DNA of 44,606 nt. It comes from Lachnospiraceae bacterium. Its GTDB lineage: Bacteria; Bacillota; Clostridia; Lachnospirales; Lachnospiraceae. This document shows positions 1 through 44,606 of the stretch, one piece after another (the stretch's first letter is position 1; the number at the start of each line of letters is the position of its first letter). A program made the translations under genes and the position numbers. Where the stretch lies: assembly GCA_017453065.1 (NCBI GenBank), contig JAFTKW010000009.1:1-44606 (forward strand), read 5' to 3'. The notes beneath the pieces are model-generated. The model saw only the letters and a list, made by a program, of their open reading frames with translations. It was not told the DNA's origin and made no database searches.

Positions 1-468
1 ACTGGTGACCAGATGATCCTTGACGGACCTCAGAGAAAAGGCGATCTTAGAAGAGCACGTGCTGGTGCTTGCAACATCGTTCCTAACTCCACAGGTGCTG
101 CAAAAGCTATCGGTCTTGTAATTCCTGAGCTTAACGGCAAATTGATCGGTTCTGCTCAGCGTGTTCCTACACCAACTGGTTCTACAACAATCCTTGTAGC
201 AGTTGTTAAGGGTGCAGTAACAAAGGACGAAATCAACGCAGCTATGAAAGCAGCAGCTACAGAGTCCTTCGCTTACAACACAGACGAAATCGTATCTTCT
301 GATATCATCGGAAGCACATATGGTTCTATCTTCGATGCAACACAGACAATGGTTGCTCCTATGGAAGATGGCAATACACAGGTACAGGTTGTTTCTTGGT
401 ATGACAACGAGAACAGCTACACATCTCAGATGGTTCGTACTATTAAATACTTGGCTGAATTAGCTTAA
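1..468 (+). CDS. gapA: Glyceraldehyde-3-phosphate dehydrogenase, C-terminal part
   Basis: The window opens inside this gene; about 155 codons of the catalytic domain are present and the NAD-binding half with the active-site cysteine lies upstream. The GAPDH signature [20 protein letters not shown] and the C-terminal [13 protein letters not shown] helix are clear. It oxidises glyceraldehyde 3-phosphate to 1,3-bisphosphoglycerate in cytoplasmic glycolysis, feeding the pgk product encoded next. The stretch after the signature reads [16 protein letters not shown], where the common bacterial form is RVPTPNVSVVDLT, so this belongs to a divergent GAPDH lineage. Codon use is strongly biased (as for pgk and tpiA), consistent with high expression. 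A GC-rich terminator follows 16 bases after the stop. Confidence 0.95.
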
Positions 469-484
469 TATTTAAGACCTATCA

Positions 485-515
485 GGGTCCGGTCTTTGGG
501 ACCGGACCCATTTTT
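485..515 (+). terminator. Rho-independent terminator after gap
   Basis: A perfect 10-bp GC-rich stem (485-494 with 500-509) with a 5-base loop is followed by A and five T. It should end or reduce gap transcription before pgk, giving pgk-tpiA a separate or attenuated supply. Confidence 0.85.
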
Positions 516-632
516 GTTGGAGGAAACTTTGTTTCCGCCAACAAAAATGAGTCATTTATGCGCAGCTCGCAGTATAGAAATTAGTTGCTACGCAACACTG
601 CTCGCACGCAGGCGTTTTGCAAACAAAACGCC
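511..632 (+). repeat. Multi-hairpin intergenic element between gap and pgk
   Basis: After the gap terminator the spacer holds further palindromes: 511-520 pairs with 538-547 and, inside it, 522-527 with 531-536; 584-588 pairs with 592-596; 611-619 pairs with 624-632 (9 bp, GGCGTTTTG arm). Imperfect arms also surround the 584-596 hairpin. The pgk frame happens to be open through this region, but there is no ribosome binding site and the encoded peptide resembles nothing. It may be a repetitive palindromic element or an RNA processing region. No second copy is visible in this window. Confidence 0.5.
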
Positions 633-634
633 AT

Positions 635-663
635 TTAATGAGCTGAGAAATGATTTATATAAT
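635..663 (+). promoter_or_regulatory. Possible weak promoter for pgk-tpiA
   Basis: TATAAT at 658-663 has a poor -35 match (TTAATG, 635-640) at 17 bp. It lies 25 bases before the pgk start. The region is AT-rich, so chance is a real possibility. Confidence 0.3.
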
Positions 664-687
664 TATAAAACTATGGAGGAATCTATC

Positions 688-1911
688 ATGGGTTTGAACA
701 AAAAGTCAGTAGATGACATCAATGCAAAGGGAAAAAGAGTTTTAGTTAGATGTGACTTTAACGTTCCTTTGAAAAATGGCGAGATTACAGATGAGACACG
801 TATCAATGCGGCTCTTCCTACAATCCAGAAACTTTTAAACGACGGTGGCAAAGTTATCCTTTGCTCTCACCTGGGCAAAGTTAAAAACGGTCCTAACGAG
901 GGCGAATCTTTGGCTCCAGTTGCAACTAGACTTTCCGAGAAACTTGGCAAGCCAGTTGTATTCGTATCTGATTACAATGTAACAGGACAGGCTGCTACAG
1001 CGGCAGTTGCTGCTATGAACGAAGGCGATGTAGTTCTTCTTCAGAATACACGTTTCCGTGGAAGCGAAGAAACAAAGAACGGCGAAGAATTCAGCAAAGA
1101 ACTTGCTGATTTGGCTGATATCTACGTTTGCGATGCATTTGGTTCTTCTCACAGAGCACATGCATCTGTTGCAGGCGTAACTAAATTCATCACAGAAAAA
1201 GGTGGCGACAACGTTGTTGGATACCTTATGCAGAAGGAAATCGACTTCCTTGGCAATGCAGTTGAGAATCCAGTAAGACCTTTCGTAGCAATCCTTGGTG
1301 GTGCTAAAGTTGCTGACAAACTCAACGTTATTTCTAACCTTCTTGAGAAGTGTGATACACTTATCATCGGTGGTGGTATGGCTTACACATTCCTCAAAGC
1401 TCAGGGTTATGAAATTGGTAAGTCCCTTGTAGACGATACAAAGCTTGACTACTGTAAGGAAATGATGGAAAAAGCTGAGAAACTTGGCAAGAAACTTCTT
1501 CTTCCAGTTGATGCTGTTACTATCGCAGATTTCCCAAATCCTATCGATGCTCCTGTTGAAGTTGAAGTATATGATGTTGAAAATATGCCAGCAGACAGAG
1601 AAGGCTGTGATATCGGACCTAAGAGTGCTGCTCTTTATGCAGACGCTGTTAAGAGTGCGAAGACAGTTGTTTGGAACGGACCTATGGGCGTATTCGAGAA
1701 CCCAACACTTGCAGCTGGTACTATCGCAGTAGCAAAAGCTCTTGCTGATACAGAAGCTACAACTATCATCGGTGGTGGTGACTCCGCAGCAGCTGTTAAC
1801 CAGCTCGGCTTTGGTGACAAGATGTCTCACATCTCTACAGGTGGTGGCGCTTCCCTTGAGTTCTTAGAGGGTAAGGTTCTTCCAGGTGTAGAAGCTGCAG
1901 ACAACAAATAA
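688..1911 (+). CDS. pgk: Phosphoglycerate kinase
   Basis: Full-length 407-residue PGK. It transfers the acyl phosphate of 1,3-bisphosphoglycerate to ADP in the cytoplasm. Visible motifs are [19 protein letters not shown] near the N-terminus, the LGKVKNG segment, VADKLNVI and the C-terminal nucleotide-site GGGDSAAAV followed by [16 protein letters not shown]. The start at 688 is chosen because TATGGAGGAATCTATC places a GGAGG ribosome binding site 7 bases before it and the protein then begins [11 protein letters not shown] as the family does; the frame is open 64 codons further upstream but that part is the hairpin spacer. It is followed by tpiA after 74 bases with no terminator, so the two are probably co-transcribed. 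Confidence 0.98.
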
Positions 1912-1930
1912 GAATTAATTCAAAAGGATT

Positions 1931-1956
1931 CCCTGTGTGGCATGTGCTGCACAGGG
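1931..1956 (+). other. Intergenic inverted repeat between pgk and tpiA
   Basis: A 7-bp perfect inverted repeat (CCCTGTG at 1931-1937, CACAGGG at 1950-1956) without a T-run. It could be an mRNA processing or stability hairpin in the pgk-tpiA transcript rather than a terminator. Confidence 0.4.
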
Positions 1957-1985
1957 AAATTAATAAAGAAAAGAGGTTCTTTGAC

Positions 1986-2735
1986 ATGGCAAGAAGAAAA
2001 ATTATCGCTGGTAACTGGAAGATGAACATGACTCCAAGCCAGGCAGTGAAATTGATCGAAACATTGAAGCCTTTAGTAGCAACAGAAGATGCAGATGTAG
2101 TTTTCTGTGTACCTGCTATTGACATTATTCCAGCTATCGAAGCTGCAAAAGGAAGCAACATCCAGATTGGTGCTGAAAATATGTACTATGAGGAGAAGGG
2201 TGCTTACACAGGCGAAATCGCTCCAGACATGCTTACAGATGTAGGCGTTAAATATGTTATCATCGGTCACTCTGAGAGAAGAGAATACTTCGCAGAGACA
2301 GATGAAACAGTTAACAAGAAGGTTCTCAAGGCTTTAGAGCATGGCATCACACCTATCATTTGCTGTGGTGAATCCCTTACTCAGAGAGAGCAGGGCATCA
2401 CAATCGACTGGATTCGTCAGCAGATTAAGATTGCTTTCCAGAAGGTTACAGCTGATCAGGCTAAGACAACAGTTATCGCATACGAGCCAATCTGGGCTAT
2501 CGGTACTGGCAAAACTGCTACATCCGATCAGGCACAGGAAGTTTGTGGCGCTATCAGAGCATGTATCGCTGAGGTTTATGATCAGGCTACAGCAGATGCA
2601 ATCCGTATTCAGTACGGTGGTTCTGTAGGAGCAGCAAATGCAGCTGAACTCTTTGCAAAGCCAGACATCGACGGTGGTTTGGTTGGTGGAGCTTCTCTCA
2701 AAGAAGACTTCGGCAAAATCGTTAACTACAAATAG
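1986..2735 (+). CDS. tpiA: Triosephosphate isomerase
   Basis: A 249-residue TIM-barrel enzyme interconverting dihydroxyacetone phosphate and glyceraldehyde 3-phosphate. Catalytic elements are all present: AGNWKMN (substrate lysine), IIGHSERR (electrophilic histidine), [11 protein letters not shown] (catalytic glutamate and the start of loop 6) and YGGSVGAAN plus GGLVGGASL for phosphate binding. The start at 1986 follows AAGAGGTTCTTTGAC; the 17 codons upstream in frame are not family-like. It is the last gene of the glycolytic run and a strong terminator follows. Confidence 0.98.
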
Positions 2736-2747
2736 GAATTAGAAGAG

Positions 2748-2782
2748 AAAGACTTCCTTCATTTTTGGAGGAAGTCTTTTTT
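2748..2782 (+). terminator. Rho-independent terminator after tpiA
   Basis: AAGACTTCCT pairs with AGGAAGTCTT around a short loop, followed by six T. Confidence 0.9.
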
Positions 2783-2790
2783 GTGCACTC

Positions 2791-2819
2791 TTGATTTGTT
2801 CTAATGGAAAAGGTACAAT
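2791..2819 (+). promoter_or_regulatory. Promoter of the ArsR-family gene
   Basis: TTGATT (2791-2796), exactly 17 bases, then TACAAT (2814-2819), placed just after the tpiA terminator and 44 bases before the regulator start. Confidence 0.7.
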
Positions 2820-2863
2820 AAAAACAATCAAAAGATTCCATTTGGGAGTAAAGGAAGTAAAAT

Positions 2864-3214
2864 ATGCAAGACAATCAAAATGGTTACTTATATGTAAGTA
2901 AAGAGTTGGAATCAAAGGTCAATGAGACGATGCCACCAGAAGAGGAGATGCAGGATTTGGCAGATTTCTTTAAGGTGTTTGGAGATCCAACCAGATTGAA
3001 AATATTGTATGTATTGCTCTGCGGAGAAATGTGTGTACTTGACATAGCACAGATTCTTGGAATGACCCAGTCTGCCATTTCGCACCAGCTAAGGGTGCTC
3101 AAGCAGATGGATTTGGTCAAGAATCGAAGAGAGGGAAAGACGATTTTTTATTCCTTGGCGGATTCCCATATCGTTACTATTCTGAGCCAAGGCTTAGATC
3201 ATATCGAAGAGTGA
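2864..3214 (+). CDS. ArsR/SmtB-family metal-sensing repressor, predicted zinc sensor
   Basis: 116 residues with the winged-helix ArsR fold: FKVFGDPTRLKILYVL, then the recognition helix MTQSAISHQLRVLKQMDLV and the wing KNRREGKTIFYSL. The C-terminal helix carries D-x-H ... H-x2-E (DSHIVTILSQGLDHIEE), the same spacing as the alpha-5 zinc site of SmtB. The GEMCVLDIA segment keeps one cysteine of the alpha-3 site but not the second, so an alpha-5 zinc sensor is the best reading. Proteins of this type release DNA on binding Zn(II). It has its own promoter and terminator and no adjacent efflux pump, so its target lies elsewhere or it is autoregulatory. Confidence 0.9.
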   Translation: MQDNQNGYLYVSKELESKVNETMPPEEEMQDLADFFKVFGDPTRLKILYVLLCGEMCVLDIAQILGMTQSAISHQLRVLKQMDLVKNRREGKTIFYSLADSHIVTILSQGLDHIEE

Positions 3215-3231
3215 TAGAATAAGAAAGACAT

Positions 3232-3261
3232 AAAAAACACTGGCTTACGCCAGTGTTTTTT
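3232..3261. terminator. Bidirectional terminator between arsR and pyrI
   Basis: A-run, ACACTGGC / GCCAGTGT stem with TTAC loop, T-run. It is symmetrical and serves both converging genes. Confidence 0.9.
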
Positions 3262-3274
3262 GTATAGTAGCTTA

Positions 3275-3709
3275 TCACATGTTTTTGGCAGAGCCTTTTT
3301 CTTCACACCATTTGCAGCGGTAGATTTCTTTTTCCTCGTCTGCAAGCAAGAAGATGTGAGGAAGTTCTTGTTCGATGGATGTAATGCATCTAGGATTCTT
3401 GCAACGGATGACATTTTTGATCATCTTTGGAAGAACCAGTTCCTTTTTGCTCACGATTTCGCCGTCCTTAATGACATTGACGGTGATGTTGTGGTCGATG
3501 AATGCCAGAACATCCAAATCAAGAGTGTTGATATCACATTCTACTTTCAGGATATCTTTTTTGCCCATCTTGTTACTTTTGGCATTTTTGATGATAGCTA
3601 CGACACAATCCAACTTGCCAAGCTGAAGATGTTCATAGATATCCATACTTTTGCCAGCCTTAATATGATCTAATACGAAGCCTTCTTCGATTTTACCTAC
3701 GTTTAACAT
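3275..3709 (-). CDS. pyrI: Aspartate carbamoyltransferase regulatory chain
   Basis: A 144-residue regulatory subunit that binds nucleotides in its N-terminal domain and holds the catalytic trimers together through a structural zinc. The zinc cluster is intact as CKNPRC ... CKWC (C-x4-C and C-x2-C). The N-terminal domain keeps IEEGFVLDHIKAGKS. The start follows GAAAGGAATGAATAT, a good ribosome binding site. It lies 72 bases downstream of pyrB, so the enzyme is expected to be an allosteric PyrB-PyrI holoenzyme rather than a bare trimer. Confidence 0.97.
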   Translation of the reverse strand: MLNVGKIEEGFVLDHIKAGKSMDIYEHLQLGKLDCVVAIIKNAKSNKMGKKDILKVECDINTLDLDVLAFIDHNITVNVIKDGEIVSKKELVLPKMIKNVIRCKNPRCITSIEQELPHIFLLADEEKEIYRCKWCEEKGSAKNM

Positions 3710-3781
3710 ATATTCATTCCTTTCTTTATTGACACTACTTCAAGTTGCCAGCACCAAACAGATGCTTAGAATCTTTTGGCA

Positions 3782-4693
3782 TTACACGAGATTGAGCAAT
3801 GTGAGAATGAGAGCCATTCTGACATATACACCGTACTGTGCTTGTTTGAAGTACACTGCTCTAGGATCCTGGTCAACCTCTACGGAGATTTCATTTACTC
3901 TTGGAAGTGGATGCAGTACCAACATATCTTGGTTAGCCAATTCCATTTTTGCTTTGTCTAGAACATAGAAATCTTTCAGGCGGATATAGTCTTCTTCGTT
4001 GAAGAAACGTTCTCTCTGTACTCTGGTCATGTACAGTAAATCTAAGTTTGGAAGAACATTGTCCAAGCGAACCACTTCTTCGTAAGGAATATTTTCTGCC
4101 TTGAGCATTTCAATAATGTACTCTGGAATGCGAAGCTCCTCAGGAGAGATGAAGATGAATTTTACATTTTCGTAGCGGACCAGAGCGTGGATGAGAGAGT
4201 GAACGGTACGTCCAAACTTTAAGTCTCCACAAAGGCCGATTGTGATGTTATCTAAGCGTCCCTTCATGGAACGGATAGTGAGTAAGTCTGTCAAGGTCTG
4301 GGTTGGATGCTGGTGACCGCCATCGCCTGCGTTGATGACAGGAATTTCAGATTTTTCGGAGGCTACCATCGGAGCACCTTCCTTTGGATGGCGCATGGCG
4401 CAGATATCAGAGTAGCTGGAGATGATGCGGATGGTATCTGAAACACTTTCTCCTTTAGATGCGGAGGAAGAAGCTGCATCGGAAAAGCCTAAAACTTGTC
4501 CTCCTAAACGAAGCATAGCAGACTCAAAGCTAAGTCTGGTACGAGTGCTTGGCTCGTAGAAGCATGTGGCAAGAATCTTGCCTTCTGCTGCATGTGCGTA
4601 TTTGGCTGGGCTGCGCTCGATGTCGTTGGCCAAGTCAAACAGTTTGTCCAGTTCTTCGACGGTAAAGTCGAGTGGGCTAATTAAGTGTCTCAT
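3782..4693 (-). CDS. pyrB: Aspartate carbamoyltransferase catalytic chain
   Basis: 303 residues. It condenses carbamoyl phosphate with aspartate, the committed step of pyrimidine synthesis. The carbamoyl-phosphate site STRTRLSFE, the flexible HPKEG and HPTQTLTDL segments, [11 protein letters not shown] and HPLPRVNEI are all present. The start at 4693 is favoured over the in-frame ATG 18 bases upstream because AAGGAGAAAAAAT precedes it at proper spacing and the protein then starts [11 protein letters not shown] terminator-like hairpin lies only about 27 bases upstream, leaving no room for a promoter between them. Confidence 0.97.
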
Positions 4694-4720
4694 ATTTTTT
4701 CTCCTTTTCAAATGATTTCC

Positions 4721-4757
4721 AAAAAAATCGAAGAGAACCGAATCGTTTCTCTTCGAT
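4721..4757 (-). terminator. Terminator or attenuator between the nitroreductase gene and pyrB
   Basis: Read on the minus strand, an 11-bp stem (ATCGAAGAGAA with TTCTCTTCGAT) is followed by a run of seven T. It starts 11 bases after the nitroreductase stop and ends about 27 bases before pyrB. It can be a plain terminator for the upstream gene, or a pyrBI attenuator. Confidence 0.85.
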
Positions 4758-4767
4758 AGAATTGTAA

Positions 4768-5307
4768 TTATTTAAATGATAATAATTCCTCCACGCCTTT
4801 GCGCTTTGGTGCAACAGGTTCTTCAGCTGGATATCCAATAGGAACTAAAGCAATAAGTTCTCTGTCTTCAGGAAGTTCTAAAAGAGCAGCAGCCTTGGCT
4901 TCATCAAAAATGCCAAGCACAACGCTACCAATACCCTGCTCATGTGCAGCAAGGCAAAAACTCTGAGTAGCAATACCAGCATCAAACATCTGCCAAGTGT
5001 CTTTTCTTGGAGTAGTGAAAGAACCGTCTCTCTCATAACCACAACGGTTTTTGAGAACAGTAATAGCAATCAGCATTGGTGCACCCATGATATGCTGACC
5101 ATTGGTAGGATAAAGAGATGTGCACTCTGTAGCAATCTGATCCTTTAATGCGCCTTCTACAGCGATATATCTGGTGATTTGAGTGTTTTTCCAACTAGGA
5201 GCAAAGGATGCTGTCTCTACGATAGAAGAAAGAACCTCGTGAGAAATAGGTTTGTCCTGAAATTTGCGGATACTTCTGCGTCCCATAATACATTCTTTAG
5301 CTGTCAT
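4768..5307 (-). CDS. Nitroreductase-family flavoprotein
   Basis: 179 residues. The family uses FMN and NAD(P)H to reduce nitro compounds, quinones or other acceptors. Seen here are the N-terminal [15 protein letters not shown] phosphate-binding segment, [11 protein letters not shown] and the [22 protein letters not shown] core helix that packs on the flavin. The start at 5307 follows GGATAGGAGGTTTCGAC; an upstream ATG in frame lacks such a site. It shares orientation with pyrBI; a functional link such as electron supply is not shown by the sequence. The true substrate is unknown. Confidence 0.9.
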
Positions 5308-5431
5308 GTCGAAACCTCCTATCCATTTCTTTTCAATATGATACCACAACCCCATTTTTAGAGCAATGAAATTTCGTCAAAATAAAAAAGTTTTTCTATT
5401 CAGGAATTCCATGGAAATAAGCAGAAAAGTT

Positions 5432-5460
5432 TTGCATATATAAGAGGCATCTAATATAAT
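5432..5460 (+). promoter_or_regulatory. Promoter of the first MATE gene
   Basis: TTGCAT (5432-5437), 17 bases, TATAAT (5455-5460). The rest of the 165-base gap back to 5356 is AT-rich and holds no other feature that I see. Confidence 0.75.
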
Positions 5461-5520
5461 GAATAGGAGTAAATTGTGTAAATAAGCACCCGTTTATATT
5501 AAGACAAAGGAGGAAAACCA

Positions 5521-6882
5521 ATGGAACTGGATATGACCAAAGGAAGCCCTACGAAATTGATCGCTCGGTTTATTATTCCTATCATCATCGGCAATATTTT
5601 TCAGCAATTTTATAGCATGGCAGATACCATTATCGTTGGTCGATATATAGGGCTTCATGCGTTGGGAGCGGTGGGAGCGACAGGGACCATTAGTTTTCTG
5701 ATACTGGGATTTGCCCAGGGACTTACCACTGGATTTACGGTACAGACAGCCCAATACTATGGCGCTGGAGACGAGCAGGGGTTAAAGCGAAGTGTATATA
5801 GCGCAGGTTTTTTGTCTGCAATCGTAACGGTGATTATGACCATTGTCAGTGTTTGTTTTATGGATACTTTGTTAACCTGGATGAATACACCAGCAGATAT
5901 GTACGATATGGCAAGGGATTATATTATAACTATTTGCGGTGGCATGGTCTTTAGTATTGTTTATAATCTGCTGGCAAGTATACTCCGTGCTATTGGTAAC
6001 AGTGTGGTTCCGGTAGTATTGTTGATTATTGCAGCGTTTTTGAATGTGGGATTGGATATCTTGTTTATCGCAGGCTTTCATTGGGGCGTGGCTGGTGCAG
6101 CATACGCTACCCTGGTTAGCCAGGCGGTTTCAGGCATTCTATGTATCCTGTATATCTGGAAAAAGGTGCCTATTCTACACTTTGGTAAACAGCACGCACA
6201 GCTCCATGGACAGTGCGTACGCAACCAGCTTTCCGTGGGAATTCCAATGGCGCTTCAGTATTCTATCACAGCAGTGGGAACCATCATGGTGCAGTCTGCT
6301 CTGAATTTATTGGGTTCAACTGTAGTAGGAGCCTATTCTGTTGCATGCAAGGTGGAGAATCTGGTAACTCAGCCTTATCCAGCCATGGGAGCTACTATGG
6401 CAACCTACGGCGCACAGAACCGCGGTGTCAATGATTTGGACCGCATCAGCAAAGGTGCCAAGGTGGCAAGCGTCATGACCATTGTTTATTCCGTCATAAT
6501 CTACGGCGTACTGATGTTTATACTTCCATACGCCATCCGATTGTTTGTGACGGAAGATATTGAGGTGGTGTATGGTTACGCCAAGACCTATCTTTCTATC
6601 AGTGGATTGTTCTTTATTCCGCTTGGAATGATATTCCTGTTCCGCAACCTGCTTCAGGGCTGTGGATATGGTTTCTTGCCTATGATGGGAGGCGTGGTAG
6701 AACTGGTTAGCAGAGCTATCGGTGCCTTCATTGCAACTAGTATGCTCAGCTTTGTAGGCGTTTGCTTTGCCAATATTTCAGCGTGGGCCAGTGCGGGACT
6801 GTTCTTTTGGGTGCTGTACCTGATCCTGATGCGAAGGATGAGACAGGACAAAGCGCGGCATGATATGCAACTTTCACCCTAA
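5521..6882 (+). CDS. MATE-family multidrug efflux transporter
   Basis: 453 residues with about 12 hydrophobic segments. The family signature near the N-terminus is clear (PIIIGNIFQQFYSMADTIIV, then GRYIGLHALGAVGATG), and the pseudo-symmetric second half begins near residue 235 with GIPMALQYSITAVGTIMVQS. Such proteins export cationic drugs or metabolites using sodium or proton gradients in the cell membrane. The start follows AAAGGAGGAAAACCA. It is a single-gene unit with its own promoter and no adjacent regulator; substrate cannot be told from the sequence. It is only distantly similar to the second MATE gene at 11271-12689. Confidence 0.93.
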   Translation: MELDMTKGSPTKLIARFIIPIIIGNIFQQFYSMADTIIVGRYIGLHALGAVGATGTISFLILGFAQGLTTGFTVQTAQYYGAGDEQGLKRSVYSAGFLSAIVTVIMTIVSVCFMDTLLTWMNTPADMYDMARDYIITICGGMVFSIVYNLLASILRAIGNSVVPVVLLIIAAFLNVGLDILFIAGFHWGVAGAAYATLVSQAVSGILCILYIWKKVPILHFGKQHAQLHGQCVRNQLSVGIPMALQYSITAVGTIMVQSALNLLGSTVVGAYSVACKVENLVTQPYPAMGATMATYGAQNRGVNDLDRISKGAKVASVMTIVYSVIIYGVLMFILPYAIRLFVTEDIEVVYGYAKTYLSISGLFFIPLGMIFLFRNLLQGCGYGFLPMMGGVVELVSRAIGAFIATSMLSFVGVCFANISAWASAGLFFWVLYLILMRRMRQDKARHDMQLSP

Positions 6883-6920
6883 GTAAGTAGTTTCAAAGAA
6901 AGATTTGATAGATGGCAAGA

Positions 6921-7319
6921 TTAGGTATCCTTTTTAGAGAGCAGACGTTCAAACAATAGGCCTGCTAGAACCCAAAAAGGAAGATAGTCTAGGCGAATGA
7001 GACCGTTTATATTCCATTTGCTATGACTGTAATCCCATGGGCAGATATCTTTTTTTCGCAGAAGATATCCGGTAGCGTATTCGCCGGAAAAGATGCAGAA
7101 GGCGTAAAACAGGCCTCTAAACCAGATAGGTTTGTTTTTGAATAGTTGGAAAAAGGGAGCCAAAAAAGCCGCCATGCCATAGATGGGAAACATGTACAGA
7201 GAGGTATTTCCCTTCAGTTTGTATTCCCTTCTACGATAGGAGTGAAGGGCGGTAAATAGGATTTCAAGGCACCAACCAAGGATGCCGCAGTTGATAAAAT
7301 TGTGAATGAACTTTTTCAT
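6921..7319 (-). CDS. Small membrane protein, putative ABC-transporter type IV (CmpB) family
   Basis: 132 residues with about four membrane segments. The pattern GWCLEI, FPIYGMAAFLAPFF, GEYATGYLLRK, CPWDYS and the closing NINGLIRLDYLPFWVLAGLLFE matches the family named for a putative ABC permease (PF06541), although no ATPase partner is nearby and transport is unproven. It converges on the first MATE gene and diverges from the FolC-like gene, whose start is only 40 bases away. No terminator is visible in the 38-base gap to the MATE gene. Confidence 0.75.
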   Translation of the reverse strand: MKKFIHNFINCGILGWCLEILFTALHSYRRREYKLKGNTSLYMFPIYGMAAFLAPFFQLFKNKPIWFRGLFYAFCIFSGEYATGYLLRKKDICPWDYSHSKWNINGLIRLDYLPFWVLAGLLFERLLSKKDT

Positions 7320-7359
7320 AAGAAAGAGGATGCCCTAAGTAGGGCAAAAATATACAGAT

Positions 7360-8475
7360 ATGAATTACAAACAGTGTGAAGATTTCTTGGAACTAAATAG
7401 ATACAATGAGGATTTGAGCGAGGATACGCTTGAATCTCTGAGACATAGCCTGTATGAACGCATCGGTGCGCGTATAGATGTCGGTAGGGTGATACTTTGT
7501 CTGGAGCCAATCATCTATTCAGCTGCTACAGTGGCATATTTGGAACACACGCTAAAACTGGCTGGCTTTAAGACAATGACGTATTGTGAGGATGCCCTGG
7601 GTGACTACCGAAACCGATGGAAGATAGGGGGCAAAACCATTTCACAAAAAAGTCTCTGTGAGATCGTGGAGATGATTCAGGATGGCTGCCAGAACGAGCA
7701 GGTGGATACAAAAATTCCAAGTAGAATTCAAGTAGAGCAGCTAGTGGCTGAAATGCTTTTCGTACAAAGTGATGCGAAGGTAATGCTTTGGCATGGCTTT
7801 TTTTACCAGATGCCAAGGATAGAAGGGGTGGAAAGGTATGACGTTCCTTCTGTTTCCCTTAAACCTTATAAGGTTAGTAGTAAGAACCTGAAAAAGCAAG
7901 TATTTGACTATGGAGAGGAGAAAAAGGTTTCCCTCGTAGCCCCAGGTAAGGAGGCCTTGGTGGGTGCCTGTCAGACGCTGGAACTTTTGGACTTTTTAAG
8001 AGAAAAGGGCCTAAAGGTAGAAGAAAAGCATGCAAGGGCAGCCTTTGAAGAGGTGCAGGTCAGAAACTATTTTGGAAGGATTGGAAACAAGCCTCTTTTT
8101 GTGCTAGATGAAGCGCAGAATAAGCAGACCGCCCAAAGGCTTAAGGAAGATATAGAGGAATATCTACCGGGTAAGCAAGTGGTACTGCTACTTGGAGCGA
8201 CCAAAAAGACGGACATAGAAGGGCTTTTGGAGCAATTGTGTAGCAAGGCATCTTTTGTGCTGACAGTTGCACCGCCCGGAATAGATAGAATTCCATCCTA
8301 TGAACTAGCACAGCAAGTTTTAAGGCATCATCCCGGTGTAAGTGCAGTGGACAGTCTGGAAGAGGCTATGGAAATTATAGGGATGGTGTTGCCAAAGGAT
8401 GGAGCAGTGCTTGCAGTGGGATGCAAGGAGATGCTTAGTCAGGTAATGGCAATTGTAAATAAGGACGTTTTTTGA
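7360..8475 (+). CDS. FolC-like (Mur-ligase fold) protein lacking the ATP-binding P-loop
   Basis: 371 residues aligning, by eye, along the whole of folylpolyglutamate/dihydrofolate synthase. Residues 47-110 match the region after the P-loop, but the GTNGKGS motif is replaced by EPIIYSA, while GDYRNRWKIGGKTISQKSL matches the usual ERIRINGEEIS segment. Residues 120-168 match the central domain, where the normal EVGLGGRLDATN is lost. The C-terminal domain is best kept: FVLDEAQN (249-254 LDEAQN) for LDGAHN, then LLLGATKKTDIEGLLEQL. Because the P-loop is gone it is unlikely to ligate glutamate by the normal mechanism. The upstream ribosome binding site is weak. It leads a co-directional run with the acyltransferase and AAC-CinA genes. 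Confidence 0.7.
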   Translation: MNYKQCEDFLELNRYNEDLSEDTLESLRHSLYERIGARIDVGRVILCLEPIIYSAATVAYLEHTLKLAGFKTMTYCEDALGDYRNRWKIGGKTISQKSLCEIVEMIQDGCQNEQVDTKIPSRIQVEQLVAEMLFVQSDAKVMLWHGFFYQMPRIEGVERYDVPSVSLKPYKVSSKNLKKQVFDYGEEKKVSLVAPGKEALVGACQTLELLDFLREKGLKVEEKHARAAFEEVQVRNYFGRIGNKPLFVLDEAQNKQTAQRLKEDIEEYLPGKQVVLLLGATKKTDIEGLLEQLCSKASFVLTVAPPGIDRIPSYELAQQVLRHHPGVSAVDSLEEAMEIIGMVLPKDGAVLAVGCKEMLSQVMAIVNKDVF

Positions 8476-8543
8476 TAGAATATAGGATAAAGAAAGGTGA
8501 TTTTACCTTAGTTACAAATCGTTGAGGGGCGCCAAAGGCGCAG

Positions 8544-9833
8544 ATGGGGTTAACTATGAAGATTAAGACAAGAGCAAGTAGCTATCAGCAGGTAATGGAT
8601 ATACCAGTTCCAGCTCATCGCAAACCAATGAAACAACTCTTTTTGTTTCGTCTGATACTTAGAATTGCATCTATTCCAGATTTGTTTTTTACCAGATTTA
8701 AATGTACAAAGATTGGCATGGAGAGGCTGGGAAAGAAGCAACCATGTTTGATTTTGATGAATCATTCCAGTTTTATTGATTTGGAGATTGCTTCTACGAT
8801 TCTTTTTCCAAGACCATTCAACATTGTCTGTACCACAGATGGTTTTGTAGGCAAAAACTGGTTGATGCGTCTGCTAGGGTGTATTCCGACCAAGAAGTTT
8901 ATGCAGGATGTGAATTTGGTGCGTGATATGGTATATGCAACTAAGACATTGAAAAGCTCCGTGCTGATGTATCCTGAGGCAAGTTATTCCTTTGATGGAA
9001 CTGCCACACCTCTGCCAGACAGTTTGGGTAAGTGTATTAAATTGATGGGTGTGCCTGTAGTCGTGATTCAGACACAGGGGGCTTTTTCCCGAGATCCGCT
9101 TTACAACAATCTACAGAAGCGTAAGGTAAAGGTTTCTGCAACGATGCAGTATGTACTTTCTCCTGAAGATATTGCAGAAAAAAGTGCTGCAGAAATCAAC
9201 GAAATTGTCCAAAGTCATTTTGCCTTTGATGGATTTAAGTGGCAGCAGGAGAATCAGGTACGAATCAAAGAGAAATTTCGAGCGGATTGTTTAAACCGCG
9301 TGCTTTATAAATGCCCAAATTGTAATACAGAAGGTAAGATGGTGGGCAAGGGAATTCACCTGACCTGTCATCATTGCTTAAAGCAGTATGAACTGACAGA
9401 GATGGGATATATTAAGGCGCTGGAAGGCGAGACCGAATTTGAGCATGTGCCAGACTGGTATCAGTGGGAGCGTGAGTGTGTCAAAGCGGAATTGGAAAAT
9501 GGTACTTACAAACTGGATGTGCCAGTAAAGATTTATATGATGGTGGATACCAAGTGCGTATACAAGGTGGGAGAGGGCAGACTGACGCATACCGTAGAGG
9601 GCTTTTCTTTGCAGGGCTGTGACGGTGCTATTGACTACAAGCAGAGTCCAAAGTCTTCCTACAGCTTGTATTCCGATTATTACTGGTATGAAATCGGCGA
9701 TATGATTTCTATTGGTGACGATAGAGCACAGTTCTACCTATTCCCTACAGAGGGTGGCGATATCGTGGCCAAGACTAGACTAGCGGCAGAAGAATTGTAC
9801 AAGTTAGTGGCTATAAAGCGCAAGAAAGCATAA
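8544..9833 (+). CDS. 1-acyl-glycerol-3-phosphate acyltransferase-like protein with zinc ribbon
   Basis: 429 residues. The N-terminal half is a PlsC-type acyltransferase: NHSSFIDLE gives the H-x4-D catalytic pair (H74, D79) and MYPEASYSFDGT stands where EGTRS usually is. Residues 257-278 hold a zinc ribbon (CPNC ... CHHC) and the last ~150 residues form an unrecognised beta-rich domain (EHVPDWYQWERECV onward). The fold predicts transfer of an acyl group to a lysophospholipid or other acceptor at the membrane face. A second start at 8556 (MKIKTRASS) is about equally possible. A small GGGCGCC/GGCGC hairpin lies just upstream, 69 bases after the FolC-like gene. Confidence 0.85.
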   Translation: MGLTMKIKTRASSYQQVMDIPVPAHRKPMKQLFLFRLILRIASIPDLFFTRFKCTKIGMERLGKKQPCLILMNHSSFIDLEIASTILFPRPFNIVCTTDGFVGKNWLMRLLGCIPTKKFMQDVNLVRDMVYATKTLKSSVLMYPEASYSFDGTATPLPDSLGKCIKLMGVPVVVIQTQGAFSRDPLYNNLQKRKVKVSATMQYVLSPEDIAEKSAAEINEIVQSHFAFDGFKWQQENQVRIKEKFRADCLNRVLYKCPNCNTEGKMVGKGIHLTCHHCLKQYELTEMGYIKALEGETEFEHVPDWYQWERECVKAELENGTYKLDVPVKIYMMVDTKCVYKVGEGRLTHTVEGFSLQGCDGAIDYKQSPKSSYSLYSDYYWYEIGDMISIGDDRAQFYLFPTEGGDIVAKTRLAAEELYKLVAIKRKKA

Positions 9834-9836
9834 AGG

Positions 9837-9863
9837 ACAGCCCCGCCAAATTGGCGGGGCTGT
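9837..9863 (+). terminator. Strong hairpin after the acyltransferase gene
   Basis: An 11-bp GC-rich stem (ACAGCCCCGCC with GGCGGGGCTGT) and 5-base loop, but the tail is ATAACG with no T-run. It may pause polymerase or protect the 3' end more than terminate. Confidence 0.55.
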
Positions 9864-9885
9864 ATAACGTCAAAAGGATATATAT

Positions 9886-11172
9886 ATGAGCAAAAAATTA
9901 CAAGACAAAAGAATATATAGCAAGGCAGACCTGATAAGAGATTTGGAAGGTATGGGACTTAAGCCTACAGATAAGGTGATGGTTCACTCATCTATGAAGG
10001 CTATTGGCGAGGTGGAAGGTGGCGCAGACACCGTGGTGGATGCTCTGATGGATTATTTTCAGCAGGGCCTTGTGATGGTGCCAACGCATACATGGAAGCA
10101 GATGAGCGAAGAGTATAATATATTTGATCCAGAGACAGAGCCTGCCTGTGTAGGCATCATTCCCAACCTATTTCGTAAGCGCCAGGGCGTATATCGCTCC
10201 TTACATCCTACACATAGTATTGCAGCCTACGGCGTAGGAGCGAAGGAGTATGTACAAGGAGAAGAGAATCTTGATACTCCATGTGACCCCAAGGGATGCT
10301 TCGGCAGATTGAAAGATATAGGTGCCTATATCCTGTTGGTAGGGGTTACTCACGCCAGGAATACTTATATCCATAGCATAGAGGAATCTTTTGATGTTCC
10401 AGAACGGTTGACGGAAAAGCCGACGACGTTTCAGGTGAAGCTTCCTGATGGCTTACTAAAAGAAGTCCCAATGTATCGCCATTTCAATTCAAAAGAAGAA
10501 CACATATCGGATACCTTTGACAAATTTATGAATGGATATTACGAGTTGGGCGTGGCTAGGAAGGTCACACTTGGAGATGCCCAGTGCATCCTTTGCGAAG
10601 CGAGGAAGTTGTTTGAGGCGACCAAACGCATCTTAGAACGTGAAATTAATTGTTTTATTGATAGGGTGGAGATTCCCAGTGAATGGCAGGAAATCTCTGC
10701 AGATAAGGTGGTTTCCAAACTAATAGACAAAGGATGGACGATTTCCTTTGCGGAATCCTGTAGCGGAGGTATGGCAGCGGCCAGACTGGTCAGCGTGCCA
10801 GATGCATCCAAAGTCTTTGCAGCATCAGTAGTAACCTATGCCAATGAAGCAAAGGTGAAATACGTGGATGTGAATCCACAGACTATAGAGCACTATGGAG
10901 TAGTGAGTGAGGAAGTTGCAATGGAGATGGCTAGAGGCGTAGCCAAGGCAAATGAGGCCCAGGTAGGTGTCGGCATCTCGGGAATTGCAGGACCTACAGG
11001 TGCTACGGCGACCAAACCAGTAGGAATGGTATGCTTTGGGTTTGTGGTAGGCGACAAGGCTTTTAGCAGAACTTGCTATTTTGGAAACGTAGGACGCGAC
11101 GTCGTACGCAGAGCAAGTGTGAATTATGTATACAGTGTGTTGGAAGAAACATTAGACATAATAGGGAATTAA
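9886..11172 (+). CDS. Fusion of an AAC(3)-type N-acetyltransferase domain and a CinA C-terminal (PncC-type) domain
   Basis: 428 residues in two domains. Residues 1-262 match the antibiotic 3-N-acetyltransferase family: VMVHSSMKAIGEVEGGADTV, MVPTHTW, SLHPTHSIAAYG and LLVGVTHARNTYIHSIEE. Residues 270-428 match the CinA C-terminal domain, which hydrolyses nicotinamide mononucleotide: TISFAESCSGGMAAARLVSV, VVTYANEAKVKYVDV, GISGIAGPTGAT and KPVGMVCFGF, so the ESCxGG and SGIAGP motifs are intact. The first domain acylates amines in known members, but aminoglycoside resistance cannot be assumed; chromosomal homologues often have other substrates. Start chosen after AAAAGGATATATAT. A terminator follows directly. 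Confidence 0.9.
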   Translation: MSKKLQDKRIYSKADLIRDLEGMGLKPTDKVMVHSSMKAIGEVEGGADTVVDALMDYFQQGLVMVPTHTWKQMSEEYNIFDPETEPACVGIIPNLFRKRQGVYRSLHPTHSIAAYGVGAKEYVQGEENLDTPCDPKGCFGRLKDIGAYILLVGVTHARNTYIHSIEESFDVPERLTEKPTTFQVKLPDGLLKEVPMYRHFNSKEEHISDTFDKFMNGYYELGVARKVTLGDAQCILCEARKLFEATKRILEREINCFIDRVEIPSEWQEISADKVVSKLIDKGWTISFAESCSGGMAAARLVSVPDASKVFAASVVTYANEAKVKYVDVNPQTIEHYGVVSEEVAMEMARGVAKANEAQVGVGISGIAGPTGATATKPVGMVCFGFVVGDKAFSRTCYFGNVGRDVVRRASVNYVYSVLEETLDIIGN

Positions 11173-11182
11173 GTAGCTGAAT

Positions 11183-11235
11183 AAAAAACCACTTCATGGA
11201 ATTTGCCATAGAGCAATTCGTGAAGTGGTTTTCTT
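11183..11235. terminator. Bidirectional terminator between converging genes
   Basis: AAAACCACTTCA and TGAAGTGGTTTTCTT form a long stem, extended inside by GAATTTGC/GCAATTC. It serves the AAC-CinA gene and the second MATE gene. Confidence 0.85.
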
Positions 11236-11270
11236 GTTAAAAATATCAATACAGATTAACCAATACTTGA

Positions 11271-12689
11271 TTAATCATCCAATGCATCAGCTAGGATGAT
11301 ATCCTCGCCACCAACAATAAGTGCTTTCTTTTTCCAATTTCCTTTGAAATAGAAGAAAGCAGTAATCAGTGCACCCATTACCCATGATACTAGCAATGAG
11401 ATATAGAGACAGTAGTAAGAACCGTTTGGATTCTCAGGGCTTCTTGTAAGGTATGCAATACCGTATGCTACTGGAATACGGATTGCGATAGTGGTAATCA
11501 TGGAAATCCACATTGGAGTGGTGGTGTCGCCAGCACCTCTCATGACACCAGAGAGAGATTGCGTTACGGCAACAGCAATATAGCCAACTGCTACTAGACA
11601 CATCATTTCATAACTTAAATTTACTAATTCTTTAGTATCGGTGAAGATTCCCATCAGGAATTTACCGAACAATAGGATGATACCTGTGATTGCGGTGGCA
11701 GTTCCAACAGCCAGCAAAGTTCCCTGCTTACTGCCTTGCTCAAGACGGTCAAACTTGCGGGCACCGACGTTCTGGCCTGCATAAGTAGTCATGGCGTTGC
11801 CGAAGGAGAAGTTTGGCATCATTGCGAAGCCGTCTACTCTCATGATGATTACACTCGCTGCAATCAGGGTTTCACCAAAACTGTTGGTCAATGACTGCAC
11901 TACAATCATTGCCATGGAGAAGATTGCCTGTGTAAGTCCAGATGGAATACCAAGACGAATGATATGCCCAGTATGTACAGCGGAAATCTTCATATAACGT
12001 AATTTAAAATCAAAGATGTCGCTCATGCGGCGAAGCTTGAATACACAAAGGATTGCGGATATGGCCTGCGCAATGATGGTGGCCCATGCTACACCAGCAA
12101 CACCCATATTAAACTGTGCTACAAACAAAAGGTCTAACACGATATTTAATACGGTAGCTACTAACAAATATACGAGTGCTGAGATGGAGTCTCCTAAACC
12201 TCTCAGTACACCACATAAAATATTGTAATAGGAACTTCCAGCAATGCCTATACAAAGGATTACCAGATAGGAGGTAGACCAATCCAAGATGCTCTCGGGA
12301 GTATCTAAGAGCACCAAAAGCGGTTTTGCCAGTAAGGCGCCTAAAACCATAATAATGATAGAAGCGATGGCGTTCAGGGAGATACAGTTTCCGATAGTTC
12401 TGGAAAGTTCTTCGCGGTCCTTGGCACCGAAGTACTGAGAAACCATGACACCGGCACCAACAGAGATACCCATGAACAAAACCAAAAGTAAGTTTAAGAT
12501 AGGGCCAGAGGCACCTACCGCTGCGATTGCATTGTCACCAACATACTGACCTACAATAACACTGTCCACTGTGCTGTATAACTGCTGTGCAATGTTTCCA
12601 ATAATCATTGGAGCGGTAAAGGTGAGAATCTTTTCCCATGGTTTTCCAGTGGTCATGTCACAAGGTCCAAAAAACTGTTTAATTGTCAT
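11271..12689 (-). CDS. MATE-family efflux transporter
   Basis: 472 residues, about 12 membrane segments. The N-terminus reads KILTFTAPMIIGNIAQQLYS then TVDSVIVGQYVGDNAIAAVG, and the second half repeats the fold from GIPSGLTQAIFSMAMIVVQS. Motifs such as MVSQYFGAKDREELSR and SGVMRGAGDTTTPMW are typical of NorM/DinF-like MATE proteins. It exports small cationic or amphipathic compounds by ion antiport. The start follows AGAAGGATTTTTTAGA. Its promoter carries a palindrome at the start site, so the pump is likely repressed until an inducer is present. It is divergent from the SDR gene. Confidence 0.93.
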   Translation of the reverse strand: MTIKQFFGPCDMTTGKPWEKILTFTAPMIIGNIAQQLYSTVDSVIVGQYVGDNAIAAVGASGPILNLLLVLFMGISVGAGVMVSQYFGAKDREELSRTIGNCISLNAIASIIIMVLGALLAKPLLVLLDTPESILDWSTSYLVILCIGIAGSSYYNILCGVLRGLGDSISALVYLLVATVLNIVLDLLFVAQFNMGVAGVAWATIIAQAISAILCVFKLRRMSDIFDFKLRYMKISAVHTGHIIRLGIPSGLTQAIFSMAMIVVQSLTNSFGETLIAASVIIMRVDGFAMMPNFSFGNAMTTYAGQNVGARKFDRLEQGSKQGTLLAVGTATAITGIILLFGKFLMGIFTDTKELVNLSYEMMCLVAVGYIAVAVTQSLSGVMRGAGDTTTPMWISMITTIAIRIPVAYGIAYLTRSPENPNGSYYCLYISLLVSWVMGALITAFFYFKGNWKKKALIVGGEDIILADALDD

Positions 12690-12729
12690 TCTAAAAAATC
12701 CTTCTTTTCTGTAAAAAAATATCTTCTAT

Positions 12730-12746
12730 ATAGTCAACTAGACTAT
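12730..12746 (-). promoter_or_regulatory. Operator-like palindrome at the MATE promoter
   Basis: ATAGTC-AACTA-GACTAT, 6-bp perfect arms, overlapping the -10 edge and transcription start of the minus-strand promoter. The position suits a repressor such as a MarR-type protein; no such gene is adjacent. Confidence 0.5.
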
Positions 12747-12773
12747 TTTAACCATAAAAAAATAGAATGTAAA
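12745..12773 (-). promoter_or_regulatory. Promoter of the second MATE gene
   Basis: On the minus strand, TTTACA (12768-12773), 17 bases, TAAAAT (12745-12750). Confidence 0.65.
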
Positions 12774-12880
12774 GAGAAACATATAACTTGTAAATAGATT
12801 TCATATAAATAGGAAAAAGGTGAAAGGAATATTGTGAAATAATTGTCAGATAATTGACAAAAAATAGACGATGTTTTCGC

Positions 12881-12909
12881 TTGATTTATTGCAGAAACCT
12901 ATATAGAAT
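12881..12909 (+). promoter_or_regulatory. Promoter of the SDR gene
   Basis: TTGATT (12881-12886), 17 bases, TAGAAT (12904-12909), 46 bases before the start codon. The remaining stretch 12774-12880 is AT-rich and shows no other feature. Confidence 0.6.
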
Positions 12910-12955
12910 GAAACTTGTGGGTAACACGAATTATTAGTTTTATTGGAGGAAGAGT

Positions 12956-13756
12956 ATGAGTTTTTTAAAAGGTAAAACAGCGATTATTACAGGTGGCGGA
13001 AGAGCAGTTTTAAGCGATGGCAAATGTGGTTCCATCGGATATGGTATTGCTACTGCTTATGCAAAAGAAGGAGCTAACCTTGTAATTACAGGTAGAAACG
13101 TTCAGAAACTGGAAGATGCGAAAGAAGAACTTGAAAGACTTTACGGCATCAAGGTTTTGTGTGTGGCAGCAGATATTTCTGCAGGCGCAGACAACAAAGC
13201 AATTGCAGAAGACGTAGTTGCTAAGGCTATGGCTGAATTTGGTCGTATCGACGTGCTGATCAACAATGCTCAGGCATCTGCATCAGGTGTAACTTTGGCA
13301 GACCATACCACAGCACAGTTTGATCTTGCTATGTATTCTGGTCTTTACGCTGCATTCTATTATATGCAGGCTTGCTATCCATATTTGAAAGAAACAAAGG
13401 GAAGCGTTATCAACTTTGCTTCTGGCGCAGGCCTCTTTGGTAACTTCGGTCAGTGCGCATACGCAGCTGCGAAAGAAGGTATCCGTGGACTTTCCAGAGT
13501 AGCAGCTACAGAGTGGGCTAAAGATGACATCAACGTAAATATCGTTTGTCCTTTGGCTTGGACAGCTCAGCTTGAGAACTTTGCAAATGCATATCCAGAA
13601 GCATTCAAAGCAAACGTACATACACCACCTATGGGACACTTTGGCGATGTAGAATTGGAAATCGGTCGTGCTTGTGTAGCACTTGCTAGCCCAGATTTCA
13701 AATACATGACAGGTGAGACCATCACTCTTGAAGGTGGACTTGGTCAGAGACCTTAA
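12956..13756 (+). CDS. Short-chain dehydrogenase/reductase
   Basis: 266 residues of classical SDR type. The cofactor loop starts AIITGGGRAV and has an insertion (LSDGKCGSIGYGIATAY) that widens the usual TGxxxGIG. NNAQASASG stands for NNAG, INFASGAG gives the catalytic serine and YAAAK the tyrosine-lysine pair. The C-terminus ends with the ITLEGGLGQRP seen in many family members. It oxidises or reduces an unknown alcohol/ketone with NAD(P). Codon bias is close to that of the glycolytic genes, pointing to high expression. Start follows TTGGAGGAAGAGT. It has its own promoter and terminator, so context does not reveal the substrate. Confidence 0.9.
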   Translation: MSFLKGKTAIITGGGRAVLSDGKCGSIGYGIATAYAKEGANLVITGRNVQKLEDAKEELERLYGIKVLCVAADISAGADNKAIAEDVVAKAMAEFGRIDVLINNAQASASGVTLADHTTAQFDLAMYSGLYAAFYYMQACYPYLKETKGSVINFASGAGLFGNFGQCAYAAAKEGIRGLSRVAATEWAKDDINVNIVCPLAWTAQLENFANAYPEAFKANVHTPPMGHFGDVELEIGRACVALASPDFKYMTGETITLEGGLGQRP

Positions 13757-13792
13757 TTTTTGATTAGATTAATAGAGAAGGTTATTATAAAG

Positions 13793-13832
13793 AAAAGCTC
13801 TAAAGTGGAGAAATTCACTTTAGAGCTTTTTA
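13793..13832 (+). terminator. Rho-independent terminator after the SDR gene
   Basis: AAAGCTCTAAAGTG pairs with CACTTTAGAGCTTT around an 8-base loop and continues into T. Confidence 0.9.
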
Positions 13833-13889
13833 ATTATAGCTTTTTCCATATTTTTCAAACTCTGTATTTCTTGGGCTTTTTTGTGTTAA

Positions 13890-14804
13890 TTAATAGACTT
13901 TAATTCTTAAAATAGACATCCAGTTAGAGGGAAACCCCATTTCTTCCAATATGGTGTTTGATGGATGATATTTCTTGATTGATTTTTTGAGTTCATAGTA
14001 AAAATTTCGAAATATATGTGGATCTAATAAATATTTTAAGGAAATAACAACGGCAAACAAGTCGGACTTACCATATACGTACAAACTTCCTTTTTTGATA
14101 ATTTTGAGTTTTTGGTGTGCTGAACAATCTAAAATGGCATCGCCGGTTGAGTAATTAAATAAACGATTTCCGTGAGCGCATATATTTCTTGCTTTTGTAA
14201 GAAGGATTAGCATTTTGCTTAATTCTGCTCGCCCGATTTGATGGAAATCATTACATACATCTGTTTTACAAGTTCCTTTTAGATAACGAAACATTGTTGC
14301 AATTTCTCCGAATGTTAGGTCGGTCATAAGAACCCATAAAGGAACGTCTTGGTACAAAGATAGATAGTGTTTGATTTGTGGAGAGATATGGGGATTATTT
14401 ATTTTTTGATTCATTTTGTGAAATAGTTTCAAGACTTGATTTTTTTGATTCCCATAATCATAGTTGGCTAGATTCTGATAATCAGCAATTTCGCTTCCGT
14501 GTAATTGGGAAAAATGATAAGAGATAGAGGATTTGATATGTCGTTCGAAGATTAATATGTATTTTAAGAAGATTTCTCGTAAAGCTGTGTCAAATAGATA
14601 TATTTGATAAATATCATCAAATGTTGTTCCGCTAATATATCGGTTAGTTGTAGGATCTATAAATGCAGTCTTATATCCATTTATTAGTCCATAGTAACTT
14701 GTTCGTTGAAGAATATCTTTTGCATAAATCTCGTCATTAACTATTAGGTTTTTACTTTTTAGGTTTTGGATTTGTGAATTGTAATCTAGGAACATAGATG
14801 CCAT
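13890..14804 (-). CDS. Abi_2 (AbiD/AbiF-like) abortive-infection protein, HEPN type
   Basis: 304 residues. The N-terminal QIQNLKSKNLIVNDEIYAKD and YYGLINGYK segment is typical of Abi_2 proteins, and RNICAHGNRLFN (R206-H211, R-x4-H) is a HEPN ribonuclease motif. Such proteins are phage-defence or toxin-like RNases that stop growth of infected cells. Start 14804 is chosen because TTAAGGAGAAAAAT precedes it; the frame is open 39 codons upstream, but those bases hold a promoter, RNA hairpin and terminator. The gene is clearly richer in A+T than its neighbours, suggesting transfer. The upstream RNA unit resembles the arrangement of RNA-antitoxin systems. Confidence 0.88.
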   Translation of the reverse strand: MASMFLDYNSQIQNLKSKNLIVNDEIYAKDILQRTSYYGLINGYKTAFIDPTTNRYISGTTFDDIYQIYLFDTALREIFLKYILIFERHIKSSISYHFSQLHGSEIADYQNLANYDYGNQKNQVLKLFHKMNQKINNPHISPQIKHYLSLYQDVPLWVLMTDLTFGEIATMFRYLKGTCKTDVCNDFHQIGRAELSKMLILLTKARNICAHGNRLFNYSTGDAILDCSAHQKLKIIKKGSLYVYGKSDLFAVVISLKYLLDPHIFRNFYYELKKSIKKYHPSNTILEEMGFPSNWMSILRIKVY

Positions 14805-14819
14805 ATTTTTCTCCTTAAA

Positions 14820-14887
14820 TAACAAAACGGCCCCCGCGGGAGCCGCTCGGGTTACAGGCTTCTCAAGTTTCTGTAACTCATTCACTG
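14820..14887 (-). ncRNA. Short structured RNA ending in a terminator, upstream of the Abi gene
   Basis: Transcription from the promoter at 14893-14921 should begin near 14886. The predicted ~65-base RNA folds as a hairpin GTTACAG ... CTGTAAC enclosing a small CTT-GAG-AAG hairpin, then a GC-rich hairpin CGGC ... GCCG (14828-14845) followed by TTTTGTT, a terminator. It contains no ribosome binding site or credible reading frame. It is placed where RNA antitoxins sit in type III systems. I believe Abi_2-type genes have been reported with small RNAs, but I cannot check a covariance model here. Confidence 0.65.
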
Positions 14888-14892
14888 AAGTG

Positions 14893-14921
14893 ATAGTATA
14901 ACAAAAGTTTAAATTTGTCAA
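14893..14921 (-). promoter_or_regulatory. Promoter of the small RNA and Abi gene
   Basis: On the minus strand TTGACA (14916-14921), 17 bases, TACTAT (14893-14898): a near-consensus promoter. Confidence 0.8.
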
Positions 14922-15022
14922 CTGACCTTCAGACGAATATTAGTATATGCTAGTGGCTCGGTAAAAATGTGTATTGAGGGGATTTGTGAAACGAAGTGCC
15001 GTGAGACCAACAATAGAACATT

Positions 15023-15064
15023 AAAAAAGTAGCATGAGAATATGAATTGTATTCCCATACTACT
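15023..15064 (-). terminator. Rho-independent terminator after the DUF5050 gene
   Basis: On the minus strand, AGTAGTATGGGAATA pairs imperfectly with TATTCTCATGCTACT, followed by TTTTT. Confidence 0.75.
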
Positions 15065-15088
15065 CTTTCTTTGTGCAAAAATCAACAT

Positions 15089-16120
15089 TTATTTGTCCAT
15101 ATACTCCATGGCTGCCTGCATGGCTGCATCAAAGGTGGAAACAGAGGTGCTTCCAATTGGAACCATGTACAGAGGGGCTTCTTCGCCAAAAAGTTTGAAG
15201 AATACATAGCGAGAAGTCATGTTGATGGCAGTGTAGTTTCCACTGGCTACAACTTGGGCATTGCCACCATTTACGCTCATCATCTTAAGGGCTGGGGCTG
15301 TGGCAGAGTTGGCCTGATAGTAGATGTATCCGCAACCTACATTGAAACAGTCCACACGGTCGTGGGTCAGGATTTCAATCTGGTCCTCAGATAAAGAGTA
15401 TCGGCAGAGACGATAGTCGTTGGCTACATCTAAGTAGTAGATATATCCGTTGTCGTAAACAGGATCCCAGATATTGCCCTGCCATACAACGCTGCTTGTG
15501 TCTGTATTTGGATTCCAAGAATAGAGATAATGATTGCTTTCTACGCCGTTGTAATAAATCTGTTCTGTAGTTGCACAGGATGGATTGATGGCTGCAGGGT
15601 AGAGAAGTACATTTTCGGATTCGTCAATCTTGACCTTGCGAAATTCTGGTCCATCATCGCTCGTGGTGGTGTAATATATGTAATTTCCAAGAAGCTGCAT
15701 ATCGAATATTACATCCTGAGAGAGACATTCACCATTTCTGCCATTTAATGAGGTTCGGTACATGCCGAAGGTACTTCGGATGTATCCAAGCCCACCCGTG
15801 CCAGAAGCAGACTGCTGATAGTAATAAAGGTGGTTTTCGTCAGCACTGATGAATTTGACCTTGGCGGACAAAAGACGCTTAATATCTGTTCCATCAGGCT
15901 TCATAGAGTAGAGGGCGCCGCCGTCGTATGGGTTTGAAAAGTACACTAGCCCATTTTTTTCGCAGAATAAGCCACCGTTGTTTAAGTTTCCTGCGGTGTT
16001 GCCGACTACATTTGAATCGTTTAACTTTATTTTCCTAGTATTTAAGGCGATTACAGCCAAAAGAAACACAAAAAATATGGTGAGAAAGACGATTAGAAAT
16101 TGCTTTGTTTTTTTGCTCAT
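15089..16120 (-). CDS. Membrane-anchored DUF5050 beta-propeller-like protein
   Basis: 343 residues. A lysine-rich start (MSKKTKQF) and one membrane segment (residues 8-26) are followed by an extracellular region built from repeats with the pattern 'YIYY' or 'LYYY' (GLVYFSN, HLYYYQQ, YIYYTTT, QIYYNGV, YIYYLDV, YIYYQAN), each near a 'lysine/arginine-V' strand. This matches the DUF5050 family, thought to form a propeller. The function is not known; it may bind a wall or secreted ligand. It is divergent from pheA with overlapping promoters. The start follows AAAGGGGCACCT, a good ribosome binding site. Confidence 0.8.
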   Translation of the reverse strand: MSKKTKQFLIVFLTIFFVFLLAVIALNTRKIKLNDSNVVGNTAGNLNNGGLFCEKNGLVYFSNPYDGGALYSMKPDGTDIKRLLSAKVKFISADENHLYYYQQSASGTGGLGYIRSTFGMYRTSLNGRNGECLSQDVIFDMQLLGNYIYYTTTSDDGPEFRKVKIDESENVLLYPAAINPSCATTEQIYYNGVESNHYLYSWNPNTDTSSVVWQGNIWDPVYDNGYIYYLDVANDYRLCRYSLSEDQIEILTHDRVDCFNVGCGYIYYQANSATAPALKMMSVNGGNAQVVASGNYTAINMTSRYVFFKLFGEEAPLYMVPIGSTSVSTFDAAMQAAMEYMDK

Positions 16121-16153
16121 AGGTGCCCCTTTCCAAAACCAATCTTTTCCTTA

Positions 16154-16182
16154 ATTATAACTTTAGATAGACTTGCTATCAA
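16154..16182 (-). promoter_or_regulatory. Promoter of the DUF5050 gene
   Basis: On the minus strand TTGATA (16177-16182), 17 bases, TATAAT (16154-16159). It overlaps the -35 of the likely pheA promoter. Confidence 0.7.
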
Positions 16183-16201
16183 GGAATATTTGTTATAAGA
16201 T
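16173..16201 (+). promoter_or_regulatory. Possible pheA promoter
   Basis: TTGCTA (16173-16178), 17 bases, TAAGAT (16196-16201); TATAAG two bases earlier would give 15. A leader hairpin (GGGACA ... TGTCCC, 16214-16237) follows before the ribosome binding site, without a T-run. Confidence 0.45.
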
Positions 16202-16262
16202 AACATATAAATATGGGACAGTGTTGCCATTTGTCCCAAACTTAAGAAACGGGGAGAAACAT

Positions 16263-17387
16263 ATGGATTTAGTACAGTTACGAGAGCAGATAGATGAGAT
16301 TGACAGCCAAATTGTACAGCTCTATGAGAGACGTATGGAGGTTGCCAAGGGTGTCGCCGAGTACAAGCTCAGCGTAGGCAAAAAGGTCTTTGACAAACAG
16401 CGCGAAGTGGAGAAATTGGAGAAGGTTAGCAGCCTGACTCACAACGATTTCAATGCCAAGGGAGTGAAGGAACTTTTTGAACAGATTATGTCTGTCAGCC
16501 GTAAGTTGCAGTATGGCCTTTTGGCAGAGCATGGAAGTAGCGGAAGACTGCCATTTATTGAGGTGGATGAACTGGATGTGGACGGTGCCAGAGTGGTATT
16601 CCAGGGGGCGCCAGGTGCCTACAGTCAGGCGGCCATGTTTCATTACTTTGGCGAAGAGGTAAACTGCATTCATGTAGATACCTTTAAGGATGCGCTTAGC
16701 TGTATTGAGGAGGGAAGTGCAGATTTTGCAGTGCTTCCAATCGAAAACTCTACCGCAGGAATTGTCAGCGAAGTATATGACAGATTGGTGGAATTTGAAG
16801 CGTACATAGTAGCAGAGCAGGATATTAAGATAGAACATTGCCTGATGGTTTGCCCTGGCACCAAGAAGGAGCAGATTCAGAAGGTATATTCACATGCCCA
16901 GTCTTTGATGCAGTCTGCCCAGTATTTACAGCAGTATGACTGGCAACAGATTAGTATGAAGAACAATGCCTTCGCAGCGGAAAAAGTAGCCAAGGAAAAG
17001 GACAGTACTCAGGCTGCTATCGCAGGAGAGCATGCGGCCAAGATTTATGGCCTTGAGATTTTAGAAAAGGGAATCAATCATGAAGTGGACAATACCACTC
17101 GTTTTATTGTGGTGTCCAACCAGAAAATATTCAGAAGGAATGCCAAAAAGGTGAGCGTATGTTTTGAGGTTCCACACAAGAGTGGCTCTCTGTATCACAT
17201 GCTTTCTCACTTTATATACAATGATTTGAACCTGACAAAGATCGAGTCTAGACCAATTGCGGATCGCAACTGGGAATACAGATTTTTTGTGGAATTTGAG
17301 GGCAATCTGGCAGACCCTGCAGTTAAAAATGCACTCAGAGGTCTTAGAGAAGAAGCGCGCAATATGAATATCCTTGGAAATTATTGA
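16263..17387 (+). CDS. pheA: Bifunctional chorismate mutase / prephenate dehydratase
   Basis: 374 residues in three domains. Residues 1-85 form an AroQ chorismate mutase (LREQIDEIDSQIVQLYERR). Residues 105-285 form prephenate dehydratase with GAPGAYSQAAMFHYFG, PIENSTAGIV and the catalytic NTTRFIVV. Residues 295-374 form an ACT domain, including KIESRPI, the usual phenylalanine-binding motif, so feedback inhibition is expected. Together they convert chorismate to phenylpyruvate in the cytoplasm. The start follows ACGGGGAGAAACAT; the 30 codons upstream in frame cover the leader. A DUF815 ATPase gene follows after 46 bases. Confidence 0.97.
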   Translation: MDLVQLREQIDEIDSQIVQLYERRMEVAKGVAEYKLSVGKKVFDKQREVEKLEKVSSLTHNDFNAKGVKELFEQIMSVSRKLQYGLLAEHGSSGRLPFIEVDELDVDGARVVFQGAPGAYSQAAMFHYFGEEVNCIHVDTFKDALSCIEEGSADFAVLPIENSTAGIVSEVYDRLVEFEAYIVAEQDIKIEHCLMVCPGTKKEQIQKVYSHAQSLMQSAQYLQQYDWQQISMKNNAFAAEKVAKEKDSTQAAIAGEHAAKIYGLEILEKGINHEVDNTTRFIVVSNQKIFRRNAKKVSVCFEVPHKSGSLYHMLSHFIYNDLNLTKIESRPIADRNWEYRFFVEFEGNLADPAVKNALRGLREEARNMNILGNY

Positions 17388-17433
17388 TTTGTTATCTTAC
17401 CTAAGAGGATATGTGACAGCGAAAGGAACGAGC

Positions 17434-18726
17434 ATGAGAGAACAACAGCTGATCGTATTTAGAGATTTAGAAGAGGGTGAACTTCTGTATGATTTCACTT
17501 GGCTGATGGAGCATTACCGGGATGAATATTACAACAAAGAGGACTTGCAAGGTCTTTTATATGAAGGAGTTCATAAACTTATTGAACTTGCAGGGAATTA
17601 TGGTTTTTGTGGCAATCTTTGGCACTGCTACCTGACCAATCTTTTGGTAAACAATGAGAATAGTTATAGTAAGGCTTGTGAAATCAGAGGGAATGTACCA
17701 GGAACGATCAATCAGGCGACGTTACATGATATCACGATTTTTAAGGAACTTTTTGACTACGATTTTGGCCAGATGAGGGATGTGCTGGAAGTGCCTGCGC
17801 TGGATTTGGTTCTAGATTATGAAACTAACAGTCAGGAAAGTAAGGTTTACAATACCCGTATCTGTAAGCGTATCTGTGAACTCGCCAAGAGATTTACGTT
17901 GGATGAGACTCCACAGCAGATGAAGGATACCTTGACCGGGTTTTACAAAGAATATGGAGTGGGCAAGTTCGGACTCCACAAATCCTTCCGTATTGTACAC
18001 GATGCAGAGGGCGTTCATATTGAACCTATTTTAAATATAGCGCATGTGAAACTGTCTGATTTGGTGGGCTATGAGGCTGCCAAGCAAAAACTTACAGACA
18101 ACACCACTGCCTTTGTAGAAGGACGCAAAGCCAATAACTGTCTTCTTTTTGGAGATGCTGGAACAGGTAAGTCCTCCAGTATCAAGGGGATTGCCAACGA
18201 GTATTACGACAGAGGGCTTCGTATCATAGAGGTGTACAAACATCAATTCCAGGATTTGAATGAGGTAATCAGCCAAATCAAACATCGAAACTACAAGTTC
18301 ATCATATATATGGATGATCTGAGTTTTGAAGATTTTGAGATTGAATACAAATATCTGAAAGCAGTCATTGAAGGTGGTTTGGAAAAACGACCTGACAATG
18401 TGCTGATTTATGCTACCTCCAATCGCAGACACTTGGTGAGAGAGAAGTTCAGCGACAAGGAGGAAAGGGCAGACGACTTGCACAAAAATGACACTGTGCA
18501 GGAAAAACTTTCTTTAGTTGCCAGATTTGGTGTGACTATCTATTTTGGAGCGCCAGACAAAAAGCAGTTCCAGGAGATAGTAAAGACTCTGGCAGAGCGC
18601 CATGGCATTGCTATGGATGAGGACAAATTACTTTTAGAAGCAGGCAGATGGGAACTGGCTCATGGAGGCCTGTCCGGCCGTACTGCCCAGCAGTTTATAG
18701 ATTATTTACTAGGAGAGCCAAATTAG
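17434..18726 (+). CDS. DUF815 AAA-type ATPase
   Basis: 430 residues. The N-terminal ~185 residues are helical with no known domain; the C-terminal half is an AAA ATPase: LLFGDAGTGKSSSIKG (Walker A), FIIYMDDLSFEDFE (Walker B), YATSNRRHLVRE (sensor 1) and a closing GLSGRTAQQFIDYLL. This matches DUF815, a family of unknown role. The ATG at 17434 is preferred (GAAAGGAACGAGC before it) over an upstream TTG overlapping pheA. It is followed after 11 bases by the Ppx-like gene with a strong TAGGAGG, so they are co-transcribed. Any link to phenylalanine or polyphosphate is conjecture. Confidence 0.88.
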   Translation: MREQQLIVFRDLEEGELLYDFTWLMEHYRDEYYNKEDLQGLLYEGVHKLIELAGNYGFCGNLWHCYLTNLLVNNENSYSKACEIRGNVPGTINQATLHDITIFKELFDYDFGQMRDVLEVPALDLVLDYETNSQESKVYNTRICKRICELAKRFTLDETPQQMKDTLTGFYKEYGVGKFGLHKSFRIVHDAEGVHIEPILNIAHVKLSDLVGYEAAKQKLTDNTTAFVEGRKANNCLLFGDAGTGKSSSIKGIANEYYDRGLRIIEVYKHQFQDLNEVISQIKHRNYKFIIYMDDLSFEDFEIEYKYLKAVIEGGLEKRPDNVLIYATSNRRHLVREKFSDKEERADDLHKNDTVQEKLSLVARFGVTIYFGAPDKKQFQEIVKTLAERHGIAMDEDKLLLEAGRWELAHGGLSGRTAQQFIDYLLGEPN

Positions 18727-18737
18727 GAGGACGATTC

Positions 18738-20276
18738 ATGAAAACTTTTGCGGCCATTGATGTAGGTTCTTATGAAATATCAATGAAAATCTTTCAGATG
18801 GCTCCAAAGGGAGCGATGAAGGAAATTGATCATATCAGGCACAAGATGGATCTGGGCTCAGAGACCTACAATACAGGCAAACTCAGTTCTGCCAAGGTTG
18901 AGGAATTGGTTCGAATCCTAAGGGAATATATGCATATACTGAAAAGCTACAAGGTAGATGACTACAAGGTATATGGAACCAGCGCTATCCGTGAAATGGC
19001 AAATACAGCCATTGTGCTTGGGCAGATTGAGCAGCGCACAGGGATTCACATCGACGTGCTAAGTAACTCCGAACAGCGCTTTTTGGACTACAAATCGGTG
19101 GCATCGAAAGGTGATGTGTTTAGAAGTATCATCGAAAAAGGTACTGTTATCGTAGATATTGGTGGAGGAAGTGTTCAGCTTTCTCTGTTTGACAAGGATG
19201 TACTGGTTAGCACTCAGAATTTGAGAATTGGGGTGCTTCGTATTCAGGAGAGTTTAAGGCAGTTAAATGCGCTTCCATCTAAGTCAGAGATGCTGATTGA
19301 GGAGATGGTAGCCTCCCAGTTTTCGGTTTTTCAAAAACTGTATTTAAAGGATCGTCAGATTGACAATATCATCGTTGTAGACGACTACCTATCCAGATGG
19401 ATGCAAGGGCTTCATCTTGGAAGTGACAGACAGGGGTATGTGGACGCAGCGTATTATAAAGAGTTCATGGACAAATTGAGACACTGTAAGTCTGCCGACA
19501 GCTACAAAGAATTCGGGGTGTCTCAGGATACCACAGGTTTGTTCTTTGCCTCTGCTGTAATGGTCAACTGCATGATGGAGATGTTGGGTGCAGGCCAGCT
19601 TTGGGCACCAGGTGTAAGTCTTTGCGATGGCATCGCCTATGAATATGCGGAAAAAGAAAAATTGATTAAGGACGGTCATGATTTTGAGAAAGATATCTTG
19701 GCTTGTGCCAAAAGTATATCCAAAAGATATATGGGAAGCAGAAAGAGAGCAGAGATTTTGGAAAATTTGACCCTTTCCATCTTTGACCATACCAAGAAAT
19801 ACCATGGTCTTGGAAAGAGAGAAAGATTATACTTGCAGATAGCAGCAATACTAAGTGACTGCGGCAAATATATCAGTCTAGCCAATTTGGGCGAGTGTGC
19901 CTACAACATTATCATGTCTACGGAGATGATTGGGCTTTCCCATATGGAGAGAGAAATTGTGGCAGATACGGTTAAATTTAACCATGATGAGTTTGTATAT
20001 TTTGAGGAACTGTCCAAGGAATCTTCATTGGATAGAAATGCCTATCTAGTTATGGCCAAATTAACGGCTATTTTACGCCTGGCCCATGGACTGGATCGAA
20101 GCCATAAGCAAAAATTTAAGGATGTAAAGATTTCTGACAAGGATGGCAAGTTGGTGTTCACTGTTCAGACCAATGCGGATATCACCTTAGAAAAGGGCCT
20201 ATTTGCCCACAAGGCCGCCTTTTTTGAGGAAGTCTTTAACATACAGCCAGCCATTAGACAGAAAAATAGTTTCTAG
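18738..20276 (+). CDS. ppx: Ppx/GppA-family phosphatase
   Basis: 512 residues. The actin-like N-terminal half shows AAIDVGSYEISMKIF (phosphate loop), VYGTSAIREMAN, SNSEQRFLDY (catalytic glutamate) and VDIGGGSVQLSLF. These enzymes remove terminal phosphate from polyphosphate or pppGpp. The C-terminal half has the helical arrangement of the HD-type domain, but the motif reads AAILSDCGKYISL where HDIGK is usual, so the metal histidine is lost. The polyphosphate kinase gene follows after 37 bases, which supports a polyphosphate role. Ribosome binding site TTAGGAGGACGATTC. Confidence 0.9.
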   Translation: MKTFAAIDVGSYEISMKIFQMAPKGAMKEIDHIRHKMDLGSETYNTGKLSSAKVEELVRILREYMHILKSYKVDDYKVYGTSAIREMANTAIVLGQIEQRTGIHIDVLSNSEQRFLDYKSVASKGDVFRSIIEKGTVIVDIGGGSVQLSLFDKDVLVSTQNLRIGVLRIQESLRQLNALPSKSEMLIEEMVASQFSVFQKLYLKDRQIDNIIVVDDYLSRWMQGLHLGSDRQGYVDAAYYKEFMDKLRHCKSADSYKEFGVSQDTTGLFFASAVMVNCMMEMLGAGQLWAPGVSLCDGIAYEYAEKEKLIKDGHDFEKDILACAKSISKRYMGSRKRAEILENLTLSIFDHTKKYHGLGKRERLYLQIAAILSDCGKYISLANLGECAYNIIMSTEMIGLSHMEREIVADTVKFNHDEFVYFEELSKESSLDRNAYLVMAKLTAILRLAHGLDRSHKQKFKDVKISDKDGKLVFTVQTNADITLEKGLFAHKAAFFEEVFNIQPAIRQKNSF

Positions 20277-20313
20277 TTTACATGTGACAAAATAGATAAA
20301 AGTGAGGTAAAGC

Positions 20314-22437
20314 ATGGGAGAAAAGAAGAAAGGCTTTTTGGATCCTAAATATTTTAGCAATAGAGAACTAAGTTGGCTTCTGTTTAACCATAGAGTACTA
20401 GGAGAAGCCAGAGATAAGTCGAATCTGCTTTTTGAGAGACTGAAATTTTTGAGTATCACTGCGTCCAATTTGGATGAATTTTTCATGATTCGAATTGCAT
20501 CCTTGATGGATATGGTGCATGCAGATTACCGAAAGACGGATATTTCTGGTATGACACCAAGGCAGCAGTTGAAAAAACTAGATGTAGCCATTCACGAGTT
20601 GGTAGATCTGCAATATTCTACCTACAATCGTTCCTTGTTGCCTTTGCTTTCTCAGAATGGACTTACGGTGGTAACCAAGCATCAGGAGCTTACAGAGGAG
20701 GAGCGAGACTATGTGGATCAGTATTTCCAGTCTCATATTTATCCTGTTTTGACCCCTATGGCGGTGGATTCCTCCAGACCATTTCCATTGATTCGCAATA
20801 AGTCTCTTAATATTGGCGCGTTAGTCACCAAAAAAGATGGAGATGGAAGCTTAGATTTTGCGACAGTTCAAGTGCCAAGCGTGCTTCCTCGTATTGTGCA
20901 GATTCCATGCAGTGAGGGGACCAAGGTTATCCTTTTGGAGGAAGTGATTGAACGCAATATACACAAGCTGTTTTTGAATTATAAGATTGTTTGTTCCAAT
21001 CATTTCCGTATTATGAGAAATGCGGACTTAACCATTGAAGAAGATGAGGCAGCAGACCTGCTGAAGGAAATTGAAAAGCAGATTAAGAAGCGCCAGTGGG
21101 GAGAGGCGATTCGCCTGGAAGTGGAACAGGGAGCAGATGAGCGCCTTTTGAAACTTCTCACCAAAGAACTGGATATCAAAGAAGAGAATGTATATGCTAT
21201 AGATGGACCTTTGGATTTGACTTTCTTGATGAAGATGTATGGTCTTGAGGGCTTTGAACACTTAAAGAATCAGCCTAAAGCACCAAATCCAGTGCCCCAG
21301 CTTCCTGTTGGCTGCGATATTTTTGAAGAGATTCGAAAGGGCGATATTCTTTTGCATCACCCATATCAGAGTTTTGCGCCTGTAGTTGATTTCATCAGAC
21401 AGGCAGCAGTAGACCCAAACGTGCTTGCAATTAAGCAGACCTTGTATCGTGTCAGTGGCAATTCTCCAATTATTGCAGCACTGGCACAAGCGGCAGAAAA
21501 CGGCAAACAGGTTTCGGTTTTGGTAGAATTGAAGGCCAGATTTGATGAGGAAAACAACATCGTTTGGGCGCGCAAGCTGGAAAAAGCAGGCTGCCATGTA
21601 ATCTATGGTTTGGTAGGCTTGAAAACCCATAGTAAGATTACTCTAGTGGTGCGCAAGGAAGAGGATGGTATTCGCAGATATGTGCATCTTGGAACTGGTA
21701 ACTACAACGATGCCACAGCGAAGATTTATACAGACATTGGCCTTTTGACTTGCAGTGAAGCCATTGGCGAAGATGCCACAGCAGTATTTAACATGCTGTC
21801 CGGTTATTCAGAGCCTCTGCAGTGGAACAAACTTACCTTGGCGCCTCTTTGGCTGAAGGACAGATTTTTAAGCCTGATTGAGAGAGAAAAAGAGAGGGCT
21901 TTAGAGGGAGAAGCGGCTCATATCATTGCCAAAATGAATTCTCTTTGTGATCCAGATGTGATTGCAGCTCTTTACGAAGCCAATGCAGCAGGTGTAAAGA
22001 TAGACTTGATTGTCAGAGGTATTTGTTGTTTGAAGGTTGGTATACCAGGAGTCAGTGACAATATTTCTGTGCGTTCTATTGTGGGAGATTTCTTGGAGCA
22101 CAGCCGTATTTTCTATTTTGCCAACGGCGGACAGGAAGAGGTCTATTGTTCCAGTGCGGATTGGATGCCTAGAAACTTAGAACGTCGAGTAGAAATCCTG
22201 TTCCCAGTAGAAGGAAAAGAGCAGAAGGACAAATTGATACACTTTTTGGATATAATGCTAAAGGATACGATGAAAGCACAAGTTTTGACACCACAGGGAA
22301 CATATGAGAAGGTGGACAGACGAGGCAAAGAGAGTATCCTGGCACAACATATTTTCTGGGAAGAGGCTGCAAAAGAGGCCACCAGAGAAGAGGAGAGAGT
22401 GGATAGAGTATTTATCCCGGAGACACACCATGATTAA
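20314..22437 (+). CDS. ppk1: Polyphosphate kinase 1
   Basis: 707 residues, typical PPK1 length. It reversibly builds inorganic polyphosphate from ATP, usually near the membrane. The N-terminus shows NRELSWLLFNHRVL and ASNLDEFFMIR. The two phospholipase-D-like active-site histidines are within LKTHSKITLVVR and FLEHSRIFYF, and VELKARFDEENNIVWARKLE and HLGTGNYND are family hallmarks. The pairing with the upstream Ppx-like gene is common. The stop overlaps the maf start by 8 bases, so translation is coupled. Confidence 0.97.
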   Translation: MGEKKKGFLDPKYFSNRELSWLLFNHRVLGEARDKSNLLFERLKFLSITASNLDEFFMIRIASLMDMVHADYRKTDISGMTPRQQLKKLDVAIHELVDLQYSTYNRSLLPLLSQNGLTVVTKHQELTEEERDYVDQYFQSHIYPVLTPMAVDSSRPFPLIRNKSLNIGALVTKKDGDGSLDFATVQVPSVLPRIVQIPCSEGTKVILLEEVIERNIHKLFLNYKIVCSNHFRIMRNADLTIEEDEAADLLKEIEKQIKKRQWGEAIRLEVEQGADERLLKLLTKELDIKEENVYAIDGPLDLTFLMKMYGLEGFEHLKNQPKAPNPVPQLPVGCDIFEEIRKGDILLHHPYQSFAPVVDFIRQAAVDPNVLAIKQTLYRVSGNSPIIAALAQAAENGKQVSVLVELKARFDEENNIVWARKLEKAGCHVIYGLVGLKTHSKITLVVRKEEDGIRRYVHLGTGNYNDATAKIYTDIGLLTCSEAIGEDATAVFNMLSGYSEPLQWNKLTLAPLWLKDRFLSLIEREKERALEGEAAHIIAKMNSLCDPDVIAALYEANAAGVKIDLIVRGICCLKVGIPGVSDNISVRSIVGDFLEHSRIFYFANGGQEEVYCSSADWMPRNLERRVEILFPVEGKEQKDKLIHFLDIMLKDTMKAQVLTPQGTYEKVDRRGKESILAQHIFWEEAAKEATREEERVDRVFIPETHHD

Positions 22438-23020
22438 GTTGATTTTGGCGTCTGGTTCACCTAGACGCAGAGAATTGTTAAGTAAGATAGGATACACCTT
22501 TGAGGTGATTCCAAGCGATGCTCCAGAGATAGTAACGGAGTCGCAACCTGCCAAAGTGGTAGAGGCATTGTCTCGCCTTAAGGCAAGAGATATCTATGAG
22601 AGGAGTAAAGTAACTGCCTTGGAAGACTTTGTAGTTTTGGGTGCAGACACTATCGTGGCCTTTGAGGATCAGATTATGGGAAAGCCTGTGGATAAGGCGC
22701 ATGCTTATGAGATGCTAAAGAGTTTGCAGGGAAGAGAGCATAGTGTTTATACAGGCGTGACCCTTTGTGGCTGGATAGATGGCCGAAACGTGGAAGATAC
22801 GTTCCATGTAAGAACAATAGTGAAGTTCTTTAATTTGACAGATGCGGAAATTGAGGAATATTTAAGCCACTCGGAATATGAAGACAAGGCTGGAAGCTAT
22901 GCGATTCAAGGCCTTGGAACCCTTTTGGTGGAAAAAATCGACGGCGATTTTAACAATGTAGTGGGCTTGCCTGTGGCCAGTGTACACAGACATTTATCAG
23001 CCATGTGTGGCAACAGATAG
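22430..23020 (+). CDS. maf: Maf-family nucleotide pyrophosphatase
   Basis: 196 residues. LILASGSPRRRELL at the N-terminus and GADTIVAFEDQIMGKPVDKA then HSVYTGV are standard Maf motifs. Members hydrolyse dTTP/UTP or modified NTPs to monophosphates and can inhibit septum formation when overproduced. The start overlaps the ppk1 stop; upstream in-frame codons belong to the ppk1 3' end. The sequence does not separate the dTTP/UTP subtype from m7GTP with certainty. Confidence 0.94.
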   Translation: MIKLILASGSPRRRELLSKIGYTFEVIPSDAPEIVTESQPAKVVEALSRLKARDIYERSKVTALEDFVVLGADTIVAFEDQIMGKPVDKAHAYEMLKSLQGREHSVYTGVTLCGWIDGRNVEDTFHVRTIVKFFNLTDAEIEEYLSHSEYEDKAGSYAIQGLGTLLVEKIDGDFNNVVGLPVASVHRHLSAMCGNR

Positions 23021-23051
23021 TTTAAACAAGGTGTTTTAGGAGGACAAAACT

Positions 23052-23309
23052 ATGTACGATGAGAAGGTTTTAAAATGTTTTTTAGACAACCAGTTACAGC
23101 TTTATCCTGAACCAGTGGCACATACTCTGGAGGAGGCAGAAGACTTTTTGGAAGAATGTCTGGCCGTGGTTGTAAACTCCGTAGATGAGGTGCTAGAATT
23201 TTTTGAGGAAGAGGGAATTGACGTGGAAGGAATCGACGATGATTCCATTTTGGAAGCAGATGAAGTTTTCGATGTTGGAGATGGGAGATATCTCATCGTA
23301 GAAGGATAA
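23052..23309 (+). CDS. Small acidic protein of unknown function
   Basis: 85 residues, extremely acidic (about 28 Asp/Glu against 5 Lys/Arg), with hydrophobic positions spaced in helices (EEAEDFLEECLAVVV, VDEVLEFFEE) and a short beta ending GDGRYLIVEG. No membrane segment or known motif. A clear TAGGAGGACAAAACT ribosome binding site and the spacing after maf support a real gene. It could be a small partner or regulator protein; I do not recognise it. Confidence 0.75.
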   Translation: MYDEKVLKCFLDNQLQLYPEPVAHTLEEAEDFLEECLAVVVNSVDEVLEFFEEEGIDVEGIDDDSILEADEVFDVGDGRYLIVEG

Positions 23310-23336
23310 ATTTGACTTTCTTAATACTAAGGATTG

Positions 23337-23345
23337 TGATATAAT
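23337..23345 (+). promoter_or_regulatory. Extended -10 promoter before the deacetylase gene
   Basis: TG-A-TATAAT (23337-23345) 26 bases before the start; no good -35 at 17 bp, though TTGACT lies 22 bases upstream. Confidence 0.45.
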
Positions 23346-23371
23346 AACTGATAGTGTTAATGAAGGGATAA

Positions 23372-24457
23372 GTGAGAGCTGATATGAGTACGACGCAGCA
23401 GGCCGAAAGGCGTAAACGAGTCAATTTACTAAAGAAGCTTATCATGGTATTTATTTTCGCGATTATATTAGTTCCTATTTTGCTTTGTGTCATATTGTCT
23501 ACTCGTTTGCACAATATGGAACAGGACATGCAGGAGATTCGTCAGATGCTGGAGGAGATTGCAGTTGGGCAGTCGGATTCAGAATGGGCGGTGGATGAGT
23601 CTGCAAGCGAGATGCTTCAGTCTCATGCACAGGATTCTTCTCAGGCACAGCAAACCACTGATATAGGACAGTCTATAGAGACTGCAGACAAAGACGTAGA
23701 TCAAGCTGATGGAACCCCTGATTTGGAAATGGGAGGTCAGATCGCTTCGGATGAGGCAAAGGAGCCGACAGACGACAGCGCCTTGGCTGAAATGATTAGT
23801 CAGGAGGAAAAAGTTCGCAAGGTATATCTTACCTTTGACGATGGACCCAATTCTACCACGGGCGAGATATTGGATATTTTGGCCGAATACGATGTGAAAG
23901 CCACCTTTTTTGTAGTGGGAAAGGACGACAAAGAGTCACAGGCTTTGCTGAAACGAATTGTAGAGGAGGGACACAGCCTTGGAATGCATTCCTACAGTCA
24001 TGTTTATGATGATATTTACAGTTCTGTAGAGGGATTTGCCAGCGATTTAGGGAAATTGCAGGGCTATTTGTACGATGTGACAGGTGTGACCAGCAAGATT
24101 TATCGATTTCCGGGAGGCAGCTCCAACAAGGTAAGTTCCACAGATATGCGTGTGTTTATCAGTTGGCTTGAAAAGCAAGGCATAGAGTACTATGACTGGA
24201 ATATTTCTTCAGGAGATGCCAATCCAGTTAGGTTAACTGCGGAGCAGGTTCTTGAAAATTGTACCAAGGATTTAAGCAGATATCGCAATGCAATTATACT
24301 GTTGCACGATGCACCTAGCAAGAAGACGACGGTAGAAGCATTGCCTGCATTGATTGAACAGATTTTGGCTATGGAGGATACTGTGATATTGCCTATCACA
24401 GAAGATACCAAACCAGTACAGCATATTACAAACAAAGAGGAAACGGAGGACGAATGA
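23372..24457 (+). CDS. Membrane-anchored polysaccharide deacetylase
   Basis: 361 residues. One membrane segment (about residues 22-44) and a long acidic, glutamine-rich linker precede a NodB domain with all motifs: TFDDGP (metal-binding aspartates), HSYSH (metal histidines), RFPGGSSN, WNISSGDAN and LLHDAPSKKT. It removes acetyl groups from peptidoglycan or another wall glycan outside the membrane, often giving lysozyme resistance. The GTG at 23372 has AAGGGA 4 bases before it; the ATG at 23384 is the alternative. One base separates it from the bactofilin gene, so they are co-expressed. Confidence 0.9.
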   Translation: MRADMSTTQQAERRKRVNLLKKLIMVFIFAIILVPILLCVILSTRLHNMEQDMQEIRQMLEEIAVGQSDSEWAVDESASEMLQSHAQDSSQAQQTTDIGQSIETADKDVDQADGTPDLEMGGQIASDEAKEPTDDSALAEMISQEEKVRKVYLTFDDGPNSTTGEILDILAEYDVKATFFVVGKDDKESQALLKRIVEEGHSLGMHSYSHVYDDIYSSVEGFASDLGKLQGYLYDVTGVTSKIYRFPGGSSNKVSSTDMRVFISWLEKQGIEYYDWNISSGDANPVRLTAEQVLENCTKDLSRYRNAIILLHDAPSKKTTVEALPALIEQILAMEDTVILPITEDTKPVQHITNKEETEDE

Positions 24458-24458
24458 G

Positions 24459-25382
24459 ATGGGTTTTTTCTCAGACTTAAAAGAGGATTTATCTCAAGCA
24501 GTTAATGAGTTGATGCCAGAAGAGGAACTAAAGAAAGAGGAAGAAACTTTAGAGGAAACAGACGGAAACGTGACTGAAGAAGTTACTCCTGAGGCAGTAG
24601 CAGAGACTACACAGGAAGCAGATGAAGCGACAGCAGAAGAACTTGCTGCTTTAGATGCAATGCTTGAGAATCTTGATGATATTCAGGTCCCAGAGGATAT
24701 GGATATTACGAAGTTAGGGGAGCAGGAAGTGGTTGAAGTACCAGAGGAAACTGCTCAGGAAACAGATTTTTTGGATGAGGGCTTGGAAGATGAAGAATAT
24801 GACTTGGAAGCCAGCATCAGAGCAGCCTTTGGCGAAAAAGAAGAAACAGAAGAACTACCAGAAATAAATGAAATCAGCAAAGGGGACACTAAAATGGAAA
24901 CACAGATGAAGACAGTTTCAGATGAAACAGCAATTATTACAGCGGGAATGTGCATCACAGGTGACATTCTGTCAGAAGGATCTATGGAAGTAATCGGATG
25001 CATCAATGGTAATGTAGAAATTCTCGGAAAACTCAATATTACAGGTACCATCTGTGGTAATTCCAAAGCAGCTGAGATCTTTGCAGACAGCGCAAAGGTT
25101 ACTGGCGAAATCGTAAGTGAAGGCGCAGTTAAGATTGGTCAGAGCTCCGTTATTATCGGAAACATCTCTGCAAAGAGTGCAGTAATCGCTGGTGCGGTTA
25201 AGGGTGATATCGATGTAATGGGTCCAGTTATCCTTGATACATCCGCAATTGTTATGGGTAATATCAAATCCAAATCTGTACAGATTAACAACGGTGCAGT
25301 TATCGAAGGTATGTGTTCTCAGTGCTACGCAGATGTAAATCCTACATCCTTCTTCGATGGACTGAAAAAGGACAAGAAATAA
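24459..25382 (+). CDS. Bactofilin (polymer-forming cytoskeletal protein) with acidic N-terminal extension
   Basis: 307 residues. Residues 1-145 are acidic and low in complexity (many Glu/Thr/Ala); residues 155-300 form the bactofilin beta-helix with a ladder of short turns (GDILSEGSMEVIGCINGN, GTICGN, GEIVSEGAVKIG, GNISAKSAVIAGAVKGDI). Bactofilins form filaments that position wall enzymes. The gene directly follows a wall deacetylase, which suggests the filament localises it. An internal ATG at 24894 has its own ribosome binding site and codon choice changes there. Start follows AACGGAGGACGAATGAG. Confidence 0.9.
   Translation: MGFFSDLKEDLSQAVNELMPEEELKKEEETLEETDGNVTEEVTPEAVAETTQEADEATAEELAALDAMLENLDDIQVPEDMDITKLGEQEVVEVPEETAQETDFLDEGLEDEEYDLEASIRAAFGEKEETEELPEINEISKGDTKMETQMKTVSDETAIITAGMCITGDILSEGSMEVIGCINGNVEILGKLNITGTICGNSKAAEIFADSAKVTGEIVSEGAVKIGQSSVIIGNISAKSAVIAGAVKGDIDVMGPVILDTSAIVMGNIKSKSVQINNGAVIEGMCSQCYADVNPTSFFDGLKKDKK
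24880..24896 (+). promoter_or_regulatory. Internal ribosome binding site in the bactofilin gene
   Basis: AAGGGG at 24880-24885, 8 bases, ATG at 24894 (codon 146, in frame), which would make a ~162-residue protein starting METQMKTVSD and holding the whole bactofilin domain. Confidence 0.45.
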
Positions 25383-25400
25383 GAGCGCGAGGAAGCAAAC

Positions 25401-26096
25401 ATGAAGAGAATCTTATTAAAACTCAGTGGAGAGGCACTGGCAGGAGAAAAGAAAACTGGTTTTGATGAAGAAACAGTCAGAGGAGTTGCAATGCAGGTGA
25501 AACAGCTTGTGGATGCAGGCATGGAAGTGGGCATTGTGATTGGTGGAGGGAACTTCTGGAGAGGAAGAACCAGCGAAAATATTGACCGTACAAAAGCAGA
25601 CCAGATTGGTATGTTGGCAACCATTATGAATTGCATCTATGTCTCTGAGATTTTTAGAAGCGTAGGCATGAATACCAATATCCTGACCCCTTTTGAATGT
25701 GGTTCCTTTACAAAACTGTTCTCAAAGGACAGAGCAAACAAGTACTTTGCAAAGGGTGACGTTGTATTCTTTGCGGGAGGTACAGGACATCCATATTTCT
25801 CCACAGATACAGGGGTTGTACTTAGAGCAATTGAAGTGGACGCAGAGGTTATTCTTCTTGCGAAAGCAATCGATGGCGTATACAACGCAGATCCAGCAAA
25901 GGATCCAAGCGCAGTGAAGTATGATGAAGTATCTATCCAGGAGGTTATTGATAAGAACCTTCAGGTTGTAGATATGACAGCATCCATTTTGGCAAGGGAC
26001 AACAAGATGCCTATGTGGGTGTTTGGACTAAATGAAGAAAATAGTATTGTGAATACTGTGAATGGCAAGTTTACAGGCACAAAGGTTACAGTATAG
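25401..26096 (+). CDS. pyrH: UMP kinase
   Basis: 231 residues of the amino-acid-kinase fold. KRILLKLSGEALAG, GIVIGGGNFWRG, RTKADQIGMLATIMN, FFAGGTGHPYFSTDT and LLAKAIDGVYNADP are characteristic. It phosphorylates UMP to UDP and is allosterically controlled. It stands upstream of frr (11 bases), as in most bacteria, but the usual rpsB-tsf pair is replaced upstream by bactofilin. Start follows GCGAGGAAGCAAAC. Confidence 0.97.
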   Translation: MKRILLKLSGEALAGEKKTGFDEETVRGVAMQVKQLVDAGMEVGIVIGGGNFWRGRTSENIDRTKADQIGMLATIMNCIYVSEIFRSVGMNTNILTPFECGSFTKLFSKDRANKYFAKGDVVFFAGGTGHPYFSTDTGVVLRAIEVDAEVILLAKAIDGVYNADPAKDPSAVKYDEVSIQEVIDKNLQVVDMTASILARDNKMPMWVFGLNEENSIVNTVNGKFTGTKVTV

Positions 26097-26107
26097 GAGG
26101 CAAATAT

Positions 26108-26659
26108 ATGGATCAGAGATTACAGCAGTATGAAGACAAAATGAGAAAGGCAACAGATTACTTGGAAGCTGATTTGGCTACTGTACGTGCGGGAAGAGCA
26201 AATCCTCATGTGCTTGACAAGGTTAGAGTAGATTATTACGGAACACCTACTCCACTTCAGCAGGTCGGTAACGTAACAGTACCTGAAGCTAGATTGATTC
26301 AGATTGCTCCTTGGGACAAGACCTTAATCAAAGCAATTTGCAAGGCAATCATGGCATCAGATGTAGGAATTACTCCTTCCGATGACGGTAGCGTTATCCG
26401 TCTTGTATTCCCAGAAGTAACTGAGGAACGCAGAAAAGAACTTGTAAAAGACGTAAAGAAAAAAGGCGAAGAGGCAAAGGTCGCTATCAGAAATATTCGT
26501 CGTGACGGAAATGATGCTTTCAAGAAACTTGCAAAAGAGGAAGTATCAGAGGACGAAATCAAACAGCTGGAAGATGAACTTCAGAAACTTACAGACAAGT
26601 TTGTAAAAGAAGTGGATGGATTGGTTGAAGCGAAATCCAAAGACATTATGACTGTATAA
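26108..26659 (+). CDS. frr: Ribosome recycling factor
   Basis: 183 residues, a three-helix bundle with an inserted beta domain. LATVRAGRANPHVLDKVRVD, YYGTPTPLQQVGNVTVPEAR, IQIAPWDKTLIKAICKAI and LTEERRKEL-type segment (VTEERRKELVKDVKK) are family hallmarks. It works with EF-G to split post-termination ribosomes. Ribosome binding site TATAGGAGGCAAATAT. Confidence 0.98.
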   Translation: MDQRLQQYEDKMRKATDYLEADLATVRAGRANPHVLDKVRVDYYGTPTPLQQVGNVTVPEARLIQIAPWDKTLIKAICKAIMASDVGITPSDDGSVIRLVFPEVTEERRKELVKDVKKKGEEAKVAIRNIRRDGNDAFKKLAKEEVSEDEIKQLEDELQKLTDKFVKEVDGLVEAKSKDIMTV

Positions 26660-26669
26660 AGACAATACG

Positions 26670-26706
26670 AAAGGGGAGGGGTGAAAGGTTTCACCCTGCC
26701 CTTTCT
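26670..26706 (+). terminator. Hairpin between frr and uppS, possible terminator or attenuator
   Basis: GGGTGAAA/TTTCACCC (26679-26696) inside an outer AAAGGG/CCCTTT, followed by CTTGCG; the T-run is weak, so readthrough into uppS is likely. Confidence 0.5.
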
Positions 26707-26733
26707 TGCGTAATTTGACGATGGAGAGTGACC

Positions 26734-27450
26734 ATGGATAATTTAAAAATTCCACAGCATGTGGCGATTATTTTGGATGGAAACGGCCGTTGGGCCAAAG
26801 CAAAGGGAAAGCCTAGAAATTTTGGACATGTACAGGGTGCCAAAACAGTAGAGGTAATCTGTGAAGAAGCATACAAAATGGGGATACAATATCTGACGGT
26901 TTATGCTTTTTCCACCGAAAACTGGAATCGACCAGCAGATGAAGTGGATGCACTCATGACCCTGCTGCGCAACTATATGAAGAATTGTCTCAAGACAGCA
27001 GAAAAGAATCGTATGTGCGTTAGAGTGCTGGGGGACAAGAGCAGATTGGACGAAGACATTCAGCAGAGAATTGCGGAATTGGAAGAAGCCACTGCCAACA
27101 ATGACGGTCTTCACTTCCAGATTGCAATTAACTATGGCGGTAGAGATGAGATTAGGAGAGCGGTAAGCCAGATTGCACAGAAAGTGGCAGACGGTGAACT
27201 CTCTGCACAAGATATCAGCGAGGAGACTATAGCGGATGCGCTAGATACCAGAGGTATTCCAGAGCCAGATTTGCTTATTCGTACTTGCAATGAACTTCGA
27301 ATTTCCAACTTCCTGTTGTGGCAGTTAGCCTATACAGAGTTTTATTTTACAGAGGTGCCTTGGCCAGACTACTCTAAGGAGGAATTAGTCAAAGCTATTA
27401 AGGCATATACTCAAAGAGACAGAAGATATGGCCTGATAAAGGAGGGTTAA
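26734..27450 (+). CDS. uppS: Undecaprenyl diphosphate synthase
   Basis: 238 residues of the cis-prenyltransferase family. AIILDGNGRWAKAKGKPRNF carries the catalytic aspartate, then TVYAFSTENWNRP and INYGGRDEI. It extends farnesyl diphosphate with isopentenyl units to the 55-carbon lipid carrier for wall synthesis at the membrane. The C-terminal substrate motif is LLIRTCNELRISNFLLWQ, where SGE or GGE is usual before the arginine. Start 26734 has GGAG seven bases upstream; a nearby GTG is too close. It is 3 bases before cdsA. Confidence 0.97.
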   Translation: MDNLKIPQHVAIILDGNGRWAKAKGKPRNFGHVQGAKTVEVICEEAYKMGIQYLTVYAFSTENWNRPADEVDALMTLLRNYMKNCLKTAEKNRMCVRVLGDKSRLDEDIQQRIAELEEATANNDGLHFQIAINYGGRDEIRRAVSQIAQKVADGELSAQDISEETIADALDTRGIPEPDLLIRTCNELRISNFLLWQLAYTEFYFTEVPWPDYSKEELVKAIKAYTQRDRRYGLIKEG

Positions 27451-27453
27451 CCT

Positions 27454-28284
27454 ATGTTTTGGACCAGATTGATTAGCGGAGCGGTTTTGCTTGTTATAGC
27501 CGCAGTTTCATTTGCTATCGGTGGACCAGTTTTGGCAGGATTGTTACTGTTGATTTCCTTGATTGCTTTTTGGGAACTCAGCAAAGCGACAGGAGTGCTT
27601 ACAGAAGGTAAATGGAATGGACTTACCGCTGTGTCAGCGTTGGGCATTGTGGCTTACTATGGCGTGGTGTTTTTCTTGGGCGATGTAAGTTATCAATTGA
27701 TGGTAATTATGGGAGTTGCACTTTTTTCCATGTTTGTATATGTAGGGAAATTCCCAAAGTACACATGGCAACAGGTTGTGGCTAACTTTTTCTCCTTCGT
27801 ATATGCGCCTGTGATGTTTGCTTTTATGTATCTTACCAGAGAGACAGAGTATGGTATATATTTGGTTTGGCTTATTTTGATTTGCTCTTGGGGATGTGAT
27901 ACCTGCGCTTATGCAGTGGGCATGCTTATCGGCAAACACAAGATTTTCCCAGTGCTAAGCCCAAAGAAATCACTGGAAGGCTGTATCGGCGGTGTGGTCG
28001 GAGCAATGCTGATAGGTGCTTTGTACAGCCATTTCCTTGTAAATGAAGTGGTACAGAACCAAAATGTCACCTGGGTGATTGTACTCATCAGTGGTGTTGG
28101 TGCGGTTATGAGTCAAGTGGGAGATTTGGCTGCATCGGGTATCAAACGCCAGCAGGGCTTTAAGGACTATGGCAAACTAATTCCAGGGCATGGAGGAATC
28201 ATGGATCGTTTTGACAGTGTCATTGTAACTGCCCCATTGATTTATTTCCTTTCTATGCTTTTGATTGATGGTTTGCAGATGTAA
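27454..28284 (+). CDS. cdsA: Phosphatidate cytidylyltransferase
   Basis: 276 residues, about eight membrane segments. The signature is near the C-terminus: SQVGDLAASGIKRQQGFKDY then GKLIPGHGGIMDRFDS, with CGDL-type acidic residues. It makes CDP-diacylglycerol from phosphatidate and CTP for phospholipid synthesis in the cell membrane. Ribosome binding site GGAGGGTTAACCT overlaps the uppS end, so translation is coupled. Confidence 0.97.
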   Translation: MFWTRLISGAVLLVIAAVSFAIGGPVLAGLLLLISLIAFWELSKATGVLTEGKWNGLTAVSALGIVAYYGVVFFLGDVSYQLMVIMGVALFSMFVYVGKFPKYTWQQVVANFFSFVYAPVMFAFMYLTRETEYGIYLVWLILICSWGCDTCAYAVGMLIGKHKIFPVLSPKKSLEGCIGGVVGAMLIGALYSHFLVNEVVQNQNVTWVIVLISGVGAVMSQVGDLAASGIKRQQGFKDYGKLIPGHGGIMDRFDSVIVTAPLIYFLSMLLIDGLQM

Positions 28285-28379
28285 TCTCACGCACAAGAGG
28301 GCGGCCAACATAGGATGGACCTTTTATAAAGAGAAGATTGCAGAGGGAATGGAAAGATTGCCCTAAGAATGGAGACAAA

Positions 28380-29522
28380 ATGAAGAAAATTGGTATACTA
28401 GGTTCCACCGGTTCCATAGGAACACAGGCTTTGGATGTGGTGAGAAACAATCCTGAGCTAAAGGTGACTGCCTTGGCAGCTGGAACCAATGTAGTAGAAA
28501 TAGAAAAACAGATTAGAGAATTCAAACCTGCGCTGGCAGTGATGTGGTCTGAAGAGGCAGCCAGAGATCTGAAACAAAGAGTGTCTGATTTAGAGGTGCG
28601 TGTTTTAAGTGGTATGGACGGCCTGATGGAGATCGCGGCGTTCGATGAAGTGGAAGTACTTCTGACAGCAGTCGTAGGAATGATTGGAATCAGACCTACG
28701 ATTGAGGCGATTCAAAGAGGCAAGGCCATTGCGCTGGCAAACAAAGAAACATTGGTGACTGCAGGACATATAATTATGCCCCTTGCAAAGTCCAAGAATG
28801 TTCCTATTTTGCCTGTAGATAGCGAACATAGTGCTATATTCCAATCCCTGAATGGTGAGCCAAAGAATAGAATTGAAAAGATTCTACTTACTGCATCTGG
28901 CGGCCCATTTAGAGGTTATAGCAAAGAACAATTACAGAATGTACAACTAGAAGATGCTTTGAAACATCCAAATTGGGCCATGGGAAGAAAGATTACCATA
29001 GATTCCTCTACCTTAGTGAACAAAGGCCTGGAAGTGATTGAAGCGAAGTGGTTGTTTGATGTTACACCCGAGCAGATTCAGGTAGTTGTTCATCCACAGA
29101 GTATCATTCATTCCATGGTGCAATACGTGGACGGTGCTGTGATGGCGCAGTTGGGTGTTCCAGATATGAAGCTGCCTATTCAGTACGCTTTGTTCTATCC
29201 AGATCGCAAGCCGATGGATGGTGGAAGAGTGGATTTTGCCAAGCTGGGACAGATGACTTTTGAAGAGCCAGACACACAGGTATTCCGTGGCTTGAAGTTG
29301 GCTTATGATGCACTGAATATTGGTGGCAGTATGCCGACTGTGTACAACGCAGCCAATGAAAAAGCAGTTAGCCTGTTTTTAGAACGCAAAATCGGATATA
29401 CTCAAATAACAGAATTGATTGAGGGGGCCATGAACAGACACAAGGTGATTTCTAACCCTGATGTATCACAGATACTGCAGGTAGAACAGGAAGCCTATGA
29501 ATTTATTATGACAGAGGTGTAG
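28380..29522 (+). CDS. dxr: 1-deoxy-D-xylulose 5-phosphate reductoisomerase
   Basis: 380 residues. KKIGILGSTGSIGTQALDVV is the NADPH-binding start, ALANKETLVTAG and PVDSEHSAIFQSL the metal and substrate region, and NWAMGRKITIDSSTLVNKGL the catalytic loop. It commits the methylerythritol phosphate path that feeds isoprenoids to UppS. Start 28380 has GGAG seven bases upstream; earlier in-frame codons have no support. rseP follows after 7 bases. Confidence 0.97.
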   Translation: MKKIGILGSTGSIGTQALDVVRNNPELKVTALAAGTNVVEIEKQIREFKPALAVMWSEEAARDLKQRVSDLEVRVLSGMDGLMEIAAFDEVEVLLTAVVGMIGIRPTIEAIQRGKAIALANKETLVTAGHIIMPLAKSKNVPILPVDSEHSAIFQSLNGEPKNRIEKILLTASGGPFRGYSKEQLQNVQLEDALKHPNWAMGRKITIDSSTLVNKGLEVIEAKWLFDVTPEQIQVVVHPQSIIHSMVQYVDGAVMAQLGVPDMKLPIQYALFYPDRKPMDGGRVDFAKLGQMTFEEPDTQVFRGLKLAYDALNIGGSMPTVYNAANEKAVSLFLERKIGYTQITELIEGAMNRHKVISNPDVSQILQVEQEAYEFIMTEV

Positions 29523-29529
29523 TTAATAC

Positions 29530-30609
29530 ATGATGACTTTTATTTTGTTTGTTTTGGTTTTTAGTATCGTGGTAATAGCCCACGAGTTTGGACATTTTCT
29601 TTTGGCAAAATTAAATGGAATACATGTGGTAGAGTTTTCTATTGGTATGGGACCTACTCTTTTGTCCTTTCAGAAAAAGGAAACAAAGTATTCCTTGAAA
29701 CTTTTGCCAATAGGTGGAGCTTGTATGTTTGAGGGCGAAGATGGCCTTGACAATGCGGAAAAAGAAGCCGCGGAGGCAGCGGGCCAGGAATATGACGATT
29801 CGGGCTCTTTTTTGAAGGCCAATGTATGGGCTAGGATTTCTACGGTATTTGCCGGTCCATTTTTTAACTTTATCTTGGCCTTTGTTTTTGCTCTTGTATT
29901 AGTTTCTCTGAACCCAACAGATTTGCCAGTACTTAAGGACGTGGTTGTGGGCGGTCCGGCTTCTGAGGCTGGAATCAAGGCGGGAGATGAGATTGTTAGT
30001 GTAAACGGGGAAAAGACTCATTTGTTCCGCGATGTACAGCTGATGCTTGCGCTCAATCAGGGTGAAACCATGGAGGTGGAGGTAAGACGAGATGGCCAGC
30101 TGATTGACATAACGGTGGCTCCACAGCTCAATCCAGAGACGGGAACATACCAGTTAGGTGTATACGGCGGCGTATATGAGCAGAGCAAAGGGCTGAATGT
30201 GTTTAAGGATGCCTGGTATGAGATGCGATACTGCTTTAGGGCAACCTACAAGAGTTTGGGACTATTGCTTACCGGTAATTTCAACAAAGAAGATGTAGCA
30301 GGACCAGTGGGGATTGCAGTAAATGTGGTTGGGAAAACCTATGAATCTGCAAAGGAATACGGCGTTTCTACAGTGGTTCTCAGTATGATGAATATTGTGT
30401 TGCTACTTTCCATCAACCTTGGCGTGCTGAATCTTTTGCCGATTCCAGCGCTGGATGGTGGAAGACTGGTGTTCCTTTTGATTGAATTAGTCAGAGGTAA
30501 GCCGGTGCCACCAGACAAAGAGGGTATCGTTCACTTTGTAGGAATGGTATTTTTCATGGTGCTGATGGTGGTAGTTTTGTTTAATGATTTGGTTAATATT
30601 TTTGGCTAA
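29530..30609 (+). CDS. rseP: Site-2 protease RseP
   Basis: 359 residues, about four membrane segments. HEFGH at residues 18-22 is the zinc motif, a PDZ domain lies at about 130-200 (VVGGPASEAGIKAGDEIVSV) and NLLPIPALDGGRLV gives the second metal ligand. It cleaves membrane proteins inside the bilayer, commonly anti-sigma factors or signal peptides. Start could also be 29533. A strand-rich EGEDGLDNAEKEAAEAAGQEY loop lies between segments one and two. Confidence 0.95.
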   Translation: MMTFILFVLVFSIVVIAHEFGHFLLAKLNGIHVVEFSIGMGPTLLSFQKKETKYSLKLLPIGGACMFEGEDGLDNAEKEAAEAAGQEYDDSGSFLKANVWARISTVFAGPFFNFILAFVFALVLVSLNPTDLPVLKDVVVGGPASEAGIKAGDEIVSVNGEKTHLFRDVQLMLALNQGETMEVEVRRDGQLIDITVAPQLNPETGTYQLGVYGGVYEQSKGLNVFKDAWYEMRYCFRATYKSLGLLLTGNFNKEDVAGPVGIAVNVVGKTYESAKEYGVSTVVLSMMNIVLLLSINLGVLNLLPIPALDGGRLVFLLIELVRGKPVPPDKEGIVHFVGMVFFMVLMVVVLFNDLVNIFG

Positions 30610-30620
30610 GATAAAGGGTG

Positions 30621-30650
30621 GCAGTCGGTATGTATATTCGACTGCTTTCC
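30621..30650 (+). terminator. Hairpin after rseP
   Basis: GCAGTCG (30621-30627) pairs with CGACTGC (30639-30645), followed by TTTCCTT; modest terminator. Confidence 0.55.
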
Positions 30651-30673
30651 TTACTTTCTAGAGAGGTACAGAC

Positions 30674-31453
30674 ATGATATGTAAGTTCTGTGGTGCAGAA
30701 TATCCAGACAATGCAAAGGCTTGTTATCACTGTCATTCAGAGAATCCACTGATGACAGGAAAACGCAAAGCGGATGTATTGCACGCTTTTGATGAAGAAG
30801 CAAGAAAGATGCAAAAAGAGTTGCCCAAAAAGACAGTGAAGAAGGCGCACAAGATTTTGCTTGTGGTGTTGGCAGGAATCATCGTGCTGACATTTGTGAT
30901 AGGCGCAATTGGCATAGGAATTGCCAAAAGCAAGGAAAAAGTAGAGTATGAGCTGACTCAGCATCATCTTTCCAAAATGGAAGAACTTTTTCAGTCCGGA
31001 GATATGGATGCTTTGATGGAATATTACGGAGAACTAAGTAGTAGACCTTATGCCTATGAAAAATATGCTCAGATTTATGATGTGGGATATTTTGACCGCA
31101 AATGGGTATTTGAAAGATATCAGGATTATCTAAAACAGACGGACAATTATCATCAGGCAGATAGTAAAGATGATTATATGCGCATGCGAGGGGATTATCT
31201 TTATTGGGTGCTTGAAAGTGGACGAGACTGTCTGAAAAATATGTATCTTTATGCCAATGACAGAGTGATTCTAGGCAATGAAACCCTGCTTACTGCATGG
31301 AAAGAAGAGATGGAAACTTTCTTTCTTGAGGAAGTAGGACTTACCGAAGAAGAACTTGTGTGGCTTCGCAGTTTTGTTCCAGACGGAGACTTAGAAGAAC
31401 AATTAAGAGATTTTGCGCAAAAGATTATAGAAAGGGATGATAGTACAAGATGA
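30674..31453 (+). CDS. Zinc-ribbon membrane protein of unknown function
   Basis: 259 residues. An N-terminal zinc ribbon (CKFC at 3-6, CYHC at 17-20) is followed by a charged stretch, one membrane segment (about residues 62-85) and an extracellular helical domain rich in Glu, Tyr and Asp. This layout suggests a sensor or a protein that organises others at the membrane. Its stop overlaps the start of the next gene by 4 bases. The following gene has the same layout, so the two are likely old duplicates. Start follows AGAGAGGTACAGAC. Confidence 0.75.
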   Translation: MICKFCGAEYPDNAKACYHCHSENPLMTGKRKADVLHAFDEEARKMQKELPKKTVKKAHKILLVVLAGIIVLTFVIGAIGIGIAKSKEKVEYELTQHHLSKMEELFQSGDMDALMEYYGELSSRPYAYEKYAQIYDVGYFDRKWVFERYQDYLKQTDNYHQADSKDDYMRMRGDYLYWVLESGRDCLKNMYLYANDRVILGNETLLTAWKEEMETFFLEEVGLTEEELVWLRSFVPDGDLEEQLRDFAQKIIERDDSTR

Positions 31454-32097
31454 AATGTATAAATTGTGGCGGCGAAGTGGATTCCCAAAGCGCAAAGTGT
31501 CCCTATTGTGGAAGTTTAAATGAGGAAGGACTAAAGTTTCAGCAGGAAGTTGCTTCCAAATTAGCACGAAATAAGCTCCTCCCTAAATTTATCTTGAAGG
31601 ACAAGACTCCGGATATGCTGCAAAGCTTTTTGTGGCGAGTAATGTTAAGTTTTACTATTGCGGGAGTATTGCTGTTTGTAATAGGCTTTGGAATTTATTA
31701 CATAGCGGATGAAATGCTTGGCAATGTGGATCCATATGGATATGCAGAAGAGACATATTATTCGCGCATAGAAAATTCAGATGAGGTTTATATTTTCCCG
31801 GAAGATTTTATGATGGAAATCATGGTTGACCTGGATACTGGCGTAAAACCTTACAGAAGTAGAGTTGAGTATGTGCTTGAGTATACTTATCGATTGATGG
31901 TTTCAGACACCTACCGCGATGTAGAAGGCTATCATGATCTTTGCCTGGAGTGTTATGCCTTTATGAAAGGCTATTTGCAGATGGAAGAGGCAGAGATTGA
32001 GTATCTGTTGGAAAATGATGGAGAGAGATATCCGAAGGAAGAAGTGGTAGCTGAACTTACCGATTTAATCGGAGAGAGAATAGGAGGGCTACAGTAA
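31450..32097 (+). CDS. Second zinc-ribbon membrane protein
   Basis: 215 residues with the same plan: zinc ribbon (CINC at 3-6, CPYC at 17-20), a cytoplasmic linker, one membrane segment (about 68-90) and an extracellular helical domain (YAEETYYSRIENSD onward). It starts in the last bases of the preceding gene and its own stop shares one base with the next start, so the three are translated as a unit. No known function. Confidence 0.75.
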   Translation: MKCINCGGEVDSQSAKCPYCGSLNEEGLKFQQEVASKLARNKLLPKFILKDKTPDMLQSFLWRVMLSFTIAGVLLFVIGFGIYYIADEMLGNVDPYGYAEETYYSRIENSDEVYIFPEDFMMEIMVDLDTGVKPYRSRVEYVLEYTYRLMVSDTYRDVEGYHDLCLECYAFMKGYLQMEEAEIEYLLENDGERYPKEEVVAELTDLIGERIGGLQ

Positions 32098-32606
32098 TGC
32101 AGATGATTTTTGTATTAATCTATGTTGTCCTTTGGGTTGTGAACTGGTATGCCAACAAGCTGGGATATTACCAGAAGTTTGCAGTGAAAAGTATCCTGGC
32201 ATGGCTCTCGGTAGGCTTTTTTGGACTTAGTTTGTTAGTCGCAATTACATCCATACAGATGAGTTATGAAGAAATTATGGATCATGACTTAAACTATCGA
32301 TTGGAGAGAGTGGAGTCTAGTCTGATGCGAGGCGATTTTGACTATGCACAGACGGTGCTTGAATTGTATGACTGCTATGAAGAGGAATTTGACTATGCAT
32401 GGGAACAGGTAGATATGTACGAACTGTACAATCGCTACTTGATTTATGTGAAAGCAGCAGAGATAGAGACGGATGAGGAAATGAAAGCTCGTTTAAAAGA
32501 AAAGGCATTAGAGATGAAAGAAACGCTCATTCATTTGTGCGAAAACAGTACACAGGACAAAAATGTTTTGTATGCTGAATACTATGGTGCCTTAATTTGG
32601 GAATAA
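32097..32606 (+). CDS. Third member: two-segment membrane protein without zinc ribbon
   Basis: 169 residues with two membrane segments (about 3-17 and 29-50) then an acidic helical tail (DLNYRLERVESSLMRGDFDY) that resembles the helical outer domains of the two proteins before it. It lacks cysteine pairs. The 1-base overlap shows coupling. A new promoter for apt follows, so the trio ends here; no terminator is visible. Confidence 0.7.
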   Translation: MQMIFVLIYVVLWVVNWYANKLGYYQKFAVKSILAWLSVGFFGLSLLVAITSIQMSYEEIMDHDLNYRLERVESSLMRGDFDYAQTVLELYDCYEEEFDYAWEQVDMYELYNRYLIYVKAAEIETDEEMKARLKEKALEMKETLIHLCENSTQDKNVLYAEYYGALIWE

Positions 32607-32609
32607 ATT

Positions 32610-32638
32610 TTGACTTTCCCCCAGAAAACTAATATAAT
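32610..32638 (+). promoter_or_regulatory. Promoter of apt
   Basis: TTGACT (32610-32615), 17 bases, TATAAT (32633-32638). Confidence 0.8.
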
Positions 32639-32724
32639 ATATGGATATACAATTGCGTTAATTCGAATAATTGGGTGGATTGAATAAAATTGAGCAAAGA
32701 ACTATATTGCAAGGAGAAATAAAG

Positions 32725-33249
32725 ATGAAGAAATTAGAAGAATACGTAAGAAGTATTCCAGATTTTCCAGAAGAAGGAATTATCTTTCGAGATGTAACAA
32801 GTGTATTACAGGACGCAGATGGACTTTGTCTTGCAATCGATACGATGCAGGACAAGATTAAGGACCTTGAATATGATGTGGTGGTAGGACCTGAATCCAG
32901 AGGATTTATTTTTGGAACTCCTATCGCATACAACAATCACAAACCATTTGTATTGATTCGCAAAAAAGGCAAACTTCCTTGCGAAACAGTAGAGATGGAA
33001 TATGAATTGGAATATGGTAAAGCGACTATCGAAATGCACAAAGATTCTATTAAACCGGGACAGAGAGTTCTGATTGTAGATGATTTGATTGCTACTGGTG
33101 GAACTACAAAAGCTATGATTGATTTGATTGAATCATTAGGCGGTCAGGTTGTAGGCATTGTAGTTATGATCGAACTGGCAGGACTTAAGGGTCGTGAAAG
33201 ACTGAAAGATTATCGTTTGGAATCTGCAATTTGTTACGAAGGTAAGTAG
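32725..33249 (+). CDS. apt: Adenine phosphoribosyltransferase
   Basis: 174 residues. IPDFPEEGIIFRDVTSVLQD, GPESRGFIFGTPIAY and the PRPP loop VLIVDDLIATGGTTKA identify it. It salvages adenine with PRPP to AMP. Start 32725 follows CAAGGAGAAATAAAG. The stringent-response gene follows after 74 bases, an arrangement often seen in Firmicutes. Confidence 0.97.
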   Translation: MKKLEEYVRSIPDFPEEGIIFRDVTSVLQDADGLCLAIDTMQDKIKDLEYDVVVGPESRGFIFGTPIAYNNHKPFVLIRKKGKLPCETVEMEYELEYGKATIEMHKDSIKPGQRVLIVDDLIATGGTTKAMIDLIESLGGQVVGIVVMIELAGLKGRERLKDYRLESAICYEGK

Positions 33250-33323
33250 ATTATAGTTGAGGTTTGTGGAGCGTTACATTGCACACCACTTTTCGAAAAA
33301 TGTTTAACAGGTGGCTGATAGAT

Positions 33324-35624
33324 ATGACAGAAGAAAAGAAGCAAATGTTTGATGATGGAAAACCTAATAAGTTAAAAGAAGGTCTGGCACCAGAGGAATT
33401 GTATCAGGTGCTTATCAATCGTGTGCGCTTTTATCACCCTTCTGACGATATCAGTCTCATTGAAAAGGCCTATCAGGTGGCGAGCGAAGCTCACAAAAAT
33501 CAACTTCGCAAATCAGGAGAACCTTACATTATTCATCCTTTGAATGTGGGCATCATCCTGGCTGATTTGGAACTAGACAAGGAAACCATTGTTGCAGGTC
33601 TTTTGCACGATGTAGTAGAAGATACCATCTTAACTACTGAAGAAGTAGCGCATACTTTTGGAGATGATGTAGCGTTATTGGTAGATGGTGTCACTAAATT
33701 GGAAAGCATTCCGCTGAGCAGTACTGCAACTGGAGATGCCAGTGATACCAAACTGGAAATGCAGGCAGAGAATCTGCGTAAAATGTTCCTTGCCATGGCA
33801 AAGGATATTCGTGTTATTTTGATTAAATTGGCAGACCGACTCCACAATATGCGTACGCTGAAATACCAAAAAGTGGAGAGTCAGCAACGTATTGCCAAGG
33901 AAACCATAGAGGTTTACTGTCCAATTGCTCAAAGACTTGGTATCTCCAAAATCAAGGTGGAATTGGATGACTTGTCCCTGAAATATTTAGAACCAGAGAT
34001 ATATTATGATTTGGTGGACAAGATAGCGATTCGTAAGAGCGAACGTGAAGACTATATTCAGGGTATTGTAGATGAGGTATCCAGCCATATTACCAAGGCG
34101 GGAATCAAGGCACAGATTGATGGCCGAGTAAAACACTTTTTCAGTATCTACAAAAAAATGAAGAATCAGAACAAGACCGTAGATCAGATTTACGACTTGT
34201 TTGCTGTGCGTATTATCGTAGATTCTGTAAAGGACTGTTATGCAGCACTTGGAGTAATCCATGAGATGTACAAACCGATTCCGGGACGTTTCAAGGATTA
34301 TATTGCTATGCCGAAAGCCAATATGTATCAGTCATTGCACACTACACTTATTGGTACAAATGGACAGCCTTTTGAGATTCAGATTCGTACATTTGAAATG
34401 CACAAAGCGGCAGAGTATGGTATCGCTGCCCATTGGAAATACAAAGAAGCCTCAGACGGCAAAAAGGCAGAGACTCAGGAAGAAGAAAAACTTGTATGGC
34501 TACGCCAGATTTTGGAGTGGCAGAGGGATACTTCTGACAACAGAGAATTTATGAGTTTGCTTAAGAGCGATCTGGATTTGTTCTCTGAAAATGTTTACTG
34601 CTTTACCCCTAGTGGAGATGTAAAAAACCTGCCAGCAGGCTCTACACCAATCGATTTTGCTTACAGCATTCACAGTGCGGTGGGCAACAAGATGGTAGGT
34701 GCCAGAGTCAATGGCAAACTGGTAAATATCGACTATGTGATTAAGAACGGAGATAGAATTGAGATTATTACCTCTCAAAACTCCAGAGGTCCGAGTAGAG
34801 ACTGGCTTAGTATTGTAAAGAGTACACAGGCCAAGAATAAGATTAACCAGTGGTTTAAAAACGAATTTAAAGAAGAAAATATCGTCAAGGGTAAGGAACT
34901 CCTTTTGGCATATTGCAAGACCAAAGGAATCAATATGCCTGACTTGATGAAACCAGAATATATGAATAGCATTATGCGTAAGTATGGTTTCCATGATTGG
35001 GATTCTGTACTTGCAGCCATTGGTCATGGTGGCCTTAAAGAAGGGCAGATCATCAACAAGATGATTGAGTACTATGAGCGCGACCACAAGAAAGAGATGA
35101 CCAATGAGGAAGTGCTTGCGGCTATCGCAGACAATGCTCCAAACACTAGATTGAGCGATATTCGATCTAAGAATGGTATAGTGGTAAAAGGAGTTACTGA
35201 TGTTTCGGTACGTTTTTCCAAATGCTGTTCTCCTGTGCCTGGAGATGAAATTGTTGGTTTTGTTACCAGGGGTAGAGGAATCTCTATTCATAGAACAGAC
35301 TGTATCAACGTAATCAATCTGCCTGAGATTGAAAGAGCTAGATTAATTGATGCAGAGTGGCAGAATCAGGAAGAAGCCGGTGGCAAGTATTTTGCAGAAA
35401 TCAATATTTATGCTACCAACCGCAATGGACTTTTGGTTGATATATCCAGAGTGCTTACGGAAAAAGATATCGATATTCTTTCTATGCATACAAGAGTAAA
35501 CAAGCAGGGTGTCGCTACCATGCAGACTTCTTTTGAAATTAGTAGCAGAGAAGAGCTGAACCATATCATTGAAAAACTTCGTATGGTAGATAGCGTGCTG
35601 GATATCGAGAGAACCACAGGTTAA
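33324..35624 (+). CDS. relA: Bifunctional (p)ppGpp synthetase/hydrolase
   Basis: 766 residues. Residues ~30-180 form an HD hydrolase with an intact core (GEPYIIHPLNVGIILADLEL; LLHDVVEDT). The synthetase domain shows the RFKD loop (IPGRFKDYIAMPKANMYQSL) that marks bifunctional Rel enzymes. A TGS domain (VYCFTPSGDVKNLPAGSTPI) and C-terminal helical, conserved-cysteine (FSKCCSPVPGDEIVG) and ACT (INIYATNRNGLLVDISRVL) domains follow, so it should bind ribosomes. It makes and degrades (p)ppGpp on starvation. Start 33324 has AGGTGG about ten bases upstream. Confidence 0.97.
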   Translation: MTEEKKQMFDDGKPNKLKEGLAPEELYQVLINRVRFYHPSDDISLIEKAYQVASEAHKNQLRKSGEPYIIHPLNVGIILADLELDKETIVAGLLHDVVEDTILTTEEVAHTFGDDVALLVDGVTKLESIPLSSTATGDASDTKLEMQAENLRKMFLAMAKDIRVILIKLADRLHNMRTLKYQKVESQQRIAKETIEVYCPIAQRLGISKIKVELDDLSLKYLEPEIYYDLVDKIAIRKSEREDYIQGIVDEVSSHITKAGIKAQIDGRVKHFFSIYKKMKNQNKTVDQIYDLFAVRIIVDSVKDCYAALGVIHEMYKPIPGRFKDYIAMPKANMYQSLHTTLIGTNGQPFEIQIRTFEMHKAAEYGIAAHWKYKEASDGKKAETQEEEKLVWLRQILEWQRDTSDNREFMSLLKSDLDLFSENVYCFTPSGDVKNLPAGSTPIDFAYSIHSAVGNKMVGARVNGKLVNIDYVIKNGDRIEIITSQNSRGPSRDWLSIVKSTQAKNKINQWFKNEFKEENIVKGKELLLAYCKTKGINMPDLMKPEYMNSIMRKYGFHDWDSVLAAIGHGGLKEGQIINKMIEYYERDHKKEMTNEEVLAAIADNAPNTRLSDIRSKNGIVVKGVTDVSVRFSKCCSPVPGDEIVGFVTRGRGISIHRTDCINVINLPEIERARLIDAEWQNQEEAGGKYFAEINIYATNRNGLLVDISRVLTEKDIDILSMHTRVNKQGVATMQTSFEISSREELNHIIEKLRMVDSVLDIERTTG

Positions 35625-35639
35625 AGAAAGGGTAAGTGT

Positions 35640-36272
35640 ATGGCAGAAGTTAAGATTGGTAAATTAGTAGTAGGTAGCTACGGAACAAACTGCTATATCC
35701 TTTATAGAGAGGGAAGCAACGAAGTAATCTTTGTTGATCCTGCGCAACATGGGGATATGATTTATCAGAAGTTACAGCAAAAGGGATTTGTGGTGAAGGG
35801 TATTTTGCTTACTCATGCACATTTTGACCATATTGGCGGTGCTAGTGCACTTCGTCAGCTTTCAGGGGCAAAGATATATGCGTTGGATGAGGAGCAGGAA
35901 CTTTGCGAAAGCACCCATGCCAATGTGTCCGAATGGGCTGGTTGCCCATGCACAGTTAAGCCCAATGCTTATTTGAAAGATGGAGAAGAGATTACGATTG
36001 CGGGAATTACCTGCAAGGTGATTGCAACTCCTGGCCACACCAAAGGAAGTTGCTGCTACTATGTAGAAGAAGCAGATATCTTGGTGTGTGGTGACACAAT
36101 CTTTGAAGAGTCTGTGGGAAGAACCGATTTCCCGACAGGAAGTAGCAGTCAATTAATTCGCTCTATCAAGGAAAGAATCTTTACCTTGCCAGATCAGACA
36201 GTACTGTATCCAGGCCACGGTGATTCCACTACAGTGGAGCATGAAAAGAAATACAATCCATTTTGCCAATAA
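35640..36272 (+). CDS. Metallo-beta-lactamase-fold hydrolase (glyoxalase II-like)
   Basis: 210 residues. LTHAHFDHIGG gives the H-x-H-x-D-H zinc motif; TPGHTKGS, CGDTIFEESVGRTD and YPGHGDSTTVEHEKKYNP complete the site and are typical of YcbL-type thioester hydrolases. Likely hydrolyses a small thioester such as lactoylglutathione-like adducts, though Clostridia rarely make glutathione. It lies 15 bases after rel and ends at a terminator. Confidence 0.92.
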   Translation: MAEVKIGKLVVGSYGTNCYILYREGSNEVIFVDPAQHGDMIYQKLQQKGFVVKGILLTHAHFDHIGGASALRQLSGAKIYALDEEQELCESTHANVSEWAGCPCTVKPNAYLKDGEEITIAGITCKVIATPGHTKGSCCYYVEEADILVCGDTIFEESVGRTDFPTGSSSQLIRSIKERIFTLPDQTVLYPGHGDSTTVEHEKKYNPFCQ

Positions 36273-36282
36273 TGGATTATGG

Positions 36283-36310
36283 AAAGCACAAGCTTAGGCT
36301 TGTGCTTTTT
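36283..36310 (+). terminator. Rho-independent terminator
   Basis: AAAGCACAAGC, TTAG loop, GCTTGTGCTTTTT. Confidence 0.9.
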
Positions 36311-36347
36311 GTTTTGGTAATGAGTGGGGAAAAAGAATATTTTGTAC

Positions 36348-36377
36348 TTGACAATAGTGTGCGCCGCACACTATAAT
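36348..36377 (+). promoter_or_regulatory. Promoter with built-in palindromic operator for the PadR-HAAS pair
   Basis: TTGACA (36348-36353), 18 bases, TATAAT (36372-36377). The spacer is filled by a 21-bp palindrome at 36354-36374 with 9-bp perfect arms (ATAGTGTGC and GCACACTAT), which also covers the first part of the -10 box. A dimeric repressor bound here would block polymerase. Confidence 0.8.
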
Positions 36378-36461
36378 AAGACATACGATATAGAGATATT
36401 TCAAATATGCGCAAAAAATGATTTGATTTCTAGGTATAAGGGTGAAAGGAGAGTTGTAGAT

Positions 36462-36797
36462 ATGAGCGAAATGAATGAGATTATGTTATCCCTGACACAG
36501 GAACTGCGAAGAGGTACCATAGTCTTGAGTGTTTTGTCACAGTTGAATCATCCCGAATATGGATACACACTAGTAAAGAACATGGAAGACAAGGGAGTGA
36601 AGGTGGATACCAACACGTTATATCCATTGTTGCGAAGATTAGAGAAGCAGGAGATCCTGATGAGCGAATGGGATACGGATGGAACCAAACCTCGTAAGTA
36701 CTACAAGAGAACAGTGTTCGGAGATGCTGTCTATATGAAACTGCTTGGGCAGTGGAGAGAGATGACAGAAAGCATGGAACAACTGCTACAAGAGTAA
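36462..36797 (+). CDS. PadR-family transcriptional regulator
   Basis: 111 residues with the PadR winged helix: RRGTIVLSVLSQLNHPEYGY, TNTLYPLLRRLEKQEIL and WDTDGTKPRKYYKRT (wing). Short PadR regulators of this type usually repress their own operon. Start 36462 has GAAAGGAGAGTTGTAGAT; upstream in-frame codons run through the promoter. The HAAS-domain membrane gene follows after 122 bases, the usual partner. Confidence 0.92.
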   Translation: MSEMNEIMLSLTQELRRGTIVLSVLSQLNHPEYGYTLVKNMEDKGVKVDTNTLYPLLRRLEKQEILMSEWDTDGTKPRKYYKRTVFGDAVYMKLLGQWREMTESMEQLLQE

Positions 36798-36919
36798 ATG
36801 TGTGGAGAATTTATATTAAAGGTTTTAGGGAATTAGGTATTGGATTGAAGAATCTAAAGAAGAACTGAGCGGGAGAAAGACTTAAACAAAGAGGAGAAAG
36901 AGATAGAGGAGTATAAACA

Positions 36920-37984
36920 ATGAATAATGAATTGATTGAAAGATATGTATATGATGTGGTAAGGAGATTGCCTGAGAAACAGCGTCAGGATATTAAAGAT
37001 GAACTGCTTACTTTGATTGAAGATATGCTGGAAGAATACACAGACAATGGTAAAAGCGAAAAGGAAAATGTGGAATCCGTGCTTCGTACATTGGGATCGC
37101 CAGCTATACTTGCAGACAAATATCGTGGTGGCAAGGAATATTTGATTGGTGGAGAGTATTATAGCACTTACATACAGGTACTTAAGATTGTGCTTGCTTG
37201 TGTGGCAGTAGGAATGCTTATAGCTACATTTGTTAGTATGTGTGTCAAAGGAATTGATCCAGCAATGGAAGTAAATGGCTGGATTAATATGATGGAAGAA
37301 GGAATCGTTAATATAGCTGCAATTCCAGGTGCATGCATTCAGGCATTTGGTATTTTGACATTGGTATTTGCTATCATGGAAAGAAATCATGTTAAGCTTC
37401 AAGACAAGGGAGATTGGAAGTTAGAGGAACTCCCATTGATTCCAGAAAAGAAGGCAATGATTTCAAGATCAGAAAGCGTAGTAAGTATCGTATTTACAGT
37501 GCTGGTAATGATTATGTTCATCTGTGTGCCCGAGTTGATGGGTGCATGGCTTAAGAGTAGCGATGGTGTAGTTGTTGCAGTGCCAGCGTTCAATATGGCA
37601 GTATGGAACACCACCTTACCTCTTTTGCTGATTAGCATGTTGGCCAACCTAATAGATGAATTAGTGAAACTTTTAAAAGGCAGATATTGCTTATCTGTTC
37701 TTTGGACCAACATTGTTACCTGTGTAATCAATATTATTGTTGCAGCCAAGATGCTTCTAACCTCCAATGTGTGGAATCCTAATTTTGTAAGCCAGATTGC
37801 CCAGCTGACAGGGGAAACAATCCCTGAAATCGGGGATGTTGCCGGCCCCTCCGTAGTGATAGGCGCTGGAGGAGAGCTACAAGTACTTAATATAATCTTT
37901 GTAATTGTGATTTTGGCTAGCGTACTAGAGATTGGTACAACTATATTCCGCACATTGGTATATGGATTGAAAAAAACAAATTAA
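36920..37984 (+). CDS. HAAS-domain membrane protein (PadR partner)
   Basis: 354 residues. The N-terminal ~75 residues (RYVYDVVRRLPEKQRQDIKDEL, ENVESVLRTLGSPAILADKY) form a HAAS domain, common beside PadR regulators and thought to bind or sense regulators. About six membrane segments follow (from QVLKIVLACVAVGMLIATF on). It likely acts in the membrane as a sensor or permease of unknown ligand. Start follows AGAGATAGAGGAGTATAAACA. The 122-base gap before it shows no terminator or promoter. Confidence 0.82.
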   Translation: MNNELIERYVYDVVRRLPEKQRQDIKDELLTLIEDMLEEYTDNGKSEKENVESVLRTLGSPAILADKYRGGKEYLIGGEYYSTYIQVLKIVLACVAVGMLIATFVSMCVKGIDPAMEVNGWINMMEEGIVNIAAIPGACIQAFGILTLVFAIMERNHVKLQDKGDWKLEELPLIPEKKAMISRSESVVSIVFTVLVMIMFICVPELMGAWLKSSDGVVVAVPAFNMAVWNTTLPLLLISMLANLIDELVKLLKGRYCLSVLWTNIVTCVINIIVAAKMLLTSNVWNPNFVSQIAQLTGETIPEIGDVAGPSVVIGAGGELQVLNIIFVIVILASVLEIGTTIFRTLVYGLKKTN

Positions 37985-37997
37985 TACTAGAAAGTTT

Positions 37998-38026
37998 TTG
38001 AGGTATTTAATACTTTGTGGTAGAAT
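37998..38026 (+). promoter_or_regulatory. Promoter of hemZ
   Basis: TTGAGG (37998-38003), 17 bases, TAGAAT (38021-38026). Confidence 0.55.
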
Positions 38027-38028
38027 GG

Positions 38029-38068
38029 GCGCTGAGGGTAGAGTAAATCTGCTCTTAGCGCTTATTTT
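38029..38068 (+). terminator. Leader hairpin of hemZ, or terminator of the HAAS gene
   Basis: A 14-bp stem with G-U pairs (38029-38042 with 38048-38061), 5-base loop, then TTATTTT. It lies just after the promoter and 78 bases before hemZ, so it may attenuate hemZ. Confidence 0.65.
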
Positions 38069-38145
38069 GATTAGTAAAAGAGAATTTGCTTCCCTTGTAT
38101 GGAGGGATATGCCTCTACATGAGTAGATGCGTGAAAGGAATATAT

Positions 38146-39615
38146 ATGTTTGTAGTAAAGTTAAACAATCCTAGATTTGAATATGATGTGCACTCTTTAG
38201 TGAAGGCTTTTTACCCAGAGGAAACGGTAAAGGTGCTGACTCCTGAAACACTTGAGGAAAAGAAGGCGGAACTGGAAAAAGAAGTGCGCATAGAGATAGA
38301 ACTTACATCGAAGGGGGCACAGGTTTCCTTTGGAAACGATGAAAAGCAAACTCATGCGTGGGTTTACGATGGCAGCACAGAGGACACAAAGGTCTACAAG
38401 GATTCCTTCAAGAAATTCTTATACCAAGTACTCAGCCAGCATACAGGCAAAAAGTTGCCATGGGGTAATTTGACAGGCATTAGACCTACCAAGATTGCCA
38501 TGGGTATGTTGGAAGAAGGCAAGAGCGAGGAAGAAATTAAGACCTATCTGCAGGAAGACCATTTGGTAAGCGATGAAAAAGCAAATCTTTCCATTGATAT
38601 AGCAAAATATGAGAGAGAGATTTTGTCAGAGGTTCATTTCCAGGATGGATATAGTCTTTACGTGGGTATTCCTTTTTGCCCAACGACCTGTCTTTATTGT
38701 TCCTTTACTTCTTACCCGATTGCTGCCCATAGAGATAGGGTGGAAGCTTATATCGATTGCCTGATTAAGGAAATGAAGTTTGTTGCGCAGAAATATGCCC
38801 ACAAAATTTTGGATAGCGTATATATAGGCGGTGGAACGCCAACCACCTTGACAGCAGAGCAGCTTGACAGACTGATTAGCGCGCTGAAGGAAACCTTTGA
38901 TTTCGGTACTGTACAAGAGTTTACGGTGGAAGCTGGTAGGGCAGACAGTATCACCAGAGAAAAACTAGAAGTACTTTACAAACATCAGGTAGACCGCATT
39001 AGCATCAATCCACAGACTATGAAACAGGATACGTTGAAGATTATTGGCCGTGCGGCAACAGTGGAGCAGACCAAAGAAGCGTACAAACTGGCCAGAGAGG
39101 TCGGATTTGACAATATCAATATGGATATTATCCTGGGGCTTCCAGGGGAAACGGAAGCAGACGTGGCTATGACCATAGAAGAAATTGAGAAGCTGAATCC
39201 AGACAGTCTGACAGTGCACTCCTTGGCAATCAAGAGAGCGTCCAGGCTTAGCCAGTGGATTTTGGAAAATGGTATTTCCACATTGAACAATACGGATGCC
39301 ACCATGGAGATTGCGGCGCAAGGTGCGAAGAACCTTGGAATGGAGCCGTATTATCTGTATCGTCAAAAAAATATGTCTGGCAACTTTGAAAATGTGGGTT
39401 ACGCAAAGCCTGGCAAAGCAGGTCTTTACAACATCCTGATTATGGAAGAGAAACAGACTATCGTGGCATTGGGAGCAGGTGCATCCACCAAAGCGGTATA
39501 TCCGGACGGAAGGATTGAACGTTGCGAAAATGTCAAAGATGTCAATAATTACATAGCCAGAATTGACGAAATGATTGAGCGAAAAAGGAGCTTTTTTAAA
39601 GACTTCGATTTCTGA
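38146..39615 (+). CDS. hemZ: HemZ-type radical SAM coproporphyrinogen dehydrogenase-like protein
   Basis: 489 residues. A unique N-terminal domain (~165 residues) precedes a HemN-like radical SAM core: GIPFCPTTCLYCSFTSYP (C-x3-C-x2-C for the iron-sulfur cluster), YIGGGTPTTLTAEQLDRLIS, FTVEAGRADSIT and RISINPQTM; the C-terminus has YLYRQKNMSGNFENVGYAKP. The family has been linked to anaerobic heme synthesis, but true coproporphyrinogen oxidase activity is unproven for HemZ. Start 38146 follows GTGAAAGGAATATAT. A mobile element begins 3 bases after the stop. Confidence 0.9.
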   Translation: MFVVKLNNPRFEYDVHSLVKAFYPEETVKVLTPETLEEKKAELEKEVRIEIELTSKGAQVSFGNDEKQTHAWVYDGSTEDTKVYKDSFKKFLYQVLSQHTGKKLPWGNLTGIRPTKIAMGMLEEGKSEEEIKTYLQEDHLVSDEKANLSIDIAKYEREILSEVHFQDGYSLYVGIPFCPTTCLYCSFTSYPIAAHRDRVEAYIDCLIKEMKFVAQKYAHKILDSVYIGGGTPTTLTAEQLDRLISALKETFDFGTVQEFTVEAGRADSITREKLEVLYKHQVDRISINPQTMKQDTLKIIGRAATVEQTKEAYKLAREVGFDNINMDIILGLPGETEADVAMTIEEIEKLNPDSLTVHSLAIKRASRLSQWILENGISTLNNTDATMEIAAQGAKNLGMEPYYLYRQKNMSGNFENVGYAKPGKAGLYNILIMEEKQTIVALGAGASTKAVYPDGRIERCENVKDVNNYIARIDEMIERKRSFFKDFDF

Positions 39616-39618
39616 AAC

Positions 39619-39658
39619 AGTACATCAAAAAAGGGTTAGTACATCAATAGTACATCAA
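39619..39658 (+). repeat. Direct repeats at the element boundary (candidate attL/integrase arm sites)
   Basis: AGTACATCAA occurs at 39619-39628, 39638-39647 and 39649-39658; the first and third continue into A-runs. The first copy starts 3 bases after the hemZ stop. Arm-type integrase sites often look like this. The rest of 39659-39723 shows nothing I can name. Confidence 0.55.
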
Positions 39659-39723
39659 AAAAATACCCAATAGTACCGAATAACACATGACGGTGTATTC
39701 AAATAACCTAATAACTACGCCTT

Positions 39724-39764
39724 AAAGGACGAATTCATTTTTTACAAATGGGTTTGTCCTTTTT
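39724..39764 (+). terminator. Terminator-like hairpin before the first element gene
   Basis: AAAGGAC ... GTCCTTT with inner CATTT-TTTA-CAAATG, then T-run. It precedes the DUF6075 start by 35 bases and may insulate the element from hemZ transcription or act as a leader attenuator. Confidence 0.7.
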
Positions 39765-39798
39765 GTTATAGTCAAAAAATTATTAGGAGGAACTGCAA

Positions 39799-40272
39799 AT
39801 GAACAGTACAGCGTTAGGTGCAACAGCCGAGAATGAAGGCAAAATGATTTTTATTAGCGAAGCACATGAGAAATTCTACTATGAGAAATTGAAAGAGGTC
39901 AGGTATCAGGATGTGTACCACGAGGCACTTTGTTATTGCCTTGGTATATGCAATGACACGAGGGAAAATGCGTACAGAATTTACGATTTCAAAACGGGAA
40001 ATGTAAAGCCGGAGTGTTTACATGAAGGTTGGCAGACAAGCGGAAGCCAGAGAGTGGTACGAATGGCATTTAATTTGTATTGCAATGGTACACCAAGCGT
40101 GGATGATTATGACGATGCAGAGGAGCAGTTGGCAGAATGTAGGTTATATAGTGTTGAGGAACTATTTTGTTGCGGTTATGCTCCGTATTTCTGGCAAGCA
40201 ATACAAATCCGCTATCCGGAATATGTCAAGGATAATCGCAAGCTGTATGCCTTATTAGGAGGATTAGATTGA
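39799..40272 (+). CDS. DUF6075-like element protein
   Basis: 157 residues. HEKFYYEKLKEVRYQDVYHEAL, NDTRENAYRIYDFKTG and SGSQRVVRMAFNLYCNG match, from memory, a family found at the start of many conjugative elements. No catalytic motif is evident; role unknown. Start follows TAGGAGGAACTGCAA, a strong site. The stop shares one base with the next gene start. Confidence 0.75.
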   Translation: MNSTALGATAENEGKMIFISEAHEKFYYEKLKEVRYQDVYHEALCYCLGICNDTRENAYRIYDFKTGNVKPECLHEGWQTSGSQRVVRMAFNLYCNGTPSVDDYDDAEEQLAECRLYSVEELFCCGYAPYFWQAIQIRYPEYVKDNRKLYALLGGLD

Positions 40273-40448
40273 TGTTGAAAATCAGATTGATGGGAACTAA
40301 AAACGATATTAAGTGGTTTGGGAAGATATTGCAGAGAAATCCTAAGCTGGAAGTAACAGAGTTTTCAGATTTGTACCCGAACAAGGGAACCAACAAATTT
40401 CATAGAGCTTATGTAGAAGTGAAAAAGAGTAACGTAAAAGAACAGTAG
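40272..40448 (+). CDS. Small DUF3970-like protein
   Basis: 58 residues. The protein starts MLKIRLMGTKNDIKWFGKIL and contains FSDLYPNKGTNKFHRAYVEV, close to a small family with the same pattern in Firmicutes plasmids and elements. It starts in the last base of the DUF6075 stop codon, with GGAGGATTAGATTG just ahead, so translation is coupled. Function unknown. parA follows after 17 bases. Confidence 0.75.
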   Translation: MLKIRLMGTKNDIKWFGKILQRNPKLEVTEFSDLYPNKGTNKFHRAYVEVKKSNVKEQ

Positions 40449-40465
40449 AGAAAAGGAGAATTATC

Positions 40466-41251
40466 ATGTGCAGAGTAATAGCAATCGCAAATCAAAAAGG
40501 TGGCGTTGGTAAGACCACCACAAGTATCAATTTAGGAGTAGGGTTGGCAAGATTAGGACAGAGAGTGTTGTTAGTGGATGCAGACCCGCAGGGACATTTG
40601 ACCCTTGGATTAGGGTTCCCGAAGAATTTGAAGATAACATTAAAGAATATGCTTGAGAATGTCATTATGGGCATTGAATTTGAGCCTAGAGAAGCCATTT
40701 TAAGCCACAAAGAGGGTGTTGACGTGGTTCCGTCCAATAAACTGCTTACAGGCATGGATATGTCTTTAATCACAGTTGAGGATAGGGAAAACGTGCTGAA
40801 GGAGTATCTGGAGCTTTTACAGGACGATTATGATTACATTATTATTGACTGTATGCCGTCACTTGGTATGCTGACAATCAATGCAATGACAGCAGCCAAC
40901 AGCGTACTAATTCCGGTACAGCCACAGTTTTATGCGGCAGACGGACTTACGGAGCTTTTGAAGGTCTACAAAGGCACAAAACAGCGTTTTAATCCAGATA
41001 TTGAGATTGAAGGTATCCTTTTTACAATGGATGCAAGCAGATACAACAATTCCAAGAGAAACAAGCAGGCAGTACATACAGCCTACGGAAAAGAAGTCAA
41101 TATTTTTGACAGTGCGATACCAAGGTCGGAAGCTATCGCAGAAATCGCTTCCGAAGGAGTAAGCATTTTTGAATATGACAATACAAGTAAGGGTGCGGAA
41201 AGCTATGAGAGACTTGCACAGGAGGTATTGAACCATGCGAAAGAGAAATAA
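40466..41251 (+). CDS. parA: ParA/Soj partition ATPase
   Basis: 261 residues. IAIANQKGGVGKTTTSINLG is the deviant Walker A with signature lysine, VLLVDADPQGHLT the A' motif and YIIIDCMPSLGMLTINAM the Walker B. It segregates the element's circular form. Start follows AAAAGGAGAATTATC. It overlaps parB by 17 bases. Partition genes suggest the element exists as a replicating circle at times. Confidence 0.95.
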   Translation: MCRVIAIANQKGGVGKTTTSINLGVGLARLGQRVLLVDADPQGHLTLGLGFPKNLKITLKNMLENVIMGIEFEPREAILSHKEGVDVVPSNKLLTGMDMSLITVEDRENVLKEYLELLQDDYDYIIIDCMPSLGMLTINAMTAANSVLIPVQPQFYAADGLTELLKVYKGTKQRFNPDIEIEGILFTMDASRYNNSKRNKQAVHTAYGKEVNIFDSAIPRSEAIAEIASEGVSIFEYDNTSKGAESYERLAQEVLNHAKEK

Positions 41252-42122
41252 TAAGGAAATTCAGCTTACTTCCTACGATGATTTGCTTGGTATCAATAGT
41301 GAGGAAAGTGAAGATACAGAGAAAATAATTATTGCTCCTCTTACGGAGCTATACACATTCAAAGACCACCCGTTCAGAGTGGTCGATGATGAAAAGATGG
41401 AAGAAACAACGGAAAGTATCCGTCAGTATGGTGTTCTCATGCCGGGAATAGCCAGACCAAGAGCAGAAGGCGGATATGAACTGATTGCCGGACACCGCAG
41501 AAAAAGAGGTTCTGAACTTGCTGGACGGTCTGAAATGCCGATTATCGTGAGAAATTATACCGATGATGAAGCAACGATTATCATGGTGGACTCAAATATT
41601 CAGCGAGAGGACATTTTACCGAGTGAAAAGGCGAAAGCCTATAAAATGAAGTTTGAAGCCATGAAACATCAGGGAAGTAAGGCAGGAAAGCATACTTATG
41701 ATGAAGTTGGCGAAGCTGCCGGAGATAACGGAAAAATGGTTCAGAGATATATCCGCTTGGCGGAACTGATACCGGAGCTTCTTGATATGGTTGATGAAAA
41801 GAAGTTAGGTTTCATATCCGGTGTAGACATTTCCTATCTGTCGGCAGAAGAACAGACAATGCTTTGTAAGAAAATAGAGGAGCTTAATGTGGTTCCAAAC
41901 GGAACGCAGGCAGCTACTTTGAAGAAATACAGCCTTTCCGGGGAATTAAATGCAGGAGTGATAGATTTGCTTCTGTCAGAGGAAAAGCCGAAGGTAAAAA
42001 AGGTCACGCTAAAGGCAGACCGCATTAAGGAGTATTTCACAGAGGAATATTCCAATGATGAGATTGAAGAAGTGATATATGAACTTTTAGAAAAATGGAA
42101 GAAGGAAGGAGGTCGAAGGTAA
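41235..42122 (+). CDS. parB: ParB partition protein
   Basis: 295 residues. The N-terminal CTP-binding domain shows FRVVDDEKMEETTESIRQYG, YELIAGHRRKRGSELAG (box II) and SNIQREDILPSEKAKAYKMK; a helix-turn-helix follows (QRYIRLAELIPELLDMVDE). The last ~50 residues form a dimer domain (RIKEYFTEEYSNDEIEEVIY). It binds parS sites not identified here. Its stop shares one base with the initiator gene. Confidence 0.93.
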   Translation: MRKRNNKEIQLTSYDDLLGINSEESEDTEKIIIAPLTELYTFKDHPFRVVDDEKMEETTESIRQYGVLMPGIARPRAEGGYELIAGHRRKRGSELAGRSEMPIIVRNYTDDEATIIMVDSNIQREDILPSEKAKAYKMKFEAMKHQGSKAGKHTYDEVGEAAGDNGKMVQRYIRLAELIPELLDMVDEKKLGFISGVDISYLSAEEQTMLCKKIEELNVVPNGTQAATLKKYSLSGELNAGVIDLLLSEEKPKVKKVTLKADRIKEYFTEEYSNDEIEEVIYELLEKWKKEGGRR

Positions 42123-43249
42123 TGGGATACATCACAAGCGGAAATCAGATTGTAGATGCCATGGGCATGATGAATATATCCGGCAATGTGATACCGCAGA
42201 TATGGTATAGTACCATTACCAGACCCAATGGCAAGCCTTATCTGCTTGCCATTACCCTCTTATCTGATATTGTGTATTGGTATCGTCCGGCGGAAGAACG
42301 GGACGAGCAGAGTGGAAGGGTTATCGGCTGGAAAAAGAGATTTAAGGGCGATTTATTGCAGAAAACATATCAGCAGTATGCAGACCTATATGGAGAGTCA
42401 AAACGAAGCATTAAGGCAGCCTTAGACCGTCTGGAGGAGCTGGGTGTCATAAAGAAAGAGTTTTATGATGTTCCTTGTGAGAATGGCATGGTTCTCTATA
42501 ACCTTATGTATATTGCCCTTAATGCAGAGGTTCTTCATCAGCTTACATATCCGGAGGAAGTTACCGAAGAAATGCGGGAAACAAGCGAAGAAGTAGGTGG
42601 TACAGAAGATTGTAATACCTACCTGCAAAATAACGCAGGGGGTGGTACAAAATTTTGTAGGGGGTATGACAAAACGATGTATGAGGTGGTACAAAATGAT
42701 GTAAGGGGTGGTACAACAGAAAGTGCCACCCTCCCACAAGAAAATGTACCTACCCATACAATGATTTGTAGGACAAATACAGAGACTAATACACAGATTA
42801 CAGACAGAGATTACATCAATCCTATCAATCAGGGTAATGCAACCGTACAAGGCGGGATTGATGAGATAGATATGATTGCTGCCTATACCCAAATCATTAA
42901 GGATAATATTGAGTATGAAGCACTAAAGCTGGATATGGGGTATCAGGGAGCGTTAGTTGATGAAATTGTGGAGCTTCTGGTGGAGACAGTCAGTGTGAAG
43001 CGGGAGCATATACGCATTAGCGGAGCAGATTATCCGTATCAGTTAGTCAAAGGGAAATTACTGAAACTTGATTATTCCCACATTCGCTATGTGATGGACT
43101 GTATGCAGAAGAATACAACCAAGGTGGCGAATATCCGGGCATATCTGCTGACCGCATTGTACAATGCCCCAAGCACGATTGACAGTTATTATCAGGCAGA
43201 AGTAAACCACGATATGTATGGAGGAGGTTTTGCAAATGGAAATCTTTAA
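42122..43249 (+). CDS. Replication initiator protein A (winged helix N-terminus, DUF6017-like C-terminus)
   Basis: 375 residues. N-terminal ~145 residues form a RepA_N-like winged helix: YGESKRSIKAALDRLEELGV after IPQIWYSTITRPNGKPYLLA. A variable linker (~150-255) is followed by a C-terminal domain (IDMIAAYTQIIKDNIEYEAL, VKREHIRISGADYPYQLVKG) like DUF6017. It should open or load helicase at the element origin. The linker DNA holds 22-bp repeats that could be that origin. Start follows GAAGGAGGTCGAAGGTA. Confidence 0.85.
   Translation: MGYITSGNQIVDAMGMMNISGNVIPQIWYSTITRPNGKPYLLAITLLSDIVYWYRPAEERDEQSGRVIGWKKRFKGDLLQKTYQQYADLYGESKRSIKAALDRLEELGVIKKEFYDVPCENGMVLYNLMYIALNAEVLHQLTYPEEVTEEMRETSEEVGGTEDCNTYLQNNAGGGTKFCRGYDKTMYEVVQNDVRGGTTESATLPQENVPTHTMICRTNTETNTQITDRDYINPINQGNATVQGGIDEIDMIAAYTQIIKDNIEYEALKLDMGYQGALVDEIVELLVETVSVKREHIRISGADYPYQLVKGKLLKLDYSHIRYVMDCMQKNTTKVANIRAYLLTALYNAPSTIDSYYQAEVNHDMYGGGFANGNL
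42594..42726 (+). repeat. 22-bp iteron array within the initiator gene
   Basis: Four tandem 22-bp units start at 42639, 42661, 42683 and 42705 with core GGGGTGGTACAAAA (second unit degenerate: GGGGTATGACAAAA); a further copy starts at 42594. The exact GGTGGTACA core lies at 42596, 42641, 42685 and 42707. Because 22 is not a multiple of 3, the units fall in all three frames and encode different peptides, so the repeat is kept at the DNA level. RepA_N plasmids commonly have their origin inside the rep gene. Confidence 0.75.
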
Positions 43250-43565
43250 AAAAGTTATTTTACCTGTGGTATCGGTAGGATTGCTGTTATTGATGTTCTA
43301 TCCGGTATGCAGTGCTGACGGAACAACAGATTATTTCATGCTTTGGATATTGGTTGGTTTTCCGTTTGGAGTACATAAAATGTGTTTGTGGCTTATTCCG
43401 AGAAATTATGGATTATCCGGCAGTATTGGCATATTTGCTCTTAACTGCATTATCGGAGGTCTGATAGGTGGTGTGGTTGCAATGTACCGTCTGTTCATGG
43501 CAGTTGTGACAATCATCAGATGTATTTTAGTAGGTTTCGGACAAATTGTCCTAAAGTCGATGTAA
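43236..43565 (+). CDS. DUF6050-like membrane protein, C-terminus apparently replaced
   Basis: 109 residues with three to four membrane segments (VILPVVSVGLLLLMFYPVC, WILVGFPFGVHKMCLWL, IGIFALNCIIGGLIGGVV). I recall similar proteins between the initiator and pcfB in related elements. Start follows TGGAGGAGGTTTTGCAA. The protein ends VGFGQIVLKSM; the same FGQIVLK coding is repeated at 44316 and there continues in frame for 35 more residues, so the original gene was probably longer and was split by the toxin-antitoxin cassette. Confidence 0.75.
   Translation: MEIFKKVILPVVSVGLLLLMFYPVCSADGTTDYFMLWILVGFPFGVHKMCLWLIPRNYGLSGSIGIFALNCIIGGLIGGVVAMYRLFMAVVTIIRCILVGFGQIVLKSM
43535..43557 (+). repeat. 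Left 23-bp direct repeat flanking the toxin-antitoxin cassette
   Basis: TTTCGGACAAATTGTCCTAA plus AGT, identical to 44315-44337. Includes the palindrome GGACAA-A-TTGTCC. Lies inside the end of the DUF6050 gene. Confidence 0.85.
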
Positions 43566-43588
43566 GTAAATTTTAATGATTTTGGTAA

Positions 43589-43617
43589 TTGTAAAATTGA
43601 CTATATTCGGGTATAAT
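43589..43617 (+). promoter_or_regulatory. Promoter of the toxin-antitoxin pair
   Basis: TTGTAA (43589-43594), 17 bases, TATAAT (43612-43617). Confidence 0.65.
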
Positions 43618-43663
43618 GAAAATGTGGATAAAATTATGATAAAGTTTTGATAAGGAGGTTGCT

Positions 43664-43921
43664 ATGATACAGATTAGACCCGTTTCAGATTTAAGAAATA
43701 AGTTTCCGGATATAGAAAAAGCTGTTGGAGGAGGAGAACCCGTGTATTTAACCAAGAATGGCTATGGTGCAATGGTTGTTTTAAGTCTGGAAGCATACTC
43801 AAGATTAACAGATGGTGTGGAAAGCGCACTGGATGAAGCTGACAGAGCAGCAATGGAAGATGACAGAAGATATACGCATGAGGAAGTGTTCTCAAATCTT
43901 CGGAGGAGGATAAATGGCTGA
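43664..43921 (+). CDS. Phd/YefM-type antitoxin
   Basis: 85 residues. The N-terminal IRPVSDLRNKFPDIEKAV and EPVYLTKNGYGAMVVLSLEA form the Phd/YefM DNA-binding fold; the acidic C-terminus (DEADRAAMEDDRRYTHEEVF) would wrap the toxin. Such antitoxins bind their own promoter alone or with the toxin. Start follows TAAGGAGGTTGCT. It overlaps the toxin by 8 bases. It is part of an apparent insertion between 23-bp repeats. Confidence 0.92.
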   Translation: MIQIRPVSDLRNKFPDIEKAVGGGEPVYLTKNGYGAMVVLSLEAYSRLTDGVESALDEADRAAMEDDRRYTHEEVFSNLRRRING

Positions 43922-44243
43922 TACAAAGTATAAGCTGCGGTATTTACCTTTGTTCTATGAAGATTTGGAGCAGAAGGTAGTGTATATTGCGGTGAATTTA
44001 GGAAATGAGAAGGCAGCGAATGACCTGTTGGATGCAGTTGAAAAAGCCATATTGGAGAGACAGCCTGTGGCAGAAGCATTTGAGCCTTATCATTCATTGA
44101 AGGAAAGACGGTATCCATATTATCGTATCTATGTGAAAAACTTTGTTGTCTGGTATGTGGTTATTGATGACGAGGGCGATGATAAGATTATGGAAGTGCG
44201 AAGGTTCCTGTATAACAAGCAGGACAGAGATAATCTATTATAA
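43914..44243 (+). CDS. RelE/ParE-family toxin
   Basis: 109 residues. YKLRYLPLFYEDLEQKVVYI, ANDLLDAVEKAILERQPVA and the closing YYRIYVKNFVVWYVVID then EVRRFLYNKQDR are the ParE/RelE fold. ParE members poison gyrase and RelE members cut mRNA in the ribosome; sequence alone does not decide which. Its start lies in the antitoxin end with GGAGGATAA ahead, typical coupled translation. A hairpin with T-run follows. Confidence 0.9.
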   Translation: MADTKYKLRYLPLFYEDLEQKVVYIAVNLGNEKAANDLLDAVEKAILERQPVAEAFEPYHSLKERRYPYYRIYVKNFVVWYVVIDDEGDDKIMEVRRFLYNKQDRDNLL

Positions 44244-44267
44244 AACAGAATAGAAAAGAACAGCGTT

Positions 44268-44309
44268 AGGGCAGTTATGAACAGAAATGTTTGTAGCTGC
44301 CCTTTTTTT
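44268..44309 (+). terminator. Terminator after the toxin gene
   Basis: GGGCAG (44269-44274) pairs with CTGCCC (44297-44302) over a long loop, followed by seven T. Confidence 0.65.
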
Positions 44310-44314
44310 ATTGC

Positions 44315-44337
44315 TTTCGGACAAATTGTCCTAAAGT
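44315..44337 (+). repeat. Right 23-bp direct repeat flanking the toxin-antitoxin cassette
   Basis: Identical to 43535-43557; the two copies enclose promoter, antitoxin, toxin and terminator (43558-44314). Confidence 0.85.
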
Positions 44338-44444
44338 TCATTTCACGAAGAAAGAGAGGTTTTGTGTATGGAGAAGCTACGCAGGCTGCTTGTTCCACCG
44401 TAACAGGCAGTAATAAATGGGCAATGCCCGGAAAGGGAGGTTAG
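44316..44444 (+). pseudogene. Detached 3' end of the DUF6050-like gene
   Basis: In the same frame as the end of the DUF6050 gene, the second repeat reads FGQIVLK and then continues FISRRKRGFVYGEATQAACS and TVTGSNKWAMPGKGG to a stop at 44442. There is no ribosome binding site for it. It is best read as the original end of the gene, cut off by insertion of the cassette. An alternative is that this stretch is non-coding in all relatives. Confidence 0.6.
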
Positions 44445-44450
44445 GACGAT

Positions 44451-44606
44451 GTGCATGAAGAAGTAAACCAGAAGGTGGTGTCTCTTTGTGTGAGGTCGGC
44501 AAAAATGTCCGCAACAGAGCTTGAAAAAGTGTTGAAGATGTTTCTTGACGCTCAAAAGCAGAAAAAGAACCAATTTGCCAAAGGCAAGCAGACCTTAAAG
44601 GAGCTT
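44451..44606 (+). CDS. pcfB: PcfB-family (DUF3801) conjugation protein, 5' part
   Basis: The first 52 residues are in the window: VHEEVNQKVVSLCVRSAKMS, then ATELEKVLKMFLDAQKQK and AKGKQTLKEL, which match the start of PcfB proteins. These sit just before the VirD4-type coupling protein gene and help relaxosome assembly in conjugation. The GTG at 44451 has GGGAGG ten bases ahead; the ATG at 44449 in another frame stops after five codons. The gene runs off the window end. Confidence 0.75.
   Translation, partial: MHEEVNQKVVSLCVRSAKMSATELEKVLKMFLDAQKQKKNQFAKGKQTLKEL

Follow-up and report, generated by a model that had tools for sequence, protein, structure and literature searches.

A candidate second class of AbiF antitoxin RNA, with possible toxin-free decoy copies in phage tRNA arrays

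In type III toxin–antitoxin systems such as ToxIN, the gene for an RNA antitoxin is followed by a terminator and then by the toxin gene. The systems closest to the locus described here are those of AbiF. In sections of a 2025 report, AbiF and an RNA that inhibits it are described as a type III-like toxin–antitoxin system, and the likeness to type III systems is drawn there (PMC12373285). As described there, AbiF(Cd) and its RNA, RCd22, from C. difficile phi027, comprise a sigma-A promoter, a short structured RNA, a terminator, and a ribosome binding site, together with an Abi_2 HEPN gene that has an RxxxxH motif. According to the same sections, the RNA is mostly terminated short, with some read-through; the AbiF protein alone is toxic; changes of R202 or H207 abolish the toxicity; and the RNA binds the protein directly and so neutralises it, whether supplied in cis or in trans (PMC12373285). 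For PbAbiF, the part of a review that treats it gives one RNA per monomer (PMC12737573), and the corresponding passages of two sources propose that Cas13 descends from AbiF (PMC12165695, PMC12737573). Rfam catalogues a small RNA located 5′ of Abi_2 genes as the abiF RNA (RF03085), a 37-nt single hairpin with a 6-bp stem, a 1-nt bulge, and a 6-nt internal loop.

Here, we analyse a related locus in a 44,606-nt stretch of DNA from a Lachnospiraceae bacterium (contig JAFTKW010000009.1 of assembly GCA_017453065.1; the whole stretch is referred to as the window). The module spans positions 14921–13890 on the minus strand, where a sigma-70-type promoter is followed by a two-hairpin RNA of ~61 nt (R1) and then by an Abi_2/HEPN gene with its ribosome binding site; it shares with AbiF(Cd) all of the elements listed above, and it has the type III feature of an RNA gene with its own promoter, then a terminator, then the toxin gene. 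The first-pass annotation of this DNA had called the layout type III-like: the order of parts bears this out, although the idea is already published and there is one RNA unit and no array. The locus also differs from ToxIN in that its candidate toxin is a HEPN protein of the AbiF type and not ToxN. Whereas the AbiF–RNA layout is already known, R1 differs from the catalogued RF03085 motif. Specifically, R1 has a 7-bp stem, a 13-nt loop region, and a second conserved hairpin; the two RNAs do not cross-match, and the RF03085 model gives no match in the window at its gathering score and none in positions 14500–15300 at E ≤ 10. RCd22 has two RF03085 motifs (33 and 35 nt, in the sections of PMC12373285 that describe it), whereas R1 consists of one 61-nt unit whose hairpin differs from theirs. 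R1 may be among the AbiF RNA covariance models of Zilberzwige-Tal et al. 2025, named in PMC12804078; among the literature matches listed, none describes an R1-like AbiF RNA or AbiF RNA decoys in phage tRNA arrays.

Layout and conservation of the R1 RNA

The module begins with a near-consensus promoter (14893–14921, minus strand), identified by pattern scan with 10 of 12 consensus bases: TTGACA, with its first base at 14921, is separated by 17 nt from TACTAT, which ends at 14893. Judged from this promoter, transcription probably starts at 14886 or 14885. The minus strand then reads, in order, GTGAATGA-GTTACAG-AAACTTGAGAAGC-CTGTAAC, a GC-rich stem-loop, AAGGAG, and ATG. Specifically, hairpin 1 (14851–14877) comprises GTTACAG at 14877–14871, a loop, AAACTTGAGAAGC, at 14870–14858, and CTGTAAC at 14857–14851; hairpin 2 (14825–14848) is the GC-rich stem-loop and also a likely intrinsic terminator, with an imperfect T-run at its 3′ side (TTTTGTTATTT); and the ribosome binding site AAGGAG (14811–14816) precedes the ATG, at 14804, of an abiF-like gene of 304 aa (13890–14804). 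The parts read at this place in the first pass, a near-consensus promoter before a short RNA and a GTTACAG/CTGTAAC hairpin plus GC-rich stem-loop before a ribosome binding site and HEPN gene, were thus all located; a TTGAC-type promoter lies immediately 5′ of the RNA in 39 of 42 loci (window counted), and the RNA is backed by a covariance model. Terminator-like inverted repeats are present on either side of the module: one, found by scan, lies 3′ of the abiF-like gene (13793–13830, minus strand; an exact 15-nt inverted repeat), and a long one (15023–15069; 20 pairs counted) lies between the upstream gene (15089–16120) and the promoter.

Scans of the window do not by themselves set these elements apart from chance. 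Promoter-like sites number 18 against 13.5 expected, and terminator-like sites 3 against 3.2, so that the terminator was rejected as stand-alone evidence; the single-sequence fold of R1 is only moderate (z = −2.31, with 3 of 200 shuffles equally good). R1 is judged to be more than chance because of its conservation, as captured by a model built without the window. Homologues were drawn from a scan of named genomes (seven loci), from same-genus genomes, and from family genomes; an Abi match is present in 29 of 138 same-genus genomes and in 105 of 397 family genomes (own genome included in both), and near relatives carry the same RNA 5′ of the Abi gene. We gathered 43 RNA sequences without the window, leaving out one false core match (L022), and the 40 distinct sequences make up alignment A1, from which the R1 covariance model was built. 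The model matches the window at 14885–14825, minus strand, with 73.7 bits and an E-value of 7.6e-17 (E-values are rough, owing to a short calibration), and gives no further match at E ≤ 0.001 in the 2.73-Mb genome.

Both hairpins are conserved as paired structures in A1. In hairpin 1, standard pairs fill 99.6% of 279 cells across the 40 relatives, against 26.5–43.7% in slid controls, and 62 cells are changed on both sides, against 14.9 in shuffles, a count reached by none of 500. Double changes occur at five of the seven pairs, which is within chance (3.8 in shuffles; 84/500), as is the number of further pair types (13 against 12.9 in shuffles; 340/500); two of the five shuffle measures on which hairpin 1 was judged do not exceed chance. 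In hairpin 2, 95.3% of cells are paired, with double changes at six of eight pairs. The earlier expectation that the stems would be kept 5′ of homologues is borne out in A1, with compensatory changes in both hairpins, and on this comparative evidence it is nearly certain that a structured RNA exists at the locus. Several bases of the hairpin-1 loop are invariant in A1; an inner helix within that loop (columns 19–21 with 25–27; 80.8% paired, one pair invariant) was set aside as unproven. A scan of the region against Rfam gave 12 matches at E ≤ 10, the best of which (L20_leader; 22.6 bits against a gathering score of 58.7; E = 0.064) was taken as chance. The window holds R1 as a single unit, with tandem repeats absent. 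At one locus (L056, 249–377), a single Abi gene is preceded by two R1 units in tandem, both of which include a hairpin 2, an arrangement that may be compared with the two motifs of RCd22.

The Abi protein and the distribution of R1 in bacterial genomes

The 304-aa product, the candidate toxin, matches PF07751 (Abi_2; E = 3.2e-42; 145.3 bits against a cut-off of 25.6) and PADLOC AbiD (E = 2.1e-62), and its residues 12–296 align with PDB 8vz6 (phmmer E = 6.4e-10). The AlphaFold2 model of the protein (mean pLDDT 70.4) resembles a single PDB entry in fold at E ≤ 0.001, namely 8vz6, titled 'PbAbiF dimer bound to ncRNA' (8vz6_A by Foldseek: E = 1.6e-6, probability 1.00, TM 0.63, 22% identity). The likeness to PbAbiF–AbiFr in fold and sequence is known from the protein alone (8vz6; discussed in part of PMC12737573). 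The HEPN R-x4-H motif is RNICAH (residues 206–211; 14172–14189, minus strand), within which R206, N207, C209, A210, and H211 are invariant in a six-sequence alignment. The window gene is the sole Abi_2 match in the genome. Relatives of the upstream gene occur in 107 of 138 same-genus genomes (own genome counted). In the 11 relatives inspected, no Abi gene was found within ~1.5 kb, so that the R1–Abi module looks like an accessory insertion.

The 397 family genomes were searched for the protein and for the RNA, and the coordinates of the 137 protein matches and 87 RNA matches were compared, an Abi match being counted as R1-linked if R1 lies within 400 nt upstream on the same strand. With the strict filters used in the RNA search, which may miss weak RNA matches, R1 is present upstream of 38 of 39 full-length Abi matches at ≥185 bits, of 2 of 7 full-length proteins at 120–185 bits, and of none of the 44 full-length matches below 120 bits; the single exception in the first set (G326) has R1 just downstream, and partial Abi matches have R1 upstream in 2 of 4 and 3 of 43 cases. 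By this comparison of coordinates, R1 belongs to one clade of Abi_2 HEPN proteins. The RF03085 motif is found at two of five distant Abi loci (36.7 and 36.0 bits; gathering score 37) and at none of ten R1 loci. An order-level search found R1 in 24 of 295 genomes, 7 of them outside the family of the window, and a phylum-level search found it in 3 of 299, all of that family, own genome included. At two loci a full Abi gene is immediately followed by R1 on its own strand: at L087 (1501–1561; G326) this is the sole R1 copy, and at L143 (1203–1264; G307) another copy lies upstream.

Of the 87 R1 matches, 46 are followed within 400 nt by an Abi match, which is full length in 41 cases. The other 41 lack one, and all of these were inspected, along with one paired locus (L150). 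An Abi remnant detectable by tblastn lies in the next 1.5 kb at 11 of the 41, and three of these remnants cover 237–285 aa of a broken or displaced gene. The 30 without a remnant by tblastn include G307 and G326, which have a full Abi gene upstream instead, and L125, at which the contig edge lies 7 nt after the RNA. An RNA that outlives its gene is the one-way pattern that an antitoxin predicts and is suggestive only; as proof of antitoxin function the argument was downgraded, because a 61-nt target also outlasts a 915-nt one.

At L078 and L127, the sequence begins like an Abi gene, by eye; at some further loci R1 has other neighbours. At L074, L081, L085, L092, L094 (RNA ~1501–1562), and L136, R1 (47–72 bits where listed, with no clear promoter) lies before a small gene (MCDVKKYSDIYKEI...), with no Abi gene, and most of these loci also have a kinase-like gene (MKKFTIVAGVNGAGKST..., zeta-toxin-like by eye). 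At L155 (2558–2618), L156 (5103–5163), and L130, a promoter and R1 lie directly before a short gene that starts M(V/I)ITVTELKQNLDKY and is type II antitoxin-like by eye. L090 and L091 (1501–1539) have hairpin 1 only (32.9 bits), with a perfect stem and loop, within a further outer stem and flanked by genes that are phage-like by eye; this may be a prophage decoy.

Toxin-free copies of R1 in phages

Pattern scans of IMG/VR yielded 111 distinct loci, and the R1 model was run on all except L201, which was judged by eye. R1 is present at ≥37 bits in 19 loci, namely 15 of 15, 2 of 34, and 2 of 61 loci of successive viral pattern sets; the loose patterns mostly lack R1 (4 of the 34 loci match at E ≤ 0.1, and 2 of the 61 in the later set), and the viral pattern ATAGATACTCGTGAGGACTAT found nothing in IMG/VR. 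A full Abi gene is detected by tblastn at 7 of the 19 (L152, L153, L154, L157, L158, L161, and L224), and the start of one is seen by eye at L173. Ten loci (L155, L156, L159, L160, L162–L166, and L238) lie in records that contain no PF07751 match, and the nineteenth locus is L194; an Abi_2 match is present in none of the 11 viral records searched (L189 included), records that may be fragments. The tblastn matches in L155 and L156 are short and coincide in part with R1.

Copies of R1 without Abi_2 lie in or beside tRNA arrays at L162 (2479–2539), L164 (5233–5293), L165 (4093–4153), L160 (203–263), L166 (5599–5659), and L159 (7477–7536). L162, L164, and L165 are one virus and L160 and L166 another (100% identical overlaps), and of four pieces that align between these two viruses, the longest two are 72–73% alike. 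R1 occupies the gap between tRNA-Met (1 or 5 nt upstream) and tRNA-Arg (7 nt downstream) in both phages, within an array of up to eight tRNAs. L159 is a phage contig with terminase and portal genes and no detectable DNA similarity to L162; its R1 (37.3 bits) lies 5 nt after tRNA-Ser, with the next tRNA 225 nt on. Pairing is partly expected in copies found with a structure model; L162 and L160 have seven of seven stem pairs, in different letters, with the UGCG loop kept, and L159 likewise has seven of seven pairs and UGCG. The best 8-nt T window after hairpin 2 contains 4 T in L162, 5 in L160, and 2 in L159, against 5–7 in the 42 Abi-linked loci; the terminator looks weakened in the tRNA-array copies, with L160 at the edge of the Abi-linked range. 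Two copies that are not in tRNA arrays, those of L163 and L238, show 6 and 7 T after hairpin 2.

Judged from sequence, the chances are about even that the phage copies are decoy antitoxins. They are likewise about even for the fuller proposal, in which R1 forms a second AbiF antitoxin RNA class that phages have captured as a toxin-free decoy inside tRNA operons. On this proposal, tRNA-processing enzymes would presumably cut R1 out of the operon transcript, and the copies would keep both hairpins and their loops with a weakened form of the U-tract that would stop the operon. It is quite possible, if somewhat short of an even chance, that the copies are instead hitch-hiking remnants of AbiF modules, or have some other job: in bacteria, broken modules are frequent (a detectable remnant lies at 11 of the 41 R1 matches lacking a downstream Abi), L155 and L156 look like remnants (promoter and R1 without the gene), the viral lineages are few, their records may be fragments, and the tRNA placement is an informal observation. 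What hitch-hiking accounts for less well is that two phages ~72–73% alike keep R1 in the tRNA-Met/tRNA-Arg slot with seven of seven stem pairs, in different letters, and with no promoter or gene remnant beside it, and that a third phage, with no detectable DNA similarity to L162, has R1 just after tRNA-Ser.

Phage RNAs that act as phage R1 would are described for other systems: pseudo-ToxI of Phi-TE resembles the RNA partner of a defence nuclease (PMC5449768), and Racr RNA anti-CRISPRs are phage RNA mimics directed at another defence system (PMC10651486); the passages of these sources that describe them do not mention placement in a tRNA array. Cyanophage S-CREM1, like the phages with R1, carries an AbiF-type RNA on its genome; unlike R1, that RNA is a classical RF03085 (51.6 bits), and the part of the source that reports it proposes no decoy role (PMC9964418). 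If the decoy proposal is true, RNA counter-defence travels along with phage tRNA cargo; phage tRNA arrays are worth searching for non-tRNA RNAs, and the toxin-free copies make counter-defence testable with one RNA and one protein.

Other viral matches were also noted. A blastn search of INPHARED with a phage R1 copy gave three records at E ~5, none of which was accepted: the best match, in Fusobacterium phage JD-Fnp7, by eye seems to be coding sequence, and no tRNA lies within 3 kb of it; the other match place, in two records of Citrobacter phage CVT22, coincides with an annotated gene. At L189, a locus with 16 tRNAs whose record contains no PF07751 match, hairpin 1 alone is matched (22.1 bits). 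In L163 (2490–2550), R1 (61 bits) lies between endolysin and integrase genes in a 58.6-kb viral record without Abi_2.

Proposed function of the RNA and its alternatives

The locus is very probably an AbiF-type toxin with an RNA antitoxin, and we infer from the published AbiF that R1 would inhibit the Abi protein of the window. The first-pass proposal of an RNA antitoxin for a HEPN Abi protein agrees with the C. difficile AbiF system as set out in the sections of PMC12373285 cited above. In favour are the window-free model, the covariation in both hairpins, the link to one clade, the promoter in 39 of 42 loci, and the Pfam, PADLOC, and 8vz6 matches, and the toxin-free copies in phages point to action in trans; counting against are the single RNA unit, as opposed to the two motifs of RCd22, the lack of an RF03085 match, the two hairpin-1 shuffle measures that stay within chance, and the presence of R1 at only 2 of 7 full-length proteins of 120–185 bits. 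In the mechanism that we propose, the promoter would yield mostly short RNA ending at hairpin 2, with few transcripts reading through into the gene; R1 would bind the AbiF dimer via its conserved loops and block the RNase centre; and termination at hairpin 2 would also limit the amount of toxin. Phage attack would upset this balance, whereupon free AbiF would cut RNA and growth would stop. A second AbiF RNA class tied to one clade would offer natural variation on the antitoxin RNA-to-guide RNA question.

It is unlikely that R1 is only a cis-acting attenuator, a riboswitch-like leader that limits Abi transcription without binding the protein. The T-rich DNA after hairpin 2 (5–7 T in the best 8-nt window at the 42 Abi-linked loci) would suit an attenuator, and termination control free of the RNase belongs to the published system (sections of PMC12373285). 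However, attenuation does not need the invariant bases of the hairpin-1 loop, the toxin-free copies in phage tRNA arrays have nothing to attenuate, and the published relative, as far as those sections describe it, works in trans.

Highly improbable is a role of R1 as a cofactor or guide needed for nuclease activity, in the manner of a Cas13 crRNA, in place of inhibition. The placing of AbiF at the root of Cas13 (passages of PMC12165695 and PMC12737573) and the clade-specific pairing of RNA and protein would fit such a role, but the AbiF of PMC12373285 is described there as toxic in the absence of its RNA, which neutralises it. In R1, moreover, the hairpins are separated and flanked by short, conserved sequence with no variable segment that could serve as a guide, and the phage copies would on this view aid defence.

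It is scarcely credible that no separate RNA exists and that this DNA instead encodes the N-terminal part of a 343-aa product. An open frame does extend to a TTG at 14921, but this TTG would fall inside the −35 box, AAGGAG sits before the ATG at 14804, the sequence changes preserve base pairs, and at 30 of 42 loci (window counted) a stop in frame with the gene lies between the start codon and the 5′ end of the RNA. On account of these stops, a coding 39-residue N-terminal extension was rejected; a translation start at 14921, which the first-pass annotation had named as contrary to its own reading, is not a conserved feature, and the open frame through the RNA is, as that annotation suspected, an accident.
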